Assembly: GCF_010729105.1 (NCBI RefSeq)
Contig: NZ_AP022573.1
Location: 3,720,001 to 3,784,000, forward strand
From: Mycobacterium saskatchewanense
GTDB lineage: Bacteria; Actinomycetota; Actinomycetes; Mycobacteriales; Mycobacteriaceae
Direction: 5' to 3'
DNA length: 64,000 nt
Shown piece after piece: positions 1-64,000 of this stretch; the stretch's first letter is position 1, and every line of letters starts with the position of its first letter. The notes under the pieces are model-generated. The model was not told where the DNA came from. It saw only the letters and a list, made by a program, of their open reading frames with translations, and ran no database searches. A program made the translations under genes and the position numbers.

Positions 1-2
1 AG

Positions 3-314
3 CGCGCGCTCGGCGAGCTCGACGCCTACACCAACGCGATTAAGGCGCTCGGCGTGCGAGAAACCATCCGGCTGCTCGATGGGCAGGCCTCCGGGCCCGC
101 GTCGAGCATCGCCAAGGTCGCGATGAATGTGCTGTTGCGACGCACGTTTCAGGCCACACTCCAGTTGACCGGGAGGCTGGCGATGGTTGCCGACTCCGAC
201 CCCGCGGTCGTGCGGCCGTACCTGCATCTGCCCGCCGAGCTGATCGGCGGCGGCACCAGGGAAATCCAGCTGAACATCATCGCGCAGCTGATCCTGGGCC
301 TGCCCCGGAAGTAG
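3..314 (+). CDS. Acyl-CoA dehydrogenase, C-terminal part (cut by window edge)
   Basis: The frame is open from the left edge, so only the last 103 residues are visible. They form the C-terminal helical domain of a FadE-type flavin acyl-CoA dehydrogenase. The fragment ends in the family signature GGTREIQLNIIAQ followed by LGLPRK, where the T-x-E-I-Q segment contacts FAD of the partner subunit in known structures. The enzyme would introduce the alpha-beta double bond in an acyl-CoA during beta-oxidation. The catalytic Glu and the substrate-binding part lie outside the window, so chain-length or sterol specificity cannot be judged. It converges on the sulfotransferase gene with 15 bases between the stops. 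Confidence 0.85.
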   Translation, partial: RALGELDAYTNAIKALGVRETIRLLDGQASGPASSIAKVAMNVLLRRTFQATLQLTGRLAMVADSDPAVVRPYLHLPAELIGGGTREIQLNIIAQLILGLPRK

Positions 315-329
315 GTCGGGGCAGTCGGG

Positions 330-1502
330 CTACCGCAACTGCTCGGTCGGCACCCCGTAGCGGTCCTGGTAGGCGCTCACCCGCTCTCGCACTTCGCCGG
401 CGTCCAGCCCGGTGTCCGACCATGTGTAGCGCCCGCGCCCACCGTCGCCGGGGTGGGCGGCCAGGAAATCCCGCATCTTCCGCGCCGTCTCGGGTCGCAG
501 CTCGCGACCGAGCTTCCGATAGACGTCCCCGATCGTCGTCCACGGATCGTTGGCGAAATCGCGGTACAGCACGTCGATGATCCGTCCGTCCGGGACGGCA
601 CCGCTGTCACGCAGCGCCATCTCGCGGTCGAGGCCGACGACGATCTCCTCGTAGTTCTGGGCGGCGCACTCGGCGATGGTGGATACGTCGCTGCCCATGC
701 GCCGCAGATGGTGGGTCAGCGCGGCGATCGACGAGATGACATTGAGCGGATCGCGGTGCGTCTGCACGATCAGTGCGTCGGGGTACGCCGCCAGGAGGTC
801 GTCGAGGCGCCACAGGTGTGCCGGTGATTTCAGCAACCACTGGCCGGGCACACCGGATTGCAGGTGTTGCAGGAAGATTCGGTGGAAGCGGTAGGCCCCG
901 GCATGGTCGGCTTCATAGAGCAGCCAGCGGTAGTAGCCGGGCAGGCGATACTGCACGGAGAAGATCATGCTGGTGAACTCGCTGGCGGTGATGCGGACGC
1001 ACTCCTGTCCGACCAGAGCGCCCATCGGGTGAAAGGCCAAGAAGCCCGGAATGATCTGCTCGGACATCTCGATGCTGGCCTGCGTTTGCGCAATCCGCGG
1101 ATCGGTCCGGTAGGTCTCGGGCTGCGGGGCCGGGCACGGCGCGTCCACCTCCCACGTCAGCGGGGCCCGCAGGTCGGGATCCTGCGCGAGCAGGTCGTAG
1201 AGGATCGTGGTCCCGGTGCGCGGCTGGCCCACGATCACGATCGGCGCCTCGATGGGTCGCTGCGCGATCTCAGGATGAGCTGTGCGCCAGGCGATCACGT
1301 CGAGGCGGTTCTTCAGCGCGCGCATGATGTCGAGGCAGGCGATCTCCACGCCGATGTCCGACAGGCGGGCCTCACTGACGAGTCCGTCGGTGAGGCGGCG
1401 CAGCCCGGCCTGCCAGCCGTCCTCGCCGAAGTCGTCGCTGCCCGCCTCGGTGCAGGCGGCGGCGACGAGCCGGTCCGGGTCGAATCGCTCCCGCAGCGTC
1501 AC
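330..1502 (-). CDS. Sulfotransferase family protein
   Basis: 390 residues. It transfers sulfate from PAPS to a hydroxyl or amine acceptor, as in the Stf-like sulfotransferase_3 family common in mycobacteria. The 5'-phosphosulfate loop GQPRTGTT is at residues 92-99. A 3'-phosphate-binding stretch (HRDPLNVISS) lies near residue 250, and the N-terminal helical region is typical of the mycobacterial group. The start is a GTG that overlaps the stop of the upstream DUF1214 gene (GTGA), so the two genes are translationally coupled. The acceptor is unknown; sterol, lipid or xenobiotic hydroxyls are possible from the neighbouring catabolic genes. The family call is secure, the substrate is not. Confidence 0.85.
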   Translation of the reverse strand: MTLRERFDPDRLVAAACTEAGSDDFGEDGWQAGLRRLTDGLVSEARLSDIGVEIACLDIMRALKNRLDVIAWRTAHPEIAQRPIEAPIVIVGQPRTGTTILYDLLAQDPDLRAPLTWEVDAPCPAPQPETYRTDPRIAQTQASIEMSEQIIPGFLAFHPMGALVGQECVRITASEFTSMIFSVQYRLPGYYRWLLYEADHAGAYRFHRIFLQHLQSGVPGQWLLKSPAHLWRLDDLLAAYPDALIVQTHRDPLNVISSIAALTHHLRRMGSDVSTIAECAAQNYEEIVVGLDREMALRDSGAVPDGRIIDVLYRDFANDPWTTIGDVYRKLGRELRPETARKMRDFLAAHPGDGGRGRYTWSDTGLDAGEVRERVSAYQDRYGVPTEQLR

Positions 1503-2602
1503 GCGCGCTCCTCGCGTCGGCGGACCGCAACCGCGACGGCGGGCGCCGCCGGGTTGTCCAGCCAGCGCACCACCACGAAGCCACGCCGGCGGCCGCCGGT
1601 ATCGAGCCAGTGGCCAAACCCGTAGTCCCGCTCGGAGATTGCGATGCGGACCCGGCCGTCACCTTCGGGGCGTAGCGCACGGTTGGTCACCGAGCTGTTC
1701 CGGCGGCGCGGCTCGAGGCACTCGTGCCAGATGCTCTCCAGCGTGACGTTCCAGTAGCGGGTGTCGGGCGGCTCGATGTCGAGCACGAGCGCTTCACCGG
1801 GATCGAGCCGGAACGTCCCCATCATGTAGAGGTTGTCGGGGGTGGTGTCGGCGGCACCCAGGTCGGCGGCCGCCGCCGTCATCAGGGTGTTGGGGCGGTC
1901 GAGCAGCTCCGGCTTGATCGTGCGGTGCAGCGTAACGAGTTTCATCAGGGTCCACGCCATGGCGGTGAACTGTTCGGCGAGTTCGTCGTCGGACAGCGCC
2001 GACGGTGGCCGGGGGTCCAGGGCTTCGATGCGCAGTGTGGCCAATTCCTCGGTTGCCGGGTCGCCGATGTATTCCCGGACGACGACCGACGATGCGTCTT
2101 CGGGGATCTTGACCCACTGCGCACCGGCGAGATTCGCGGGCTCGTCGGCCGAGAGCACCAACGCGAACCGGCCGTCGGTCGGTGTGAGGTCCGTGTCGCT
2201 GACGTAGTTGGCCATCCGCCGCGGGGTCAGGCCCGTGCCGGCGAGCACCTGGAATCCGAGGTACGCGGTGGTACCGAGGACACCGGTGATCCGGTAGCGC
2301 CGGTCGCCGCGGATCATCGCCAGGTAGTAATTGCCGTCGGGGTTCGGCCCGCCGATCATCCTTGTGTCCGAACACATGTCGAAGAACGACGGCCGGTCCG
2401 GGTCGGCCTCCACCGACAGCTGCGAGCAGAGCGAGGAGACCCGCGCGATGACCCGCAGGCCCTCGACGAGTTCGCGCTCGGATTCGGCGTCCTCGAGCAC
2501 AATCGCGGTGACGTCGGCGAGCATCTGCTGGAAGAACTGCCACGCGGCACGAGACAGCGGGGCGACCTGGTGAGACGCCGCCGGCACCACGATGTGAGAC
2601 AT
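1499..2602 (-). CDS. DUF1214 domain protein
   Basis: 367 residues with no signal peptide. The C-terminal half (about residues 230-345) matches the DUF1214 pattern: a GEALVLDIEPPDTRYWNVTL core followed by a basic RRR-NSSVTNRALR stretch. The family has no firmly assigned reaction and often sits beside sulfotransferases, TetR regulators and lipid genes in mycobacteria. The gene is first in a two-gene operon with the sulfotransferase (4-base overlap). It diverges from a TetR gene, with only 17 bases between the start codons. Its ATG lies inside a perfect inverted repeat (2594-2628), so control by that TetR protein is likely. Confidence 0.75.
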   Translation of the reverse strand: MSHIVVPAASHQVAPLSRAAWQFFQQMLADVTAIVLEDAESERELVEGLRVIARVSSLCSQLSVEADPDRPSFFDMCSDTRMIGGPNPDGNYYLAMIRGDRRYRITGVLGTTAYLGFQVLAGTGLTPRRMANYVSDTDLTPTDGRFALVLSADEPANLAGAQWVKIPEDASSVVVREYIGDPATEELATLRIEALDPRPPSALSDDELAEQFTAMAWTLMKLVTLHRTIKPELLDRPNTLMTAAAADLGAADTTPDNLYMMGTFRLDPGEALVLDIEPPDTRYWNVTLESIWHECLEPRRRNSSVTNRALRPEGDGRVRIAISERDYGFGHWLDTGGRRRGFVVVRWLDNPAAPAVAVAVRRREERA

Positions 2603-2628
2603 AGTCTTATAATTAGACTATGTCTCAC
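2594..2628. promoter_or_regulatory. Perfect 14-bp inverted repeat covering both divergent start codons
   Basis: The arms GTGAGACATAGTCT (2594-2607) and AGACTATGTCTCAC (2615-2628) are exact reverse complements around a 7-base spacer, TATAATT. Each arm contains the ATG of one of the divergent genes, so both proteins start Met-Ser-His. The spacer holds a consensus -10 box on the + strand. The size and position fit a TetR-family operator that controls the pair and the regulator itself; that part is inference. Confidence 0.8.
2608..2613 (+). promoter_or_regulatory. -10 box TATAAT for a probably leaderless tetR mRNA
   Basis: TATAAT lies six bases before the ATG at 2620. With normal -10 to +1 spacing, transcription would start at the A of the ATG, giving a leaderless message, which is common in mycobacteria. 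No ribosome binding site precedes the ATG, in agreement. The box sits in the centre of the operator palindrome. Confidence 0.6.
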
Positions 2629-3237
2629 CGATTGGCAACCGACCTCCCGGGAAGTCGTGAACGAATGCCGCTCGTCGAACGGAGGCGCACGGCGACGCGT
2701 CAGCGCATCGCGCGGGCGGCAGCGCAGCTGGTCGGCACCGTCGGTCTGGCGGGTGCGACGGTGGACCGGATCGCGGACTCGGCGGCCATCGGGCGGGCGA
2801 CTTTCTTCCGTTACTTCAACTCAAAGGAAGATGCGGTGGCCGAGGGCATGAACGCCCATTGGCTGAATCGCATCACCAACGCGCTGGCCGCGCAGCCGGC
2901 GGCCCTGACCGCCACCGAGGCCGTGGTCGGGGCCTTCAGCGAGCTCGCTGTCGGATTCACCGAAATCGAGGACCAGGTGCGTGAATTAGCCACGCTTACC
3001 CGGTCATCCGAGACGCTGGATGCGTGGACGTTGCGCATGTATGTCCGGTACGAGTCGGCGATCGCGGAGCTCATCGCGCCGCGGATACCCATGTTGGCCC
3101 CCCAGGATCCCAGGCCGCGGTTGATCGGTGCGTTGGCGATGGCCGCGGTGCGCATCGCCCTCGACGACTGGCTGAGCCATGGGGGATCGCTATCCGACCG
3201 GGTGCATCAGGGTCTGGCCGCGATCGCGATCGCGTAG
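2620..3237 (+). CDS. TetR/AcrR family transcriptional regulator
   Basis: 205 residues. The N-terminal helix-turn-helix domain (about residues 22-70) shows the TetR pattern: RQRIARAAAQLVGTVGLAGA, then VDRIADSAAIGRATFFRYF with the conserved x-F-F-R-Y-F recognition end. The C-terminal ligand domain is unassigned. It diverges from the DUF1214-sulfotransferase operon and both starts lie in the 2594-2628 palindrome, so it is probably a local autorepressor. The first Met is preferred because the mRNA appears leaderless from it; a second Met at residue 16 is a less likely start. Confidence 0.88.
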   Translation: MSHRLATDLPGSRERMPLVERRRTATRQRIARAAAQLVGTVGLAGATVDRIADSAAIGRATFFRYFNSKEDAVAEGMNAHWLNRITNALAAQPAALTATEAVVGAFSELAVGFTEIEDQVRELATLTRSSETLDAWTLRMYVRYESAIAELIAPRIPMLAPQDPRPRLIGALAMAAVRIALDDWLSHGGSLSDRVHQGLAAIAIA

Positions 3238-3258
3238 GCGCATTCTCGCGGGGGCGGG

Positions 3259-4713
3259 TTACATCTGCGCCCAGACGATCTTCGTCTGCAGGTAGGTCTC
3301 CAGGCCCGCCCTGCCGGACTCATAACCCCAGCCGGACTGCTTGTAGCCGCCGAAGGGCATGGAGTGGTCAAACTGCATCTGACAGTTCAGTCCCACGGTT
3401 CCGGCCTTGAGCCGCTTGGCGATCCGGTGTGCGCGGCCGAGGTCCGAGGTCCAGGCGGTGGCGGCCAGCCCGTAGGTGCTGTCATTGGCCAGCGCAACCG
3501 CCTCGTCCTCGTCGTCGAACGGTACGACCGCGACCACCGGTCCGAAGATCTCCTCCTGGAACAGCCGGCTCGTCGGGGCGACGTTGGTGAGCACGGTCGG
3601 GTGCACGAAGTAACCCTTGCGGTCGAGCCGGTGCCCACCGGTGACCACCTCGACACCGTCGGCCCTGCCCTGGTCCAGGTAGCCCAGCACCCGATGCAGC
3701 TGTTTTCGGCTGATCAGCGGGCCGATCAGGCTGCCCTCGTCCTTGGGTCCGCCCTGCGGCAGCCCGTTCGCGACGTTCGCCAGTTGCTCTACGAACTGTT
3801 CGTAGACGCCGCGCTGGACGAAGATCCGGGATCCGCAGACGCATGCCTGACCAGAGTGGATGAACGTACCGAACGCCGCCATCGGGACGGCCTTCGACAG
3901 GTCGGCGTCGTCGAAGACGACCACCGGCGACTTTCCGCCGAGTTCCAGCGTGACCTTCTTCAGGTTGCTCTCGCCCGCCGCGTGCACGATGGCCCGGCCG
4001 ACTTCGGTCGATCCCGTGAAGGCGACCTTTTCGACGTCGGGGTGCGCGGTGATCGCCGCCCCCGCAGTGTGCCCGTAGCCCAGCAGGAGGTTGGCCACCC
4101 CTTCGGGCACGCCCGCCTCGTGCAGGATGTTGTCGAGCACCAATGCCGACAGCGGAGTCTCCTCGGCGGGTTTGACGACGCTGCTGCATCCCGCGGCGAG
4201 CGCCGGGGCGAGCTTGCAGCAGAAATTGAAAACCGGCCCGTTCCAAGGGAAGATCAGCCCGACCACGCCATAGGGCTCCTTGAGCGTGTACGCGTGCTGG
4301 TGCGAGTCGATGCCGGTGAGTCCCCCGGTGTGGATGTCGGCCGCGATGCCCTCGATCTTCGTGCACCAGCCCGCGTAGTAACGAAAGAACTCCGAGCCGA
4401 CGGTCACGGTGCCCTGGGCCTGCAGCGGGGTCATGCCGGCGTTGAGTGATTCCAGCTCGGCGAGCAGCTCGGCGTTCTGGTCGATCAGCTCGCCCACGCG
4501 CCACAGGATCTTGGCCCGCTCGCTGGGGGGCTGGTCGCGCCAGATGCCCGACTCGAAGGACGCCCTGGCCCGCGCGACGGCCTCGTCGACGGCCTCGGGG
4601 CCGCAGTCCCTGAACTCGGTGACCTGTTCTTCGGTGGCGGGATCGACGACCGCGATCGTCTCTCCTGTGCCGGGTCGGTCGCGGATCTCGTCGAGCACAG
4701 CCTGCACCGTCAT
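3259..4713 (-). CDS. Aldehyde dehydrogenase (NAD(P)+-dependent)
   Basis: 484 residues, the usual length for the soluble ALDH superfamily, which oxidises an aldehyde to the acid. Visible motifs are the general-base Glu in TLELGGKSP (near residue 257), the catalytic Cys in GQACVCGSR (near residue 291), the NAD region FPWNGPVFN and FTGSTEVG, and the C-terminal EIFGPVV motif. It resembles the phenylacetaldehyde/betaine-type group, but the substrate cannot be read. The start at 4713 (MTVQAVLDE) has a GAAGGGGAAG ribosome site just before it; an upstream in-frame extension of 18 residues has none. The LacI gene lies 80 bases upstream on the same strand and may control it. Confidence 0.9.
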   Translation of the reverse strand: MTVQAVLDEIRDRPGTGETIAVVDPATEEQVTEFRDCGPEAVDEAVARARASFESGIWRDQPPSERAKILWRVGELIDQNAELLAELESLNAGMTPLQAQGTVTVGSEFFRYYAGWCTKIEGIAADIHTGGLTGIDSHQHAYTLKEPYGVVGLIFPWNGPVFNFCCKLAPALAAGCSSVVKPAEETPLSALVLDNILHEAGVPEGVANLLLGYGHTAGAAITAHPDVEKVAFTGSTEVGRAIVHAAGESNLKKVTLELGGKSPVVVFDDADLSKAVPMAAFGTFIHSGQACVCGSRIFVQRGVYEQFVEQLANVANGLPQGGPKDEGSLIGPLISRKQLHRVLGYLDQGRADGVEVVTGGHRLDRKGYFVHPTVLTNVAPTSRLFQEEIFGPVVAVVPFDDEDEAVALANDSTYGLAATAWTSDLGRAHRIAKRLKAGTVGLNCQMQFDHSMPFGGYKQSGWGYESGRAGLETYLQTKIVWAQM

Positions 4714-4793
4714 GGCTTCCCCTTCGCGCGTCTTTGCGACTTGAACGCGGCTTCGATGCGTGAGCAAAGCCGCACCAGCGGGAAGTTACGCGC

Positions 4794-5807
4794 TTAACCA
4801 AGGGATGTCCAGCGTCGGCGCGGGCCGCTGCGGCCGACCGGTTCGCCTACGTCGACGCGCGCACGACGAGGCGGGCGATGTCCGTTGGTTCGGGCGGGGG
4901 GTGGGGCGGGATAACCCAATTCTGTGAGGACGGCGCTGATGGCCGCGTCGGCGACCGCGGCCGGATTGAACTCCACCGTGGTCAGCGGGGGAGAGCTCAG
5001 CACCCCCATCGGGGTGGCGTCGACCCCGATCACGGCGAGGTCGCCCGGGCATTGCAATCCCGCCTCGCGGATGCCGTAGAGGACCACACAAGCAATCTCG
5101 TCGCTCTGGGCGCACACCGCGGTGACACCGTCGTGCACCCACTCGGTCACCACCGCCGCCGCGTTGGCCTGGGTGAGGTCGGCGACGCGAACGGGCGACA
5201 GACCACGGGCCCGCGCCGCACCGGCTACGCCTTCGAGCCAATAGTCGCCGAGCGGTCGCCACCGGGGAATCCCGGTGTAGGCGAACGCGATTCGCCGATG
5301 CCCCCGCGCGACCAGGTGCTGGACTCGGAGCTCGCCGACCGATAGGTGCGGGTCACCGAGCGAGGAAAGCGCCCCGATGTCGATATGCGGAATGGCGGCG
5401 GCCTCTATCGCGTCCAGCACCGTCTTGCTCAACGGGAATAGGCTCGTGACCGCCACCGGGTCCAGACCCTCGACCGCGTCGATGACATGCTGGTCTTCCT
5501 CGGTCTCGAAGAGCTGCACCGCGAGCAGGCCTTGGCGCGCCAGCTCCGTCGTCATCCGACTCCCGGCCAGCATCGGCATTTCCCCCACCGCCACCCGTGG
5601 GATGACGTAAAGAACCACACCGCCCGTGCCCCGCGCCAGATTTCGGGCGGCAAGGTTCGGCCGATAACCGGTGAGCTTCGCGGCCCGGTACACCGCCTCA
5701 CGGGTTTCCGCGGAAATCCTGCGCCCCTGGACGTCATTCAGTACGTAGCTGACCGTCGCGGTCGACACGCCGGCGAGGCGGGCCACATCGGCGGTCGTCG
5801 GCCGCAT
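4794..5807 (-). CDS. LacI family transcriptional regulator
   Basis: 337 residues, full length for the family. The N-terminal lac-type helix-turn-helix reads TADVARLAGVSTATVSYVLN at residues 4-23. The hinge R-Y-R-P-N-L-A-A-R-N-L follows, and then a periplasmic-binding-protein-like effector domain. The frame stays open 98 codons further upstream, but the DNA-binding domain begins at the chosen Met, as in all LacI proteins. It diverges from the amidohydrolase-CaiB operon and lies upstream of the aldehyde dehydrogenase, so either may be its target. The effector is unknown. The C-terminal 30 residues are Arg/Pro-rich and probably disordered. Confidence 0.88.
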   Translation of the reverse strand: MRPTTADVARLAGVSTATVSYVLNDVQGRRISAETREAVYRAAKLTGYRPNLAARNLARGTGGVVLYVIPRVAVGEMPMLAGSRMTTELARQGLLAVQLFETEEDQHVIDAVEGLDPVAVTSLFPLSKTVLDAIEAAAIPHIDIGALSSLGDPHLSVGELRVQHLVARGHRRIAFAYTGIPRWRPLGDYWLEGVAGAARARGLSPVRVADLTQANAAAVVTEWVHDGVTAVCAQSDEIACVVLYGIREAGLQCPGDLAVIGVDATPMGVLSSPPLTTVEFNPAAVADAAISAVLTELGYPAPPPARTNGHRPPRRARVDVGEPVGRSGPRRRWTSLG

Positions 5808-6039
5808 TGCCTTACTCGAGCTCACCCGCGTCGCCTTCCAGCCTGGCCATGGTTCATGGTGGCATGCCCCGAACGTCGGCAACGCGCCATCCCGGCACCT
5901 TGCGCGAAGCATGAGCGGCGGCGACTTCGGACTAATAGTAATTGACTGCCGCGCCGCTTTGACGGCAATCCGAGTGGTCGCCGGCTGGGCGCAGACGGTC
6001 CGTCGGGCGCAGCTAGGGCCTTCCGGCGTTGGAAGACAG

Positions 6040-6055
6040 CGATTCCGAGGAATCG
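6040..6055. promoter_or_regulatory. 16-bp palindrome, candidate LacI operator
   Basis: CGATTCC-GA-GGAATCG has 7-base perfect arms. It lies about 230 bases upstream of the lacI start and 30 bases upstream of the -35 box of the divergent operon. LacI-family operators are usually 14-20 base palindromes, so size and place fit, although the centre is not the usual CpG. Binding by the neighbouring LacI protein is inference. Confidence 0.45.
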
Positions 6056-6084
6056 GGCGTTCCGCATTGCGCCGGCGCCGCCCA

Positions 6085-6114
6085 TTGACACTGTGACGCA
6101 CGCCATTGTCTACT
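6085..6114 (+). promoter_or_regulatory. Candidate promoter of the amidohydrolase-CaiB operon
   Basis: A perfect -35 TTGACA (6085-6090) is followed after 18 bases by TCTACT (6109-6114), a weak -10. Transcription would start near 6121, about 20 bases before the GTG start, leaving room for the GGGAAGG ribosome site. Confidence 0.45.
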
Positions 6115-6140
6115 AGTCGTCAACGTGGGAAGGCCGGCGG

Positions 6141-7478
6141 GTGCACAGAGACGATCTGATCCTGATCAGCGTGGACGACCACATCGCCGAGCCTGCCGAC
6201 ATGTTCGACGCGCACGTGCCCGCCAGGTACAAGCACCTGGCCCCGAGGGTCGTCATCGAGCCCGACGGCATCCAGCAGTGGTATTACGGCGAGATCCGCG
6301 GCCGCAACATGGGACTCAACGCCGTCGCCGGCAAGCCCCGCGAGATGTACAACGTCGATGCGTCACGGTACGACGAGATGCGGCCGGGCTGCTTCAACGT
6401 CGACGAGCGGATCCGCGACATGGACGCCGGCGGCCAGCTGGCTGGCCTGAACTTCCCGAACTTCACGGGCTTTTCCGGCCAGGTCCTCAACCAGGGCCCG
6501 GATCGCGACATCAACCTGGTGATGATCAAGGCCTACAACGACTGGCACGTCGACGAGTGGTGCGCGGCCTATCCGGGCCGGTTCATCCCGTGCGGCATCC
6601 TGCCGTTGTTCGACGTCGAAGAGGCCGCCAAGGAGGTCAAGCGGCTCGCCGGAAAGGGGTGCCACGCCGTGACGTTCTCGGAGAACCCCGAGGCGCTACA
6701 GATGCCGAGCATCCACACCGAGTACTGGTATCCGCTTTTCGAGGCCGTCTGCGAGAGCAACACCGTGCTGTGTACCCATGTCGGCTCGGCGTCGCGCTCC
6801 CCGATGGTGTCGACGGACGCTCCCCCCAGCGTCATGATGACGGCGTCGTCGATGATGAGCATGTTCACCTTCACCGAGCTGATCTGGGCACAGTTCTACG
6901 CGGACTTCCCCGACATCAAGTTTTCGCTTACCGAGGGCGACGTCGGGTGGATACCCTACTTCCTCTGGCGGGCCGAGCACGTCTATAACCGGCACTCGGG
7001 GTGGACGCTGGCGCGTTTCCCGCCGGGCTACAGCGGGCCCACCGACGTGTTCCGGCGCCACTTCTACACGTGCTTCATCAGTGACAAGGTCGGCGTTCAG
7101 AACATGGATTGGTTCGACGAGGACATGTTGTGCTGGGAATCCGACTTCCCGCATTCGGACAGCAGTTGGCCGTTCGCCCCCGAGGACGTCATGGAGACCA
7201 TGGGCCACCTGGACGACTCGGTCATCAACAAAATCACCCACGAAAACGCCATCACCGCCTACTCTTTCGACCCGTTCCGCCACGTCCCGAAGGACCAGGC
7301 CCGGGCGGGCTACCTGCGCGGCCGGGCCACCGACGTCGACGTCGTCACGCATGTGGGCCACCGTGCCAGCCAGCGCGACCGCGACGCGTGGGCCCGGATG
7401 ACGCAATTCGCGCTTCAGGCCCAGGCAACGGCCGAGGCCGGCGGTGTTGCGGGACGCGCAACGACGCTGGGCAACTGA
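6141..7478 (+). CDS. Amidohydrolase family protein (amidohydro-rel, TIM-barrel)
   Basis: 445 residues. Members of this family are metal-dependent hydrolases or decarboxylases of ring acids and amides. The first metal motif, SVDDHIAEP, is at residues 10-18. A central His is in VLCTHVGS (about residue 213), and a C-terminal Asp is in ESDFPHSDS (near residue 337). Cytosolic, with no signal sequence. The GTG start at 6141 has GGGAAGG about 11 bases upstream. It is the first gene of an operon; the CaiB gene starts 3 bases after its stop. Related mycobacterial proteins occur in steroid and cyclic-acid degradation clusters, often as ring hydrolases or decarboxylases, but the substrate here is open. 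Confidence 0.85.
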   Translation: MHRDDLILISVDDHIAEPADMFDAHVPARYKHLAPRVVIEPDGIQQWYYGEIRGRNMGLNAVAGKPREMYNVDASRYDEMRPGCFNVDERIRDMDAGGQLAGLNFPNFTGFSGQVLNQGPDRDINLVMIKAYNDWHVDEWCAAYPGRFIPCGILPLFDVEEAAKEVKRLAGKGCHAVTFSENPEALQMPSIHTEYWYPLFEAVCESNTVLCTHVGSASRSPMVSTDAPPSVMMTASSMMSMFTFTELIWAQFYADFPDIKFSLTEGDVGWIPYFLWRAEHVYNRHSGWTLARFPPGYSGPTDVFRRHFYTCFISDKVGVQNMDWFDEDMLCWESDFPHSDSSWPFAPEDVMETMGHLDDSVINKITHENAITAYSFDPFRHVPKDQARAGYLRGRATDVDVVTHVGHRASQRDRDAWARMTQFALQAQATAEAGGVAGRATTLGN

Positions 7479-7481
7479 CCG

Positions 7482-9806
7482 GTGCCGGCCCGAGCCCCCT
7501 TCGAGGGTTGGCGCGTGCTGGAGCTGTCCAACGGTATCGCGGTGTCCTACTGCGGCAAGATGTTCGCCGACGCGGGCGCGGACGTCGTGAAAATCGAATC
7601 CTTGCAAGGGGATTCGATGCGCTCGTGGTCGGCGGGCGGCCCGCCGGGGACCCTGTTCGGCTACCTGGCCGCGGGCAAGAGGTCGGTCGCCGGCGGGGCG
7701 CAGGCCGCGGTGCTGCTGGCCGGCGCCGACATCGTGCTGACCGACCTGACCGACGGTTGGACGCTCGACGGCCTGAGGGCGCGCACCGGCCCTTCGGCGG
7801 TGGTGGTGGCGGTGACACCGTTCGGGACAACGGGCCCCTACGTGGACGAGGGGGTGGTCGCCAACGAGTTTATTCTGCAGGCCCTGTGCGGATCGATCGC
7901 CGGCCGCGGTTGGCCGGGGGATGAGCCCGTGCAGGCCGGCGGCCGCCTCGGCGAGTGGCTGGCGGGCGTGTTCGCGGCCGCGGTCGCGGCCGCCGCCGCC
8001 CGGCACGCCATCCGGAGCGGGCGCGGCGAGATCATCGACGTCTCCACCTACGAGGCGATGGCGATCGCGATGGGTGGGCTGTCGGCCATGTCGGCCAGCG
8101 TGCTCGGCGCGGATTCCCGCCTGCAGCAGCGGAGCCTCGAACTGCCGTCGATCGTTCCCACCGCTGACGGCCTGGTCGGCTTCTGCACCATCACGGCGCA
8201 ACAATTCCAGGACTTCCTGGTGATGATCGACCGTGCCGATCTGGTCGACGACGCCGAGCTGGCCTCGTTCGACGGGCGCGTCTCCCGGCGCGACGAGTTC
8301 CTCGCCATGGTCACCGCATGGACCCGGACCCGGACCACCCGGGAGATCGTCGACCTCGCGGTGGCGTTCCGAATCCCGGTGGCTCCCATCGGTTCACCCG
8401 CGACCCTGCCCGAGGTCGATCATTTCGTGCGGCGGGGTGTCTTCGTCGAGTCCGCCTGTGGGTCGCTCCACCCGCGGGTGCCGTATCGCGGCGACGCGAT
8501 GCTGACGCGGCCGCCGGGGGCGGCCCCGCGCCTCGGCGCCGACAATGGGCGCGTGCACTGGGCGGCCCGCCCGGTGCGAGTCGGTGGGGATGCGGACGAG
8601 CTTCCCTTGGCGGACATCCGGATAACCGACTTCACCGCCTTCTGGGCCGGGCCCGTCGCCACCCAGCTGCTCGGCGCGCTGGGCGCCGACGTGATCAAGA
8701 TCGAGGGCGTCCGCCGGCCGGACGGGTTGCGGTTTGCGGGCGGCCGCCCGCCTACCTGGGACCACTGGTGGGAATGGGGCCCGGTGTTCCTGTGCAGCAA
8801 CAACAACAAGCGCGGCATCAGCACGGAACTGGGCACCGACGCCGGACGGTCGATCGCCCTGGACCTCATCGCCGCAAGCGATCTCGTGATCGAGAATTTC
8901 TCGCCGCGGGTGATGGAGAACTTCGGCTTGGAGTGGGAGACCGTGCACGCCGTCAACCCCCGCGCCGTCATGGTTCGCATGCCGGCCTTCGGTCTGGACG
9001 GGCCGTGGCGCGACCGCGTCGGCTTCGCGCAGACGATGGAACAGGCGACGGGGATGGCGTGGATGACGGGTCACGCGGACGGGCCGCCGGTGATCCCGCG
9101 CGGCGTGTGCGACCCGATCGCCGGGTTGCACGCCGCCTTCGCCGCGATCGCCGCGCTGGTGGTCCGCGACCGGGACGGCTCGGGGTTGCACGTCGAGTCG
9201 ACCATGGTGGAGTCGGCCCTCAATGTGGCCGCCGAGATGGTGCTCGAGTACTCCGGCAACGGAATCGAGTTGTGCCGGGCCGGGAACCGGGGTCCGGGCG
9301 CAATTCCGCAGGGCATTTACCCCTGCCGCGGCGACGACGAGTGGGTCGCCCTGGCCGCGCTGGACGACCCCGCCCGAACGTCGTTGGCGGGCTTGATCGG
9401 TCAACCCCCGCTCCGGGCGGACGAATGGCGTGATCGCGCCGACGAACTCGACAAACTGATCTCGCATTGGACCACGGGGCGCCCGCCGGCCGAAGCGGTC
9501 GCGGCGTTGCGCGCCGCCGGGGTGGCGGCGGCACGGGTTTCACCGGCCTCGGCCCTGTTGAGCGACCCGCAACTGCTCGCCCGGGGCTTCTGGGAGAGGG
9601 TCGATCATCCCGCCGCCGGATCGTTCTTGTGCACCGGCATGCCGTTCGCGTTCGCGGGCCGGCCGCGTCGCTGGATTCGCCGGGTATCGCCGCTCTACGG
9701 GCAGCACACCGCCGAGGTGCTGACCGGTCTCCTGGAGCGCGACGAGCGGGACCTCGAGGTGTTGCGCGAGCGGGGGATCATCGGCTCGCGGCCGGCGGGA
9801 TTGTGA
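7482..9806 (+). CDS. Tandem CaiB/BaiF (class III) CoA-transferase fusion
   Basis: 774 residues, about twice the normal 380-400. Domain 1 (about 7-360) begins WRVLELSNGIAVSYCGKMFA. Domain 2 (about 376-765) begins IRITDFTAFWAGPVATQLLG, and both contain the GADV-x-K-I-E motif. Class III transferases move CoA between acids through an Asp-bound anhydride. Domain 1 keeps an Asp in EIIDVSTYEA (near residue 185). Domain 2 has Glu at the matching place (GLHVESTMVE), so it may be altered or structural. Monomers of this family interlock as dimers, so the fusion may make an internal pseudo-dimer. The GTG start lies 3 bases after the amidohydrolase stop. It probably activates an acid to its CoA ester for the thiolase-like step downstream. 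Confidence 0.88.
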   Translation: MPARAPFEGWRVLELSNGIAVSYCGKMFADAGADVVKIESLQGDSMRSWSAGGPPGTLFGYLAAGKRSVAGGAQAAVLLAGADIVLTDLTDGWTLDGLRARTGPSAVVVAVTPFGTTGPYVDEGVVANEFILQALCGSIAGRGWPGDEPVQAGGRLGEWLAGVFAAAVAAAAARHAIRSGRGEIIDVSTYEAMAIAMGGLSAMSASVLGADSRLQQRSLELPSIVPTADGLVGFCTITAQQFQDFLVMIDRADLVDDAELASFDGRVSRRDEFLAMVTAWTRTRTTREIVDLAVAFRIPVAPIGSPATLPEVDHFVRRGVFVESACGSLHPRVPYRGDAMLTRPPGAAPRLGADNGRVHWAARPVRVGGDADELPLADIRITDFTAFWAGPVATQLLGALGADVIKIEGVRRPDGLRFAGGRPPTWDHWWEWGPVFLCSNNNKRGISTELGTDAGRSIALDLIAASDLVIENFSPRVMENFGLEWETVHAVNPRAVMVRMPAFGLDGPWRDRVGFAQTMEQATGMAWMTGHADGPPVIPRGVCDPIAGLHAAFAAIAALVVRDRDGSGLHVESTMVESALNVAAEMVLEYSGNGIELCRAGNRGPGAIPQGIYPCRGDDEWVALAALDDPARTSLAGLIGQPPLRADEWRDRADELDKLISHWTTGRPPAEAVAALRAAGVAAARVSPASALLSDPQLLARGFWERVDHPAAGSFLCTGMPFAFAGRPRRWIRRVSPLYGQHTAEVLTGLLERDERDLEVLRERGIIGSRPAGL

Positions 9807-9807
9807 C

Positions 9808-10137
9808 ATGGCCGTCACCCTGTGCGTACCACCGCGGACGGGCGAATTGTGCACACCGGTACGTTTTTTGGTGCGGCGGGACTCCGTGGTGATGGAGCTG
9901 ACCGCCCGGCACCTCATCACCGGCGTCGAGTGGGACGAGACCGAACGCGCGGTGGCGATGGTCGTCGAGATCACCGACCCGCAGACCGCACGCCCCGTCG
10001 ACGTACGGATCGACGTGGTACCGGCCGGAACCTCCCGTGCCGAGGGTCGATCCAAGAGTATCGGGCGCATCAGGCGTGGCGGGCAAGACTACGAGGTCGT
10101 GGGCACCTACCTGGGAGTTGTCGCGGATGAGAACTGA
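9808..10137 (+). CDS. Hypothetical protein in CoA-transferase/thiolase operon
   Basis: 109 residues that I do not recognise. The sequence is beta-strand-like and charged, with no signal peptide, membrane segment or Cys cluster; it has one Cys pair near the N-terminus (LCVPPRTGELC). Its ATG follows the CaiB stop by one base, and its end overlaps the thiolase start by 11 bases, so it is translated as part of the operon. That coupling is the main reason to call it real. It may be a small partner of the thiolase-DUF35 pair, but nothing in the sequence proves this. Confidence 0.6.
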   Translation: MAVTLCVPPRTGELCTPVRFLVRRDSVVMELTARHLITGVEWDETERAVAMVVEITDPQTARPVDVRIDVVPAGTSRAEGRSKSIGRIRRGGQDYEVVGTYLGVVADEN

Positions 10138-11293
10138 GTCGAAAAAGCCGACGGCCGCGATCGTGGGGGTGCACAACACCCGGCAGGGTCGCCGCCTGGA
10201 TGGCGAAACGTCGCGAAGCCTGGCGCTCGAAGCGATTCGTGGCGCGCTGGCCGACGCCGGCCTGAGCCTCGACGACGTCGACGGAATCAGCGCCGGCGCC
10301 CTGTCCACCGCACTGATCTACGATCTGCGCCTTGGCCCCGCCTGGCAGGGGCTGGGGTTCGGGGTGGGCATGGTCACCGAGGCGGCCACCGCCATCGAGC
10401 ACGGCATGGCCGACGTGGTGGTGCTGGTCGCCGCGCAGGCCGGCGAATACCGTGACCACGAGGCGACCGCGCCGTGGACCCGGCCCGAGAACGAATTCGT
10501 CGCGCCGTGGGGAATGTTCACGGCCGCCGAGTTCGCCCTGATCGCCCGCCGCCACATGCACGTCTACGGCACCACGCGGGAACAACTTTCGATGGTGGCG
10601 ACGACGATCCGCAACAACGGGTCGCGGAATCCCGAAGCCGTGTATTACCAGCGCGGGCCGTTCACCACGGCCGACATCACCGCGTCGCGGCCCATCGCCG
10701 ACCCGTTTCATCTGCTGGACTGTGCCACGACCTCGGAAGGAGGGTGCGCGTTGGTCGTGGCCAACATCCACAAGATGGACGTCGCGAGCCGGCCGATCTA
10801 TGTGCTGGGTAGCGGCGCGGACTTTCACGGCCCCTCCTATCAGCACCCGCCAGCGTGGGACCTCGCCGGGAGGCGCGACGGGTACAGCAACGGCGTCGTG
10901 GGCAGGCGGGCCGCCGAGCGTGCCTTCGCCCACGCGGGGCTGCGCCGTGACGAGGTCGACGTGCTCGAGCTCTACGACCCGTTCTCGTTCGAAATCATTC
11001 GTCAGCTCGAGGCATTCGGCTTCTGCGGCGAGGGTGAGGGGGGACCCTTCGTCGCCGACGGCCGCATTGCCGTCGACGGCAGCCATCCGATCACCACCGA
11101 TGGAGGAACCATGTCGTTCAGCCATGCGGGCTCCAACCCGCAGATGATGCAGCGGGCCATCCGAGCCGTTCAGCAGCTGCGGGGTCAGGCCGGTGACCTG
11201 CAGGTGGCCAACGCGCATATCGCGCTGTGCAGCAACGGGGGAGCGGGAGCTTTGTTCACCACCGTGCTCATCTTGGGAGACGAGCCGCGGTGA
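10127..11293 (+). CDS. Thiolase-like protein (SCP2/Ltp type), probable retro-aldolase or non-canonical thiolase
   Basis: 388 residues of thiolase fold. The N-terminal loop that carries the nucleophilic Cys in true thiolases reads LGFGVGMVTEAATAIEHG (about residues 76-93) and has no Cys, while the C-terminal GGTMSFSHAGSNPQMMQR region is kept. Loss of this Cys is typical of SCP2/Ltp-type members. The best-studied of these, Ltp2, works with a DUF35 partner as a retro-aldolase in steroid side-chain removal. A DUF35 gene follows directly here, overlapping GTGA. The start ATG at 10127 sits inside the end of the previous gene; a 30-codon upstream extension is unlikely. The aldolase role is inference. 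Confidence 0.82.
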   Translation: MRTESKKPTAAIVGVHNTRQGRRLDGETSRSLALEAIRGALADAGLSLDDVDGISAGALSTALIYDLRLGPAWQGLGFGVGMVTEAATAIEHGMADVVVLVAAQAGEYRDHEATAPWTRPENEFVAPWGMFTAAEFALIARRHMHVYGTTREQLSMVATTIRNNGSRNPEAVYYQRGPFTTADITASRPIADPFHLLDCATTSEGGCALVVANIHKMDVASRPIYVLGSGADFHGPSYQHPPAWDLAGRRDGYSNGVVGRRAAERAFAHAGLRRDEVDVLELYDPFSFEIIRQLEAFGFCGEGEGGPFVADGRIAVDGSHPITTDGGTMSFSHAGSNPQMMQRAIRAVQQLRGQAGDLQVANAHIALCSNGGAGALFTTVLILGDEPR

Positions 11294-11706
11294 GCGTCCT
11301 GCGGCCGCAGCGTGGGCCCGTCCCGCACACCGGCAGCGCGCTCAGCTCGCCCTTTTGGGAGGGATGCCGTTCGGAAGAGTTGCGCTACCAACGCTGCGAG
11401 GTCTGCGGTGTGGCGAGCTTTCCACCGAGTGAGCATTGCCGCCAATGCCTTTCGGCACAGCTGCGCTGGGCACGAAGCGACGGGCGGGGGACGGTGTACA
11501 GCTGGACGGTGGTGCGTCGGCCGGTGACCGTGGAGTTCGAACCTCCCTACGCGCCGGCGATCGTCACGCTCGACGAGGGCTACCAGATGCTGACCAACAT
11601 CGTCGGCGTGGAACCCGCCGGCTTGAAGATCGGCATGCGCGTCAGGGTGCAGTTCCATCCCGTGGCTCCCGGGATGACGCTGCCGTACTTCACGCCGTCG
11701 TCGTGA
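11290..11706 (+). CDS. DUF35 zinc-ribbon/OB-fold protein, partner of the thiolase-like protein
   Basis: 138 residues. The zinc ribbon has Cys36, Cys39, Cys50 and Cys53 (RCEVCG and HCRQC), followed by an OB-fold (about 60-130) with the family segment TVYSWTVVRRPV. DUF35 proteins bind acyl-CoA and form complexes with thiolase-like or hydratase subunits. The GTG start at 11290 overlaps the thiolase stop, giving equal production of the two proteins. Upstream in-frame codons are not needed, because the ribbon and its leading helix are complete from this start. Confidence 0.88.
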   Translation: MSVLRPQRGPVPHTGSALSSPFWEGCRSEELRYQRCEVCGVASFPPSEHCRQCLSAQLRWARSDGRGTVYSWTVVRRPVTVEFEPPYAPAIVTLDEGYQMLTNIVGVEPAGLKIGMRVRVQFHPVAPGMTLPYFTPSS

Positions 11707-12350
11707 GCCCGCGGGCCAGCGCCGATGGTCTGCCGGCAACCGCCTATCTCGTCCTGGGGGTGCTGGCGGCCAACGACGAGCGGCTCACCGCCGGGGAGAT
11801 CAAGACGCGCGCCGAGTTGTCGGTGGGGCATTTTTATTGGTCACCGTCGGTGAGTCACGTTCGCAGAGAATTGAACCGGTTGTTGGCGCGCGGGATGGTC
11901 AACGAGATGGGCGCTTCATCCGGCAGGCGCGCCATCACGCTGTACGAGACCACCGATGCCGGGCTCGACGCCCTGCGCCGGTGGGTGCAGCACTTCCCGG
12001 GCGAGGACCAGGTCGTCATCAAGCACCCCGTGATTCTCAAGACCTGGCTGGCCCGGGGAGAGGACCCCGACCGCGTGATCGAGACGCTGGATCGTCATCT
12101 CGAGGCGACCCGGGTCCGGCTGGACGAGGCGCTGTGGTCGCGGCAGCGCTCCCGCGAACTCGGCATCACCGGTGACCCGAAGCAGCGATTCTCCTTCGCC
12201 GTCCTCGACTACGCCATCCGCGGTCTGTATGCCGAGATCTCCAACATCACCCAGTTGCGCGACGAGATCGCCGCGGGCACAACGCGGGATCCCGTCAAAC
12301 GGGTGCGACGGTCGAAGGGGCAGATTCGCCGTCGGGCACCCCGGGACTAG
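11703..12350 (+). CDS. PadR family transcriptional regulator
   Basis: 215 residues. The N-terminal winged helix (about 10-90) has the PadR pattern: AYLVLGVLAANDERLTAGEI and YWSPSVSHVRRELNRLLARG. The C-terminal alpha-helical dimerisation region (Vir_act_alpha_C type, about 95-190) is followed by a basic tail. The GTG start overlaps the DUF35 stop, so the regulator is the last gene of the operon that it probably senses. PadR proteins usually repress enzymes for phenolic or other toxic substrates; the ligand is unknown. Its 3' end overlaps the convergent FadD gene by 56 bases. Confidence 0.85.
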   Translation: MSPRASADGLPATAYLVLGVLAANDERLTAGEIKTRAELSVGHFYWSPSVSHVRRELNRLLARGMVNEMGASSGRRAITLYETTDAGLDALRRWVQHFPGEDQVVIKHPVILKTWLARGEDPDRVIETLDRHLEATRVRLDEALWSRQRSRELGITGDPKQRFSFAVLDYAIRGLYAEISNITQLRDEIAAGTTRDPVKRVRRSKGQIRRRAPRD

Positions 12351-13932
12351 TCCCACGCTCGTGGTACGCGGTGCCGCGAGGCTCGCGCTCCCAGAGCGTC
12401 TCCCCCTCTCGCACCGCGGTCGCCTCGGCGATCAGCTGGCGCTTGAGGACCTTGTGGGTGGCCGTGCTGGGCAGATCGGCGGCGACGCGGACGTAGCGTG
12501 GGCGCGCCTTGGGGGACAGGTCGGGCTGCGCTGCGAGGAACGCCTCGAATCCATCCGGGTCCAGCGCCCGGCCCTCGTTGAGCACGATCGCCGCCATCAC
12601 CTGGTCACCGACACGTTCGTCCGGCACGGCGTACACCGCGACGCGGTTTATCGCGCTGTGGCGCAGCAGGATTCGTTCGATCGGGGCGGCGGCGAGGTTC
12701 TCGCCGTCCACCCGCATCCAGTCGGCGGTGCGGCCGGCCAGGTAGATCCAGCCGTCGGCGTCTTTATAGGCGAGGTCCCCGGACCAGTACATGCCGTGGC
12801 GCATGCGTTCGGCGTTGGCCTCCGGATCGTTGTAATAACCGGTGAAGAAGCCCGAGCCTGCCGTGTTGACCAGCTCGCCCACGGCGTCGTCGGCGTTGAC
12901 CAGTGCCCCGTCGGCGTCGAATTGGGCGACCGCGCACTCGGTGACGGTGTCGCTGTTGTACACCGCCACCCCGTCGATGCCCCTGCCGATGGAGCCCCTG
13001 GGGGTTCCCGGCTCGCGTATCACGATGACGGCGTTCTCCGTCGATCCGAAGCCGTCTTCCACCTGGACGCCGAAGCGGCGCCCGAATTCCTCGATGTCCT
13101 TGTCGTTGGCCTCGTTTCCGAAGGCCACCCGCAGCGGATTGTCGGCGTCGTCGTCGCGCTCGGCCGTGGCCAGTATGTAGGCGAGCGGCTTGCCGACATA
13201 GTTCATGTACGTCGCGCCGTAGCGGCGCACCTCGTCGAGGAACTGCGTCGCCGAAAACCTCGCCGGCACGATCGCGGCCCCCGAGCAGACCGCGGGCGCC
13301 CATCCCGCGACGACGGCATTGGAGTGGAACAGGGGCATCGACACGTAGCAGGTGTCCTGCGGGGTGAGCGCGAACCGCTCGACCAGGTTGAGGCCGGCGA
13401 ACGTGGCCATCAGGTGCGAGACCTGGACCGCCTTGGGGTTTCCGCTCGTCCCCGAGGTGAAGATCATCATGAACGCGTCCATCGCGGAGACCTCGCGGTG
13501 GGGCACGAGTTCCCCGGCGCCGCGCAGGAACTCGTCCCAGTCCGGCGCCGAGACGTCCAGGATCCGCGTGTCACCGAGGTCCAGGCCGTCCAGCAGGGGC
13601 CGGTGTTCGGCGTCGGTCACCACGAACTGGCAGTCGGCCCGCCGGACGTCGGCGGCCAGCGCCTCGCCTCGCCGGGTGGTGTTGAGCCCGCACAGCACGT
13701 AGCCACCCAGGCCGGCGGCCGCCATCTGTGCCAGCATCTCGGGCGTGTTGCCCAGCAGGGTGCCGATGTGCAGTGGTCCGTGCGGATCCGCGGCGTCGAT
13801 CAGGGCCGCGGCCCGGGCCGCCGCGTGCGCCAGATAGTGCTGCCAAGACCATTGCAGGTCAAGGTGTCTCACGGCGATCGCGGGGTCGTGCAGACGCTTG
13901 CGCAGCAGCGCCTGAATCGTGTCGTCAGTCAT
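12295..13932 (-). CDS. Acyl-CoA ligase, FadD17-like (ANL superfamily)
   Basis: 545 residues. It activates a carboxylic acid to acyl-AMP and then to acyl-CoA. The P-loop TSGTSGNPK is at residues 159-167. The adenine region DGFGSTE is near 310, the A8-type hinge GDLAYKDADG and the DWMRVDGEN motif are near 430, and the C-terminal catalytic Lys region is KVLKRQ. Length and sequence resemble M. tuberculosis FadD17 from memory; FadD17 is linked to sterol side-chain catabolism. It faces the thiolase operon tail to tail. It may supply the CoA ester that the operon uses. No frameshift or missing motif was seen. Confidence 0.88.
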   Translation of the reverse strand: MTDDTIQALLRKRLHDPAIAVRHLDLQWSWQHYLAHAAARAAALIDAADPHGPLHIGTLLGNTPEMLAQMAAAGLGGYVLCGLNTTRRGEALAADVRRADCQFVVTDAEHRPLLDGLDLGDTRILDVSAPDWDEFLRGAGELVPHREVSAMDAFMMIFTSGTSGNPKAVQVSHLMATFAGLNLVERFALTPQDTCYVSMPLFHSNAVVAGWAPAVCSGAAIVPARFSATQFLDEVRRYGATYMNYVGKPLAYILATAERDDDADNPLRVAFGNEANDKDIEEFGRRFGVQVEDGFGSTENAVIVIREPGTPRGSIGRGIDGVAVYNSDTVTECAVAQFDADGALVNADDAVGELVNTAGSGFFTGYYNDPEANAERMRHGMYWSGDLAYKDADGWIYLAGRTADWMRVDGENLAAAPIERILLRHSAINRVAVYAVPDERVGDQVMAAIVLNEGRALDPDGFEAFLAAQPDLSPKARPRYVRVAADLPSTATHKVLKRQLIAEATAVREGETLWEREPRGTAYHERGTSPGVPDGESAPSTVAPV

Positions 13933-14000
13933 TCCGATCCACCTTCACAGCGCCCGTCGCACCGGCGAGACGAGACGGTGCGTCTCATGGTAGCCAGTCC

Positions 14001-14762
14001 CTATCCACCGACCATGATCAGGCCGCCGTCGACCGCCAGCAGTTGGCCGGTGATGAAGCCCGAGCCGGGACCGGCGAGGAACACCAGCACCGGGCCGAGA
14101 TCGCGCGCTGGGTCGCCCAGCGCGCCGCCCAGCGGGATCATCATTTTCATCTGCTGGTCGATGAGCCCGCTCGCCTCGGGCCCGAGGAAGTCCCGCAGGC
14201 GGTCGGCCCCGGGGGTCTGCACCGCCGGCGCCAGGGCGTTGACGGTGACCTTGTCGGCCGCCCAAGCCTTCGCGGCCGATCGCGTCCACGCCTGCACGGC
14301 ACCCTTCGTCGCCGCGTACACAGCCGAGACCGGGCTGCCCATAACGGCTTCCGACGAGCCGAAGTTGATGATGCGGCCCCCCTTGGGGTCCTGCTCCTTC
14401 ATCACGGCATACGCGGCCTGATTGGTGAGGATCGTCGCCTTGACGTTGGTGTCCAACAGGAAGGAGATCTCGTCGACGCCGATGTAGCCGGGTATCCCCG
14501 CCTGCCACAGCCCGGCGGCGTTCACCAGCACGTCGAGGCCGCCGAGCTGGTCGGCGGCCCGTCGCACCATCGCGGCGACTGCGTCGGCGTCGCGCACGTC
14601 GCACCGCAGCCACGCGGCGGCAAGGTCGTCCGGCGGCGGAGTCTGGTGATACGTCGCGGCGACCTCGGCCCCCGCCGAGGCGAGGGCTTCGACGGCGGCG
14701 GCGCCGATCCCGGTCGCCCCGCCGGTGACCAGGATGCGTCGGCCGTGCAGCGCCTTGTCCAT
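14001..14762 (-). CDS. Short-chain dehydrogenase/reductase (SDR)
   Basis: 253 residues of classical SDR. The cofactor loop is TGGATGIG (residues 13-20), the NAG-type motif is LVNAAG, the catalytic Ser is in GSSEAVMG, and the Tyr/Lys pair is in YAATKGA. It oxidises or reduces an alcohol/ketone with NAD(P). The ribosome site AGGAG stands 6 bases before the ATG. Immediately upstream is the IS110 element, whose transposase stop is only 14 bases from this start. The native promoter has therefore probably been displaced, and expression may now depend on read-through from the element. It lies upstream of the FadD gene on the same strand (68-base gap). Confidence 0.88.
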   Translation of the reverse strand: MDKALHGRRILVTGGATGIGAAAVEALASAGAEVAATYHQTPPPDDLAAAWLRCDVRDADAVAAMVRRAADQLGGLDVLVNAAGLWQAGIPGYIGVDEISFLLDTNVKATILTNQAAYAVMKEQDPKGGRIINFGSSEAVMGSPVSAVYAATKGAVQAWTRSAAKAWAADKVTVNALAPAVQTPGADRLRDFLGPEASGLIDQQMKMMIPLGGALGDPARDLGPVLVFLAGPGSGFITGQLLAVDGGLIMVGG

Positions 14763-14768
14763 GAGTTT

Positions 14769-14781
14769 CTCCTATGTCAAG
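14769..14781 (-). repeat. Right-flank sequence echoed inside the element's non-coding end
   Basis: On the minus strand the right end/flank reads CTTGACATAGGAG. The upstream non-coding part of the same element carries CTTGATAGGAG (15904-15914), identical apart from two extra bases. A bridge RNA must carry guide sequences matching element ends and target, so the echo may be functional. The part AGGAG is also the SDR ribosome site, so chance is possible. Confidence 0.4.
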
Positions 14782-15828
14782 CCGCTGCCAGTTGGCAAGG
14801 CTTTTGGCGGTTGTTGTGGTCGGTGTGAAGGTGGCGAAAGACGACGCGGGCGAGGCGGCGCTTGAGGCAACGAAGAGCTTCGGGGGCGGAGTCGCCTTGA
14901 GCGAGGCGGTGCCGGTAGTAGGTCTGGCCTAGGCCGTCGAGGCGAATCTGGGTGACGGCGATGCGGTGCAGCGCAGCGTTGAGCTGGCGGTTGCCCGAAC
15001 GCGTCATCCGGACCCGGCCGTGGGTGTTGCCCGACCACACCGGCACCGGCGCCACACCGCTATGGCGGGCGAAAGCTGCCTCACTCTTGAATCGGGTGAC
15101 GCCAGCGGTCTCGCCGACAAGCTTGGCCGCGGTCAGCTCCCCGCATCCGGGCATCGCCAGCAGCACCGGGGCGACGGCACGCACATGCTCACCGATGCGT
15201 TTAGCCAAGGCGTTGATCTGTTCGGTGAGTCGAGTGATGTCGGCCAACTCGTCGCTGGCCAACTCGGCGAGCAGACCGTCGAGGGTGTTCAGCCAGTCAC
15301 CGAGGATGACCCGGTGTTTGGCCAGGTCCAATGACCGAGCCACCGGGGCGCGCTCGGGATCGAGCTCGTGAATACGCCAGCGCAGCCGGTTGATCATCGC
15401 AGTCCGTTGTGCGACAAGGACTTCGCGGCGATCGACCAACAACTTCAACTCACGTGACACCTCGTCGTGAGAGGCGACGGCAGATCTGGCTCGCGCAGAA
15501 ATGCCCGCGCGACCGCCAACGCATCGATGGGATCGGACTTGCCGCGCGTGCGCGCCGAAGCCCGCACCTGAGCCATCATCTTCGGGGGAACCCGCACCAC
15601 GTTCTGACCAAATCCGAACAGGTCGCGTTCCAGACGCGCCGACAAGTGCCGGCAGTCCTCGATGGCCCAGACGACGTCGTCGCCGAAATGTTCGCGGGCC
15701 CACATCACCGCCTCGGCATGCCCAGCGGTGACCGCCGTAACGGTCTTCTCACCAACCTTGCGGCCCACCTCGTCGACGGCGACAAAGGTATGCGTGCGCT
15801 TGTGTACATCGGCTCCAACAACAACCAT
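14777..15828 (-). pseudogene. IS110-family transposase, broken by a one-base frameshift
   Basis: The N-terminal DEDD catalytic domain (MVVVGADVHKRTH, WAIEDCRHLS, KSDPIDALAVAR) runs in one frame to about 15478. The gene then continues in another frame with VASHDEVSRELK and a complete C-terminal Transposase_20 domain (MPGCGELTAAKLVGE, ARHSGVAPVPVWSGNT). The join is at CTG-CCG-TCG (15475-15483): one base missing from an expected CCG-GTC explains it, and a -1 ribosomal slip would also restore the frame. IS110 transposases normally need no frameshift, so I call it inactive. The start ATG at 15828 has GGAGG 5 bases upstream. Combined length is about 350 residues, normal for the family. Confidence 0.85.
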
Positions 15829-15844
15829 GGTGGTTGCCTCCATT

Positions 15845-16060
15845 CACTGAGAGGTGACGGTTGGGCCGGTCGGCGGACAAACCTCAGTGGGGGCGGTGCC
15901 ACGCTCCTATCAAGTCACGCCGGCCGGTCCTTCACACCTGGTGCCGACAAAACGCATGCACGCCAACCCGAAGGCGGCACCGACGCTACGAGCCAAGCAC
16001 CAGATGATCAGGATCCCACCACCGCGATCAGCGGCACCTCACCCTGACACTGACGCAACG
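15845..16060 (-). ncRNA. Candidate bridge-RNA region of the IS110 element
   Basis: About 215 bases upstream of the transposase contain no gene, matching the place where IS110-group elements encode their bridge RNA. The segment is rich in possible stems (for example GGCCGGTCGG near 15865 against CCGGCCGG near 15920, and GGTGCCG/CGGCACC pairs). It also contains CTTGATAGGAG, which echoes the right flank. No structure was computed; the call rests on position and family knowledge. Confidence 0.3.
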
Positions 16061-16065
16061 CTAGC

Positions 16066-16128
16066 CGCCGAACGTCGAGTTGTTGCGCGAAGATGGCCGA
16101 AATTGGCCCAACAACTCGACGTTCGGCG
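16066..16128. repeat. 63-bp hairpin repeat, copy 1
   Basis: Perfect 20-base inverted arms CGCCGAACGTCGAGTTGTTG (16066-16085) and its reverse complement (16109-16128) flank a 23-base loop. A second copy with the same 20-23-20 geometry is at 33634-33696. It sits 62 bases downstream of the TrmB-like gene's stop and beside the IS110 left end. It could be a dispersed palindromic element or a terminator-like RNA hairpin. Confidence 0.85.
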
Positions 16129-16189
16129 CGGGCAGCCCGCCGACGATTTCGTGACCACTGGCTAAGTCCCTCTTCGGAGCGCGATCGAC

Positions 16190-16975
16190 TCAGCCGCCCC
16201 CGCGGGGCTCTTTTGCGGCCACCCCCCACAGGACCTCGAACAGGTTTCGCTGCATCTCGACGAACTCGACGCTTTCCACCACGAGCGCAAAACTCTCCCG
16301 CTTCGACGAGATCATCGCGACTGCCGCGTCGCCGATGATCATCGTCATCGTGAAGACATATTCGGCGGGCACGTAGCGGGTGCGCCGGTAGTCCTCATCA
16401 CTCGATGGCCAACCGCCCGGCAAGTCCTTCTCCGGCGACCGCAGGACGTGTAGCCAGAGTTTGCGTTCCCGCCGTCCGGCGACGTACTCGTCCATCGCCT
16501 CGACGCCCGGCACGGTCAGCAGGTCGCGCATCGACAGGACGCCCCGAAGGGGCGACGGCCAATCCAGCGTCTCGAACAACGCCGTCCTGATCCCGCTGAC
16601 CCCCTCCAGGTACCGCACACGCGGAGCCGTGCCGCCCTTGGCGTACATAGCCCGCAGCTGAGGGATCAGCGATTCGAGCATCCGCCGCCGCTGACTCCAC
16701 TCGTCCAGCAGGTGTTGCGGATCCGCCGCTCGCACGATTGTCGTGGGGCGACCACCGGCCCGCCCTCCCCGGTGGCTACCCCCCTCGATCAGCGAGAGGA
16801 GGCCCCGCTGAGCCAGCCGCTTGGCGATGTCGTACGCGTTTGTCCGGCTGATCTGCGACGCCTCGGCGACCTGGGCGACGGTGGCCGAATCCATACTGAG
16901 TGCCGCGAGATAGAACCGAGCCTCCTTGGGTTCGAGACCGGCTTCGACGAGCTCAGCCCACATCGCGCGTCCCAC
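16190..16975 (-). CDS. TrmB-like winged-helix transcriptional regulator
   Basis: 261 residues. The N-terminal helix-turn-helix (about 8-65) reads LEPKEARFYLAALSMDSATV, then VAEASQISRTNAYDIAKRL, typical of the TrmB family. A Gly/Arg-rich linker (GGSHRGGRAGGRP) and an effector domain of about 170 residues without a known motif follow. The first start (GTG at 16975) has GGAGG 3 bases upstream; an ATG four codons later is spaced 15 bases and remains possible. It lies 93 bases downstream of the actP-like gene on the same strand, so it may be cotranscribed and may sense the transported acid. Confidence 0.8.
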   Translation of the reverse strand: MGRAMWAELVEAGLEPKEARFYLAALSMDSATVAQVAEASQISRTNAYDIAKRLAQRGLLSLIEGGSHRGGRAGGRPTTIVRAADPQHLLDEWSQRRRMLESLIPQLRAMYAKGGTAPRVRYLEGVSGIRTALFETLDWPSPLRGVLSMRDLLTVPGVEAMDEYVAGRRERKLWLHVLRSPEKDLPGGWPSSDEDYRRTRYVPAEYVFTMTMIIGDAAVAMISSKRESFALVVESVEFVEMQRNLFEVLWGVAAKEPRGGG

Positions 16976-17068
16976 TCACCTCCGTCGCGGCCGCGACGTT
17001 ACCGCGTCTGACCGGCCGCGGGCCCCATGGAAAGTCAAGATCTGTGGAGCATATCCGGTGCGCCTGTC

Positions 17069-18703
17069 TCAGTGGCTGACCGGCTTCTGCACACCGACGC
17101 CGGTGAGGGACCGGACTTCCATCTCGGCCTGCTTGGCGGGGTCCTCCCGCCGGCGGCGGCCCAGCTGCGTTCCGACGACCCCGAGGGCGAACCCAAGGGG
17201 GATCGAGACGATGCCCGGATTGGCCAACGGGAACCAGGCGAAGTCGGCATGGGGAAACATCGCCGCCGGGTTCCCGGAGACGGCGGGCGAAAAGACGATG
17301 AGCACAAGGCAAGACGCCAAGCCGCCGTAGATGCTGAACAGGGCGCCGACGGTGTTGAATCGCTTCCAGAACAACGAGTACAGCAAGGTCGGCAGGTTGG
17401 CCGAGCCGGCGATCGCGAATGCCAGCGCCACCAGAAACGCCACGTTCTGTCCCATGGCGAGGATCCCCAAAACGATGGCCATGACGCCAATCACGGCAAC
17501 GAGCGCCCGTGAGACGCGGACCTGCTGTTCTTCCGTGGCATTGCCGCGCTTGATCACACCGGCGTAGACGTCGTGGGCGAGCGAGGTCGCGGCCGTGATC
17601 ACCAGGCCAGAGACCACGGCCAGGATGGTTGCGAATGCGACGGCGGCGATCACGCCGAGGAAAATGCTGCCGCCCAACCGGTATGCGAGCAGCGGTGCAG
17701 CGGAGTTCTCCTTGCCGGCGGTCGACAGCACGGTGTCCGGGCCGACCAGCCACGCCGCACCGTAACCGATGGCCAACGAGAACAGATAGAAGACGCCGAC
17801 CAAGCCGATCGCCCAGGTGACCGAGCGACGCGCCTCTCGTGCCGTCGGAACCGTGTAGAAGCGCATCAGCACGTGCGGCAGGCCGGCGGTGCCCAGCACC
17901 AGCGCGACGCCCAGCGAGATGAAATCGCGTTTGGTGGTCGGTGTGACGCCGTATTTGGCGCCGGGTTCCAACAGGTTACGTCCGGCGATTCCCTTGGTAA
18001 TGGACGCGTCCGCCTTCGCCTGCGCGTGGGCGAGCAGTTGGGAGAAGTTACCCCGCACCGCGAGCACCACGAGGAAGAACATGATGGCGGCCCCCGACAC
18101 CAGGAGCGCCGCCTTGACCATCTGAACGTAGGTCGTGCCCTTCATGCCCCCGATGAGCACGTAAGCGATCATCAATGCGCCCACCACGGCCACCACGGCG
18201 GACTGGCCGACACGGCTGTTGATGTTGAGCAGCAGGGCGACAAGCCCGCCGGCGCCTGCCATCTGGGCGAGCAGATAGAACAGCGAGACGGTGAGCGTGG
18301 ACAACGCGGCCGCCGTGCGGACGGGCCGCTGCCGCAGCCGATAACTGAGGACATCTGCCATGGTGAAGCGCCCCGTGTTGCGCAAGAGTTCGGCGACGAG
18401 CAACAGCGCCAGCAACCACGAGACGAAAAAGCCGATCGAGTAGAGGAAGCCGTCGTAGCCGTACACGGTGATGGCACCTGACACGCCGAGGAACGACGCC
18501 GCCGACAGGTAGTCGCCGGCGATCGCGAAACCGTTTTGCGCACCGGAGAACTCACCCCCGCCGGTGTAGAAGTCGGCAGCGTTCGTGGTGCTCCGGCCCG
18601 CGCGGATCACCAAAGCCAAGGTGACGATGACGAAGAACGCGAACACCGCGATGTTGACCACCGGATCGCCGACATGGGAGGCCGCCGCGAGGTTGACGGT
18701 CAT
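17069..18703 (-). CDS. Sodium:solute symporter, ActP-like (monocarboxylate uptake)
   Basis: 544 residues with about 13 hydrophobic segments spread over the whole chain, as in the SSS family. The sodium/substrate region FYTGGGEFSGAQNGFAIAGD (residues 45-64) and the following SAASFLGVSG are characteristic of ActP acetate/glycolate permeases. The short C-terminal tail is cytosolic. Its ATG overlaps the stop of the DUF485 gene (ATGA), the usual yjcH-actP arrangement. Together with the nearby nitrilase, CaiB and AccD3-like genes it probably imports a short organic acid related to the nitrilase product; the exact solute is inference. Confidence 0.9.
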   Translation of the reverse strand: MTVNLAAASHVGDPVVNIAVFAFFVIVTLALVIRAGRSTTNAADFYTGGGEFSGAQNGFAIAGDYLSAASFLGVSGAITVYGYDGFLYSIGFFVSWLLALLLVAELLRNTGRFTMADVLSYRLRQRPVRTAAALSTLTVSLFYLLAQMAGAGGLVALLLNINSRVGQSAVVAVVGALMIAYVLIGGMKGTTYVQMVKAALLVSGAAIMFFLVVLAVRGNFSQLLAHAQAKADASITKGIAGRNLLEPGAKYGVTPTTKRDFISLGVALVLGTAGLPHVLMRFYTVPTAREARRSVTWAIGLVGVFYLFSLAIGYGAAWLVGPDTVLSTAGKENSAAPLLAYRLGGSIFLGVIAAVAFATILAVVSGLVITAATSLAHDVYAGVIKRGNATEEQQVRVSRALVAVIGVMAIVLGILAMGQNVAFLVALAFAIAGSANLPTLLYSLFWKRFNTVGALFSIYGGLASCLVLIVFSPAVSGNPAAMFPHADFAWFPLANPGIVSIPLGFALGVVGTQLGRRRREDPAKQAEMEVRSLTGVGVQKPVSH

Positions 18704-19050
18704 CAGAGCGCCCCTTCGAGCTTTGCCCGAATGGCCGCGGCACGCGGATCGAGCGAGCGGTTGGCGAATCTGACGTAGAGCGCGGTAATCGCGAAGGTGG
18801 TGGCGAACTGGCCGAACCCGAGTACCACACCGAGGTTGATGTTGCCGCAGACCTTGATCGCCATGAAGCCGCGCGCGTACATGGCAAGCAGCATGAAGGC
18901 CAGGTACCAGGCGAGGAAGAAGGCCGTCATCGGGAACGTGAACCGGCGTAACCGCCGGCGCAGATCCCGGAACTCCGGGCTGTCCTGCACCTCCTGGAAG
19001 GTCTGGAGGTCTGACGTCCCGGTGCGGGCGTCGATCAGGGGTTGTGGCAC
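18703..19050 (-). CDS. DUF485 (YjcH-like) small membrane protein
   Basis: 115 residues. Two membrane spans (about 41-62 and 72-95) follow a charged N-terminal region (RDLRRRLRRFTFPMTAFFLA), as in YjcH, which accompanies ActP-type symporters. The function is unknown but may be assembly or regulation of the symporter. The GTG start at 19050 has a strong GGAGGTAGGAC ribosome site. It is the first gene of the actP operon; a -10-like TATAGT and an operator-like motif lie about 80 bases upstream. Confidence 0.88.
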   Translation of the reverse strand: MPQPLIDARTGTSDLQTFQEVQDSPEFRDLRRRLRRFTFPMTAFFLAWYLAFMLLAMYARGFMAIKVCGNINLGVVLGFGQFATTFAITALYVRFANRSLDPRAAAIRAKLEGAL

Positions 19051-19103
19051 GTCCTACCTCCGGGTGCAGCGGCCGGTGTCGAAGATTCTCGACCGTGTGG
19101 ATG

Positions 19104-19134
19104 AGTGGCCTATCCAGTGATGCGGACCACTATA
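19104..19134 (-). promoter_or_regulatory. actP-side promoter (-10 TATAGT) with shared operator-like motif
   Basis: Read on the minus strand, TATAGTGG is followed by CACTGGAT and AGGCCA. The promoter of the CaiB gene at 21329-21359 has TAGAGTGG, CACTGAT and AGGCCA in the same order. Both motifs begin in the -10 box. The GntR/FCD gene lies between the two promoters, so this is a candidate GntR operator. Confidence 0.5.
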
Positions 19135-19248
19135 AAGTCCTCCAGGACATACCGCCAGCCATGCAACTGGGTCGAGGAGGCCGCGTGGTGTCGAGCAGCC
19201 TCGACAATTAGCCCGCGACCTGCGGTGCGAAGCGCAAGCGGTCTGTAA

Positions 19249-19279
19249 ATTGTCGAGAAAATTAGACAATCGCGACAAT
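19249..19279. promoter_or_regulatory. ATTGTC/GACAAT repeat cluster upstream of nitrilase
   Basis: ATTGTC (19249-19254) and GACAAT (19265-19270) form an inverted pair, and GACAAT recurs at 19274-19279. TCGACAATTA at 19201-19210 is a further match. They lie just upstream of the nitrilase -35 box, a position that suits an activator. Confidence 0.45.
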
Positions 19280-19300
19280 GAAGCGGGGCCTCGTCGGGAG

Positions 19301-19328
19301 TTGACAGCTCTTCAACTGGGTCTATGGT
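19301..19328 (+). promoter_or_regulatory. Promoter of the nitrilase gene
   Basis: TTGACA (19301-19306), 16 bases, TATGGT (19323-19328) is a near-ideal vegetative promoter. An inverted repeat AGTTGA-N7-TCAACT (19299-19317) overlaps the -35, so a bound regulator could block it. Transcription would start near 19335, leaving a leader of about 78 bases. Confidence 0.6.
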
Positions 19329-19412
19329 GGGATCTGAGTTCAGTCATACCCCGAAATGAATGTCGACAGATTCAGACATTCTGAGCGCCGCCCCGTATCC
19401 AAGGAGTCTCAC

Positions 19413-20516
19413 GTGTCCCTCGCCCCGCTGCCCAGGGTGTCCGTTGCCGCAGTTCAGGCGGCGCCGGTCTTCCTCGACCTGCAGGCCTCCCTCGACAAGG
19501 TCGAGGAGCTGGTTCGTACCGCCGCTCGCGACGGCGCCCAGCTGGTGGTTTTCGGGGAGGCCTTCCTCGCCGGGTTCCCCGCCTGGAACGCCGTGCTGCC
19601 TCCGATCGACCAGCATCCGCTGCACGAACGCTTGGTCGCCGCGTCGATCGTGGTGCCCGGACCGCACACCGACCGGCTCAGCCGCATCGCCCGGCAGAAC
19701 GGCGTGGTGCTTTCCGTGGGGATCAACGAGCGCAACCCGAACAGCCTTGGGCAGCTGTGGAATTCGAACCTGGTGTTCGACCGGAACGGCCGCTTGGTGA
19801 ACCACCGCCGCAAGCTGGTGGCCACCTGGTACGAGCGCCTGACATGGTCCCACGGCGACGCCTACGATCTGCGGCCGGCGGAACTCGACGGGTGGCAGCT
19901 CGGTGCCCTCATCTGTGGCGAAAACACCAACACGCTCGCGAGATTCACCCTGCTCGCGCAGGGCGAGCGCATGCACCTCGCGACCTACCCGCCCGCGTGG
20001 CCGTTCGACGGGCGCACGGAGAACTTCGAATACGACCTGGCCGAGAGCATCCGACTCCGCAGTGCGGCACACGCATTCGAGGGCAAGGTGTTCGTCGTCG
20101 TCGCGGCCACCACCCTGGACGAGGTGGCCATGCGCGAGATTGCCCAGGGCGACAACCGAATCGAGCGGGCACTGACCGCGGCACCGCCGGCGTCGATGGT
20201 GGTCGGTCCCGATGGCCGGCTCGTCGCCGGCCCGCTGACCGCCCCCGAGGGGATCCTGCACGCGGAAATCGACCTGCAGCGTGAGGTCGTGGCCAAGCAG
20301 GCCCATGACATCGTCGGCACGTACAACCGCGCGGACATCTTCCAGCTGTCGGTCGACACGCGCCGACCCGCGATACTTCGCGCGCCCCACGAGTCGGCCG
20401 AACACTCTGCGGTCAACGGCGCCGCCGCCCACACCGGCGCTCGGCCGCTGACCGACGAGCGCGCGAGTACCATGGTAGAACTGCGCTCGGACGACGCGTC
20501 CGTCGGATCGTCTTAG
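19413..20516 (+). CDS. Nitrilase (C-N hydrolase superfamily)
   Basis: 367 residues. It converts a nitrile to the carboxylic acid and ammonia. The catalytic triad is visible: Glu49 in VVFGEAFLAGFP, Lys134 in HRRKLVATWYE and Cys168 in ALICGENTN. The Cys-Gly-Glu-Asn setting is that of true nitrilases rather than amidases. The start is the GTG at 19413, with AAGGAG 6 bases before it; an in-frame upstream ATG lacks this. The C-terminal 40 residues are low-complexity. It lies between an acid symporter and acyl-CoA enzymes. Its last 4 bases overlap the stop of the convergent GntR gene. Arylaceto- or aliphatic nitriles are both possible. Confidence 0.9.
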   Translation: MSLAPLPRVSVAAVQAAPVFLDLQASLDKVEELVRTAARDGAQLVVFGEAFLAGFPAWNAVLPPIDQHPLHERLVAASIVVPGPHTDRLSRIARQNGVVLSVGINERNPNSLGQLWNSNLVFDRNGRLVNHRRKLVATWYERLTWSHGDAYDLRPAELDGWQLGALICGENTNTLARFTLLAQGERMHLATYPPAWPFDGRTENFEYDLAESIRLRSAAHAFEGKVFVVVAATTLDEVAMREIAQGDNRIERALTAAPPASMVVGPDGRLVAGPLTAPEGILHAEIDLQREVVAKQAHDIVGTYNRADIFQLSVDTRRPAILRAPHESAEHSAVNGAAAHTGARPLTDERASTMVELRSDDASVGSS

Positions 20517-21235
20517 CGATCCGACGAATTCTCGTCGACCCGGAGCAGGTCGACATCGGAGACCAGCTTGAGGTGGTCGTCCATCGCGGCCGCGGCAGCG
20601 TCGGGGTCCTGCCGTCGGACGGCCTCGGCGATACGTCGGTGACCCTCAAGCGATGCCCGTGGACGTCCGCGCTGCGACAGCGACTCGATGCGGCTCTCCC
20701 GGATGAGCCCCGCCATCTCGCGCATCAACTTCGCGAGCAGCGCCGAGTGCGCCGCCACGGTCAGGGCCTCGTGGAATTGCTCGTCGCCCGCGACGCCGCG
20801 GTCACCGTCGGCGATTTCGGATTCCATTGTCGCCAAGGCCGATTCGATCGCCGCCAGCTCGTCGTCGGTGCGTCGCGCCGCGGCCAGCGCGGCGATCTTC
20901 ACCTCGAGCGCCTGCCGGGCCTCGATGATGTCGGGCAAGCGATCCGCGTGCTCCCGCAGGGCCGCGACGGCCCGTTCCTCGCTCGGCCGCCCGACCAGGA
21001 CGGCCCCGTCGCCGTGGCGAACCGCCAGCACGCCCTGCACCTCGAGGGCCACCAAGGCCTGGCTCACCGAGGCGCGGCTGACGCCGAGTTTCGCGGCGAG
21101 TTCCCGTTCGGCGGGGAGGCGGTCCCCCGGAGCCAGTCCAGCGTCGTCGATGTACGCGCAGATCTGTTCGACGATCACCTCATAGAGGCGGGGACGGCTT
21201 ACCGGACGAAGTTGCTGGGCCACTGGGTCACTCAC
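20513..21235 (-). CDS. GntR family regulator, FCD (FadR-like) subgroup
   Basis: About 240 residues. The N-terminal winged helix contains LAPGDRLPAERELAAKLGVS and RASVSQALVALEVQGVLAV, the GntR hallmark. The helical FCD ligand domain follows (about 85-225), with metal-site-like residues in EARQALEVKIAALAA, DEQFHEAL and the final HRRIAEA. FCD regulators sense organic acids. The start is uncertain: GTG 21235 directly abuts AGGAGA, while TTG 21268 and GTG 21223 also keep the domain. It is the likely regulator of the flanking symporter, nitrilase and CaiB-AccD3 genes, whose promoters share an operator-like motif. Confidence 0.85.
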   Translation of the reverse strand: MSDPVAQQLRPVSRPRLYEVIVEQICAYIDDAGLAPGDRLPAERELAAKLGVSRASVSQALVALEVQGVLAVRHGDGAVLVGRPSEERAVAALREHADRLPDIIEARQALEVKIAALAAARRTDDELAAIESALATMESEIADGDRGVAGDEQFHEALTVAAHSALLAKLMREMAGLIRESRIESLSQRGRPRASLEGHRRIAEAVRRQDPDAAAAAMDDHLKLVSDVDLLRVDENSSDR

Positions 21236-21303
21236 TCTCCTCGCAGCAAACGGTACCCCACTCCGCAATCATCGAGCGCGACGCGGGTGAGACCGGCGCG
21301 GAC

Positions 21304-21359
21304 TTGACGCCGGCCGTCGCGCCGTGGGTAGAGTGGCTAGTCCACTGATCCACTAGGCC
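21304..21359 (+). promoter_or_regulatory. CaiB-AccD3 promoter with operator over -10/+1
   Basis: TTGACG (21304-21309) and TAGAGT (21329-21334) are 19 bases apart. The sequence from 21332 holds AGTGG-CTAGT-CCACT, a perfect 5-base inverted repeat (21332-21346), then GATCCACTAGGCCA. It shares TAnAGTGG, CACTG and AGGCCA with the actP-side site at 19104-19134. A regulator bound here would cover the transcription start. Confidence 0.5.
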
Positions 21360-21406
21360 AGCGGACGCCAGCCTCGACGACACGCCAACGACGGAAGTGG
21401 TGGGAC

Positions 21407-22606
21407 ATGACCCGCGTAACCGAATCGGACCGGGCCCTCGCGGGGGTCCTCGTGGTCGACCTGAGCCGCGCGCTGGCGGGGCCGCACGCCGCCATGATGC
21501 TCGCGGACCTGGGTGCCGACGTGATCAAGGTCGAAGCACCCGGGGCGGGGGACGACACCCGTGGCTGGGGGCCGCCGTTCATCGAGACCGACGGCGGTCA
21601 ACTGGAGTCGACCTACTTCCTCTCGGCCAACCGCAACAAGAGGTCGGTCGCGCTGGACCTCAAATCCGACGAGGGCGTGCGCGTGCTCGAGGCGCTGGTG
21701 CGCCGCGCCGACGTCCTGATCGAGAACTTCCGCACCGGCGTGCTCGACCGGTTGGGGTTTTCCACCGAACGGCTCGCCGAGCTCAACCCGGGACTGGTCA
21801 TGCTGTCGATCACGGGATTTGGTCATGACGGCCCTGATGGGGGCCGCGCGGGGTATGACCAAATTGCCCAGGGCGAGGCGGGTTTGATGTCGCTGACCGG
21901 GTCCGGCCCCGACGACATCCAAAAGGTCGGCGTGCCGATCGCCGACCTGCTGGCCGGCATGTACGGCGCCTTCGGCGTGGTGTCGGCCCTGCTCAACCGC
22001 GCGGCGACCGGCAGGGGCCGGGTGGTGCGGACGTCGCTGCTGGCCGCTGTCGTGGGCGTCCACGGGTTCCAGGGAACGAAATGGACCGTCGCGAAACAGG
22101 TGGGTCGTGCGCAGGGCAACCACCACCCCTCGGTCTGCCCCTATGGGCTGTTTCCCACCGCGGACGGCGCGGTGCAGATTGCGGTGGGCAGCGAAGGCCT
22201 GTGGCGGAAGTTCTGCGCCGGTTTCCACCTCGATCCCGAGGCTCCGGGGATGGCCAGCAACCCCGAACGCGTCGAGAACCACAAGGCCGTCAACCAGGCC
22301 GTGGAGGCCGCGTTCGCCGGCTGGGACACCGAGAGACTGCTGGACGAGCTGAAACGCATCGGGATCCCGGCCGGTCGGATCCGCAGCATCGACCAGGTCT
22401 ACGAGTGGGAACAGACGCGCTCGCAGGGCCTGCTCGTCGACGTCGAGCACCCCACCCTGGGCAGCATCACGCTGCCCGGGCCCCCGCTGCGCTTCTTCGA
22501 CTTCGACGGTCGCGAGGCGGCCCCCGTCCAGCATCAGTCGCCGCCACTGCTGGGCGCAGACACCGAAGCCGTCGTCTCCTGGCTCAACGACGGGGAATCC
22601 AAATGA
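21407..22606 (+). CDS. CaiB/BaiF family CoA-transferase
   Basis: 399 residues, full length. The N-terminal VVDLSRALAGPHAAMMLADL and GADVIKVE motifs, ENFRTGVLDRLG and SITGFGHDGP place it in class III. The residue that normally carries the catalytic Asp is Arg208 (GRVVRTSLL); many actinobacterial relatives also vary here, so activity is not excluded but is not guaranteed. It should exchange CoA between an acid and an acyl-CoA. It is the first gene of a two-gene operon (ATGA overlap with the carboxyltransferase) and diverges from the GntR regulator. Its natural substrate may be the acid formed by the nitrilase or imported by the symporter. Confidence 0.88.
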   Translation: MTRVTESDRALAGVLVVDLSRALAGPHAAMMLADLGADVIKVEAPGAGDDTRGWGPPFIETDGGQLESTYFLSANRNKRSVALDLKSDEGVRVLEALVRRADVLIENFRTGVLDRLGFSTERLAELNPGLVMLSITGFGHDGPDGGRAGYDQIAQGEAGLMSLTGSGPDDIQKVGVPIADLLAGMYGAFGVVSALLNRAATGRGRVVRTSLLAAVVGVHGFQGTKWTVAKQVGRAQGNHHPSVCPYGLFPTADGAVQIAVGSEGLWRKFCAGFHLDPEAPGMASNPERVENHKAVNQAVEAAFAGWDTERLLDELKRIGIPAGRIRSIDQVYEWEQTRSQGLLVDVEHPTLGSITLPGPPLRFFDFDGREAAPVQHQSPPLLGADTEAVVSWLNDGESK

Positions 22607-24135
22607 CGCGAACCGGCGCCCGCGAGGCCGTCGCGAGGCTGGTCGATGCCGGCTCGTGGCGGTCCTGGGACACCCCGGCGGACGTCACCGGCGACTCCGC
22701 CTACGGTGCGGAATTGCGCCGGGCGCAAGAACGCACCGGCCTGGACGAAGCGGTGCTCACGGGCGCCGCCACCGTGCGCGGCCGGCGAGTGGCAATCCTG
22801 GTGGGTGACTTCGGGTTTCTCGGCGGTTCGATCGGCGTGGCGGCCGGCGACCGGCTGGCCATCGCGATCCGCCGCGCTACGTCGGAGCGGCTGCCCCTCA
22901 TCGCGTTGCCCGCCTCCGGGGGCACTCGCATGCAGGAGGGCACCACGGCGTTCGTCCAGATGGTGAAGATCACCGCCGCCGTGGTCGAGCACAAGGCCGC
23001 TCGGCTGCCCTACCTGGTGTACTTGCGCAACCCCACGATGGGCGGCGTCTTCGCCTCGTGGGGCTCACTGGGGCATGTGACGATCGCCGAGCCGGGCGCC
23101 CGCATCGGCTTCCTGGGGCCCCGGGTCTACGAAGCGCTGTTCGGCAAGCCTTTTCCCGCGGGAGTGCAGACCGCCGAGAACCTGTACGGCTGCGGGCTCA
23201 TCGATGCGGTCACCCCGCTGGACGAACTCCCCGGGGTGGTCGACCGCGCGCTGCGCATCATCGGCACTCCGCCGCCAGACCGGATCCCCGCGGCACCCCG
23301 ACAGGCCCCCGCCATCGATGTGCCGGCCTGGCGGTCCATCACGGCATCGCGCCGGGCCGACCGGCCGGGTGTTCGGGAACTGCTGCGCCACAACGCAACC
23401 GAGTTGCTGCCGCTCAACGGCACCGGCCAGGGCGAGACCTACCCGGGCCTGCTCTTGGCGCTCACGCAGCTGGCGGACACGGCGTGCGTGCTGGTGGCCC
23501 ATGACCGCAGCAGCCAGACGCGGCAGGATCCCCTGGGCCCGGGGGCGCTGCGGGAGGCCCGTCGCGGGATGCGGCTGGCCGCCGACCTCGGGCTGCCTCT
23601 GGTCGCGGTGATCGACACGGCCGGCGCGGCGCTGTCCCGCGAGGCCGAAGAGGGTGGTCTGTCCGGCGAAATCGCGCGGTGCATCGCCGACATGATATCG
23701 CTGGACGTGCCCACGGTTTCCGTGCTGCTGGGCGAGGGCAGCGGCGGCGGGGCGCTCGCGCTCCTGCCCGCGGACCGGATGCTGGCCGCGCAGCATAGTT
23801 GGTTGTCGCCGCTCCCCCCGGAGGGCGCCAGCGCCATCGTCTACCACGACACCTGCCACGCGGCCGAGATGGCCGAGATGCAGGGGGTGCGTTCCGCCGA
23901 TCTGCTGGCGCACGGCATCGTCGACCGCATCGTCCCCGAGTGCAACGACGCCGCCGACGAGCCCATCCAGTTCAGCAAGCGGATCGGCGCGGCCGTGCGT
24001 GAGGAGTTGGCGCGTCTCATGCTGGAAGCCGATGGCAAAAGCGGGATTTCGGCGCGTGTCGAGCGGTTCGACCGCATCGGGCGCACCCAGTCGGCGGTCG
24101 GACGTGGCCCCGCGCAGCCGCAATTCGCGAGCTGA
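22603..24135 (+). CDS. AccD3-like acyl-CoA carboxyltransferase (beta/alpha halves fused)
   Basis: 510 residues with two crotonase-fold halves. The N-half (about 1-245) has GGSIGVAAGDRLAIA, PASGGTRMQEGT and MGGVFASWGSLGH. The C-half (about 265-470) has GEGSGGGALALLPADR and LSPLPPEGASAI. The arrangement and motifs closely match M. tuberculosis AccD3 as I remember it. Such proteins move a carboxyl group between biotin and an acyl-CoA, or decarboxylate malonyl-type thioesters. No biotin carboxylase or biotin carrier gene is nearby, so it needs partners elsewhere or acts differently. The ATG at 22603 overlaps the CaiB stop; the long upstream extension is a shadow. Confidence 0.85.
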   Translation: MTRTGAREAVARLVDAGSWRSWDTPADVTGDSAYGAELRRAQERTGLDEAVLTGAATVRGRRVAILVGDFGFLGGSIGVAAGDRLAIAIRRATSERLPLIALPASGGTRMQEGTTAFVQMVKITAAVVEHKAARLPYLVYLRNPTMGGVFASWGSLGHVTIAEPGARIGFLGPRVYEALFGKPFPAGVQTAENLYGCGLIDAVTPLDELPGVVDRALRIIGTPPPDRIPAAPRQAPAIDVPAWRSITASRRADRPGVRELLRHNATELLPLNGTGQGETYPGLLLALTQLADTACVLVAHDRSSQTRQDPLGPGALREARRGMRLAADLGLPLVAVIDTAGAALSREAEEGGLSGEIARCIADMISLDVPTVSVLLGEGSGGGALALLPADRMLAAQHSWLSPLPPEGASAIVYHDTCHAAEMAEMQGVRSADLLAHGIVDRIVPECNDAADEPIQFSKRIGAAVREELARLMLEADGKSGISARVERFDRIGRTQSAVGRGPAQPQFAS

Positions 24136-24155
24136 CCCGAGGCCCGCGCCGCGAA

Positions 24156-24196
24156 TCTCAGATTGAGACGCTCACCCGGCGCCGCCGGCGGTCTCA
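24156..24196. promoter_or_regulatory. TCTCA/TGAGA inverted repeats upstream of the small secreted gene
   Basis: TCTCA-GAT-TGAGA (24156-24168) is a perfect palindrome, and TGAGAC (24164-24169) pairs with GTCTCA (24191-24196). GAATCTCAG occurs at 24153-24161 and again at 24547-24555, just before the AcoR-like gene. The repeated motif on both sides may be the binding site of that activator. Confidence 0.4.
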
Positions 24197-24234
24197 TGGA
24201 GGGGTAACCAACAACCCCAGGAGATGAGCGGGAA

Positions 24235-24504
24235 ATGACAACCCAACACCACCGTATCGCGAAAGTTCTGGCCGGCGCCGCGGCGGCGGTCGGTCTCGGT
24301 CTGGCGGCGGCGGCACCGGCCGCGGCGCAGCCGAATTCGGTTGACAACGGACCCAACCCGTTCGGCGGTTTCAGCTGCACCTGCCAGCGGGCGGCTCCCG
24401 CCGACGGCCCGACGCTGCAGCAGCAGATCGCCGCGGGAATCCGCCAGGGGCACGTGGCCGCGGTGCCGGGACTGCCGGCACCCGCCGGTCTGCCCGCGGC
24501 GTAA
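24235..24504 (+). CDS. Small secreted protein
   Basis: 89 residues. A Sec signal peptide is evident: a basic start (TTQHHRIAKV), the hydrophobic LAGAAAAVGLGLAAAAPAAA core, and an AxA cleavage site before QPN near residue 32. The mature part of about 57 residues is Pro/Gly/Ala-rich with a single CxC (FSCTCQRA), which could form a disulfide or bind metal. No lipobox. Similar small exported proteins are common in mycobacteria and mostly uncharacterised. A ribosome site (CAGGAGATGAGCGGGAA) precedes the ATG. It stands alone between the AccD3-like and AcoR-like genes. Confidence 0.75.
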   Translation: MTTQHHRIAKVLAGAAAAVGLGLAAAAPAAAQPNSVDNGPNPFGGFSCTCQRAAPADGPTLQQQIAAGIRQGHVAAVPGLPAPAGLPAA

Positions 24505-24581
24505 GCCCGGCACACCATTAGCTCCGTCACATCCAGGAGCGATCGGGAATCTCAGGGGACCGCAAGCCCGTTGCCACCAGG

Positions 24582-26330
24582 GTGGAGCCAGAGCCAGACC
24601 CGGTCGCGCAGGTGCTGCGCGCGCGCAGACAATTCCTGCGCACCGGGTCGCTGCAGGAGTGGGGCGTTCGGGAAGACGTCCTGCATTCATGGCGCCGATC
24701 CAGGTCGTTGCGGGTGCACCCGGACCGCGTGGAGCTGCCGTTCGTCCGGCAATCCAGGACCGACTCCGAGCTGATGACGGCGGCGGCCCCGATCCTGCGC
24801 CGCATCGCCGACGATGTCAGCGGACAGCCGGTTTGCGTCATCTTGACGACGGCGGAGGGCGTCGTCTTGGAGCGGCTGGGTGGTGACTCGGCGCTCGTCG
24901 AGGCGCTGGACGCGGTGCGTTTGGTGCCCGGATACAGCTTCGCCGAGAAGTTCGCCGGCACCAACGGGATCGGGACCACCCTGGAACTCGCGCAGCCCAC
25001 CTACATCGAGGGCGGCGAGCACTACATGGCGCCCCTCGGGCGGTTGACCTGTGCCGCCGCCCCCATCCGTGACCCTTCGACGCGCCGGATCGCCGGTGTC
25101 GTCGACCTCACCGGCTTCACCGACCAATCCGCCCCGCTGTTGTACGCGCTCGCCAAGAGCGCCGCCAAGCAGATCGAGGACCGGATGAGGCTGTTGGCGC
25201 GCGAGAGCGAAACGGCTTTGCTCGAGGCGTACCTGCAGCACTGTCGGCGGTATCCCCATGGTGTGCTGGCCGTCGGTGGGGACGTCGTCCTGATGAACCG
25301 CCAGCTGCGTCGAACCCTGGAAGTCAACGATCGAACGGCGTTGTCGGAACGGGCGTCGGAGTTCCGCGGCTCGGCGGTCGTCGGCGCCGTGCTGACCGTG
25401 GAGCTGCCCAGTGGTGCCGCCGCGCGCGTGCGGGCGGTGCATCGGTCACCGGGGCGGGGCGGCCGCGCCAACTTCGTCTATCAGGTGCACATCGACGTCG
25501 CCGAGGCCGATTCGCCTCCGCCCGTGCACATCCCGCACCTCGCCGGGACCAGCAGCTCCTGGCGTCACGCCGCGCAGCAGGTCGACCGAAGCTGCCGCGA
25601 GCGGGAATGGCTGGTGCTCAACGGAGAACCGGGATCGGGCCGGTCCGCGCTGGCCCGTGCGGTCGCCCAGCACCTGCGACCTGAACGCACCGTTCGTGTG
25701 CTTTCCTGCCGCACCATGGATGCCGCGCAAGTGCTCACCGAACTCGAAGCGGCAACCGTGGGTCCGGACTTCGCCACGGTGATCGCCGATCTGGACCGCA
25801 CCGACGGTACGGCGCTCGAGCCGATCGCCGACCTGCTGCGCTCCCGCACCGGGCGGGGCTGGCTGGCGGCGACGATCGGACCCGGGTCCCCCTCACCGGC
25901 CCTCGAGGCGCTGTTGGCGGTCTTCCCGCGCACCGTCGCCGTGCCGGCGTTGCGGCACCGGATCGAGGACCTCGACGAGTTGGTGCCCTTCCTACTGCAC
26001 GAGCTGACGCGCGGCGCGCCCGTGCGGCTGCATCCCGAGGCGATGTCCCAATTGCGGAAGTTGCCGTGGCCCGGCAACGTCGGGCAACTGCGGGAGGTGT
26101 TGGCCCGCACGGTCGCCACACAGCGCTCGGGCGTGATCGTGGCGCGTCAACTCCCGCCCGAATGCTGGTCGGTGTCCAAGCACACGCTCTCCCGGATCGA
26201 GGCCCTGGAACGCGACGCGATCGTGCGCGGCCTGCTCGAAAACGGCGGCAACAAGGCGGGCGCCGCCGAGGCCCTCGGCATGTCCCGTGCGACGATCTAC
26301 CGCAAAATCAACGAGTACGGCATCATCTGA
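24582..26330 (+). CDS. AcoR-like activator (GAF + degenerate AAA+ + Fis-type HTH)
   Basis: 582 residues. The N-terminal GAF-type sensor (about 65-210) contains GYSFAEKFAGTNGIGT, a strong AcoR-family signature. The central AAA+ region has a Walker A-like GEPGSGRSALA (near 345) but no GAFTGA loop, so it is unlikely to contact sigma-54, which mycobacteria lack. The C-terminal Fis-type helix-turn-helix reads NKAGAAEALGMSRATIYRKI. The GTG start is chosen because the family N-terminus begins here. Such actinobacterial proteins control neighbouring dehydrogenases; mmsA follows 126 bases downstream and is the likely target. Confidence 0.87.
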   Translation: MEPEPDPVAQVLRARRQFLRTGSLQEWGVREDVLHSWRRSRSLRVHPDRVELPFVRQSRTDSELMTAAAPILRRIADDVSGQPVCVILTTAEGVVLERLGGDSALVEALDAVRLVPGYSFAEKFAGTNGIGTTLELAQPTYIEGGEHYMAPLGRLTCAAAPIRDPSTRRIAGVVDLTGFTDQSAPLLYALAKSAAKQIEDRMRLLARESETALLEAYLQHCRRYPHGVLAVGGDVVLMNRQLRRTLEVNDRTALSERASEFRGSAVVGAVLTVELPSGAAARVRAVHRSPGRGGRANFVYQVHIDVAEADSPPPVHIPHLAGTSSSWRHAAQQVDRSCREREWLVLNGEPGSGRSALARAVAQHLRPERTVRVLSCRTMDAAQVLTELEAATVGPDFATVIADLDRTDGTALEPIADLLRSRTGRGWLAATIGPGSPSPALEALLAVFPRTVAVPALRHRIEDLDELVPFLLHELTRGAPVRLHPEAMSQLRKLPWPGNVGQLREVLARTVATQRSGVIVARQLPPECWSVSKHTLSRIEALERDAIVRGLLENGGNKAGAAEALGMSRATIYRKINEYGII

Positions 26331-26456
26331 CGCCGGCGGCCTTCACCCATGCCGCAAACGCATAGACGGTGCACGCCAGGCATTTCCCAACGGGTCCTTC
26401 CGCTCCTAGCGTGATGGTTAGTCGCCATGTCGCCCAGGCAAACCGGAAGGACGCCG

Positions 26457-27950
26457 ATGAGCACCACCATTCCCCATTGGGTCAACAATGCGGAATTCGC
26501 CGGCAGCAGTACCGCAACCGCGCCGGTCACCAACCCGGCCACCGGCGAAACGACCGGCCGGGTCGCCCTGGCCGGCATCGACGACGCCCGGGCGGTGATC
26601 GATGCCGCCGCCGCTGCCTATCCCGGATGGCGTGACACGTCGCTGGCCAAGCGCACCGCGATCCTGTTCAACTTCCGTGAACTGCTCAATGCGCGGAAAG
26701 ATGAGCTGGCGGCGATCATCACCGGCGAGCACGGCAAGGTGCTCTCCGATGCGCTGGGCGAGATCGGTCGAGGGCAGGAGGTCGTCGAATTCGCCTGCGG
26801 CGTACCGCATCTTCTCAAGGGCGGATTCACCGAGAACGCCTCGACCAACGTCGACGCGCACTCGTCGCTGCAACCGCTCGGCCCAGTCGCCGTCATCAGC
26901 CCGTTCAACTTTCCCGCGATGGTCCCGATGTGGTTCTTTCCGATCGCGATCGCAACGGGCAACACGGTGGTGCTCAAACCCAGCGAGAAGGACCCCTCCG
27001 CGTCGCTGTGGCTGGCCCGCCTCTGGGCCGAAGCGGGTCTGCCCCCAGGGGTTTTCAACGTGCTCCAGGGTGACAAGACGGCCGTCGACGAGCTGCTGGT
27101 CAACCCGGGTATCAAAGCGGTGTCGTTCGTCGGGTCCACCCCGATCGCGCGGCACGTCTACGCAACCGGATGCGCGGCCGGCAAACGCGTGCAGGCCCTC
27201 GGCGGCGCCAAGAACCATGCCGTGGTCCTGCCCGACGCCGACCTCGACGTCGCCGCGGACGCCATGATCAACGCCGGGTTCGGCTCGGCTGGTGAGCGCT
27301 GCATGGCCATCAGCGTCGCAGTGGCGGTCGGCCCGATCGCCGACGAGTTCGTCGCCAAGATCGCCGAGCGGGCCGCCACGATCAGAACGGGTGACGGAAC
27401 CCGGGATTCGGACATGGGGCCACTCGTCACCCGGGAACATCGCGACAAGGTGATCTCCTACATCGATGACGGCGAGACCGACGGGGCCAAGATCGTCGTG
27501 GACGGCCGCAACGTCAGTGTCGACGGCGCAGACGGCGGATTCTGGTTGGGGCCGACGCTGATCGACCACGTCACCACCGACATGAGCGTCTACACCGACG
27601 AGATTTTCGGTCCCGTGCTGGCGGTGGTGCGCGTGGAGTCCTACGACGACGCGCTGCGGCTCGTAAACGCCAACCCCTACGGCAACGGCACCGCTCTCTT
27701 CACCAATGACGGTGGCGCCGCCCGCCGATTCCAGAAAGAGGTCGAGGTGGGCATGGTGGGCATCAATGTCGCCATTCCGGTCCCGATGGCCTACTACAGC
27801 TTCGGCGGTTGGAAGGCGTCCCTGTTCGGCGACACCCACGCCCACGGCGTCGAGGGAGTGCACTTCTTCACCCGCACCAAGGCGGTCACCACCCGCTGGC
27901 TGGACCCTAGTCATGGCGGGATCAACCTCGGATTCCCGCAGAACGCCTGA
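26457..27950 (+). CDS. mmsA: Methylmalonate-semialdehyde dehydrogenase (CoA-acylating)
   Basis: 497 residues. It oxidises methylmalonate or malonate semialdehyde to propionyl- or acetyl-CoA in valine, thymine and beta-alanine breakdown. The MmsA marks are SPFNFPAMVPMWFFPIAI, the LGGAKNHAVVLPDAD segment, and the catalytic Cys in GSAGERCMAIS (about 282). The usual ALDH general-base Glu is replaced by Asn in GGAKNH, as is typical for CoA-acylating MmsA. The ATG at 26457 has GGAAGG 8 bases upstream; an upstream ATG adds ten residues without a site. It probably responds to the AcoR-like activator upstream. Confidence 0.93.
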   Translation: MSTTIPHWVNNAEFAGSSTATAPVTNPATGETTGRVALAGIDDARAVIDAAAAAYPGWRDTSLAKRTAILFNFRELLNARKDELAAIITGEHGKVLSDALGEIGRGQEVVEFACGVPHLLKGGFTENASTNVDAHSSLQPLGPVAVISPFNFPAMVPMWFFPIAIATGNTVVLKPSEKDPSASLWLARLWAEAGLPPGVFNVLQGDKTAVDELLVNPGIKAVSFVGSTPIARHVYATGCAAGKRVQALGGAKNHAVVLPDADLDVAADAMINAGFGSAGERCMAISVAVAVGPIADEFVAKIAERAATIRTGDGTRDSDMGPLVTREHRDKVISYIDDGETDGAKIVVDGRNVSVDGADGGFWLGPTLIDHVTTDMSVYTDEIFGPVLAVVRVESYDDALRLVNANPYGNGTALFTNDGGAARRFQKEVEVGMVGINVAIPVPMAYYSFGGWKASLFGDTHAHGVEGVHFFTRTKAVTTRWLDPSHGGINLGFPQNA

Positions 27951-27958
27951 ACTTCGCG

Positions 27959-28440
27959 TCACCGGTGCAGCCAGACCACCTGCTTCAGCTCTCGTGCCGG
28001 CAGCCGGAAATATGGTGGGATCGCTCGCAACACGGTCGGGCTCATGGGAATGATCTCGGGCCGCTCGAGGCGGAACGTTTGTCCGCGCCAGGTCACCGCC
28101 GCCCGACCGGATGCCATGATGTTTCGGCACCAGTCGACGTCGGCGCCGTACGACAGCCCGATCACGAACCCGTCCTCGAACGGAAAGGCCCCGACCGGGG
28201 TCACATAGGTCCGGCCGGAATGGCGGCCGACGTGTTCGAGAAGCGCATACGGCGAGTGGCGCCTCCCGCGATCGGCCGAATGATCTTGTTGTATGGCTTG
28301 AGTAGGGTGGGGCGCAGCTTCTTGTTGTGCTGCACGATCTTTGCAACCGCATAACTGGCCAGCAACCAAGTCAACGCCACGGATCCCACCATCAGGACGA
28401 GCCCGCGGGCCGCGTGAAACAAAGTGCGGGGTGCGTACAT
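27959..28440 (-). pseudogene. Ddn-like F420-dependent nitroreductase family protein, frameshifted
   Basis: Two frames make one protein. The N-terminal part from 28440 (MYAPRTLFHAARG, a membrane-like segment, then KLRPTLLKPYNKIIRPIAGG) stops matching near 28265. The rest continues one frame over with SPYALLEHVGRHSGRTYVTP, GADVDWCRNIMASGRA and a complete end. The latter motifs are those of deazaflavin (F420)-dependent Ddn-type reductases. The total of 482 bases is one base short of a whole frame, so a single-base deletion is enough. It may be a recent pseudogene or a sequencing error. Convergent with mmsA, 8 bases apart. Confidence 0.8.
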
Positions 28441-28546
28441 CTGCGGAGCGTATCGCCCATCGACGCCGGCCGCGGCGGCCGAAGGACCCCTACGTCGGGG
28501 ACCAAGGCCCGCGCCGATCCCACCGTTCGCCCGGCACAATGAAACG

Positions 28547-29212
28547 ATGAGATGGCTGTGCCGGCTGCGGGCTGGTGCACTCCTCGCCCTGATCGGCTAC
28601 GACACGCTGATCCGCCCAGCCCTGTTGGACTGGGGCGCCACCGATGCGGAACGGCGGATGGCGCTGCCGGGCGACGAGATCGTTCAGGAGGTCATGAGCC
28701 ACCACACGAGGGCGGTGACCATCGGGGCCCTGCCCGCCGTGGTTTGGCCGTGGCTGGTGCAGATCGGCGATCGCCGGGCGGGGTTCTACAGCTACGACTG
28801 GGTCGAGCGCTACGTGTTCCCCGGCACGGTGCACTACGCCGAGGGTCGCCACTCCGCGAGCCGCATCCATCCCGAGCTGCAGGCGATCGACGTCGGCGAC
28901 CAGATCGACACCGCATCGTTCGGCTCGGTCAGGATCGGAAGCCCGGTGACGGTGCTGCGGCCCAACCGCGCGCTCGTCATCGGGACCTGGGCGTTCGTGT
29001 TGGTGCCGTTGGGCGACAACAGCACTCGCCTGTTGGTGCGTGGCCGGGACTCCGGATGGTTGCGGCCGCTGGCACCACGACGCTCCGGACTGCTTCGGGC
29101 GCTCGGCGCGGTCATCGACTATGCGGTGGGTGAGCCGCTACACGCTGCCATGGTTCGCCGGATGATGCTGGGCATCAAGGAGCGCGCCGAAGCCACGTCG
29201 CCGGAACTCTAG
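28547..29212 (+). CDS. Conserved hypothetical membrane-associated SRPBCC-like protein
   Basis: 221 residues. It opens with a hydrophobic segment (WLCRLRAGALLALIGYDTLI) and then a polyketide-cyclase/START-like region (about 60-175) with VVWPWLVQIGDRRAGFYSYD and TWAFVLVPLGDNSTRLLVR, a pattern seen in many actinobacterial SRPBCC relatives that may bind a hydrophobic ligand. The reaction is unknown. The ATG at 28547 is preferred; upstream codons belong to the region antisense to the Ddn-like gene. Its last 75 bases overlap the convergent MmpL gene. Confidence 0.72.
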   Translation: MRWLCRLRAGALLALIGYDTLIRPALLDWGATDAERRMALPGDEIVQEVMSHHTRAVTIGALPAVVWPWLVQIGDRRAGFYSYDWVERYVFPGTVHYAEGRHSASRIHPELQAIDVGDQIDTASFGSVRIGSPVTVLRPNRALVIGTWAFVLVPLGDNSTRLLVRGRDSGWLRPLAPRRSGLLRALGAVIDYAVGEPLHAAMVRRMMLGIKERAEATSPEL

Positions 29213-32197
29213 TTTCCGGTGTGGCCACCAACTGTTTTCGCCTATCAGCGTGGCGATCGCGGGGACGGTCAACGTCCGGACGACGAAGGTGTCGAGCAGC
29301 AGCCCGCAGCCGATCACGAACCCGGCCTGGACCATCATGTCGAGGGAACCGAACATCAGGCCGAACATGCTCGCGGCGAAGATCAAGCCCGCCGAGGTGA
29401 TCACGGAGCCGGTTTTGGCCACCGTGCGCAGGACGCCGACGCGCGCGCTCTGCGCGGACTCCTCGCGTAGGCGGGAGATGACCAGCATGTTGTAGTCGGC
29501 ACCCACCGCGATCAGGAGGATGAACGCCAACAGGGGGACGGGCCACGCGATCGCGTGACCGAACATGTGCTGGAATACCAGCACTCCGAGGCCCAGGGCG
29601 GCGAAATAATTCAGCGCGACGGTGCCCAGTAGGTAGAGCGGGGCAACCACGGCCCGCAGCAACAGGATCAGGACGACGCCCACGATGAGCAGGGTGGTGG
29701 TGGCCAGGCGACCGAAGTCCGCCGCCAGCAGGCGTTGGAGGTCGGAGTTGAGTGCGGTGAACCCGGCGATAGAGACGGTGGCCCCGGCCAACGAGGTGTT
29801 GGGCCGGGCGGCGTCGGCGGTGTCGATGATGGTTTGGTCCAGCGCCATCGCGTCGGCGGAGTAGGGATCGTACGAGGACGCGACGGCGAACCGCGCGGTG
29901 CGACCGTCCCGTGACATGAATTGGCTTGCCATCTCACTGAATTGGTGATTCTCAAAGGCGTCCGGCGGCAGGTAGAAACCCGAGGCGGTGTCCGATCCCG
30001 CGCGGGCGGAGCTCTGCAGCTGGGCGGCTATCTGGCTCATGCCGCCGAGCAGCTGGATGTTGTTGTCGGCAAGGGTGTGCACGCCGGTGGCCAACGCCTG
30101 GGCGCCCGAGGCGAGTCGGCTCACGCCGTCTTGCAGTCGGCGGACGTTGCCGACGATGTCAGCGGGGTCGCCGGCCACGCCGAGGGACTGCTGCATGGCG
30201 GCGGCGGCGCCTTGGATGTCGGCCAGCGTGCCGGCCAGGGTGGTGTTGTCGCCGAACTGATCGCTGAGCTCCGCGACCCGGTCGAAGAATCCGCCGTTGC
30301 GCAGGGTGACCAGCACCTGCGTCTCGTCGCGGAGTTGGGCGCACTGCGGTGTGGTGGCGCACCACGGTGAAGTGTTGAGACCCTCTGCGAGGGGATCGAT
30401 GGCCGCGATGGCGGTGGCGGCCTGTTGGGCAAGGGGCCGTAGACCCGAACCGGTGCGTGCGGCTTGATCCACGGCGGGTGCGGTGGCGGTGAGCTGTTGC
30501 AGCAGGGGACGGGCGGTCTGGAGCTTGGGGCCTCCTCTTTCGGCTCGGCTCAGGAGTTCGGTCAGTGGGGTGAGCGCGCGACGCAGGGTGGTGTCGAGCC
30601 GGCCCAGGCCGTCGGCGAGCTGGTCGGCCCCGTTCGTGAGTTTCGTGAGATCGTCCCGGTGGGCTTGCCCGTCGGCGACGGCCTTGCCCATCTTGTCGCC
30701 CAGTTGCCCGTTCTGCCAGGACAATCGAGCCTCATCCAGCCGCTCCCCGGTGGGGCGGGTCACCCCGGAGACCCGGGTGACCCCGGGGAGCTGCGCGACC
30801 CGCGCGGCCAGGGCATCGAGGTCGGCGAGGCCTTTCGCCGTGCGCATGTCGGTGTCGGATTGAATCAAGAGGAACTCGTTGATGACGGTGTCTTTGGGGA
30901 AATGGCGATCCAGCAGCCGATATCCCTGGTTGCTTCCGGTGCCGGCCGGTTGCCCGGTGCGGTCGTCGTAGCTGATCGTCATGGTGGCCACGACGCCGCC
31001 CAGCGCGAGCAAGATCACCAGGCTTGCCACCAGCAACGGCACCGGCCGTCGCACGACCAACACGGCAATCCGATTCCAGTAGCCGCGGGACAGGTCTGGG
31101 CGGGGATCTCCGATGCCGCGTTTGGCCGCCAATGCCAGCAGGGGCGGGAGCAGCGTGACGGTGGCCAGGAATCCGATCAGCACCGCGACGGCGCAGGCGG
31201 GACCAACGCCCTGAAAGGCGCTCAGGCGCGCAAACACCATGGAGGCCAACGCTAATGCGACGGTGGCCGCCGAGGCCAAGATGACGCGACCGACGCTGCC
31301 GCAGGCTTGGACGATGGCCGGTTCCGGGGCGGTGCCGCTTCGTCGATGCTCGTGGTAGCGGCTGATCAGGAAGACGCTGTAGTCGGTACCGGCGCCCAGG
31401 AGGACGGCCGTCATGAACGCGATGGTGAATTGCGAAACCGGCAACCCGATTTCACCCAACGCCGACAGCACGCCCCGGCCGACGGCCACACTCGCGCCGA
31501 TCACCACCAGCGGCAGCAGGGCGGTGGCCACGGAGCGGTAGACGAGCAACAGGATGAGCGCGATCAGGGCGGCGGTGGCCACCGAGATGACAAGCAGCTC
31601 GCCCTCTCCGGAAGCCCATTGATCGCGGAAGGTCGCGGCCGGACCGGTGACGTGCGAGACCGTCCGCGATCCAGCGAACGCAGAGGCTGCGCTCGCGCGC
31701 ACGGCGTCGACCGAGTCGGCCGACCTGGGGTCGCCGAGCGTGCCGGCGATACCGACCGGCAGGAACCACGCTTTCCCGTCTTTGCTGACCGCGCGGGTTC
31801 TGGTGGTCGGGTCGCCGAGCAGGTCCTGCACCAGCAGAACGTGTGATTTGTCGGAGCGCAGTGCCGCCACGAGCCGGTCGTAGCGTTGTAGCACCGAGGG
31901 GGTCAGACCCGCGGGGTCCTCCATCGCCACCACGATCGAGGTCTTCGCGCCCCGCTCGCCGAATGCCGTCGTCATGCGGTCGAGCGCTTGAAACGACGGC
32001 GCGTCGTTCGGTAGCAGCTGTACCGACTGCTGACGCACGACGGTCTCGAGCGGCGGGACGGCGACTATGAAGACCGCGGCCATGCCGATCCACGCGCCGA
32101 TCAGCAGCGTTTTGTGTCGGGTGGTGAACGCGCCCAAGGCGGCAAGACGCGCGCTGTATTCCCCGGTGCGATTGAGCAATCGTCCCCCTACGATCAT
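29138..32197 (-). CDS. MmpL family RND transporter
   Basis: 1019 residues, with the RND layout of two halves. A first transmembrane helix near 30-50 is followed by a porter loop, five helices (about 200-370), a long loop with coiled-coil-like repeats (about 440-740), and six further helices. The proton-relay Asp-Tyr pairs are in GAGTDYSVFLISRYHE and VGADYNMLVISRLREE. MmpL proteins export lipids or siderophores in mycobacteria. No MmpS or lipid-synthesis gene is adjacent, so the cargo is unknown. The ATG start lies inside the first of two identical operators shared with the divergent TetR gene, which probably represses it. Confidence 0.93.
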   Translation of the reverse strand: MIVGGRLLNRTGEYSARLAALGAFTTRHKTLLIGAWIGMAAVFIVAVPPLETVVRQQSVQLLPNDAPSFQALDRMTTAFGERGAKTSIVVAMEDPAGLTPSVLQRYDRLVAALRSDKSHVLLVQDLLGDPTTRTRAVSKDGKAWFLPVGIAGTLGDPRSADSVDAVRASAASAFAGSRTVSHVTGPAATFRDQWASGEGELLVISVATAALIALILLLVYRSVATALLPLVVIGASVAVGRGVLSALGEIGLPVSQFTIAFMTAVLLGAGTDYSVFLISRYHEHRRSGTAPEPAIVQACGSVGRVILASAATVALALASMVFARLSAFQGVGPACAVAVLIGFLATVTLLPPLLALAAKRGIGDPRPDLSRGYWNRIAVLVVRRPVPLLVASLVILLALGGVVATMTISYDDRTGQPAGTGSNQGYRLLDRHFPKDTVINEFLLIQSDTDMRTAKGLADLDALAARVAQLPGVTRVSGVTRPTGERLDEARLSWQNGQLGDKMGKAVADGQAHRDDLTKLTNGADQLADGLGRLDTTLRRALTPLTELLSRAERGGPKLQTARPLLQQLTATAPAVDQAARTGSGLRPLAQQAATAIAAIDPLAEGLNTSPWCATTPQCAQLRDETQVLVTLRNGGFFDRVAELSDQFGDNTTLAGTLADIQGAAAAMQQSLGVAGDPADIVGNVRRLQDGVSRLASGAQALATGVHTLADNNIQLLGGMSQIAAQLQSSARAGSDTASGFYLPPDAFENHQFSEMASQFMSRDGRTARFAVASSYDPYSADAMALDQTIIDTADAARPNTSLAGATVSIAGFTALNSDLQRLLAADFGRLATTTLLIVGVVLILLLRAVVAPLYLLGTVALNYFAALGLGVLVFQHMFGHAIAWPVPLLAFILLIAVGADYNMLVISRLREESAQSARVGVLRTVAKTGSVITSAGLIFAASMFGLMFGSLDMMVQAGFVIGCGLLLDTFVVRTLTVPAIATLIGENSWWPHRKLEFRRRGFGALLDAQHHPANHGSV

Positions 32198-32216
32198 TGG
32201 TGAAAAGCTTCACCAA
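32197..32216. promoter_or_regulatory. TetR operator 1 (TTGGTGAA-N4-TTCACCAA)
   Basis: Perfect 8-base arms around AAGC. It overlaps the first base of the MmpL start codon. Together with operator 2, it gives two identical sites with centres 25 bases apart, between mmpL and the divergent tetR. Confidence 0.8.
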
Positions 32217-32221
32217 AATGA

Positions 32222-32241
32222 TTGGTGAAATACTTCACCAA
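32222..32241. promoter_or_regulatory. TetR operator 2 (TTGGTGAA-N4-TTCACCAA)
   Basis: Same 8-base arms as operator 1, with spacer ATAC. It lies upstream of the tetR start at 32294. Two and a half helical turns between centres would place two repressor dimers on offset faces of the DNA. Confidence 0.8.
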
Positions 32242-32293
32242 AGTGAGCCGGCGGCGCAAGCCCGGCTGCCGAACGGCAGGAGTCCACATTCGT

Positions 32294-32992
32294 ATGGCGG
32301 TGCATCGCGGTCTCACCGCTGATCAACGGCGTGAGCAGCGCCGCCGACAGCTGATGCGGGCGGCCCTCGACGCCATCGCCGAGCAAGGCGTCGGCGGTCT
32401 GCGCGTGCGGGCCGTCAGCGCGAGGGCACAACTCAACGATCGCTACTTCTACGAAAGCTTCCGCGACTGTCAAGAGCTGCTGGTCGCGGTATTCGAAGAC
32501 CAGTTCAACCGGGCCCTGACAGGGATCATGACGACCGTCGCAGAGTCGCCACCCGCCCTGCAGCCCCGCATCCGCGCCGTCATCGAATTCGTATTCGCCT
32601 TCATCGACGAGGACCCGCGGCGATCGCGCCTCCTGATCGAGCTGCAAACGGCCGAGGCGCTGGCCGACCGTCGGCGCGAGGTGGTCGACGTCCTCACCCA
32701 GGTCACGATCGGGCAGGTTCGCGCACTGGTGGGCGACGCCGCGGGGACCGACGACAACGTGATGCTGACGGCGCTGACGGTCGTCGGCGGTCTGCTCGAA
32801 CTGACCACCCAGTGGTACCGGCACGACATCGACGTCAGCCGATCCCGCATCGTCGAGTTCATGACCGCCCTCGTCGTGACCACCACCGAGATCACCGGCG
32901 CGCTCGAGCGCGAGCTCGCGTCACCGAGTGTCGACGAGGGCGCTGGGCGTGCGGTGCCGATGGTCCATCGGCCGGAGGACGAGCGGCCCTAG
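32294..32992 (+). CDS. TetR family regulator, divergent from mmpL
   Basis: 232 residues. The helix-turn-helix (about 20-65) has RREQRRRQLMRAALDAIAEQ and VRAVSARAQLNDRYFYESF. The C-terminal effector domain is long and ends in an acidic/Pro tail. The chosen ATG at 32294 has AGGAG 11 bases upstream. Earlier in-frame GTG/TTG codons lie inside the operator and would add residues not found in relatives. It probably represses mmpL and itself through the twin palindromes, and a lipid or drug may be the inducer. Confidence 0.87.
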   Translation: MAVHRGLTADQRREQRRRQLMRAALDAIAEQGVGGLRVRAVSARAQLNDRYFYESFRDCQELLVAVFEDQFNRALTGIMTTVAESPPALQPRIRAVIEFVFAFIDEDPRRSRLLIELQTAEALADRRREVVDVLTQVTIGQVRALVGDAAGTDDNVMLTALTVVGGLLELTTQWYRHDIDVSRSRIVEFMTALVVTTTEITGALERELASPSVDEGAGRAVPMVHRPEDERP

Positions 32993-33025
32993 GCCTGCCC
33001 CGGGGCCGGCGGCGACGATCGACTC

Positions 33026-33622
33026 ATGGCGGACGTCCGTGCAGAACACATGTTGATCGAGTCGGCGATTCCGCGGTTCGACGCGATGATCGCCGAGCAC
33101 GTCGTGGTCGCCGCCGACCCGCCGGCCACCTTCCGGGCGGCCAAGGCGTTGGACCTGCTGACGGTCCGCACACCGCTGCTCACGGCGTCGATGTGGATTC
33201 GGGGATTACCCGAGCGGCTCTCGGGCAAGGCCGGCCCGCCGCCGCCGAAGCTTGTGGTGTCGGGGGAGATCGCGCTGCCCGGTTGGCTGGGGTTGGGGGA
33301 GCGACCCGACCGCGAGATCGCCTTCGGCGCGGTGGGTAAGTTCTGGCGGCCGGTGATCGAATGGCGCGACGTGGCGCCGGCCGACTTCGGCGGGTTCGCC
33401 GATCCGGGGTGGGGCAAGCTCGCCGCCAACTTCTCGGTCGCGCCGTACGGGGCGGGCCACACGTTGCTGAGCTACCAATGCCGGACCACCACAACCGATC
33501 CCGCCGCACGTCGGCGTTTCATGCGCTACTGGTGGCTGGTCCGGCCATTCGTCGCGCACATCATGCGCGCGACGCTCAACTCCATCAAGGCCGCGGCAGA
33601 GGGTGCCGCGGCGAGTCGCTGA
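33026..33622 (+). CDS. Conserved hypothetical protein
   Basis: 198 residues, cytosolic, without a motif that fixes a reaction. The chain begins MADVRAEHMLIESAIPRFD, has a Pro-rich loop (GKAGPPPPK, about 67-75) and a Trp-rich beta region (FWRPVIEW), and ends in a helix (MRYWWLVRPFVAHIMRA). This outline resembles SRPBCC-type lipid-binding proteins. It lies downstream of the tetR gene on the same strand with a 33-base gap and may be cotranscribed. The stop is followed after 11 bases by the second 63-bp hairpin repeat. Confidence 0.7.
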   Translation: MADVRAEHMLIESAIPRFDAMIAEHVVVAADPPATFRAAKALDLLTVRTPLLTASMWIRGLPERLSGKAGPPPPKLVVSGEIALPGWLGLGERPDREIAFGAVGKFWRPVIEWRDVAPADFGGFADPGWGKLAANFSVAPYGAGHTLLSYQCRTTTTDPAARRRFMRYWWLVRPFVAHIMRATLNSIKAAAEGAAASR

Positions 33623-33633
33623 CCAAGCGTCAC

Positions 33634-33696
33634 CGCCGAACGTCGAGTTGTGTTCGGAAAATCCGCAAAATCGCGTCAACAAGTCGACGCTCGAGC
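33634..33696. repeat. 63-bp hairpin repeat, copy 2 (degenerate)
   Basis: Starts with CGCCGAACGTCGAGTTGT, identical to copy 1 over 18 bases. It ends with CAACAAGTCGACGCTCGAGC, which matches copy 1's right arm with three or four changes. Arm-loop-arm lengths (20-23-20) and total length equal copy 1; the loop sequence differs. It lies 11 bases after a stop codon, between convergent genes. Confidence 0.75.
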
Positions 33697-33800
33697 GCCG
33701 GCGCCCCGGCCGGCGGTGGCCCCGGCCGTCGATGCGGGAGAGGGCCGGTCCCCCTTCCGGTCACCGAACCTCGATGCCGCGCTTCGTGATTCGCCCTCGC

Positions 33801-34757
33801 CTACGGCGTCTTGAGGAAGACGTCGTTGAGCGTGACGCTGCGCAGGTTGCGCGAGCGGATGATGTCGACCAGCTGGGGATAAACGTGAGTGACGGGCAAG
33901 TGGTTGAGGTGGCCGATGACGATCGATTGTGGGGTGAAGTACTGGTCGGCCATCTGGAGGATGTAGTCCTCGGTGATCAGCGTGGAATCCGAGAGCGAGC
34001 CAGACCACAGGACCGGGACGGTGTAGCCGAAGTCGGCAGCGACGGCGTCGACGCTGGCGTTGCGCTTGGCGTAGGGCGGCCGCCAGTAGGGCTTCGCGCC
34101 GATGCCGTAGGTCTTCTTGAGGAAGTCGTCGTTGCGCTTGAGCTGTTCGGCGATCTGCCCCTTCGGCAGCGTTGTCAGGTCCGGGTGCGACCAGGTGTGG
34201 TTCCCCAGTTGGATCTGCCCGCTGTCGACGAGCGGGCGCAGCGTCTCGAGGTTCTCGGTCCAGGAGTCGTAGACGCCGTTGACGAAGAACGTCAGCCGGA
34301 TCCCGGTGTCCTTGGCGAACTGCGTGTAGGCGCGCACGACCTCGCTGTTGACGCCGTCGTCGACGGTCAGTGCCAGCAGGTCGCCGTCACCGGGAATCTT
34401 CGTCAGCGCGCCGCCGCCGGGCAGCGGGATGCGCGCGCTGGGGGGCGGGGGCTGCAGGAGGGCCGCCGGGGCGGTCGGTCCAGAGGTCACCACGTCCGGC
34501 GGCGGCGTCTGGGCGAACGTCCGGGGTTGCGGGTCGACCACCAGCCGGGCGGCGCCCACCGCGGCGACGGTGGCCGCCGCCAGGCCCCCGAGGAAACGAC
34601 GCCGGTTGAGCTCCGTCGCGGCGCGGCCCCGATCGGACGCCCCCGCAGCGGAAGCTCTGGAGGCGCGGGTGCGGTTGCGCGCGGCGCTTTTGCGATGCGA
34701 CGTCGGCGTGCGCGACCCCGAGCCGGGGGGAAGCGGGTAGCCGAAGTCATTTGCCAC
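33801..34757 (-). CDS. Polysaccharide deacetylase (NodB domain), Tat-exported
   Basis: About 318 residues. A twin-arginine signal, ELNRRRFLGGLAAATVAAVG, begins about residue 50, so the mature enzyme acts outside the membrane. The NodB domain has TVDDGVNS (first Asp pair), HTWSH (metal His) and RPPYAKRN. It removes acetyl groups from peptidoglycan or other glycans. The long N-terminal stretch before the RR motif is unusual, so the true start may be further downstream. GTG 34757 is preferred to a TTG at 34787 because TACGGT, a -10-like box, lies 8 bases before it. No partner gene is evident. Confidence 0.82.
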   Translation of the reverse strand: MANDFGYPLPPGSGSRTPTSHRKSAARNRTRASRASAAGASDRGRAATELNRRRFLGGLAAATVAAVGAARLVVDPQPRTFAQTPPPDVVTSGPTAPAALLQPPPPSARIPLPGGGALTKIPGDGDLLALTVDDGVNSEVVRAYTQFAKDTGIRLTFFVNGVYDSWTENLETLRPLVDSGQIQLGNHTWSHPDLTTLPKGQIAEQLKRNDDFLKKTYGIGAKPYWRPPYAKRNASVDAVAADFGYTVPVLWSGSLSDSTLITEDYILQMADQYFTPQSIVIGHLNHLPVTHVYPQLVDIIRSRNLRSVTLNDVFLKTP

Positions 34758-34779
34758 AGCAGCGAACCGTACCACCGCC

Positions 34780-34796
34780 GCCGACAATATGTCGGC
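34780..34796. promoter_or_regulatory. Palindrome GCCGACA-ATA-TGTCGGC upstream of the deacetylase
   Basis: Perfect 7-base arms around ATA, 23 bases upstream of the chosen deacetylase start and between it and the esterase gene, which ends at 34897. It may be an operator or, as RNA, a weak stem. Confidence 0.45.
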
Positions 34797-34896
34797 TACG
34801 TTACGGGAGGGTCAGCTGTGAATTCGGCATCGAAATGGCTTCATTTTCCACTTCTTTTTCCAGGGCCGCTCGGGGTCCCTGGGGGGCGAATCGCGG

Positions 34897-36288
34897 TCAG
34901 TGCGGTTGCCCGTCGCTGCGCTGCGGCAACGGCACCGGCTCTGTACTGGGCGTGCCCAGCGTCGAGGCCAGCCACGGCAGTGACGAGGCGAAGGCCTGCG
35001 CGGCGAACGGCCAGTCGTGCCTGCCCGGCTGGGAGACCACCGCGCAATCGATTCCGTTCGCCGTTGCGGTCGCGCACAGCGCGTTTGCTGCAGCGTCCTG
35101 ACCCTCGGGGTTGGCGCCCGGATCGGTGTTCGGAGGCCCGGCGCTCGGGTTGGCCTCCTCGGCGACGTTGCGGGGCCCGGCCGACCCCGGGACGTCGAAC
35201 CACCCCGACAGCCCCGTGTAGCGCCCATGCCGGTTCATCACGGTGATGGGGTCGAAATCCGACCATGCGGCGGCGTTGCCGCCGAACAGTCGGGCGATGG
35301 ACTGATCCTTGGGGCCGACGTTGGGGCTGCGATCACCGGCAATGTCCACGAATGCCCGGAACAACTCGGGGTGCATGACCGCCAGGTCGACGGCGCAGGT
35401 GCCGCCCATCGACCATCCGGCGACGCCCCAGTTCTCGCGGTTGGCGCTCACGCCGAAGTTCGAGACCATGAACGGCACCACGTCTTTGGCCAGGTGGTCG
35501 GCGGCGTTACCGCGGCTGCCGTTGACGCATTCCGTGTCGTTGTCGAACGACCCGGTCGGGTCGACGAACACCAGCACCGGCGAGAAGCCGTGGTGGGCGG
35601 CGGCGAAGCCGTCGATTGCGGTGAAGGCGCCCCCCGGGCCCAGCCAGTCGGCCGGGGTGTTGAAGGCGGAGCTGATCATCATGACCGTCGGCAGCCGCGG
35701 CGGCGGATTGCTGTTGAACCATGCCGGCGGCAGATAGACCAGTTCCTGGCGGTGCGGGAAGTGGGACGCGGTGGAGTCGACGTCCACCGGGACCACCACG
35801 CCCTTGGCCGGCCGAGTGCCGGCCAGCTGCATCTCCGTCACCCGCAGCCGGTCGATCTGGTCGGGCAGGGGCACCGACGTCAGCTGATTCCACGCGGCGA
35901 GGGCGGTGGGGAAATAGCCGACCCAGGCGTTCAGCGCCAGGCCAGCGCACAGCGCACACAGCGGTACGGCGACGGCCGCGAACCCGCGTCGCCACCATCG
36001 CGTGCCGGGCCAACCCAGCAGCAGTACGGCGGCGGCGAGGCCGGTCATGGCGATCCAGAGCCACAACCCCGTCGGCGCCGGGTCCCCGGCCACGCCGAGC
36101 GACCCGAGGTACCAGTAGGAGAGGCCGGTCAGCGCCGCGGCGGTCACCAGCGCCCCCGGCAATACCCACCGGTGCCAGCGGCGCTTGCGCCACTCAACCG
36201 CCGCAATCACGACCAGCAGCGCCACCGCCTGCATCGTCGGCGGCAACCAGCCGTGCAGCAAGGACAACTGTCCGAAGAACTGTTGCAA
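34897..36288 (-). CDS. Membrane-anchored esterase D/antigen-85-like hydrolase
   Basis: 463 residues. The N-terminal four hydrophobic helices (about 15-30, 42-62, 72-95, 102-122) hold the enzyme at the membrane. The C-terminal alpha/beta hydrolase (about 160-440) has the nucleophile Ser293 in GWSMGGTCA, an Asp/His region PGRHDWPF near 425, and the esterase-type FVDPTGSFDN. The fold resembles the mycolyltransferase/esterase D group, suggesting an extracytoplasmic lipid or acyl substrate. The start is a TTG with GAAGG upstream; an ATG 7 bases earlier is out of frame. A mycolyltransferase role is possible but not shown. Confidence 0.83.
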   Translation of the reverse strand: MQQFFGQLSLLHGWLPPTMQAVALLVVIAAVEWRKRRWHRWVLPGALVTAAALTGLSYWYLGSLGVAGDPAPTGLWLWIAMTGLAAAVLLLGWPGTRWWRRGFAAVAVPLCALCAGLALNAWVGYFPTALAAWNQLTSVPLPDQIDRLRVTEMQLAGTRPAKGVVVPVDVDSTASHFPHRQELVYLPPAWFNSNPPPRLPTVMMISSAFNTPADWLGPGGAFTAIDGFAAAHHGFSPVLVFVDPTGSFDNDTECVNGSRGNAADHLAKDVVPFMVSNFGVSANRENWGVAGWSMGGTCAVDLAVMHPELFRAFVDIAGDRSPNVGPKDQSIARLFGGNAAAWSDFDPITVMNRHGRYTGLSGWFDVPGSAGPRNVAEEANPSAGPPNTDPGANPEGQDAAANALCATATANGIDCAVVSQPGRHDWPFAAQAFASSLPWLASTLGTPSTEPVPLPQRSDGQPH

Positions 36289-36400
36289 CGGTCATGACCT
36301 TCGATCGGCCCCGGGGACGGTGAGAACGGACCCACTATCCCATACCGGCCCCCACCATCAGGCCCGCCATTCGGGCGTGTAGCGCGATCCGGCCGGCCGG

Positions 36401-38632
36401 TCAGGAATCGCGGATGACGCTCGCGAAAGAGCGCAGGCGCAGGCTGTTGGCGACGACGAAAACGCTCGACAGAGCCATCGCGGCGCCGGCCAGCATCGGG
36501 TTGAGCAGGCCGAGTGCGGCCAACGGGATGGCGGCCACGTTGTAGCCGAACGCCCAGAAGAGATTCGCCTTGATGGTCCGCAGCGTCCGCCGGGCCAGCC
36601 GAATCGCGTCGGCCGCGGCGCGCAGGTCCCCGCCCATGACGATGAGGTCGGCCGCCTCGATCGCCACGTCCGTCCCGGTGCCCATGGCCAACCCGAGGTC
36701 GGCGGTGGCCAGGGCGGCGGCGTCGTTGACGCCGTCGCCGACCATGGCGACGACCTTGCCCTCGGCCTGCAGACGCTCGACGGCGGCGACCTTCCCCGCC
36801 GGCAGGGTGTCAGCGATGACGTGCGCGATCCCGACCTCGGCCGCGATCCGGCGGGCGACTACCCGGTTGTCGCCGGTGAGCAGCACCGGCGTCAGCCCCA
36901 GGAGCTTGAACTGCCGGACGGCCTCGGCGCTGGTGTGCTTGACGGTGTCCGCGAGCACCAGCAGCCCGTGCGGGTGGCCATCCCAGCCCACGGCCACGAC
37001 GGTTCTGCCCTCGCGCTCCTCGGCCGTGGCGGCGGCTGCCAACGATGTGTCGAGCGGCCGGGTGCGGTCGGCGACCAGGGCCGGGCGTCCGACCACCACG
37101 TCGTGACCGTCCACGACACCCCGAACGCCGCTGCCCGCCAGGTTGGCGAAGGCCGTGGGCGCCGGTAGGGCGCCGAGGCGCGCCTCAGCGGCCGCGGCGA
37201 TCGCCCGGGCGAGGGGATGTTCGGAGGCGTCTTCCAAAGAGCCGGCATACCGCAGCAGCGTCTCGGCATCCGTCTCGGGCCCGGGGACGACGCCTACGAG
37301 CGACATCCGGCCGGTGGTCACGGTGCCGGTCTTGTCGAGCACGATCGTGTCGACCTCCCGGGTCGACTCGAGGACTTCGGGACCTTTGAGTAAAACGCCC
37401 AGCTGCGCCGCGCGGCCGGTGCCGACCAGCAGAGCGGTCGGCGTCGCCAGTCCCAGCGCGCACGGGCAAGCGATAATGACGACCGCGACGGCCGCGGCGA
37501 GGGCCGCGGTGATCGGGAATCCCGCCAGCAGCCAGCCGGCGAGCGTGGCCAGCGCGACCGCCAGAACGACGGGAACGAAGACCCCGGCTACGCGGTCCGC
37601 CAGCCGCTGCACCTCGGCCTTGCCCGACTGGGCGGCCTCGATGAGCGCGGCCATCTGCGCCAGCTGGGTGTCGTCGCCGACCCGGGTGGCCCGCACGATC
37701 AGGTGCCCGCCGACGTTGACCGTGCCGCCGGCCACGCCGTCGCCGGCGCCGACCTCGACGGGGACAGATTCGCCGGTGAGCATGCAGGCGTCCACGGCTG
37801 ACGAGCCTGACGCGACGATCCCGTCGGTGGCGATCTTCTCGCCGGGGCGCACCACGAACTCGTCGCCCACCGCCAGCCGCTCCACCGGGATGCGGGTCTC
37901 GGTGCCGCCGCGCAGCACGGCGACGTCCTTGGCGCCGAGTTCGAGCAGCGCGCGCAGGGCGGCACCCGCCCGGCGCTTGGAGCGCTTCTCGAAGTACCGG
38001 CCGGCCAGGAGGAACAACGTGACACCGGCGGCCACCTCGAAGTAGATGTCGCCGGCGCCGTCCCCGCGCCGGACGGTCAGCTCGAAACCGTGGCGCATGC
38101 CCGGCTCGCCGGCCGGCCCCCAGAACAGGGCGTACAGCGACCAGAGGAAGGCCGACAACGTCCCGATCGAGACCAGAGTGTCCATGGTGGCGGTGCGGTG
38201 GGTGAGGTTGGTCCAGGCGGCGGCGTGGAAGGCGCGCCCGGCCCACAGGACGACCGGGGTGGCCAGGGCCAGCGAGACCCACTGCCAGTAGCGGAACTGC
38301 CACGCGGGGATCATCGCCAGGGCGATGACCGGGACGGCCAGGACCGCGGCGACGGTCAGGCGGGCGCGCAGCGCCCCCAGCCCGGGGTCCTCGCCACCCG
38401 GCGCGCGGCTCGGGACCAGGGTCGCGGTGTAACCCGCCTTCTCGACCTCGGCGATCAGCGTTTGTGGGTCGTAATCGGACGGCGCGGTCGCGGTGGCTTT
38501 CTCGGTGGCGTAATTGACGGTCGCGGCGACGCTGTCCAGCCCGTTCAGCTTCTTCTCGATCCTGGCCGCGCAGGAGGCGCAGGTCATGCCCGAGATCGTC
38601 AGCTCGATGCGGGCCACCGCGGCCGTCGTCAT
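36401..38632 (-). CDS. Copper-translocating P1B-type ATPase
   Basis: 743 residues. The N-terminal heavy-metal domain has GMTCASC (Cys18, Cys21). The core has TGES (287-290), the metal-channel CPC (389-391) in [12 protein letters not shown], the phosphorylated Asp in DKTGT (433-437) and the [10 protein letters not shown] hinge. The CPC motif and partner CopZ indicate Cu+ export, as for CtpV/CtpA/CtpB of M. tuberculosis. About eight membrane helices are visible. Its ATG overlaps the copZ stop (ATGA). The operon is preceded by a perfect copper-repressor operator, so it should be induced by copper. Which ctp gene is orthologous cannot be decided here. Confidence 0.92.
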
Positions 38633-38841
38633 GCGACCCGGACCGCCTCGTAGCCGGCTTCGTCGACGGCGCTCAGCACCGCCGCGTCGTCGATCGCGGC
38701 CGAACCGGTGACCACCAGCCGGCCCGTTTGCGCGTCGACGTCGACGCCGTCCACCCCGGGGATCCGGGTCACTTCGCTGCGCACGGCGGCTTCGCAGTGC
38801 CCGCAGCTCATGCCGCTGACCCGGTACTCGGTCGTCACCAT
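38629..38841 (-). CDS. copZ: CopZ-like heavy-metal-binding chaperone
   Basis: 70 residues, one HMA domain. The metal motif GMSCGHC (Cys13, Cys16) and the beta-alpha-beta pattern ending DEAGYEAV are complete. It carries Cu+ to the ATPase encoded next, whose start overlaps its stop. ATG 38841 is chosen because GAAGGGAG lies 4 bases before it; a Met six codons upstream falls in the operator and lacks a site. Confidence 0.9.
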
Positions 38842-38857
38842 GCCACTCCCTTCGTGC

Positions 38858-38874
38858 ATACCCGGCGGGGGTAT
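38858..38874. promoter_or_regulatory. CsoR/RicR-type copper operator
   Basis: ATACCC-GGCGG-GGGTAT has perfect 6-base arms and a 5-base spacer and matches the TACCC-N5-GGGTA consensus known for CsoR-family copper repressors in mycobacteria. It lies 17 bases before copZ, between a -35-like TTGAGT (38881-38886, minus strand) and the ribosome site. No csoR-like gene is in the window, so the repressor acts from elsewhere. Confidence 0.8.
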
Positions 38875-38924
38875 CTGCAGACTCAACTGTAGCTCCTCCG
38901 GCCGTATTCCCGCCCCCCGCGTGG

Positions 38925-39746
38925 TCAGCAGTACGAGATGCCCATGTCGACCGACACCTGGGTTCCCGTCACGAACCTGGACTGGTCGCTCGCCAGCCAG
39001 GCGACGGCGTCGGCGATGTCCTCGGGCTGGGCGATGCCCTCGGGCAGCAGCGGCTTGTTGCGGCCACGGAGTTCGGGGTAGGTGTCGCCGGCCGACCGGA
39101 TCGCCTCGCGCATCTGCCCGCCGCCCATCGGGGTGGCGACCGCCCCCGGGTGCAGGCTGTTCACACGGATTTTGTGGCGCCCGAGCTCGGCGGCGAAGGC
39201 GCGCGCCATTCCGGTGATGGCGTGCTTGCTCGCGGTGTAGTGGACCATGAACGGCTCCATCCTGACGCCGGCGGCCGAGCCGATGAGGATGATCGAGCCG
39301 CCCCGGCCGGCCTCGATCACGTGCGGCGCGCAGGCCATCACGGTGTTCCAGGTCCCGGTCACGTTGGTGTCGATGGTGTCGCGGAAGGCCTCCGGGGTGA
39401 TCCGGTCCCACGCGGCGGGGCTGCAGATCCCGGCGTTGGCGACCACCACGTCGAGTCGACCGAGCTCGGCCACCGCGTCGTCGACCGCGGCGCGAAGCGC
39501 ATCGAGGTCGCGGATGTCGACTGCCGCGGTGACGATCCGGCCGCCGTTGCCGCTCACCAGCCGCGCCGTCTCGGCGAGGTCGTCGGGCGTCGCCGACTCG
39601 TAGGGGACCGTTGCAGGCAGGGGGCCGGCGATGTCGAGCGCGATGATGTCGGCGCCTTCGCTGCTGAGGCGTACCGCGTGCGCGCGGCCCTGTCCGCGCG
39701 CGGCACCGGTGATCAAAGCCACCCGTCCCGGAATCAACTGGCTCAT
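38925..39746 (-). CDS. Mycofactocin-coupled type SDR oxidoreductase
   Basis: 273 residues. The cofactor loop [20 protein letters not shown] and the next IIALDIAGP match the SDR subgroup whose NAD is tightly bound and re-oxidised by mycofactocin. A long insertion after the second strand ([20 protein letters not shown]) is also typical. Catalytic Ser is in LIGSAAG, with Tyr/Lys in YTASKHA. It probably oxidises an alcohol such as a sterol or terpenoid. The ATG at 39746 fits the subgroup start. It diverges from an SRPBCC gene; the shared upstream region is 93 bases. Confidence 0.87.
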
Positions 39747-39839
39747 CGTTTCGTGGGTCCTTCCTGGACGTCCTGCGGTGCGAGGACAGGGCGAAGCGTA
39801 GCGTCGCCCTGGCAGCGCCGGGCAACCGCAGGAGGCTCC

Positions 39840-40313
39840 ATGACCGTGACCGTCGTCGACGCCGGACCCCGACGGGTGAGCCGGTCGGTGGAAGTCGCCG
39901 CGCCGGCGGCCGAGTTGTACGCGTTGGTCGCCGACCCCCGGCGCCATCCCGAGCTCGACGGTTCTGGAACCGTGCGCGGCAACATCAAGGCCCCCGCCAA
40001 ACTTGTTGTGGGATCGAAGTTCTCGACGAAGATGAAGATGTTCGGGCTGCCCTACCGCATCACCAGCACCGTGACCGCTCTGGAACCCGACCGCGTGGTC
40101 GAGTGGCGCCATCCGGTGGGTCACCGCTGGCGGTGGGAGTTCGAGCCGCTCTCTCCGGCGCTGACGCGGGTGACCGAGACCTTCGACTACCGCGACGCCG
40201 GGGCGATCAAGAACACGCTGAGGTACTACGAGCGGATCGGTGCCAAGCGTGCGAACGCGGCCGGCATCGAGGCCACGCTGGCCCGGCTGCGCGGTCGCTA
40301 CACCGCGCGATAA
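39840..40313 (+). CDS. SRPBCC family protein
   Basis: 157 residues of START/Bet v1-like fold: [20 protein letters not shown], the central [16 protein letters not shown] and the C-terminal long helix region [19 protein letters not shown]. These proteins bind hydrophobic small molecules or act as cyclases/dehydratases; no catalytic residue can be assigned. The ATG has AGGAGG 5 bases upstream. A paralogue-like protein with the same WRWEL/WRWEF motif is encoded at 57894. Confidence 0.85.
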
Positions 40314-40363
40314 GTCGTTGTGGAGCAGTGACACCGGCACATTGAACGTGAGCGCGGCGGAAG

Positions 40364-40537
40364 CCGTGGCTCGATTTCACCACACCGGGGGTGATAAAAA
40401 CTCACGCCGCCGGCCTGCCGGCGCTGTCGGCGCTGCCCGGCCAGTTCCTGCTCAAGGATCTTGTCCTGATCGGGGTCGCCTTGTGGAGTCTGGGCGAGTC
40501 GCTCGCGGCCGGCCTGGCTTCGCGGACCGGGGGTTGA
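40364..40537 (+). pseudogene. Remnant of a DUF417 (YkgB-like) membrane protein
   Basis: The last 57 or so codons read PWLDFTTPGVIKTHAAG, then LPGQFLLKDLVLIGVALWSL and a stop at 40535. This is the C-terminal end of DUF417 proteins, which have the same FLLKDLVLLG helix. There is no start, ribosome site or upstream helices, so it is a decayed fragment. It occupies most of the 295-base gap between the SRPBCC gene and the first monooxygenase; the rest holds nothing recognisable. Confidence 0.6.
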
Positions 40538-40608
40538 GCAAAGCGGACTTTTTCGGAAGGGAGTGCTGCAGGCTATAGAGTCGGGGTCACCAGAGCGGAG
40601 TCGAGACC

Positions 40609-42413
<1,805 letters not shown>

Positions 42414-42417
<4 letters not shown>

Positions 42418-44078
42418 CCAGTCGGCAAGCCCGCCGGCTCTACGGCGTCGGCCGGGTGCGGGCAGCGACGCGGCGCCGGCAATCCCCCAAAGTGGCGATC
42501 ATCGGGGCGGGCTTCGGCGGTATCGCCGCGGCAGTGGCGCTGCGCCGCAGAGGAATCAACGACCTGGTGATCATCGAGAGCGCCGACGGCGTGGGCGGAA
42601 CCTGGCGGCGCAACACCTACCCCGGCGCCGCGTGCGACGTGCAGAGCCACTTGTACTCGTTCTCGTTCGCGCTGAACCGGGGCTGGAGCCGCACCTACGC
42701 TCGGCAGCCCGAGATCCTGGCCTATCTGGAATCGGTGGTCGACGACTTCGACCTGGGCCGCCACCTGACCTTGCAGACCTACGTGCGGCGCGCGCAATGG
42801 GACGAGCGCGGCCGGCAGTGGGAACTGCAGCTGCAGCAGGCGAACAGCGACACCGTCACCACGGTGCGCGCCGATGTCGTGGTCAGCGCCGTCGGGCTGT
42901 TCGGCGCCCCCAAGCTGCCTGACATCGAGGGCTTGTCCGGTTACCGCGGCCACCTGATGCACACGTCGGCGTGGGATCCGGGCGTGGACTTGGCCGGCAG
43001 GAACGTCGCGGTGATCGGTACCGGCGCCAGCGCGGTGCAGGTGGTGCCGGAACTCGCCCGAATCGCCTCGGGCCTAACAGTATTCCAGCGAACGCCGCCG
43101 TGGATGGTGCCCAAGGACGATCGTCCGTTCACTCCGCAGGAGCTGTCGAGGTTTCGCCGCAATCCCTGGGCGGCTCGTAAAGAACGGTGGCGAATCTGGA
43201 AGCAGTTCCACGACTTCGCCGGGAATGCCGTCGAAGACCCACAGGTGGCAAATCGCGCGCAGGTCGCCACCTCGTTTCTCGAGCGCGTCGTCGCCGACGA
43301 TCGGCTTCGCGCCGCCCTGACTCCCGACTATCCATTCCGTTGCAAGCGGGTGCTACTCGGCGACAACTACTACCTGGCGCTTCAGAAGGACCACGTCAAT
43401 CTGGTAACCGACCCGATCGCACGGGTGACCGAGACGTCGATCGCCACTGCCAGCGGCGAATTGGTGGACGCCGATGTCATCGTGTGCGCCACCGGATTCC
43501 AGACCAACCGCTATCTCGCGGGCATCGAGATGATCGGACGACGGGGCGAAAGCCTGCACGAGCGCTGGGGCGACGACCCGAGCGCGTATCTGGGCGTCGC
43601 CGTCAGCGGCTTCCCGAACTTTTTCATGCTCTACGGCCCCAACACCAACCAGGGTGGCAACTCGATCGTCTACATCCTCGAGGCGGGCGCGCGCCTGGTG
43701 GCCAGTGCGGTGAGCCGGGTGGCGCGTCGAGGGGGCTACGTCGAGGTGCGCCCCGCGGCCGAAAAGCGGTTCAACGAACGGCTTTCCGCGGACCTGGAAC
43801 GCACCATATGGACCAAGTGCGACAGCTACTTCCGATCGCCGAGCGGGCGCATCGTCACCCAGTGGCCTTACACCGAGCTGGAGTACGCCCGCCAAACCTG
43901 GCGGTTGCGGCCGCGGGACTGGCTGCACCGCACGGGTTCGTCGTCGGAGTGCGGGCCGCCACTGGCCGATGCCGAAATCGGTGACGCCGCGAATCAATTG
44001 GCCGCCGGCCAGATCGGCTTAGGCGCCGTTGATGTCGTCGAGCCCGTCGCGTTCGGTGACCATTTCGTCGAGGAGTAG
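42414..44078 (+). CDS. Baeyer-Villiger-type flavin monooxygenase 2
   Basis: 554 residues. GAGFGG at 31-36, YRGHLMHTSAWD (177-188) as the BVMO signature, and GTGASAVQ for NADPH. It belongs to the shorter EtaA/MymA-like group rather than the first protein's subgroup, so the pair arose by separate descent rather than recent duplication. The last 50 residues after RPRDWLHRTG are unlike family members and may be extra. GTG 42414 overlaps the upstream stop, so it is translated with the first enzyme. The two may oxidise successive or alternative ketones. Confidence 0.88.
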
Positions 44079-44211
44079 TCGGCCGGCCGCGCAGCGCGTG
44101 GCCAGTCGCGGCGGGGCCAGCTTTCCCTGCCGGGTGTGTCCATCGGCACTATGCGCAAGGGCGCCGCATTGGTAGTGGATCGCCGCGCGGCTGCTCATCG
44201 ACTCGGTGTCC

Positions 44212-45609
44212 CTACCGGCCCGGGTCACCGGCCACCTCGATCTCACCGGCCGCGGCCGCCGCGCGCAGTTGGTGGAAATCGTCGAGCGACTTGTCGGCGT
44301 AGGCATACGACCACTCGGCGACCGCGGCGTGCACGGTGTCGTTGGTGCCGACGTATCCCCGCAGGATCGACGCATTCGCACTCTGGGAGTGCGCCCTCGC
44401 CAGCAGCACGGCACACGCCGCGACGTATTCGCGAAACGTCTTGGGCGACATGCCCTCGGTGTCCACGGTGCCCTTCATGTCGTGGAACTGACGGACGTAG
44501 TAGTCGCGACCGTCCTTGCGCGTCGTGCCGAGGAACACATCCGACACCGCCTGCAGGATCCGCTGACCGTCGACGACGCGTACGCCTTGGCCCTTCGCCT
44601 CGACGGCGGCGTTCAACGAGTCCGGTTGGCGCCAGCCCCCGTATTCGACGAGCACCGACCCGGTCGCCTCTTTGATCTGCAGGATCAGCGGTGTGCCGTG
44701 GGGACCCACCAGGATGACGAGGTAACAGCGGGTGCCGACGCTGCCCACGCCGACCACCCGAAGCGCGACATCGGTGACGCGGAAATGCGACAACAGCAGG
44801 GCGACATCGGCGGGTACCGCGGCCAGGTACTCCTCGATCGACTCCAGCAGCGGCCCTTCCACGTCCTCGTCGACGTGCTGCAGAAGCGGGGGCGCTTCCC
44901 GCAGGCGCGGCGTCCCCTGCGGGCCGGCGTCGGTGATCTGTTTGAAGACCCGCGCCGACGTCCGGGTGCGGGCCCGGGATGTCGTTCGCTGGATCACTCC
45001 GAGCATGCCTTTGGATACCTTGCCCGTGTAGCGCTCCGGCTCCACGCGTAAGTAGTACCGGTCCAGAACGTCCGACTCGAGCATGGCCTGAAGACCGGTC
45101 TGGTAGCCGACCAACGCGTGTTCAACGGTGCGTCGGATAGCGCCGGCCGGATATCCGGCGTGGCGGCCACCGACGATGGCGCTGGTGATCAGGCGCTTGA
45201 CGTCCCATTCCGCGGGCGCAACGGCGGCCTCGTCGAAGTCGTTGAGGTCGAAGACGATTGAGCGATGGGGCGCGGCGTACATGCCGAAATTCGAGATGTG
45301 GGCGTCCCCGCAGCACATGACTTCGATCCCGCTCGACGGGCTCGCGGCCAGGTCGGCGGCCATGACCGCGGCCGACCCGCGGTAGAACGAGAACGGGTCG
45401 GCGAGCATCCGGGCGAAACGCAGCGGGACGAGTTCACGCAACCTGCCCTGGTTCTGGGCGGTGAGGATGTCGGTGGCCGTTCGCCCGGCGGAAGTGAGTT
45501 GGGCGAGTGCGCGCCGGGGCACGGCTTTTCGCAGCGCCCGACCGCGCGCCACATCCTCATCGGGCTCCTCGAGATCGATGAGGCGCTCACGCAACACCCG
45601 TTGCGGCAT
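44212..45609 (-). CDS. DUF2252 family protein
   Basis: 465 residues, the normal family length. The motifs FARMLADPFSFYRGSAAVMA, CCGDAHISNFGMYAAP and DLNDFDEA near residues 75-150 define DUF2252. The GDAHxxN and DFDE segments resemble the catalytic and metal loops of kinase-like phosphotransferases, so a small-molecule kinase is possible but unproven. The Met at 45609 gives the family start; the upstream extension is out of pattern. It converges on the monooxygenase pair, with 133 gene-free bases between. Confidence 0.83.
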   Translation of the reverse strand: MPQRVLRERLIDLEEPDEDVARGRALRKAVPRRALAQLTSAGRTATDILTAQNQGRLRELVPLRFARMLADPFSFYRGSAAVMAADLAASPSSGIEVMCCGDAHISNFGMYAAPHRSIVFDLNDFDEAAVAPAEWDVKRLITSAIVGGRHAGYPAGAIRRTVEHALVGYQTGLQAMLESDVLDRYYLRVEPERYTGKVSKGMLGVIQRTTSRARTRTSARVFKQITDAGPQGTPRLREAPPLLQHVDEDVEGPLLESIEEYLAAVPADVALLLSHFRVTDVALRVVGVGSVGTRCYLVILVGPHGTPLILQIKEATGSVLVEYGGWRQPDSLNAAVEAKGQGVRVVDGQRILQAVSDVFLGTTRKDGRDYYVRQFHDMKGTVDTEGMSPKTFREYVAACAVLLARAHSQSANASILRGYVGTNDTVHAAVAEWSYAYADKSLDDFHQLRAAAAAGEIEVAGDPGR

Positions 45610-45724
45610 CCGATCAGCATACGCAGTCGAGACGCCGCCGCGGGTCCATTCCGCTGGGGCCGGGCGCGGTCCGCACTTATCTTCAGGCTGATTCTCACGG
45701 CTGTCGGCAGGTGACCGGGTCGTT

Positions 45725-45742
45725 AACATTCTTAAAAATGTT
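45725..45742. promoter_or_regulatory. Inverted repeat AACATT-N6-AATGTT upstream of the sulfate genes
   Basis: Perfect 6-base arms around CTTAAA, about 34 bases before the sulfate-binding gene, in an AT-rich island (TTAACATTCTTAAAAATGTTCG). A regulator of sulfur genes could bind here, but no such gene is adjacent. Confidence 0.5.
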
Positions 45743-45775
45743 CGAATGCCGGACGACGGTCCGGCGGATCGGTGA

Positions 45776-46843
45776 GTGACGGCCGGAGATGGGGTTCGCG
45801 TGGTGAGGCTGCTGTCACGCCGCCTGCCCTGGCTCGACATCCTCGGCATCATCGCCATCGTCGTCGCCGCGACAGCGGTCGTGATCAAGAACCTGCCATC
45901 GGCGGAGACCAGCCAACTCCTCAACGTCTCTTACGACCCGACCCGTGAGTTATACGCCGCGATCGACAAAGCTTTCATCCCGCAGTATCGCGACCGCACC
46001 GGGATCACGTTGGACATCAAGGAATCTCACGGTGGTTCCGGCCGGCAGTTGCGTAGCGTCCTGGACGGCAGCCAGAAAGCCGGCGTCGTCTCTCTGGCGA
46101 CGATCGGCGACGTCCAGGCGTTGAGCCGGCGAGGGCTGGTCGCCGCCGACTGGCAGCACCGGCTGCCGAACAATTCCGTGCCCTACACGTCGACCATCGC
46201 CTTCGTCGTCCGTCGGGGCAACCCCAAGGGCATCCATGACTGGCCCGACCTGGTCAAGGCCGACGTGTCCGTAGTGACCCCCGATCCCCGCAGCTCGGGC
46301 AACGGCCAGTTGAGCGTCCTGGCCGCCTGGGGCAGCGTGACCACGCGCGGCGGCAGCCGGGCCCAGGCGACCAGTTACCTCAAGGCGCTTCTGCAGCATG
46401 TGACGGTGTCCGCCGCCGGTGCGCGCGGTGCGGCAGACAGCTTCGCGCTGGCCAGGCTCGGTGACGTGCAGCTGACTTGGGAGAACGAAGCGCTACGCGA
46501 GGTAGCAGCGAACAAGGACGAGTTGGAGCTGATCTACCCGCCGGTGAGCATCCTCGCCGAGCCCGCGGTCGCCTGGGTCGACGCGAACGTGACCGACGCC
46601 AAGAAGGCGGCGTGCGCCAAGGCATATCTCGACTTCTTGTTCAGTGACGCGGCGCAGGAGCAGGTGGCGCGATACGGCTACCGCCCAGTCAAACCGCAGA
46701 TCCTCGCCGCCCACGCCGACCGGCTGCCTCCGCTCACGCTCTTCCCGATCGGCGCGATCGCCAAGGACTGGAGCGATGCGCGCGAGCAGTTCTTCGGTAC
46801 CAACGGAATCCTCGAATCGTTGTCAGCGCCGGCAGGAACATAA
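45776..46843 (+). CDS. Sulfate-binding protein (SubI/Sbp-like), membrane-anchored
   Basis: 355 residues of the sulfate/thiosulfate periplasmic-binding family: [38 protein letters not shown] (sulfate-contact loop) and [10 protein letters not shown] are diagnostic. An N-terminal transmembrane anchor ([18 protein letters not shown], about 19-36) replaces the lipobox; no Cys is present there. SubI normally works with CysT/CysW/CysA. Here none is encoded, and a SulP permease follows 18 bases after the stop. The GTG start at 45776 is the first with the anchor intact. Confidence 0.87.
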
Positions 46844-46861
46844 CGGAAAGAGCCGTACACG

Positions 46862-48637
46862 TTGAGCTTTGGTGTGAACTACGACTTGGTGAAAGGCCGG
46901 CACGACCTCGTTGCCGGTCTGACCGTCGCCGCCATCTCGTTTCCTCAGGCGATGGCTTATGCGCTGATCGCCGGGGTGGATCCCAGGTTCGGCGTGTACT
47001 CCGCGATCGTCGTGACGATCGTCGCCTCGATCTTCGGGTCCTCCTCGCATCTGATCAACGGCCCGACGAGCGCGATATCGCTACTGGTCTTCACGGCGCT
47101 GGCCTTCATCGATTCGGAGAACACCACCGAACTGTTCGAGGGGCTGTTCCTGCTGGCTGTTCTGGTCGGCGGCCTCCAGATCGTGATCAGCCTCTTCAGG
47201 CTCGGCAACCTCACCCGCTACATCTCCGAGTCCGTCATCATCGGCTTCATGGCCGCGGCCGCTTTCCTGCTGGCCGTGGGTCAACTGGGCAACGCGCTCG
47301 GTGTGCGCGACAAGGGCAACGGCCACATGCAGGTGCTCCACCGCGTGTGGCTGACCCTGACCCGCGGCGACCACATCAACTACCGGGCGCTGATACTCAG
47401 CGTCGCGGCGGTGGCACTGGCCGTGGTCCTGCGGAGGCTGGTGCAACGCTTCGGCTGGCCGCAGGTCGACATGCTCGCCGTCCTCATCATCACCGGGCTC
47501 ATCGCCTATCTCGCGGGGTGGTCGGTGGCCGGCGCGAACGGCCGTACCGCGGTGTCGGTGGCCGCCAAGATCCCGCGGAGCCTGCCGACCCCACACGTGC
47601 CCGACGTTCACACCAGCTGGTTGCCGCACCTGTCCACCGGTGCGCTGGCCATCGCCTTCGTCGGCATCATCGAGGCCCTGTCGATCGCCAAAGCGATTGC
47701 GTACCAGACCCAACAGAAGATCGACTACAACCGGCAGATCATGGCCGAGGGCCTGGCCAACCTCGCCGGGGGCTTCTTCCAAAGCCTGCCGGGCTCGGGT
47801 TCGTTGTCGCGGTCGGCGATCAACTTCCAGTCCGGCGCGCGCACACGCTTCTCCGGGATCGTTTCGGCCGCCACGGTGGCCGCGGCGTTGCTGTTGTTCG
47901 CACCGTTGCTGCGTTACGTTCCGCAGGCGGCGCTGGCCGGGCTGCTGCTTGTAACGGCTGCGCGGCTGGTCGATGTCAAGCGCCTGATCTACACGGTCAA
48001 GGCATCCCGCTATGACGCCGGCCTGGTGGTCGTCACCGCCTTCACCGGCGTCGCGGTCGATCTCGACAAATCAGTCCTGCTCGGCGTGATCCTGTCGATC
48101 CTGCTGTTCGTGCCGCGAGCGGCGAAGCTGAAGGCCAGGGAGCTCATCGTCACACCCGAACGCGTTGTGCGCGAACGCATCGCCGGCGACCCCGCCGACG
48201 CGTCGATCGTCATCTACGACCTGGAGGGCGAGCTGTTCTTCGGGGCCGCACCGGAATTGGATCGCTACCTGCTGGAGATCAGGAAGCGGATCCAGGCGGA
48301 TCAGATCAAGTATGTGGTGTTGCGGCTGAAGCGGGTACGCCACCCCGACGTGGTGTGCATCGAACGCATAGAGCACTTCCTCCGGGACGAGACGGCCCGC
48401 GGGGTGACGGTGCTGCTCGCCGGAGTGCGACCCGACACGCTCGGCGTCTTGACGAACGTTGGCTTCGGCAAGTGGTTTCCCGAGGGGCATGTCTTCCCCG
48501 AGGAAGACGAGGAGTTCTCCGCGACCCTCAAAGCGGTCCGCCACGCCCACAATGCGCTGGCCCAGCTGCGGCTGAAGGAGCCGTTCACGTCCGCGCCGGA
48601 ATTGGCCCCGCACCCGGACCTCTATTACCTCGTCTGA
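46862..48637 (+). CDS. SulP family sulfate/anion permease with STAS domain
   Basis: 591 residues. About 11-12 membrane helices (20-420) start with DLVAGLTVAAISFPQAMAYA, the SulP signature, and include SLPGSGSLSRSAINFQSGAR. The cytosolic STAS domain (about 440-560) begins with VIYDLEGELFFGAAPELDRY. It transports sulfate or another small anion. The TTG start follows GGAAAGAG by about 10 bases; a GTG four codons later is an alternative. It lies in an operon with the sulfate-binding protein, which suggests that the binding protein feeds this secondary permease. Confidence 0.9.
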   Translation: MSFGVNYDLVKGRHDLVAGLTVAAISFPQAMAYALIAGVDPRFGVYSAIVVTIVASIFGSSSHLINGPTSAISLLVFTALAFIDSENTTELFEGLFLLAVLVGGLQIVISLFRLGNLTRYISESVIIGFMAAAAFLLAVGQLGNALGVRDKGNGHMQVLHRVWLTLTRGDHINYRALILSVAAVALAVVLRRLVQRFGWPQVDMLAVLIITGLIAYLAGWSVAGANGRTAVSVAAKIPRSLPTPHVPDVHTSWLPHLSTGALAIAFVGIIEALSIAKAIAYQTQQKIDYNRQIMAEGLANLAGGFFQSLPGSGSLSRSAINFQSGARTRFSGIVSAATVAAALLLFAPLLRYVPQAALAGLLLVTAARLVDVKRLIYTVKASRYDAGLVVVTAFTGVAVDLDKSVLLGVILSILLFVPRAAKLKARELIVTPERVVRERIAGDPADASIVIYDLEGELFFGAAPELDRYLLEIRKRIQADQIKYVVLRLKRVRHPDVVCIERIEHFLRDETARGVTVLLAGVRPDTLGVLTNVGFGKWFPEGHVFPEEDEEFSATLKAVRHAHNALAQLRLKEPFTSAPELAPHPDLYYLV

Positions 48638-48645
48638 CGCCGCGG

Positions 48646-49473
48646 TCAGACTGCGGGGCTGCCCGCCTTGATCGCCGCGATGACACCGCCGTCGACGAGC
48701 AGGTCGGTGCCCGTGATGAAGGAGGCCTCCGGTCCGAGCAGGAACGCGGTCGCCGCCGCGATGTCGCCGGGGGTCCCCAGGCGGCCGGTCGCGGAGGCCG
48801 CGATCATCGCCCGCATGCCGTCGCCGACCGGGGAGGCGAGCTCCTGCTGACCCATCGGTGTGGAGATGACGCCCGGGCTGATCGAGTTGACCCGCGCGCC
48901 GCGGGCTCCCCACTGCGCGCTCGCGGCGCGCACTCGAACGTGGTTGGCCTGCTTCGCGATGCCGTAGGCGATGCCGGGTTCGGTGATCTTGTGGGGGCTG
49001 ACGAAATCGAGCCCGAGGAGGTCGCGGCCGGGGGTGTGGGCCAAGACGCGTTCCTGTTCGGCGGAGAGCGCCGGGAACATGTGACCCGCCATGCTGGCGA
49101 CGACGACACCCGCGCCGCCCGGAGCGACGACCTGGCCGAATTCTTCCAGCACGAGGGCGGTACCCAGGAGGTCGACGGCCAGGATCGCGGCGGCGGAGGC
49201 CTGCGCCGGGGACAGCCCCGCCGTGTGCACCACCTGGGTGACGGCGCCGAGCGAGGCGGCATGGTGGGCGAGCGCGCGGACGGAATCCGGCGACGAGACG
49301 TCGACGGCGCGGCTTTCGACGTGGTAACCGGCGCTTGTCAGCGCCCCGGCGACCGCGGTCAGCGCCGCCTCGTCCTTATCGGCCAATAGCACCGTTTTGC
49401 CGGGACCGAGGCGGTGGGCGATCGCCTGACCCATGCCGCCCACGCCGAGAACGGTCAACACCTCTCGAGCCAC
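48646..49473 (-). CDS. SDR family oxidoreductase
   Basis: 275 residues. The cofactor loop is variant (GVGGMGQAIAHRLG instead of TGxxxGxG), but the fold is SDR: VVASMAG for Ser and the active YGIAK (GIAYGIAKQANHV). C-terminal TGTDLLVDGG closes the domain. The same loop variant occurs in a few mycobacterial SDRs. Substrate unknown. It converges on the sulP gene, 8 bases apart. Confidence 0.83.
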   Translation of the reverse strand: MAREVLTVLGVGGMGQAIAHRLGPGKTVLLADKDEAALTAVAGALTSAGYHVESRAVDVSSPDSVRALAHHAASLGAVTQVVHTAGLSPAQASAAAILAVDLLGTALVLEEFGQVVAPGGAGVVVASMAGHMFPALSAEQERVLAHTPGRDLLGLDFVSPHKITEPGIAYGIAKQANHVRVRAASAQWGARGARVNSISPGVISTPMGQQELASPVGDGMRAMIAASATGRLGTPGDIAAATAFLLGPEASFITGTDLLVDGGVIAAIKAGSPAV

Positions 49474-49532
49474 TGGCGCTCCACATCCGTTTCGGTCTGG
49501 GTCGACTCGGGATGTTAGCCGGTCGCCGGCGC

Positions 49533-50828
49533 CTAAGTCGGCAGAACGGATTCCTCGTGGTGCGGATGACCGCTGTGCCGGACGGCCCTACCCTGGAACG
49601 GCGCGCGGAGGGTCGCGGCCAGGTGCCGGTGGTTGACAATCAACCCGGCGAGCGCCACCGCCGTGTAGACACCGCAGAGCAGGAGCCGCCCGTTCGTCGA
49701 GACGATCGGGAATTGGACGACGAACAGCACCAGCAGTGCCCACGCCGCGCTTCGGGGAAAACGCAGCGCCAGGATCAGCGCCACCCCCATCAGGGTTTGG
49801 GTGGCCGTGAGCAGCACCTCCTCGACCTGGCGGGAGTCGAGTGCCAGGGTGGGGCCGCCACCGCCGAGCAGGTGGGCCACCGGCAGCGATCCGACCAACA
49901 GCGTCCACTGGTTGACCTTCGAGGAGATCAGCGTGGCGATGGCCGCGGTGCCCTTGCCCCGCGCGGCGAAGATGATCGCGATGATGAATTCCGGGGCCTC
50001 GGAGGCCAGCGGGGCGAGCCACTGGACCAGCAGGAACCGATCGATGCCCAGTTCGGTGCCCGCCGCGACCAGGTTGTCGGCGAACGGCTTGGCGCACAGC
50101 AGGATCACCGCGCCGGACGTGAGGAACAGGCCGACGACCGCGACGCGCCGCCCCACGTCGGGGAGTTCGCCCAGCGCGGCGGCGGTACCGATGAGGTCGG
50201 GCTCTTCGACATCGCCGTGGCTGACCTTGTAGAGGTAGAACCCGAACCAGGCCAGCAGCGCGAGCCCCAGCCCCAGGTGGATCTGCCCGCTTGCCGGGAT
50301 GATGAACGCGACCAGGCCAGCGATGAGCAGAAACCCCAGTTCGACGCGATTGGCTGGCTGCAGCGCCAACCCGGCGGCCTTGCCCGCCCCGGACCTGCGC
50401 GCCGCCACCACACCGACCAGCACGACCACCGGCCAGCCCAGGCCCATCAGCAACCGGTTGGATCCGGTCATGTTGGCCGCGGCGTATTGCGTGTAGTCGG
50501 CGTTGTGGCCGGACACGTACGCGTAGTAGAGGTCGACCGCGTACTCCGGGAGGACGGCGACCAGCGCAAGGACCGCAATGGCGACCCCGCCGGAGACATC
50601 GATTTGCGCGGCCTCTGCGGCCCACGCCAGCAGGAAGCTGGCCGCGACGACGGCGGCACCGAACACCAGCAGGGCGGCGACCGGGTCCGGACGCAACCCG
50701 AGGAGCCGGACCACGACGGCCGGCACGATGAAGACCGCCGTGATCAGCGCCGACCGGGTCAGGGTGCGCGTGCCGGCGTGTGTCTTGGTCGAGGCGGCGG
50801 CAGCGGGCCTGTCGGTGATCATCGTCAT
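49533..50828 (-). CDS. Cation/proton (Ca2+:H+ or Na+/Ca2+) exchanger, CaCA superfamily
   Basis: 431 residues, about 11 membrane helices. The two inverted alpha-repeats contain ALVAVLPEYAVDLYYA (near 85) and APLASEAPEFIIAIIFAARG (near 285), with the ion-site Glu residues. It exchanges a divalent or monovalent cation for protons or sodium. Two Mets fit: 50828 and 50822; the second has the better spaced AAGG. The C-terminal tail (HPHHEESVLPT) is His-rich and could sense metal. A DtxR/IdeR-like box lies about 150 bases upstream. Confidence 0.85.
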   Translation of the reverse strand: MTMITDRPAAAASTKTHAGTRTLTRSALITAVFIVPAVVVRLLGLRPDPVAALLVFGAAVVAASFLLAWAAEAAQIDVSGGVAIAVLALVAVLPEYAVDLYYAYVSGHNADYTQYAAANMTGSNRLLMGLGWPVVVLVGVVAARRSGAGKAAGLALQPANRVELGFLLIAGLVAFIIPASGQIHLGLGLALLAWFGFYLYKVSHGDVEEPDLIGTAAALGELPDVGRRVAVVGLFLTSGAVILLCAKPFADNLVAAGTELGIDRFLLVQWLAPLASEAPEFIIAIIFAARGKGTAAIATLISSKVNQWTLLVGSLPVAHLLGGGGPTLALDSRQVEEVLLTATQTLMGVALILALRFPRSAAWALLVLFVVQFPIVSTNGRLLLCGVYTAVALAGLIVNHRHLAATLRAPFQGRAVRHSGHPHHEESVLPT

Positions 50829-50974
50829 CCTTCGGTTTGGGGGAGAGGTGCCGCTCGCCGGATCGATCTGCCTACCCAAGCTACCCCGCGACCGCCCATC
50901 CCAGCAACGCACGCCGCTGGCGCCGCACCGGCGTGTCGGAGTCCTTTCTTTGCTGGCCAGGGCGCTGCTAATGC

Positions 50975-50993
50975 CGAAGTTAGGCTGCCCTGA
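50975..50993. promoter_or_regulatory. DtxR/IdeR-like metal-repressor box
   Basis: CGAAGTTAGGCTGCCCTGA agrees with the 19-base IdeR consensus (TTAGGTTAGGCTAACCTAA) at 13 positions, including the GTTAGGCT core. It is about 150 bases upstream of the exchanger start. Regulation by IdeR or MntR-like protein is inference. Confidence 0.4.
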
Positions 50994-51144
50994 TTCTAAA
51001 GTTGGGCAAACCTTCCGCCGTCGACGGTCCGGGCCCCCGGATTCCGGCATTGGTCGCGACGTCGGCGCGATCGCAAACCCTGCGGCGCCGTCTGGCCGCA
51101 CGCGACCCCGGTCCACGCCGGGCGGCGGTCGCCGGGACCCGCAC

Positions 51145-51190
51145 CGTTCATTTTCTCGAGTTGTCGACGTTCATTTTCTCGAGTTGTCGA
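51145..51190 (+). repeat. Two tandem 23-bp direct repeats upstream of the LysR gene
   Basis: The unit CGTTCATTTTCTCGAGTTGTCGA (first copy 51145-51167) is repeated exactly at 51168-51190. Each unit contains palindromic CTCGAG and TCGA steps. They stand about 190 bases before the LysR start and 320 bases from the exchanger, and could be regulator binding sites. Confidence 0.8.
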
Positions 51191-51365
51191 TATGAATCCT
51201 CGAATGTTCGCTTCAGGTCGAGAAGTGTCGCCGCGGAGGAGCCAAGCGCCCGCGGATCGACGTCAGCGCCGCCGGCCCGGGTGCTCGCCGTGCTCGAGCT
51301 CCCGGCGAGGCCGAAGCCGTATCGTGGGCGGTAAGTCGCGCTTCCGACCGCTGGTGAGAGGCGCT

Positions 51366-51371
51366 TACGCT
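51366..51371 (+). promoter_or_regulatory. -10-like TACGCT, leaderless start for lysR
   Basis: TACGCT fits TANNNT and lies 6 bases before the ATG at 51378. There is no ribosome site, so the transcript probably starts at the ATG. Confidence 0.45.
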
Positions 51372-51377
51372 CGCGGT

Positions 51378-52325
51378 ATGGAACTGCGGCAGCTGCGCTA
51401 TTTCGTGGCCGTCGCCGAGGAACTGCACTTCGGCCGCGCCGCCCAGCGGGTGCATATCTCGGGGCCGGCGCTGTCGCAGCAGATCCTCGCGCTGGAGCGC
51501 GAACTGGGCACCGACCTGTTCGTGCGCGACCGGCGCAGCGTCCGCCTCAACGAAGCGGGACGCTCCCTGCTCGCCGACGCCCGCCGGATCTTGTCGATGG
51601 CCGACGATGCCAAGCGCCGACTACAACGGGCCGCCGCGTCGAGCTCGCCGGTGCGCCTGGGCTACGTCAGCTGGTTACCCGAAGACATCACCGGCATCGT
51701 CGGCCCGTCCGTGGCGTTGCGCCTCGACGAATGGGTGTTGCCGTCGCACACGCAGGCCGACCGCGTCGCGGAAGGCACGCTCGACGTCGCGCTGGCGTGG
51801 GTCACCGCCGAACATATCGGCGCGCGGGAGCTGACCGCGCATCCGCTCCGTCTCGAGCCGTTGCACGCCGTCCTACCCGGGCAGAGTTCCTCGGAACCCG
51901 TTGCCGCCCAAGGTATCAAGGTGCTCGTCGACGCCGACGAGTCGGCATGGTCGTCGTGGAATCGATTCGCCGGGGACTTCGCCGCGCACACCGGCGCCCG
52001 CATCGTGAGGATCGACGACGGTGGCGTCACCGGGGTCGCGTTCTACGCTCATGTCCGCAGGATCGGCGCCCCGGTGCTGGCGTCACCCAAGCGGCACACC
52101 GCGGCACTTCCCCCGAGTCTGGGCCGGCGACCCGTCGCCGCGCCGGTACCCCTGTGGACGTGGTCGCTGCTGCACCGCAAGGACGACGACCGGCCCGGTG
52201 TTCGCGGTGTGGTGGAGTCCCTGCTGGCGGCCGCACGTGGCCGCGATTGGCTGACAGCGCCGGCCGAGCGGTGGTGGGTCCCGCCCGACGACCCACACCT
52301 GCGCGCCCTCAGCGACCTGCGGTAG
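51378..52325 (+). CDS. LysR family transcriptional regulator
   Basis: 315 residues. MELRQLRYFVAVAEELHFG and AAQRVHISGPALSQQILALE are the LysR winged helix, followed by the linker helix. The effector domain is shorter than usual and divergent (LPEDITGIVGPSVALRLDEW), consistent with a less common subgroup. The target may be the upstream exchanger gene, which diverges from it, or the MmgE gene 91 bases downstream. Confidence 0.87.
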   Translation: MELRQLRYFVAVAEELHFGRAAQRVHISGPALSQQILALERELGTDLFVRDRRSVRLNEAGRSLLADARRILSMADDAKRRLQRAAASSSPVRLGYVSWLPEDITGIVGPSVALRLDEWVLPSHTQADRVAEGTLDVALAWVTAEHIGARELTAHPLRLEPLHAVLPGQSSSEPVAAQGIKVLVDADESAWSSWNRFAGDFAAHTGARIVRIDDGGVTGVAFYAHVRRIGAPVLASPKRHTAALPPSLGRRPVAAPVPLWTWSLLHRKDDDRPGVRGVVESLLAAARGRDWLTAPAERWWVPPDDPHLRALSDLR

Positions 52326-52416
52326 GAATCCCGCCGAAGCACACGTAAGGGATTGGTCCTGGACGGCGGCCCGTAGGTGCGCTTCGGTGGATGTAGCACG
52401 GCGTGGGAGGCGAAAA

Positions 52417-53826
52417 ATGGTGGCACACAAGTACCTTGTAGAGGAGCTGGCCGACTTCGTCGTCGGCGCGGAGCCCGCGGACCTGGCCGGCCGGGCCAGG
52501 GCGCTGCTCAAACGCAACGTGCTCGACAGCATCGCGTGCGCCGCCGGCTCGCTGGACGGCGAACTGATTCCGACCATCCGGCAACAGACCGACGAGTTCA
52601 GCGGCGTTCCCACGGCGACGCTGGTCGGCGGCGGCCGGGCGTCGGTGGACCAGGCCGCTTTCTTCAATGCGGTGCTGGTGCGCTACCCCGACCTGCTCGA
52701 CACCTACCTGACTTCCGGAGGGCTGTGCCACCCCGCCGACAACTTCGGGCCGGTGCTGGCCGTGGCCGAGCACACCGGCGCCGGCGGGGGCGACTTCCTC
52801 CTCGCGCTCGCGATCGCCTACGAGGTTCAGTGTCGGTTCAGCGCTCAGGTTCCCGTCATGGCGCGTGGCCTCAATCATGCTCTGCAGCTGTCGATGTCGG
52901 TCGCCGCGGGCGCGGCGAAGCTGCTCGGGTTGGACGCCGAACAGACGGCCAACGCCATTGCGGCGGCCGCCGCCGACAACGTGTCGCTGGCGGCGGTGCA
53001 CGCCGAGCCCGTCGCGCACTGGAAGGGCATCTCGCCGGCCATCACGGGCATGCGCGCGGTGTACACCACGATGCTGGCCCGCCGCGGCGTCACCGGGCCC
53101 AAGGCGCTGTTCGAAGGACCGCACGGCCTGACGCAGCTGTTCGAGCAGCCGATCGATCTGCGCACCGACGACCGCGCGCTCGCCTGCGTCGAGGAAACGT
53201 ACCTGAAGAAGTACTGCGCGCTCATCCACGGCCAGGTCGTCATCGACGCCGTGCTCGCAATTCGCGGCGACCACGCTCTGCGCGGCCACGACGTCGCGCG
53301 GGTCGACCTCGAGGTGTTCCAGGGCGCGTATGACTTCGCCGGCGGCGGCGCCTACGGGGACAAGAGCCGGCCGCTGACCAAGGAGCAGGCCGACTACAAC
53401 CTCAAGTATCTGAGCGCCGTGGCGCTTCTGGATGGGGGAGTCGGGCCCGAACAGCTGGAAAACGAACGGGTTCGGCGCGACGACGTGCAGGACCTGCTGG
53501 CCCGGGTGGACGTGAAGCCGGGCGCCGACCTGACCTCCGACTATCCCCGGCGCACCGCCGCGCGCGTACGCGTGGTGACCCGCGACGGGCGCGAATTCAG
53601 CAGGGAGCAAGCCGATTACGAGGGATCCCCGACGCGGCCCCTGTCCTGGGAGCGGGTCGTCGACAAGTTCGCCTGGCTCGCCGAGCCCTTCTGTGGCGAG
53701 GCGTTGCGGGCCGACATCGTCGCCGCGGTCGATCGGCTGGAGGACATCACCGTTGCGGACCTGGCCGGCCTGCTGGGGGCGGTGAGCCCCACTCCGCGTG
53801 TTCGGCGCAGTAGGCCGCGGTTCTGA
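52417..53826 (+). CDS. MmgE/PrpD family protein
   Basis: 469 residues. The family includes 2-methylcitrate dehydratase and related hydro-lyases/decarboxylases. The all-helical first domain has ARALLKRNVLDSIACAAGS and the RYPDLLDTY loop; the active-site-like motif KKYCALIHGQVVIDA (about 270-285) and PLTKEQADYN follow. ATG 52417 has GGGAGGCG 5 bases before it, and ten extra upstream codons are unlikely. It does not lie in a prp operon, so the substrate is probably a different hydroxy-acid or diacid. Confidence 0.87.
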   Translation: MVAHKYLVEELADFVVGAEPADLAGRARALLKRNVLDSIACAAGSLDGELIPTIRQQTDEFSGVPTATLVGGGRASVDQAAFFNAVLVRYPDLLDTYLTSGGLCHPADNFGPVLAVAEHTGAGGGDFLLALAIAYEVQCRFSAQVPVMARGLNHALQLSMSVAAGAAKLLGLDAEQTANAIAAAAADNVSLAAVHAEPVAHWKGISPAITGMRAVYTTMLARRGVTGPKALFEGPHGLTQLFEQPIDLRTDDRALACVEETYLKKYCALIHGQVVIDAVLAIRGDHALRGHDVARVDLEVFQGAYDFAGGGAYGDKSRPLTKEQADYNLKYLSAVALLDGGVGPEQLENERVRRDDVQDLLARVDVKPGADLTSDYPRRTAARVRVVTRDGREFSREQADYEGSPTRPLSWERVVDKFAWLAEPFCGEALRADIVAAVDRLEDITVADLAGLLGAVSPTPRVRRSRPRF

Positions 53827-53881
53827 CCGTCGCGCGCGCCCCCTTGCGTGGCTCGCCGCCCGCGCTGGATGATCGGTGGCC

Positions 53882-54646
53882 ATGCGCAACGATCGCGGCA
53901 TCAACCGGTGGGAGCTGGTCACCTGCGGGATACAGGGACACGTCACCTATGCGCCCGACGACACGGCCCTCGCCGACAGGCTGAGCGGCAACACCGGACT
54001 GGGTGAGGTGTGGCGCTGCCTGCGCTGCGGAGAGTTCACCCTCGGGGAACCCGAGGGGCGCGGCCAGGCCGACGACGCGCCGATGATCTTGCGCGGCAAG
54101 GCTTTACGGCAGGCCATCATCCTTCGCGCCCTCGCGGTGGAGCGCCTCTTCCGGGCGGTGGCGATCGCCTTGGCGGCGTACGCGGTGTGGAAGTTCCGGG
54201 GCGCCCGCGGGGCCATCCAGGCCACCCTCGACCGTGACCTGCCGGTGTTCCGCGCGGCCGGATTCAGGGTCGATCAGATGACGATCGTGCACGAGCTGGA
54301 GAAGGCGCTCGCCGCACGCCCCTCCACCTTGGCGTTGCTGACCGCGATGCTGGCCGCCTACGCGCTCATCGAGGTGGTGGAGGCCGTCGGGCTGTGGCTG
54401 CTGAAGCGGTGGGGCGAGTATTTCGCCGTGGTGGCCACGTCGGTTTTCCTGCCGCTGGAGCTGCACGACCTGGCCAAGGGCATCACGATGACCCGATTGG
54501 TGACCTTCACCATCAACGTCGCCGCCGTGGTCTACCTGTTGGTGTCGAAGCGCCTGTTCGGCCTGCGCGGTGGGCGCAAGGCCTACGACGCGGAGCGGCG
54601 CGGCGAACAGTTGCTCGACGTGGAACGGGCCGCCGCCCGGGCGTGA
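53882..54646 (+). CDS. DUF2127 domain membrane protein
   Basis: 254 residues. The N-terminal segment has a zinc-ribbon-like CxxC (RCLRCG, Cys46 and Cys49) plus Cys15, then DUF2127 with about four membrane helices (LRALAVERLFRAVAIALAAY, TLALLTAMLAAYALIEVVEA, LPLELHDLAKGIT, VYLLVSKRL). Function is unknown; it may sense redox state or metal. The ATG two codons after a GTG is preferred. The SDR gene follows 27 bases later. Confidence 0.8.
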   Translation: MRNDRGINRWELVTCGIQGHVTYAPDDTALADRLSGNTGLGEVWRCLRCGEFTLGEPEGRGQADDAPMILRGKALRQAIILRALAVERLFRAVAIALAAYAVWKFRGARGAIQATLDRDLPVFRAAGFRVDQMTIVHELEKALAARPSTLALLTAMLAAYALIEVVEAVGLWLLKRWGEYFAVVATSVFLPLELHDLAKGITMTRLVTFTINVAAVVYLLVSKRLFGLRGGRKAYDAERRGEQLLDVERAAARA

Positions 54647-54673
54647 TCTCGCTCGGCTCGAACGGAGATTCCA

Positions 54674-55516
54674 ATGGGCATCTACGCGATCACCGGATCG
54701 GGCTCGGGGATGGGCCGGGAGACCGCGCTGCGGCTCCGGGACGGTGGGCACACCGTGATCGGCGTCGACATCGAAGGCGCCGACGTCAGCGCCGACCTGT
54801 CGACCCCCGACGGGCGTCGGCGTGCCGCCGAGGGCGTCTTGGCGGCCTGCGGAGGCAAGCTCGACGGTGCCGTGCTGGCCGCCGGCCTGGGCCCGAGCCC
54901 GGGCCGGGACCGTCCGCGCATGATCGCCCAGGTCAACTACCTCGGGGTGGTCGAACCGCTGGTGGCCTGGCGGCCGGCGCTGGCGGCGGCCGACAAGGCG
55001 AAGGTCGTCGTCATTGCGAGCAATTCGGCGACGACTGTGCCGGCGGTGCCGCGGCGAACCGTGCGGGCATTGCTGGCGGACGACGCCGACAAGGCGGTGC
55101 GATCGGTACGGCTGCTCGGTCCGGCCGCACCGACGATGATGTATGCCGCATCGAAGATCGCGGTCAGCCGATGGGTCCGCCGGCATGCGGTGCTGTCCGA
55201 ATGGGCCGGGGCGGGGGTGCGGCTGAACGCCCTAGCGCCCGGCGCCGTCATGACGCCGCTCCTGCAAGAGCAGTTGTCGAATCCCCGGCAGGCCAAGGCG
55301 GTTCGATCGTTTCCGGTGCCGGTCGGCGGCTTCGGTGAGGCGGGGCAGCTGGCCTCATGGATGTGCTTCATGCTGTCGGAGGCCGCCGATTTCCTGTGCG
55401 GGAGCGTCGTGTTCGTCGACGGTGGTACCGACGCCTATTTCCGGGCCGACGACTGGCCGAAACCGGTCCCGGCGCGCCGGCTGCCCGGTTACCTGCGTAG
55501 GTTCCGCGGTGTGTGA
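54674..55516 (+). CDS. SDR family oxidoreductase
   Basis: 280 residues. Classical SDR: TGSGSGMGRE cofactor loop, the catalytic Ser in VIASNSATT, Tyr/Lys in YAASKIAV, and the end GSVVFVDGGTDAYFRADDWP. The last motif, VDGGTDAYFRxxDWP, is common in mycobacterial 3-alpha-hydroxysteroid-type SDRs; such an activity is possible. The ribosome site GGAG precedes the ATG by 8 bases. Forms a short transcription unit with the DUF2127 gene. Confidence 0.88.
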   Translation: MGIYAITGSGSGMGRETALRLRDGGHTVIGVDIEGADVSADLSTPDGRRRAAEGVLAACGGKLDGAVLAAGLGPSPGRDRPRMIAQVNYLGVVEPLVAWRPALAAADKAKVVVIASNSATTVPAVPRRTVRALLADDADKAVRSVRLLGPAAPTMMYAASKIAVSRWVRRHAVLSEWAGAGVRLNALAPGAVMTPLLQEQLSNPRQAKAVRSFPVPVGGFGEAGQLASWMCFMLSEAADFLCGSVVFVDGGTDAYFRADDWPKPVPARRLPGYLRRFRGV

Positions 55517-55658
55517 CGGCGGCCGCGTATCGCCGCTCTTGTGGGTGACACCACAACCCGGCTTTCCGCGCCATTCACCCGGGCGCGGAGATCCTGTAAA
55601 GGGACTACCGTGCAATGCAATGAGTCGGCACACCCGCCGAACGGACGAAGGATCGATA

Positions 55659-55823
55659 GTGCCAACACTGCAGGCCCTGATCGGCCGAAGCGCCAGCCAC
55701 CTCGATGTCGTCTCCCCGATCAAGGCGCGCGGCCGCGACGCGCTCAACGCCGTGCTCAAGAATAGGCAGCACCACGCCGGACCGCGCATCCGCCTCATGC
55801 CCCGGGGTGCCGAGCGCTGCTGA
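55659..55823 (+). CDS. Possible small protein (54 aa)
   Basis: GTG start with AAGGAT 7 bases upstream. The product is basic (VPTLQALIGRSASHLDVVSP, then KARGRDALNAVLKNRQ). It has no recognised domain. It lies in a 319-base gap between the SDR and the methyltransferase, in the same direction and 12 bases before the latter, which is the only support beyond the ribosome site. It could also be a non-coding leader. Confidence 0.35.
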   Translation: MPTLQALIGRSASHLDVVSPIKARGRDALNAVLKNRQHHAGPRIRLMPRGAERC

Positions 55824-55835
55824 CGCGTTTCGCCC

Positions 55836-56447
55836 GTGCGTGACCACCTGAATCGCGCCGACTACTGGAATCACAACGCCGCCTACCACCCTTGGCTGGT
55901 CGGCATCGCGGCGCGCCGGCGCGGCTGGGTCCTCGACGTGGGATGCGGAGAAGGGCTGCTGGTCCAGCGGGTGGCCGCGGTGTCGCGCGGCGTGGTCGGC
56001 GTGGATGCCGACGCGAGCGCCGTCGGCCGCGCGCGGGCGCGGTTGAGGGCCGTAGGCAACGCCACGGTGGAGCTGACGGGCTTCGAAAGTTTCGCCGCCG
56101 ACCAGCGGTCCTACGACCTGATCGCCTTCGTGGCCAGCTTGCACCACTTACCGCTGCGCGAAACGCTGCTCAAGGCACGCCGCCTGCTCGCGCCGGGAGG
56201 TGAGCTGGCGGTCGTCGGCCTGTCGGCCAACAAGAGCGTCACCGACTGGACGTGGGCGGTCCTTTGCACGCCGGCCGCGCGCGCGGGTTCGTGGTTGCAT
56301 GGCGAGACCCGCGACATCGGCGTGGCCGTCGCCGAGCCGCCGGAAAGCCTCGCCGAGATTCGGCGGGTGGCGGCCGATGTCTTGCCCGGGGCTCGGATCC
56401 GGCGAGGCCTCTACTACCGATACCGCCTGCATTGGCGAAAGGCCTGA
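55836..56447 (+). CDS. Class I SAM-dependent methyltransferase
   Basis: 203 residues. Motif I is LDVGCGEGLL (33-42); motif II is VVGVDADASA, and motif III LLAPGGELAVVGL. The central FVASLHHLPLRE is the usual UbiE-like post-I step. N-terminal DYWNHNAAYHPW fits small-molecule methyltransferases of actinobacteria. It methylates an unknown metabolite. GTG start; it runs tail to tail with the CGNR gene (10 bases apart). Confidence 0.87.
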   Translation: MRDHLNRADYWNHNAAYHPWLVGIAARRRGWVLDVGCGEGLLVQRVAAVSRGVVGVDADASAVGRARARLRAVGNATVELTGFESFAADQRSYDLIAFVASLHHLPLRETLLKARRLLAPGGELAVVGLSANKSVTDWTWAVLCTPAARAGSWLHGETRDIGVAVAEPPESLAEIRRVAADVLPGARIRRGLYYRYRLHWRKA

Positions 56448-56457
56448 TCCGACAGGC

Positions 56458-57060
56458 TCATTCTGTTCCGCTGGACTCGGCGCCGCGCCCGCGCCCGCGC
56501 CGGCGGGCGCGCGAGGCGCGCAGATTCGCGACGTTGCCGCAGGTCTTGACGTCGTGCCAGACCCCGCTGTTGTTCTTCGAGCGGTCGTAGAACGTCACCC
56601 CGCAGCGGTGGTTGCGGCATTGTTTGAGCCGGCGCCAGGTTCCCGCCTGCTGGCTCAGCAGGATCTCGCCCCAGAGCGCGGAGGCCAGCCACCGCCAGTC
56701 GCGGCCGCCGGGTTGCAGGCGCACTTCGGTGCCGGCCAGCACGAACGACGCGGCGACCCCACGCGTTTCGGCGTCCGACGGCGGCCGCCCGGCGATGATC
56801 GCGCCGATCGTCGTCCGCAGCGAGCGCAGCCGGGCCAGGTCCGCTTCGTCGAGCGTCGGGGGCCGCGCCTCGACACCGCGCGATTGCGACCAGGCCGCTA
56901 CCGCGCCGGCAGCCCAGTCCCCGGCGAGCCCGGTGTCCCCCAGCAGGTCCGGTCCGTAGCCCTCCGCGCCCGCGGTGTTCAGGAAATCCTGAACCAGTCC
57001 CAGGCCGCCGGGCGCCGGAGCGATCCCGTACCGGTGTGATGCAGACCATGCATATGACAT
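56458..57060 (-). CDS. CGNR zinc-finger transcriptional regulator
   Basis: 200 residues. The N-terminal ABATE-type domain (about 15-130) is followed by the C-terminal finger with CRNHRCGVTFYDRSKNNS and KTCGNVANLRASRAR, the CGN(R) motif, and an Arg-rich DNA-binding tail. The ATG at 57060 lies inside a perfect palindrome (57050-57064), which suggests autoregulation. It diverges from an SDR gene and may control it. A TTG two codons earlier is the alternative start. Confidence 0.85.
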   Translation of the reverse strand: MSYAWSASHRYGIAPAPGGLGLVQDFLNTAGAEGYGPDLLGDTGLAGDWAAGAVAAWSQSRGVEARPPTLDEADLARLRSLRTTIGAIIAGRPPSDAETRGVAASFVLAGTEVRLQPGGRDWRWLASALWGEILLSQQAGTWRRLKQCRNHRCGVTFYDRSKNNSGVWHDVKTCGNVANLRASRARRRGRGRGAESSGTE

Positions 57061-57064
57061 ATGC
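57050..57064. promoter_or_regulatory. Palindrome GCATATG-A-CATATGC over the CGNR start
   Basis: Perfect 7-base arms with a one-base centre, covering the ATG of the regulator. It is in the 85-base region shared with the divergent SDR gene (57146). Good candidate for the CGNR protein's own operator; this would be a useful first binding-site proposal for this family. Confidence 0.6.
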
Positions 57065-57145
57065 AAATGCTACTTGACTATGTCACCGCAGACAATTAGC
57101 GTGACAGATCCAAACACAGTTTACCTACGTCAAGGAGTGTGGATC

Positions 57146-57838
57146 ATGGTTAATGTCAAAGGGGCGACGGTGGTGGTCACCGGGGGACAGCGCGGTCTGG
57201 GCAAGGCCGTCGTGCAGGAGTTCCTGGATCGCGGTGCGGCCAAGGTGTACGCCACCGCCCGGGCGCCGAAGCCGAGCGAGGACCCGCGCGTGGTGAGCGT
57301 CGAACTGGACGTCACCAAGCCCGATTCCGTTGCGGCGCTGGCGGCTACGGCCGGTGATGCGGAGATCGTCGTCAACAACGCCGGCGTTCTCGCCGCCCGG
57401 CAGCTGTTGAGCAGTGACATCGAGGAGGCCCGGGCGGTCTTCGAGACGAATTACTTCGGGGCGCTCCGGGTCGCCAAGGCGTTCGCGCCGATCCTGGCCG
57501 AGAACGGCGGCGGGGCGCTGGTTGACATCCTGTCCATCCTGTCCTGGCTGCCCGGCTCCGGCGGCTACGGCGACTCGAAGGCGGCCCTGTGGTCGGCGAC
57601 GAATTCCCTGCGCCTCGAGCTGGAAAAACAGGGCACGCTGGTCACCGGGGTGCACCTGAGCTACACCGAAACCGATATGACCGACGGCTTCGACGTGCCC
57701 AAGAACCAGCCGCGCGACGTCGCTCTGGCGATCGTCGACGGCATCGAGCGCGGAGACGCCGAGGTGCTTGCCGATGACGACACCCGCTACGTGAAGTCGG
57801 CGCTGTCTGGACCGATCGAGGCGCTGCGGGCCGGGTGA
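57146..57838 (+). CDS. SDR family oxidoreductase
   Basis: 230 residues, slightly short. Cofactor loop TGGQRGLG, NNAG motif VVNNAGVLAA, active YGDSKAA with SILSWLPGSGG as the Ser segment. No C-terminal DGG motif; a VPKNQPRDVALAIVDGIERG helix closes the fold, as in the cis-type SDRs of the "sepiapterin-like" group. ATG with AAGGAG 8 bases upstream; a frame open to 57074 has no site. Probably under the divergent CGNR regulator. Confidence 0.87.
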   Translation: MVNVKGATVVVTGGQRGLGKAVVQEFLDRGAAKVYATARAPKPSEDPRVVSVELDVTKPDSVAALAATAGDAEIVVNNAGVLAARQLLSSDIEEARAVFETNYFGALRVAKAFAPILAENGGGALVDILSILSWLPGSGGYGDSKAALWSATNSLRLELEKQGTLVTGVHLSYTETDMTDGFDVPKNQPRDVALAIVDGIERGDAEVLADDDTRYVKSALSGPIEALRAG

Positions 57839-57893
57839 GCCCGACGGGCGGACGCCGTCAACGCGTTGACCCGGGGCGTGTTTGGATAGCAGT

Positions 57894-58349
57894 ATGGCTG
57901 AACCAGACCGCATCGTAAGCGCGACCCGGGTCATCTCGGCGGGCGCGGAGCGGATCTTCGAATTGATCGCCGACCCTTCGCGCCAGCCGAGCTGGGACGG
58001 TAACAACAACCTCGCCTCGGCCGAGCCGGGGCAGCGGGTGCGCCGGGTCGGCGACGTCTTCAAGACGAAGCTGACCAACGGCGCCGTCCGCGAGAACCAC
58101 GTCGTGGAGTTCATCGAGGGCAGCGTGATCGCCTGGCGCCCAGCCGAACCCAAGAGGCTGCCGCCCGGTCACCTGTGGCGCTGGGAACTGAACCCGATCA
58201 ACAGCGGTCTCACGAGCGTCACCCACACCTACGACTGGACGGCGCTGACCGACCCCGCCCGGCTGGAGACGGCGCGCTCGATGACGCCGGAGATGCTGCG
58301 CGAGTCGATGGATCGGCTCGCCACGCTCGCGCAGACGACCGATCAATGA
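57894..58349 (+). CDS. SRPBCC family protein
   Basis: 151 residues: VSATRVISAGAERIFELIAD, HLWRWELNPINSGLTSVTHT and the C-terminal helix ESMDRLATLAQ are the fold. It resembles the protein at 39840 and may bind or cyclise a lipid-like ligand. The ATG at 57894 is preferred; four codons upstream lack a site. It lies downstream of the SDR gene (55-base gap), possibly one unit, and converges on the methyltransferase at 58406. Confidence 0.85.
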   Translation: MAEPDRIVSATRVISAGAERIFELIADPSRQPSWDGNNNLASAEPGQRVRRVGDVFKTKLTNGAVRENHVVEFIEGSVIAWRPAEPKRLPPGHLWRWELNPINSGLTSVTHTYDWTALTDPARLETARSMTPEMLRESMDRLATLAQTTDQ

Positions 58350-58405
58350 GACGAACCCGGGTGGGCCTGCCGCCACCGGCCGGCGGCCGGCACGGCGCCT
58401 GAGGC

Positions 58406-59143
58406 TCAGGCTTTGGTGCCGCGCACCCACTGGAACGTGCCGAAGTTCTTGACCCGCACGCTGGTGAATCCGTTGTCCTCCAGGATGTCGCCGATCTCGT
58501 CGTCGCCGAACACGTGCGCCCCGGCGTTGGGCAGCTTCTGCCAGAACCGGGCCAGGCTTCCCGCCGTCGGGACCATGATGGCCAGCCTGCCCCCGGGGCG
58601 CAGCACGCGCGCCATCTCGGCCAGGGCCGCGGCCGGGTGCGGGATCAGTTGCAGCACCGCGGTGGAGGCCACCGCGTCGACGGTGTCGTCGCGCAGGGGG
58701 AGCCGCTGTGCGTCGGCCCGGATGAACCCGACCTGAGGGCCGGCCTCGTTACGGACCGCACGCTCGAGCATCGGCTCGGAGATGTCGATACCCAGCGCCA
58801 GCCCGTCCGGGCCCGCGGCGCGCGCCAGCGACGCGGTGATGTTGCCCGGCCCGGAGCCCACGTCGAGGGCGACGCCGCCGGGCGGGATGCGCAACCAGTC
58901 GATCGGCAGCCGCCACGCGCTGATCAACCGGCGCGACAGGGCCTGGGCGTTGTCGTAGAGCATCGAGCCGACGGGCGACGCCCACGCCGCCTGGATCGGT
59001 CCGGTGTTCTTCGGCACGGCATCGTCGCCGGAGCCGAGCAGATCGAGATATCCCTTGCTGACGTCGGGGTCCGCCGGCGGGTCGGCCAGCAGGTCCAGCG
59101 CTCGCCGCAGCGCGGGGGGCAGCGAGACGTGCACGTCGGTCAT
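58406..59143 (-). CDS. Class I SAM-dependent methyltransferase
   Basis: 245 residues. Motif I LDVGSGPGNI (about 92-101), LGIDISEPML, then FIRADAQRLPLRDDTVDAVA and RVLRPGGRLAIMVP. The N-terminal 80 residues (PPALRRALDLLADPP, GYLDLLGSGD) are typical of a mycobacterial subgroup. ATG 59143 has AAGGAG 6 bases upstream; the GTG two codons earlier is less well placed. Substrate unknown. Confidence 0.87.
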   Translation of the reverse strand: MTDVHVSLPPALRRALDLLADPPADPDVSKGYLDLLGSGDDAVPKNTGPIQAAWASPVGSMLYDNAQALSRRLISAWRLPIDWLRIPPGGVALDVGSGPGNITASLARAAGPDGLALGIDISEPMLERAVRNEAGPQVGFIRADAQRLPLRDDTVDAVASTAVLQLIPHPAAALAEMARVLRPGGRLAIMVPTAGSLARFWQKLPNAGAHVFGDDEIGDILEDNGFTSVRVKNFGTFQWVRGTKA

Positions 59144-59262
59144 GCGCACTCCTTGAGGTCAAAGACCAAGCCATGAGCCAGAAGTCGATGGGGGGGATTT
59201 CCCCGGATGGGAGCCTACGCCGGGCCGCCGGCGACGTGGAGGCCTCGGCAATGTGGGTTTGG

Positions 59263-60639
59263 TTACCGCCTGACGGCGGCGTTCTCCCGCACCAGGGCGC
59301 ACAGGCGCCAATGGCCCGGCACGCCCTTGAGCACGCTCTCGCCGCAGTCCGCGAAGCGGTGCCGCGACCCGGTGACGATCTCGCGCACCGTCGAGGAGAC
59401 GAGGACCTCGCTGGGACCGGCGAGCGCCGCCACCCGGGCACCGATGTGCACCGCCATGCCGGCCACGTCCGAGCCCCGCACCTCGACCTCGCCCGCGTGG
59501 ATGCCGACCCGCACCTCGATGCCCAGCACACGCACCGCGTCGACGAGGGCATCGGCGCAGGCGATGGCCGCGCTGGGGCTCCTGAAGGTCGCGACGAATC
59601 CGTCCCCGGCCGTGTTGACCTCGCGCCCGGAGAATCGCTGCAACTCGTGGCGCACGATCGTGTCGTGGTTGTCGAGCAGGTCGCGCCACCGGTGGTCCCC
59701 GAGCCGGGCGGCGCGCTCCGTCGAGCCGACGATGTCGGTGAACACGATGGTGGTCAGCAGCCGCTCGGAATCCGAGCCGCCCCGCACGCCGGTGACCAGC
59801 TCCTCGATCTCGTCGAGCATGGGACCGGTATCGCCGACCCAGTACAACGAGTCCTCGCCCGGCAACTCGACGAGGCGCGCTCCGGCGATGCGATCGGCCA
59901 TGTAGCGAGCGTGCGCGACCGGGCTGAACGCGGGATTGTCGCGGTGCAGGATCAGCGTCGGCTGGCCGATCCGGCCGAGGGCCTCGCGGACGTCGCCCTC
60001 CCGGATCTTCCTGATGAAGGCGCGAGCCATGCTCGGCGACGCCGCGCGGTTTCCGGCGTGGTCCCACCACGCGCGGAAGGCCATGTCGGTGGCCACGGAG
60101 GGAGCGATGATGCCGAGGATGTCGAAGCCCTGCTCGACGGCGTCGGGCTCGATCGCGATCGTCGTGTAGGGATCGCTCGGCGCGATCTCGGCGCCGATCG
60201 GGTAGTCGGGGCCGCGCAGGGTCCGCGCCGCGCCGTTGAAGACCACCAGGTTGCAGACGCGGTCGGGGAAGTCGGCGGCCAAGACGATGCCGGCCAGCGA
60301 CGTGAAACCGGGGGCGAAGATCGTCGCCCGCTCCGTCCCGACGGCGTCCATGACCGCGATCGCGTCCTGCGCCCACGACTTCGGCCCCATCGCGTCGACG
60401 GAGCCCACCCGCGACGACAGGCCGATGCCGCGCTGGTCGAACCGGATCACCCGGCTGAAGGACGCCAGGCGCCGGTGGAAGCGGTACATCGACGGCTCGG
60501 AATCGACGCAGTCGATGGGAATCAGGGGCCCCGGCAGCACCAGCAGGTCGGTCGGACCGTCGCCGAACACCTGGTAGGCGATGTCGACCTCGCTGCAGCT
60601 GGCGTACCGGGTCCGCGGAACCCCAGGAGGCCCAGCCAT
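59263..60639 (-). CDS. Alpha/beta-hydrolase - class III adenylyl cyclase fusion (Rv1900c/LipJ-like)
   Basis: 458 residues. N-terminal alpha/beta hydrolase (about 15-270) in front of a cyclase homology domain (about 290-455). The cyclase has metal Asp302 (FTDIVGST) and Asp346 (NTAGDGF); the base-specifying Lys is replaced by Asn342, as reported for Rv1900c, whose total length is nearly equal. The hydrolase nucleophile elbow reads [11 protein letters not shown]: Gly111 stands where Ser should be, so this domain may be only a sensor. It should make cAMP in the cytosol. The ATG has GGAGG 5 bases before it. Lone gene. Confidence 0.88.
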
Positions 60640-60699
60640 GACTTCAGGCTAGTGCAGGGCCCTGACATTTGGGACAGTCCCGATTGCGACGGCCGTGTG

Positions 60700-61275
60700 C
60701 TAGCGGCCGATGATCGGCACCAGATAACGGTCGGCGTACGCGCGGACGGCCGCCGGATCCGACGTGTCCAGACGGTCGGTGGGAAACACGATGATGCCCA
60801 AGGCAACCCGCAGCAGGATGTCGGCGATGTCGGCCAGCTCGGCCTCGGGGTTGCCGGCACCGCAGCGCCGCAGGGTGTGGGCGATGCCGTCCGCGAACTG
60901 GCGGATCGGGAAGACGTGCGATCTAGAGAAGAGGCCGAACAGTTCGGGTTCGCTCTCGACGATTCGCGAGTACAGCGGGGAATCCTGCACCAGGCGCACC
61001 CCGAGGGTGAACGCCTCGACCACCGCTTGTTGGGGGGTGCAGCCGGTCGTCGCCTGGTCGAGCGCGGTGAAGAACAGCTCGGCCTCCCGGCGCACCACCT
61101 TTTCGAACAGGTCGTCCTTGGTCGGGAAGCGCCGGTAGACGGTGCTGCGGCTCACCCCGGCCCGCGCGGCGACGTCCTCGATGTTCGCGCGGCGCACGCC
61201 ATAGGTCTCGAACACGGACCGCGCCGTGTCAAGGATCTTTTCGTCGAGACCACCCTCAGGGCTGTGGTCCTGCAT
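60700..61275 (-). CDS. TetR family transcriptional regulator
   Basis: 191 residues. KILDTARSVFETYGVRRAN and IEDVAARAGVSRSTVYRRFP form the DNA-binding domain (about 12-55), followed by KDDLFEKVV. The start at 61275 has GAGGGGG upstream; the open frame extends much further but is not coding. It diverges from the MpaB-type oxygenase gene, so it is its likely regulator. Confidence 0.87.
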   Translation of the reverse strand: MQDHSPEGGLDEKILDTARSVFETYGVRRANIEDVAARAGVSRSTVYRRFPTKDDLFEKVVRREAELFFTALDQATTGCTPQQAVVEAFTLGVRLVQDSPLYSRIVESEPELFGLFSRSHVFPIRQFADGIAHTLRRCGAGNPEAELADIADILLRVALGIIVFPTDRLDTSDPAAVRAYADRYLVPIIGR

Positions 61276-61327
61276 GAATAGCGACCCCCTCGGCAAGCTC
61301 GGCGCACCGCTGTTATGGTGACACAAA

Positions 61328-61343
61328 GATACGTTTTCGTTTC
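61328..61343. promoter_or_regulatory. Imperfect palindrome GATACG-TTTT-CGTTTC, candidate TetR operator
   Basis: Arms match at 5 of 6 positions around TTTT, in the AT-rich stretch AAAGATACGTTTTCGTTTCTC between the divergent tetR (start 61275) and oxygenase (61375) genes. Confidence 0.45.
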
Positions 61344-61374
61344 TCTGCACCACCGGCGGGTATGGGGGCCACCT

Positions 61375-62313
61375 ATGACAGCGCGATCGGCGCGCCACGA
61401 TTTCGACACCGGCGTTCGGGAAGCGGTGCCGATGCCCGTGGAGGGACCGGCCGATGCGACCGGCCCCCGGCTCGGGCCGGAGTCGCTGATCTGGAAGTTC
61501 TACGGGGACAACCGCACCCAGTTCTTCGGGTTCCAGCGCACCGCCGGCGTGGAAAACTGCATCGAGCAGCTCGCCCAGGGGGTGCTCGACCACTCGGTGA
61601 TCTTCAGCGACACGCTGGGTCGCGCCAAGCGCACCGCCCCGCCCCTGATGAAGACGGTCTACTCCGAAGACCCGCACGGGTGGGGCCGCCGGGTGCGCGA
61701 CTTCCACAAGCCCATCAAGGGCACCATCAGCGACGGCTCCAGGTACCACGCCCTCAATCCCGAGCTGTTCTACTGGGCGCACGCGACGTTCGTCGACCAG
61801 GTCATCTACAACACCGACACGTTCATCCGCAGGTTGTCCCGCGCGGAGAAAGAGCAGATCTTCGACGAGGGCAAGGTCTGGTACGGCCTCTACGGCGTCA
61901 GCGACCGGGCCCAGCCGCAGACCTACGACGAATTCGTCGCGTACTGGGACCAGATGCTCGACCGATTCGTCCCGCACCAGACCGTCCTCTACGGCACCGG
62001 CTACATCCGCAAGGGAATTCCCGGCCCGCGCTGGATTCCCAGGCCCCTGTGGAAGGTGTTGTCCGCGCCGCTGAACGCCTACACCCGGCTCGTCCTGGTG
62101 GGGACCCTGCCGCCGCAGATGCGCGAAGTCTGCCGACTGGAGTGGGACGCCAAGAAGGAGAGGCGCTTCCAGCGCTTTGCCGCCGCCGTGCGGGCGCTGA
62201 ACCCGCTCATCAACCGGCTGCCCGTGCGGGCGATCTACCTGCCCTGGGCGGCCGCGGCGTGGGACCGGACGGGCGTCGACCCGCGACGGCTGCACAACCG
62301 CCCGGCCGCCTGA
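61375..62313 (+). CDS. MpaB/Lcp-type oxygenase family protein (DUF2236)
   Basis: 312 residues. The family covers the ER-bound MpaB oxygenase and the rubber oxygenase Lcp. Family segments are GPESLIWKFYGDNRTQFFGF, the acidic-aromatic ELFYWAHATFVDQVIYNTDT (with the invariant YWAHAT/HxxxxD pattern) and RRLSRAEKEQIFDEGKVWYG. These proteins bind haem-like cofactors and oxidise hydrophobic chains. The ATG at 61375 fits relatives; a further upstream ATG adds 20 residues over the operator. Controlled probably by the divergent TetR protein. Substrate open. Confidence 0.85.
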   Translation: MTARSARHDFDTGVREAVPMPVEGPADATGPRLGPESLIWKFYGDNRTQFFGFQRTAGVENCIEQLAQGVLDHSVIFSDTLGRAKRTAPPLMKTVYSEDPHGWGRRVRDFHKPIKGTISDGSRYHALNPELFYWAHATFVDQVIYNTDTFIRRLSRAEKEQIFDEGKVWYGLYGVSDRAQPQTYDEFVAYWDQMLDRFVPHQTVLYGTGYIRKGIPGPRWIPRPLWKVLSAPLNAYTRLVLVGTLPPQMREVCRLEWDAKKERRFQRFAAAVRALNPLINRLPVRAIYLPWAAAAWDRTGVDPRRLHNRPAA

Positions 62314-62570
62314 GGCGCCCTCGGGCCTCGGGTGTGCATCCGGGGCGTCCTGTGCGCGTCGTGGGCTCCCGATCTGCGAAATCTCTACCCCCAGATCACA
62401 CTCGACTCCTTGGGCGCACACTCGACGGGCGCCTAGGCGCGCCACGAGCTGGCGGCGCGTTGAACGGCGCGTGGACGGCGTCGAAACACGTTGTGAAGTA
62501 AGGCGGCACGGCGCGCCGGCGACGGGCGGGGACGTGGCGGTCCGGTCGAAGATGGGACAGGATCGACGGC
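62314..62570. other. Gene-free region with a 10-base direct repeat
   Basis: 257 bases without a gene. CACACTCGAC occurs twice with a 20-base period (62397-62406 and 62417-62426), within TGTGCGCGTCG and GGCGCACACTCGACG contexts. It may be the decayed trace of an intergenic repeat. Otherwise nothing recognisable. Confidence 0.5.
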
Positions 62571-63665
62571 GTGGCCGATGCCGACTTTTCGTTGCTGGAT
62601 GTCCCGAGGTCGGTGCCCGTCGACGACCCCGAGGCGTTTCTGCGTGCGGCGATCGCCTGGCACTTCGGCGCGGACACCGGCTCGCCGTTCTGGCTGCGGG
62701 CGGCACGGACTCTCGACTTCGATCCGCTGGCCGATGTGAACACCTTCGCCGACCTGCGCTTGTTCCCCAACCTTGTCAACGAACTGCGCAGCGTGCCGAC
62801 CGAACAGCTCATCCCGCGGGGCTACGGGACACCGCCGCCGGTGCCGCAGATCTTCGAATCCGGCGGCACGACCGGCGCTCCCAAGCGGACCGTCCAGATG
62901 CCCGACTGGATCGCGCAGGTGATCGAGTGGCAGACCGAGGACTTCGCCGCCGGCGGCTTCGTTCCGGGCCGGGCCTTCCTGTGCCTGATGCCGAGCGGCC
63001 CGCACGGAGTCGGCTACTTCTCGCGCCGGGTCGCCGAGCGACTGGGCGCGACGTTCCACGCGATCGACCTGGACCCGCGCTGGGTGAAAAAGCTGGTCGC
63101 CCGCAACGCGTCGGCCGAGGCGGCCGCCTATGTCGACCACGTCGTCGAACAAGCGGTGTTCGTCCTGCGGACGCAGCACGTGGCGAACCTGCACACCACC
63201 CCTCCGCTGCTGGAGGCCATCGCCCGCAACGACGACGTGGTGGACCTGGTGAACGAGAAGGTCCGCTACATGTTGCTCAGCGGCGCGCATGTCGATCCGG
63301 ACACCCTGGACCTGCTCCGCGACATCTTCCCGGCGACCACGATCACCATGGCCTTCGGCAGCACGATGGTGCTCTCGCAGGCGGTGACCGAAGTCGCCGA
63401 CGGCGGGTCGTTCGTCTTCCACCCGCGGGCGCCGTACGTGCTGTTCTGGGTGGTCGATCCCGACACGGGCGAACGGGTGCCCTACGGGCGGCGGGGCCAG
63501 CTGGTGATGAACCACATCAGCAAGGGCATGTTCATCCCCAACAACCTGGAGCGCGATCTGGCGATCCGGATGCCCGGTCCCGCCGGCGATCTCAGCGATT
63601 CGGTCAGCGAGGTGGGGCCGGTGGACACCTTCGAGGGCGAGGCCGTCATCGAAGGGGTGTACTGA
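62571..63665 (+). CDS. EhpF-like adenylate-forming enzyme (ANL superfamily, no C-terminal domain)
   Basis: 364 residues, shorter than acyl-CoA ligases (about 500). The P-loop ESGGTTGAPKRTVQ (about 97-110) and AFGSTMVL are those of ANL enzymes, but the swivelling C-terminal domain is absent. This layout matches EhpF of the griseoluteic-acid/phenazine pathway and unassigned actinobacterial relatives. It probably activates an acid as acyl-AMP for the following gene, whose product resembles an aldehyde dehydrogenase. The GTG start follows GACGG. No phenazine core genes are visible in the window. Confidence 0.75.
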   Translation: MADADFSLLDVPRSVPVDDPEAFLRAAIAWHFGADTGSPFWLRAARTLDFDPLADVNTFADLRLFPNLVNELRSVPTEQLIPRGYGTPPPVPQIFESGGTTGAPKRTVQMPDWIAQVIEWQTEDFAAGGFVPGRAFLCLMPSGPHGVGYFSRRVAERLGATFHAIDLDPRWVKKLVARNASAEAAAYVDHVVEQAVFVLRTQHVANLHTTPPLLEAIARNDDVVDLVNEKVRYMLLSGAHVDPDTLDLLRDIFPATTITMAFGSTMVLSQAVTEVADGGSFVFHPRAPYVLFWVVDPDTGERVPYGRRGQLVMNHISKGMFIPNNLERDLAIRMPGPAGDLSDSVSEVGPVDTFEGEAVIEGVY

Positions 63666-63667
63666 GC

Positions 63668-64000
63668 GTGGCGCAGGGGCCGGCCGGCGCCACGGCCGAT
63701 CTGCTGCAGGTCGACGCCCTCGGCCCGTCGGGCGAGTACCGGACCCGCAACCGCGAGGTGGTCCTGAGCACCTCCGGGGACCCGGTTGCCGAGCTCAGTC
63801 TGGTTCCTCCCCTGTTTGTTTCGCGCACCCTGGCCGCGCAACGCAAGGTGACGCCGCTGTCGGCCGAGCGGCGGGAGGCGGGGCTGTCCGCCGCGGCCCA
63901 CATCTTCGCCACCGGGGTCGTCGCCGGACTGGACTTCGAGACGTATGTCGTTCTGGCCAGCCGGATCTCGGGACTGCCCGTCGGGGTGACCCGCGCGGGG
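63668..64000 (+). CDS. Aldehyde dehydrogenase-like (EhpG-like) protein, N-terminal part (cut by window edge)
   Basis: 111 residues visible; the gene continues past the window. Segments include VPPLFVSRTLAAQRKVTPLS and AAAHIFATGVVAGLDFETYV, which resemble N-termini of aldehyde dehydrogenase/acyl reductases, including EhpG. The GTG at 63668 follows the EhpF-like stop by 2 bases, so the two are coupled. A pair of acyl-adenylating enzyme plus reductase would convert an acid to an aldehyde. The assignment is tentative because no catalytic residue is yet in view. Confidence 0.55.
   Translation, partial: MAQGPAGATADLLQVDALGPSGEYRTRNREVVLSTSGDPVAELSLVPPLFVSRTLAAQRKVTPLSAERREAGLSAAAHIFATGVVAGLDFETYVVLASRISGLPVGVTRAG

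Follow-up and report, generated by a model that had tools for sequence, protein, structure and literature searches.

Background

The mat system of Rhizobium uses the decarboxylase MatA and the synthetase MatB, and carriers of the MctC type are known for monocarboxylates, not for malonate. MatC has been used as a malonate importer, according to the cited passages of PMC12303837. For the biotin-independent Mdc system (MdcA, MdcC, MdcD, MdcE), the cited passages of PMC5534430 present MdcD-MdcE as carboxyltransferase-like, and as an AccD/AccA-like pair that decarboxylates malonyl-CoA in vitro.

We analysed a window of 64,000 nt from Mycobacterium saskatchewanense (contig NZ_AP022573.1, positions 3,720,001 to 3,784,000), in which two blocks that elsewhere usually stand apart adjoin each other. 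Module A consists of a TrmB-like gene, mctC-DUF485 and, divergently, a nitrilase gene; module B consists of gntR, a transporter slot and caiB-accD3b. Module B resembles the mat system in its GntR-type regulator (MatR in mat), in the MatC-family carrier of its relatives and in the likely substrate, malonate. It differs in that a class III CoA-transferase replaces the MatB ligase, an AccD-AccA-type protein replaces MatA, and matC appears to have been lost here. With Mdc, as described in those passages, it shares the logic of a transferase followed by an AccD/AccA-like decarboxylase, whereas module B has no carrier protein named, its transferase is of the CaiB type, and AccD3b, a single chain, is closer to AccD/AccA than to MdcD. 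The genus-wide mycobacterial AccD3 has the same one-chain AccD-AccA architecture and is about 60% identical to AccD3b; some AccD3-type match occurs in 178 of 198 genus genomes, whereas the AccD3b form falls in a separate clade and occurs in 11 of the 198, tied to gntR and caiB.

Results and discussion

Genes of the two modules

A sequence-only reading of the locus had given the order symporter-DUF485, nitrilase, GntR/FCD, CaiB and AccD3-like, and profile searches bore out both order and families (SSF/MctC, DUF485, CN_hydrolase, GntR-FCD, CoA_transf_3, Carboxyl_trans/ACCA). It omitted the TrmB-like regulator gene (16190..16975, minus strand; PF01978, 40.4 bits, cut-off 25.6), which goes with the nitrilase and mctC in module A. 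The mctC gene (17069..18703, minus strand) encodes a symporter of the SSF family and is the candidate transporter gene of the GntR regulon here. With 871.2 bits to the equivalog NF058657 (cut-off 670), its product belongs to the MctC monocarboxylic acid transporters, and a 70% paralog is present at another place in the same genome. The first gene of the mctC operon encodes a DUF485 protein (18703..19050, minus strand; PF04341, 119.8 bits) with a checked GTG start. The nitrilase gene (19413..20516, plus strand; PF00795, 137.9 bits) probably begins at the GTG at 19413, its longest frame running from 19356. Nitrilase motifs are read by the catalytic triad of Glu, Lys and Cys, and all three are found (GEAF, RRKL, CGEN). 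The top matches among solved structures are also nitrilases; the score for the Nit6803 type (TIGR04048) is 207.5 bits, below the cut-off of 502.6.

In module B, gntR (20513..21268, minus strand) encodes a regulator of the FCD (FadR) subfamily (PF07729, 97.5 bits, cut-off 24.3; PF00392, 59.5 bits, cut-off 27). Its true start probably lies further in than 21268, since relatives align only from about residue 9. The class III CoA-transferase gene caiB (21407..22606, plus strand) matches PF02515 over positions 1-366 of 366 with 381.6 bits, and accD3b (22603..24135, plus strand) encodes a one-chain AccD-AccA-type carboxyltransferase, a Carboxyl_trans/ACCA fusion with PF01039 and PF03255.

A shared operator at two promoters

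The site shared by the mctC and caiB promoters is an ungapped 20-mer, TGG(A/C)TAG(G/T)CCACT(C/G)ATCCAC, and its two copies are identical at 17 of 20 positions. The predicted GntR operator of mctC (19097..19116, minus strand, TGGATAGGCCACTCATCCAC) lies 12 bp downstream of the -10 TATAGT (19134-19129, by eye). That of caiB (21334..21353, plus strand, TGGCTAGTCCACTGATCCAC) overlaps the -10 of a promoter at 21304..21334 on the plus strand (TTGACG, 19 bp, TAGAGT, by eye). Compared with the operators of the FadR subfamily (TKGT-N3-ACMA) in the cited passages of PMC4494728, the site TGGC-N3-GCCA agrees in length, spacing and an extra downstream box, and differs in that C and G stand in for the usual box T and A. 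The CCAC box is 11-14 nt from the centre, slightly past the 7-12 nt that those passages report.

When the whole genome was searched with the pattern TGGNTAGNCCANTNNNCCAC, there were two exact matches, at the mctC and caiB promoters, none at one mismatch and 19 at two mismatches. The last are background, since the same pattern read backwards gives 42 matches at up to two mismatches. The N at position 4 was chosen so that the mctC site of the window is admitted; caiB sites with A at this position exist at two other loci (L119 and L129). The search was repeated as a matrix test to which only other genomes contributed sites, each reading TGGCTAG(G/T)CCA exactly. The matrix was built from 41 unique sites of the named loci described below, none from the source genome, and in the window it ranks the two operators first and second (36.1 and 22.6 bits), with the third-best place at 21210 (16.3 bits) and the next at 2.4 bits. 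This weaker place (21210..21233, plus strand) lies over the start region of gntR in a conserved alignment block, and GntR may possibly regulate its own gene through it. The conservation of the block could equally come from coding constraint.

The sequence-only reading had described the motif in gapped form. Its two places stood, as this form has exactly two matches in the genome with spacers free (0-12) and none in the backwards control; its register did not, as the letters are aligned at unequal spacing (7 and 3 versus 6 and 7). The letters are present, but relatives keep the ungapped form, and we set the gapped register aside. We also rejected AGTG-N8-CACT, half of that motif, as the GntR operator. 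At the mctC promoter it is probably not a GntR site, because it is part of an older palindrome of which forms occur at operator-less mctC promoters of relatives.

Conservation in relatives

Among 198 genus genomes, TGGNTAGNCCANTNNNCCAC has 16 exact matches in 11 genomes. Of these, 2 are in the source genome, 13 belong to module-B loci in 9 further genomes and 1 lies elsewhere, in G043; the pattern read backwards has 9 matches, which are scattered. GntR at 69% identity or more is found in 11 of the 198, and the same 11 have caiB at 71% or more. We further compared 80 named loci, the top-ranking ones among at least 554 that encode a CaiB relative; this sample leans to close relatives because the best were taken. 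The thresholds were set by us (GntR 48%, MatC 45%, AccD3b 50%), and the alignment used leaves out one wrong-strand row (L017). Conservation of the motif in related genomes, a check proposed with the sequence-only reading, was found in relatives holding the regulator. All 22 other genus loci that encode the regulator have the operator core, 19 of them at both promoters. Among the 80 top-ranking loci (of at least 554), it occurs in 43 of 45 with this GntR versus 3 of 35 without it. All 59 core sites in these 80 loci are within 4 kb of caiB, with none elsewhere in 1.58 Mb. The promoters that bear the core in relatives are those of a transporter gene and of caiB. Because the conserved operator stands at both promoters here, a single FCD regulator very probably controls transporter genes together with caiB-accD3b, as had been suggested.

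Across the 22 other genus genomes that encode the regulator, the transporter slot holds matC in 19, an MFS gene in 2 and nothing in 1. A MatC gene in the same operon, the mark of a Mat-type locus, is thus found in those 19 and not here: matC has no match at the locus or in the source genome, the genome search having been run without a positive control. Neither the MatA decarboxylase nor the MatB synthetase family is among the proteins scanned at the locus. An operator at an mctC promoter was seen in the source genome only; the other module-A mctC promoters have none (0 of 7), with at least 5 mismatches in 14 fixed positions.

A Fis-type regulator and MmsA (24582-27950) were considered as members of the regulon and rejected, as no MmsA match stands beside module B in the filtered genus loci. 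MmsA does abut caiB in two named loci (L124 and L126). In 12 of the 80 loci (best 80 of at least 554) CaiB occurs without AccD3b in the stretch, and plasmid relatives of CaiB (58-67%) stand in aromatic, amidase or aldehyde-dehydrogenase clusters.

Enzymes and substrate

We propose that CaiB is an acyl-CoA:malonate CoA-transferase, making malonyl-CoA, and that AccD3b is a malonyl-CoA decarboxylase. AccD3b has the carboxyltransferase fold, and is far closer to AccD/AccA of acetyl-CoA carboxylase (E 4e-57) than to MdcD (6e-7). It scores below the equivalog cut-offs for AccD/AccA (TIGR00515, 174.9 of 317.45 bits; NF004344, 154.2 of 357) and for Mdc (MdcD, TIGR03133, 58.1 of 278.15; MdcE, TIGR03134, 19.1 of 237.15). 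In a quick tree with a long window branch (built on the 96 distinct rows among 104, each from a tblastn segment spanning 420 columns or more), its clade contains module-B proteins of Rhodococcus and Mycobacterium and excludes the genus-wide AccD3, and we rejected its reading as an ordinary AccD3. Separation from AccD3 as one clade holds for the Rhodococcus-Mycobacterium proteins only, not for the CaiB-linked AccD-AccA proteins overall.

AccD3b might instead be a true biotin-dependent carboxyltransferase, CaiB activating an acid whose CoA ester is then carboxylated with a biotin protein encoded elsewhere. Sequence and fold are indeed those of acetyl-/propionyl-CoA carboxylase, and the source genome has six biotin carboxylase genes, so that a biotin protein could be supplied from elsewhere. 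However, none of the 80 named loci, taken as the best of at least 554, shows a biotin carboxylase relative (E<=1e-30), and the dicarboxylate carrier and pyrimidine-breakdown cluster seen next to these genes elsewhere fit carboxyl removal better. We consider this alternative unlikely.

The malonate reading is suggested by neighbours elsewhere (MatC, a barbiturase cluster, MmsA). The MatC family, which occupies the transporter slot in relatives, points to malonate. In Rhodococcus erythropolis (L115) an amidase, a barbiturase-family gene, UPRTase, PucR and a xanthine/uracil permease surround caiB-accD3b; the cluster of L116 is similar, and in L152 a barbiturase-family gene abuts caiB. PF09663 takes in cyanuric acid hydrolases too, which is a caveat for the barbiturase-family neighbours. 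The regulon could also serve a different diacid, for instance methylmalonate or glutarate, since the best NCBIfam match of CaiB is succinate--glutarate CoA-transferase (NF052585, 326.5 of 750 bits, below the cut-off), MmsA belongs to the methylmalonate semialdehyde dehydrogenase family, and MatC-type carriers may be broad. The barbiturase-family clusters indicate malonate instead, and we give this alternative a similarly low probability.

The nitrilase as a neighbour

The sequence-only reading had the regulon take up and activate an acid made by the nitrilase. The nitrilase, mctC and caiB-accD3b would then form a single pathway under GntR, for example from cyanoacetate, the hydrolysis of which would yield malonate. 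In favour of this, these genes adjoin each other and the GntR operator is borne here by mctC, the usual partner of the nitrilase. However, in the stretches fetched from the 22 other genus genomes that encode the regulator, neither nitrilase nor mctC stands beside module B, and searching the DNA of 397 relatives gave no other place matching both, among the matches listed (two candidates scored per genome). One genome (G077) holds both genes about 3.2 Mb apart. The nitrilase-CaiB-AccD3 unit and the full gene set, which that reading had offered for comparative search, were found in no other genome examined. The nitrilase instead accompanies mctC-DUF485, mostly also the TrmB-like gene, in 7 other genomes, and no gntR, caiB or accD3b was seen beside module A in those 7. 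The mctC copies are 81-84% identical and adjoin the nitrilase in six of them, being decayed in G089; the TrmB-like gene adjoins mctC in G132, G110, G031, G173 and G234, is decayed in G089 and has no match in the stretch fetched from G216.

The nitrilase also retains a separate promoter (19301..19328, plus strand; TTGACA, 16 bp, TATGGT, by eye), with TTGACA and TAG/TAT aligned in relatives. Upstream of it is the palindrome TTGTC-N10-GACAA (19250..19269), a candidate site of the module's own regulator. TTGTC-N10-GACA is present at the locus in G132, G110, G031, G173, G089 and G234 and was not found in that of G216; with the stricter end it is absent from three nitrilase-only loci (L079, L080, L081). 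The nitrilase therefore looks like a neighbour of the GntR switch and not part of it. We regard the single pathway as quite improbable, and malonate or a similar dicarboxylate as a likelier acid of the regulon than a nitrilase product.

The mctC site might resemble the operator by chance, with GntR acting here on caiB-accD3b alone, but we consider this very improbable. The site is known from one genome, lies away from the -10 and has a lower score than the median known site (34.0 bits, range 19.8-40.7). Yet no score of 22.6 bits arose in 40 million simulated independent positions, the site is one of only two exact TGGNTAGNCCANTNNNCCAC matches in the genome, and relatives too have the operator at a transporter promoter.

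Conclusions

We conclude that the locus is probably a fused regulon, in which the GntR switch of a malonate-type module B has captured mctC of the neighbouring module A. Module B would be the remnant of an actinobacterial operon gntR / matC / caiB-accD3b, most likely for uptake of malonate or a close dicarboxylate. CaiB would put CoA on malonate, with acetyl-CoA or succinyl-CoA as donor, and AccD3b would convert malonyl-CoA to acetyl-CoA by decarboxylation. GntR probably represses through TGG(C/A)TAG(G/T)CCA-N5-CCAC near the -10 or start of the transporter and caiB promoters, and may be released on binding of the acid or its CoA ester. In the source genome, with matC missing and module B beside the nitrilase/mctC/TrmB module, the mctC-DUF485 promoter would have gained the operator, so that MctC may fill the transporter role of the regulon or handle acetate set free by CoA exchange.

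More tentatively, we suggest a further actinobacterial malonate route without carrier protein or biotin, consisting of a class III CoA-transferase, a one-chain AccD-AccA-type decarboxylase, a GntR switch and an exchangeable transporter (by mctC promoter capture here), with, at its boldest, the nitrilase supplying malonate from a cyano-acid. The locus would clearly illustrate how a regulon can take over the transporter of another module after its own was lost. On this proposal, GntR should respond to malonate and act through a sharply defined operator, and the AccD-AccA-type protein that adjoins a CoA-transferase in many Actinobacteria is given a testable function. If AccD3b decarboxylates, the gene set would be a compact alternative to mat and mdc, and the role of the related genus-wide AccD3 would come into question.

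Operator and regulator

The sequence-only reading had placed the uptake and the CoA activation of an acid made by the nitrilase under one FCD regulator, acting through a gapped motif at two promoters. The regulator, both promoters and the two functions under it were identified correctly. The gapped pattern does occur exactly twice in the M. saskatchewanense genome (6.0 Mb, single contig), but its register was wrong: the common element of the mctC and caiB promoters is an ungapped 20-mer (19097-19116, minus; 21334-21353, plus), identical at 17 of 20 positions.

In this genome, TGGNTAGNCCANTNNNCCAC has two exact matches; allowing one mismatch adds nothing, and a further 19 places differ at two positions, against 42 at two or fewer for its backwards control. 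Across 198 genus genomes, 16 exact matches fall in 11 genomes (backwards control: nine matches), of which two are ours and 13 lie in nine other genomes at the locus of gntR, transporter, caiB and accD3b, hereafter module B. The sole exact match elsewhere is G043:C188:517-536. One genome with module B, G041, lacks an exact match.

We then consider the best 80 of at least 554 loci encoding a CaiB relative. GntR (threshold 48%) is present in 45 of these 80, and the core TGGNTAGNCCA lies within 4 kb of caiB in 43 of the 45 whereas it does so in 3 of the 35 others. Among these three, L119 ends at a contig edge, and the GntR called in L136 is more distant. In the same best 80, 59 of 59 core sites are near caiB, with none elsewhere in 1.58 Mb. 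All 22 other genus loci with the regulator carry the core. In 19 it stands at the transporter promoter as well as the caiB promoter, and one additional core lies about 7 kb away. A scoring matrix was built from 41 unique sites of the 80 loci, our genome contributing none. It puts the two predicted operators at the top of the window, with 36.1 bits for the caiB site and 22.6 bits for the mctC site (training sites 19.8-40.7, median 34.0); next comes a place at 16.3 bits overlapping the gntR start region. No match as good as the mctC site was found in 40 million simulated independent positions (66% G+C, one strand), and 19 loci without the operon's regulator score at most 5.0 bits. As core and regulator go together, the predicted operator is that of the module-B GntR (20513-21268, minus). 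Its TGGC-N3-GCCA matches in geometry, and differs in letters from, the FadR-subfamily consensus TKGT-N3-ACMA; PMC4494728 describes this consensus and, at 7-12 nt from its centre, weaker boxes.

Gene content across relatives

The gene families were as listed by that reading (SSF symporter at the MctC level, DUF485, CN_hydrolase, GntR-FCD, CoA_transf_3, Carboxyl_trans/ACCA fusion), except that a TrmB-like regulator (16190-16975) was overlooked. Nearby, an IS110-type transposase (14777-15843, minus) spans two overlapping frames (PF01548 in 15445-15843, PF02371 in 14777-15703) and looks frameshifted. A Fis-type regulator, with no match above the limit to a sigma-54 activation domain, precedes an MmsA-type dehydrogenase at 24582-27950.

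Module A, mctC-DUF485//nitrilase, also occurs in G132, G110, G031, G173, G234 and G216, and as a decayed copy in G089; the TrmB-like gene adjoins it in all but G216. In the decayed locus (G089:C53, 3.2-Mb genome), nitrilase and mctC are interrupted by stops and frame breaks, and the upstream palindromes are kept. Nitrilase orthologs are found without nearby mctC in G072, G214 and G077.

The genes gntR, caiB and accD3b share an identical set of 11 of 198 genus genomes, and gntR occurs in 23 of 396 genomes, ours counted. Neither nitrilase nor mctC/DUF485 stands beside module B in the stretches from the 22 other genomes (mostly 17-18 kb, two 14-15 kb), and the nitrilase (19413-20516, plus) is probably not part of the pathway. 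A DNA search with 18703-21450 covered 397 relatives, with scoring of two candidates for each genome; among the matches listed, our genome alone had nitrilase and gntR matched together at a single place.

At thresholds of 45% for MatC and 50% for AccD3b, the best 80 of at least 554 loci, some on short contigs, comprise GntR+MatC+CaiB+AccD3b (36), CaiB+AccD3b (16), MatC+CaiB+AccD3b (9), GntR+CaiB+AccD3b (7), CaiB alone (7), MatC+CaiB (3) and GntR+MatC+CaiB (2). CaiB's nearest carriers include named Mycobacterium and Rhodococcus strains, among the matches listed. G033 has a CaiB-AccD pair (63%/58%) without the module-B GntR. Many Nocardioides and Terrabacter loci have a TauE/SafE-family gene (PF01925) beside gntR, as at L158:8456-9214; its product may be an operon-associated exporter.

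Substrate and chemistry

The pyrimidine pathway with barbiturase ends in malonate. In Rhodococcus erythropolis (L115) the caiB-accD3b pair accompanies an amidase, a barbiturase-family protein (PF09663), UPRTase, PucR and a xanthine/uracil permease, and L116 has the same homologues; the barbiturase label leans on these pyrimidine neighbours because PF09663 also covers cyanuric acid hydrolases. Such a gene abuts caiB in L152 and lies about 5 kb from it in L135 and L137, where AccD3b is absent. The L115 stretch has no GntR of the module-B type; immediately upstream of its caiB, at 9905-9928, the palindrome TGGCTGAGCCA weakly resembles the operator (5.0 bits). In Nonomuraea L124 and Actinomadura L126, caiB directly adjoins a gene for MmsA with 74-75% identity to the dehydrogenase of 24582-27950. 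Seven plasmid records hold a CaiB relative; contexts were read from four. One is without annotation, and in the other three the relative (58-67%) lies among aromatic, amidase or aldehyde-dehydrogenase clusters. PMC12303837 describes the use of MatC as a malonate importer. We consider malonate the probable substrate of module B.

CaiB (21407-22606, plus) is closest to succinate--glutarate and related class III transferases. AccD3b (22603-24135, plus) is a one-chain AccD-AccA with a carboxyltransferase fold. It begins at about AccD position 56 and lacks the N-terminal part, which in AccD holds the zinc ribbon. In a 96-row tree it belongs to a Rhodococcus-Mycobacterium clade (36 rows, support 100); the genus-wide AccD3 stands separately (15 rows, support 100), and more distant CaiB-linked proteins do not form one clade with the AccD3b group. 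Decarboxylation of malonyl-CoA is possible with such a fold, as PMC5534430 describes for MdcD-MdcE, and decarboxylation by AccD3b is somewhat favoured. If acetyl-CoA were the donor, a single turn would convert malonate to acetate and CO2, which would make the route an analogue of the Mdc cycle that needs no carrier protein.

Probable transporter replacement

A MatC search of our genome, run without a positive control, gave no match at E<=1e-5, and the mctC promoter (gene at 17069-18703, minus) bears the predicted operator. This operator was most likely gained here, because the mctC promoters of the seven other module-A genomes all lack it (best match five or six mismatches of 14). Four of these seven get to two mismatches on the 9-letter core; ATAGTG-N8-CACTAT is kept in four and variant in three. 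Capture of the operator by the mctC promoter is thus very probable. The gntR-caiB slot of the 22 other genomes holds matC in 19 (confirmed by Pfam for three, by similarity for the remainder), an MFS transporter in two (L205:7725-9312 in G268; L207:3601-5119 in G264) and nothing in G041. Both MFS loci retain an operator site at each of the two promoters, although one site in L207 has a mismatch, and these cases show that the transporter in the slot is exchanged elsewhere as well.
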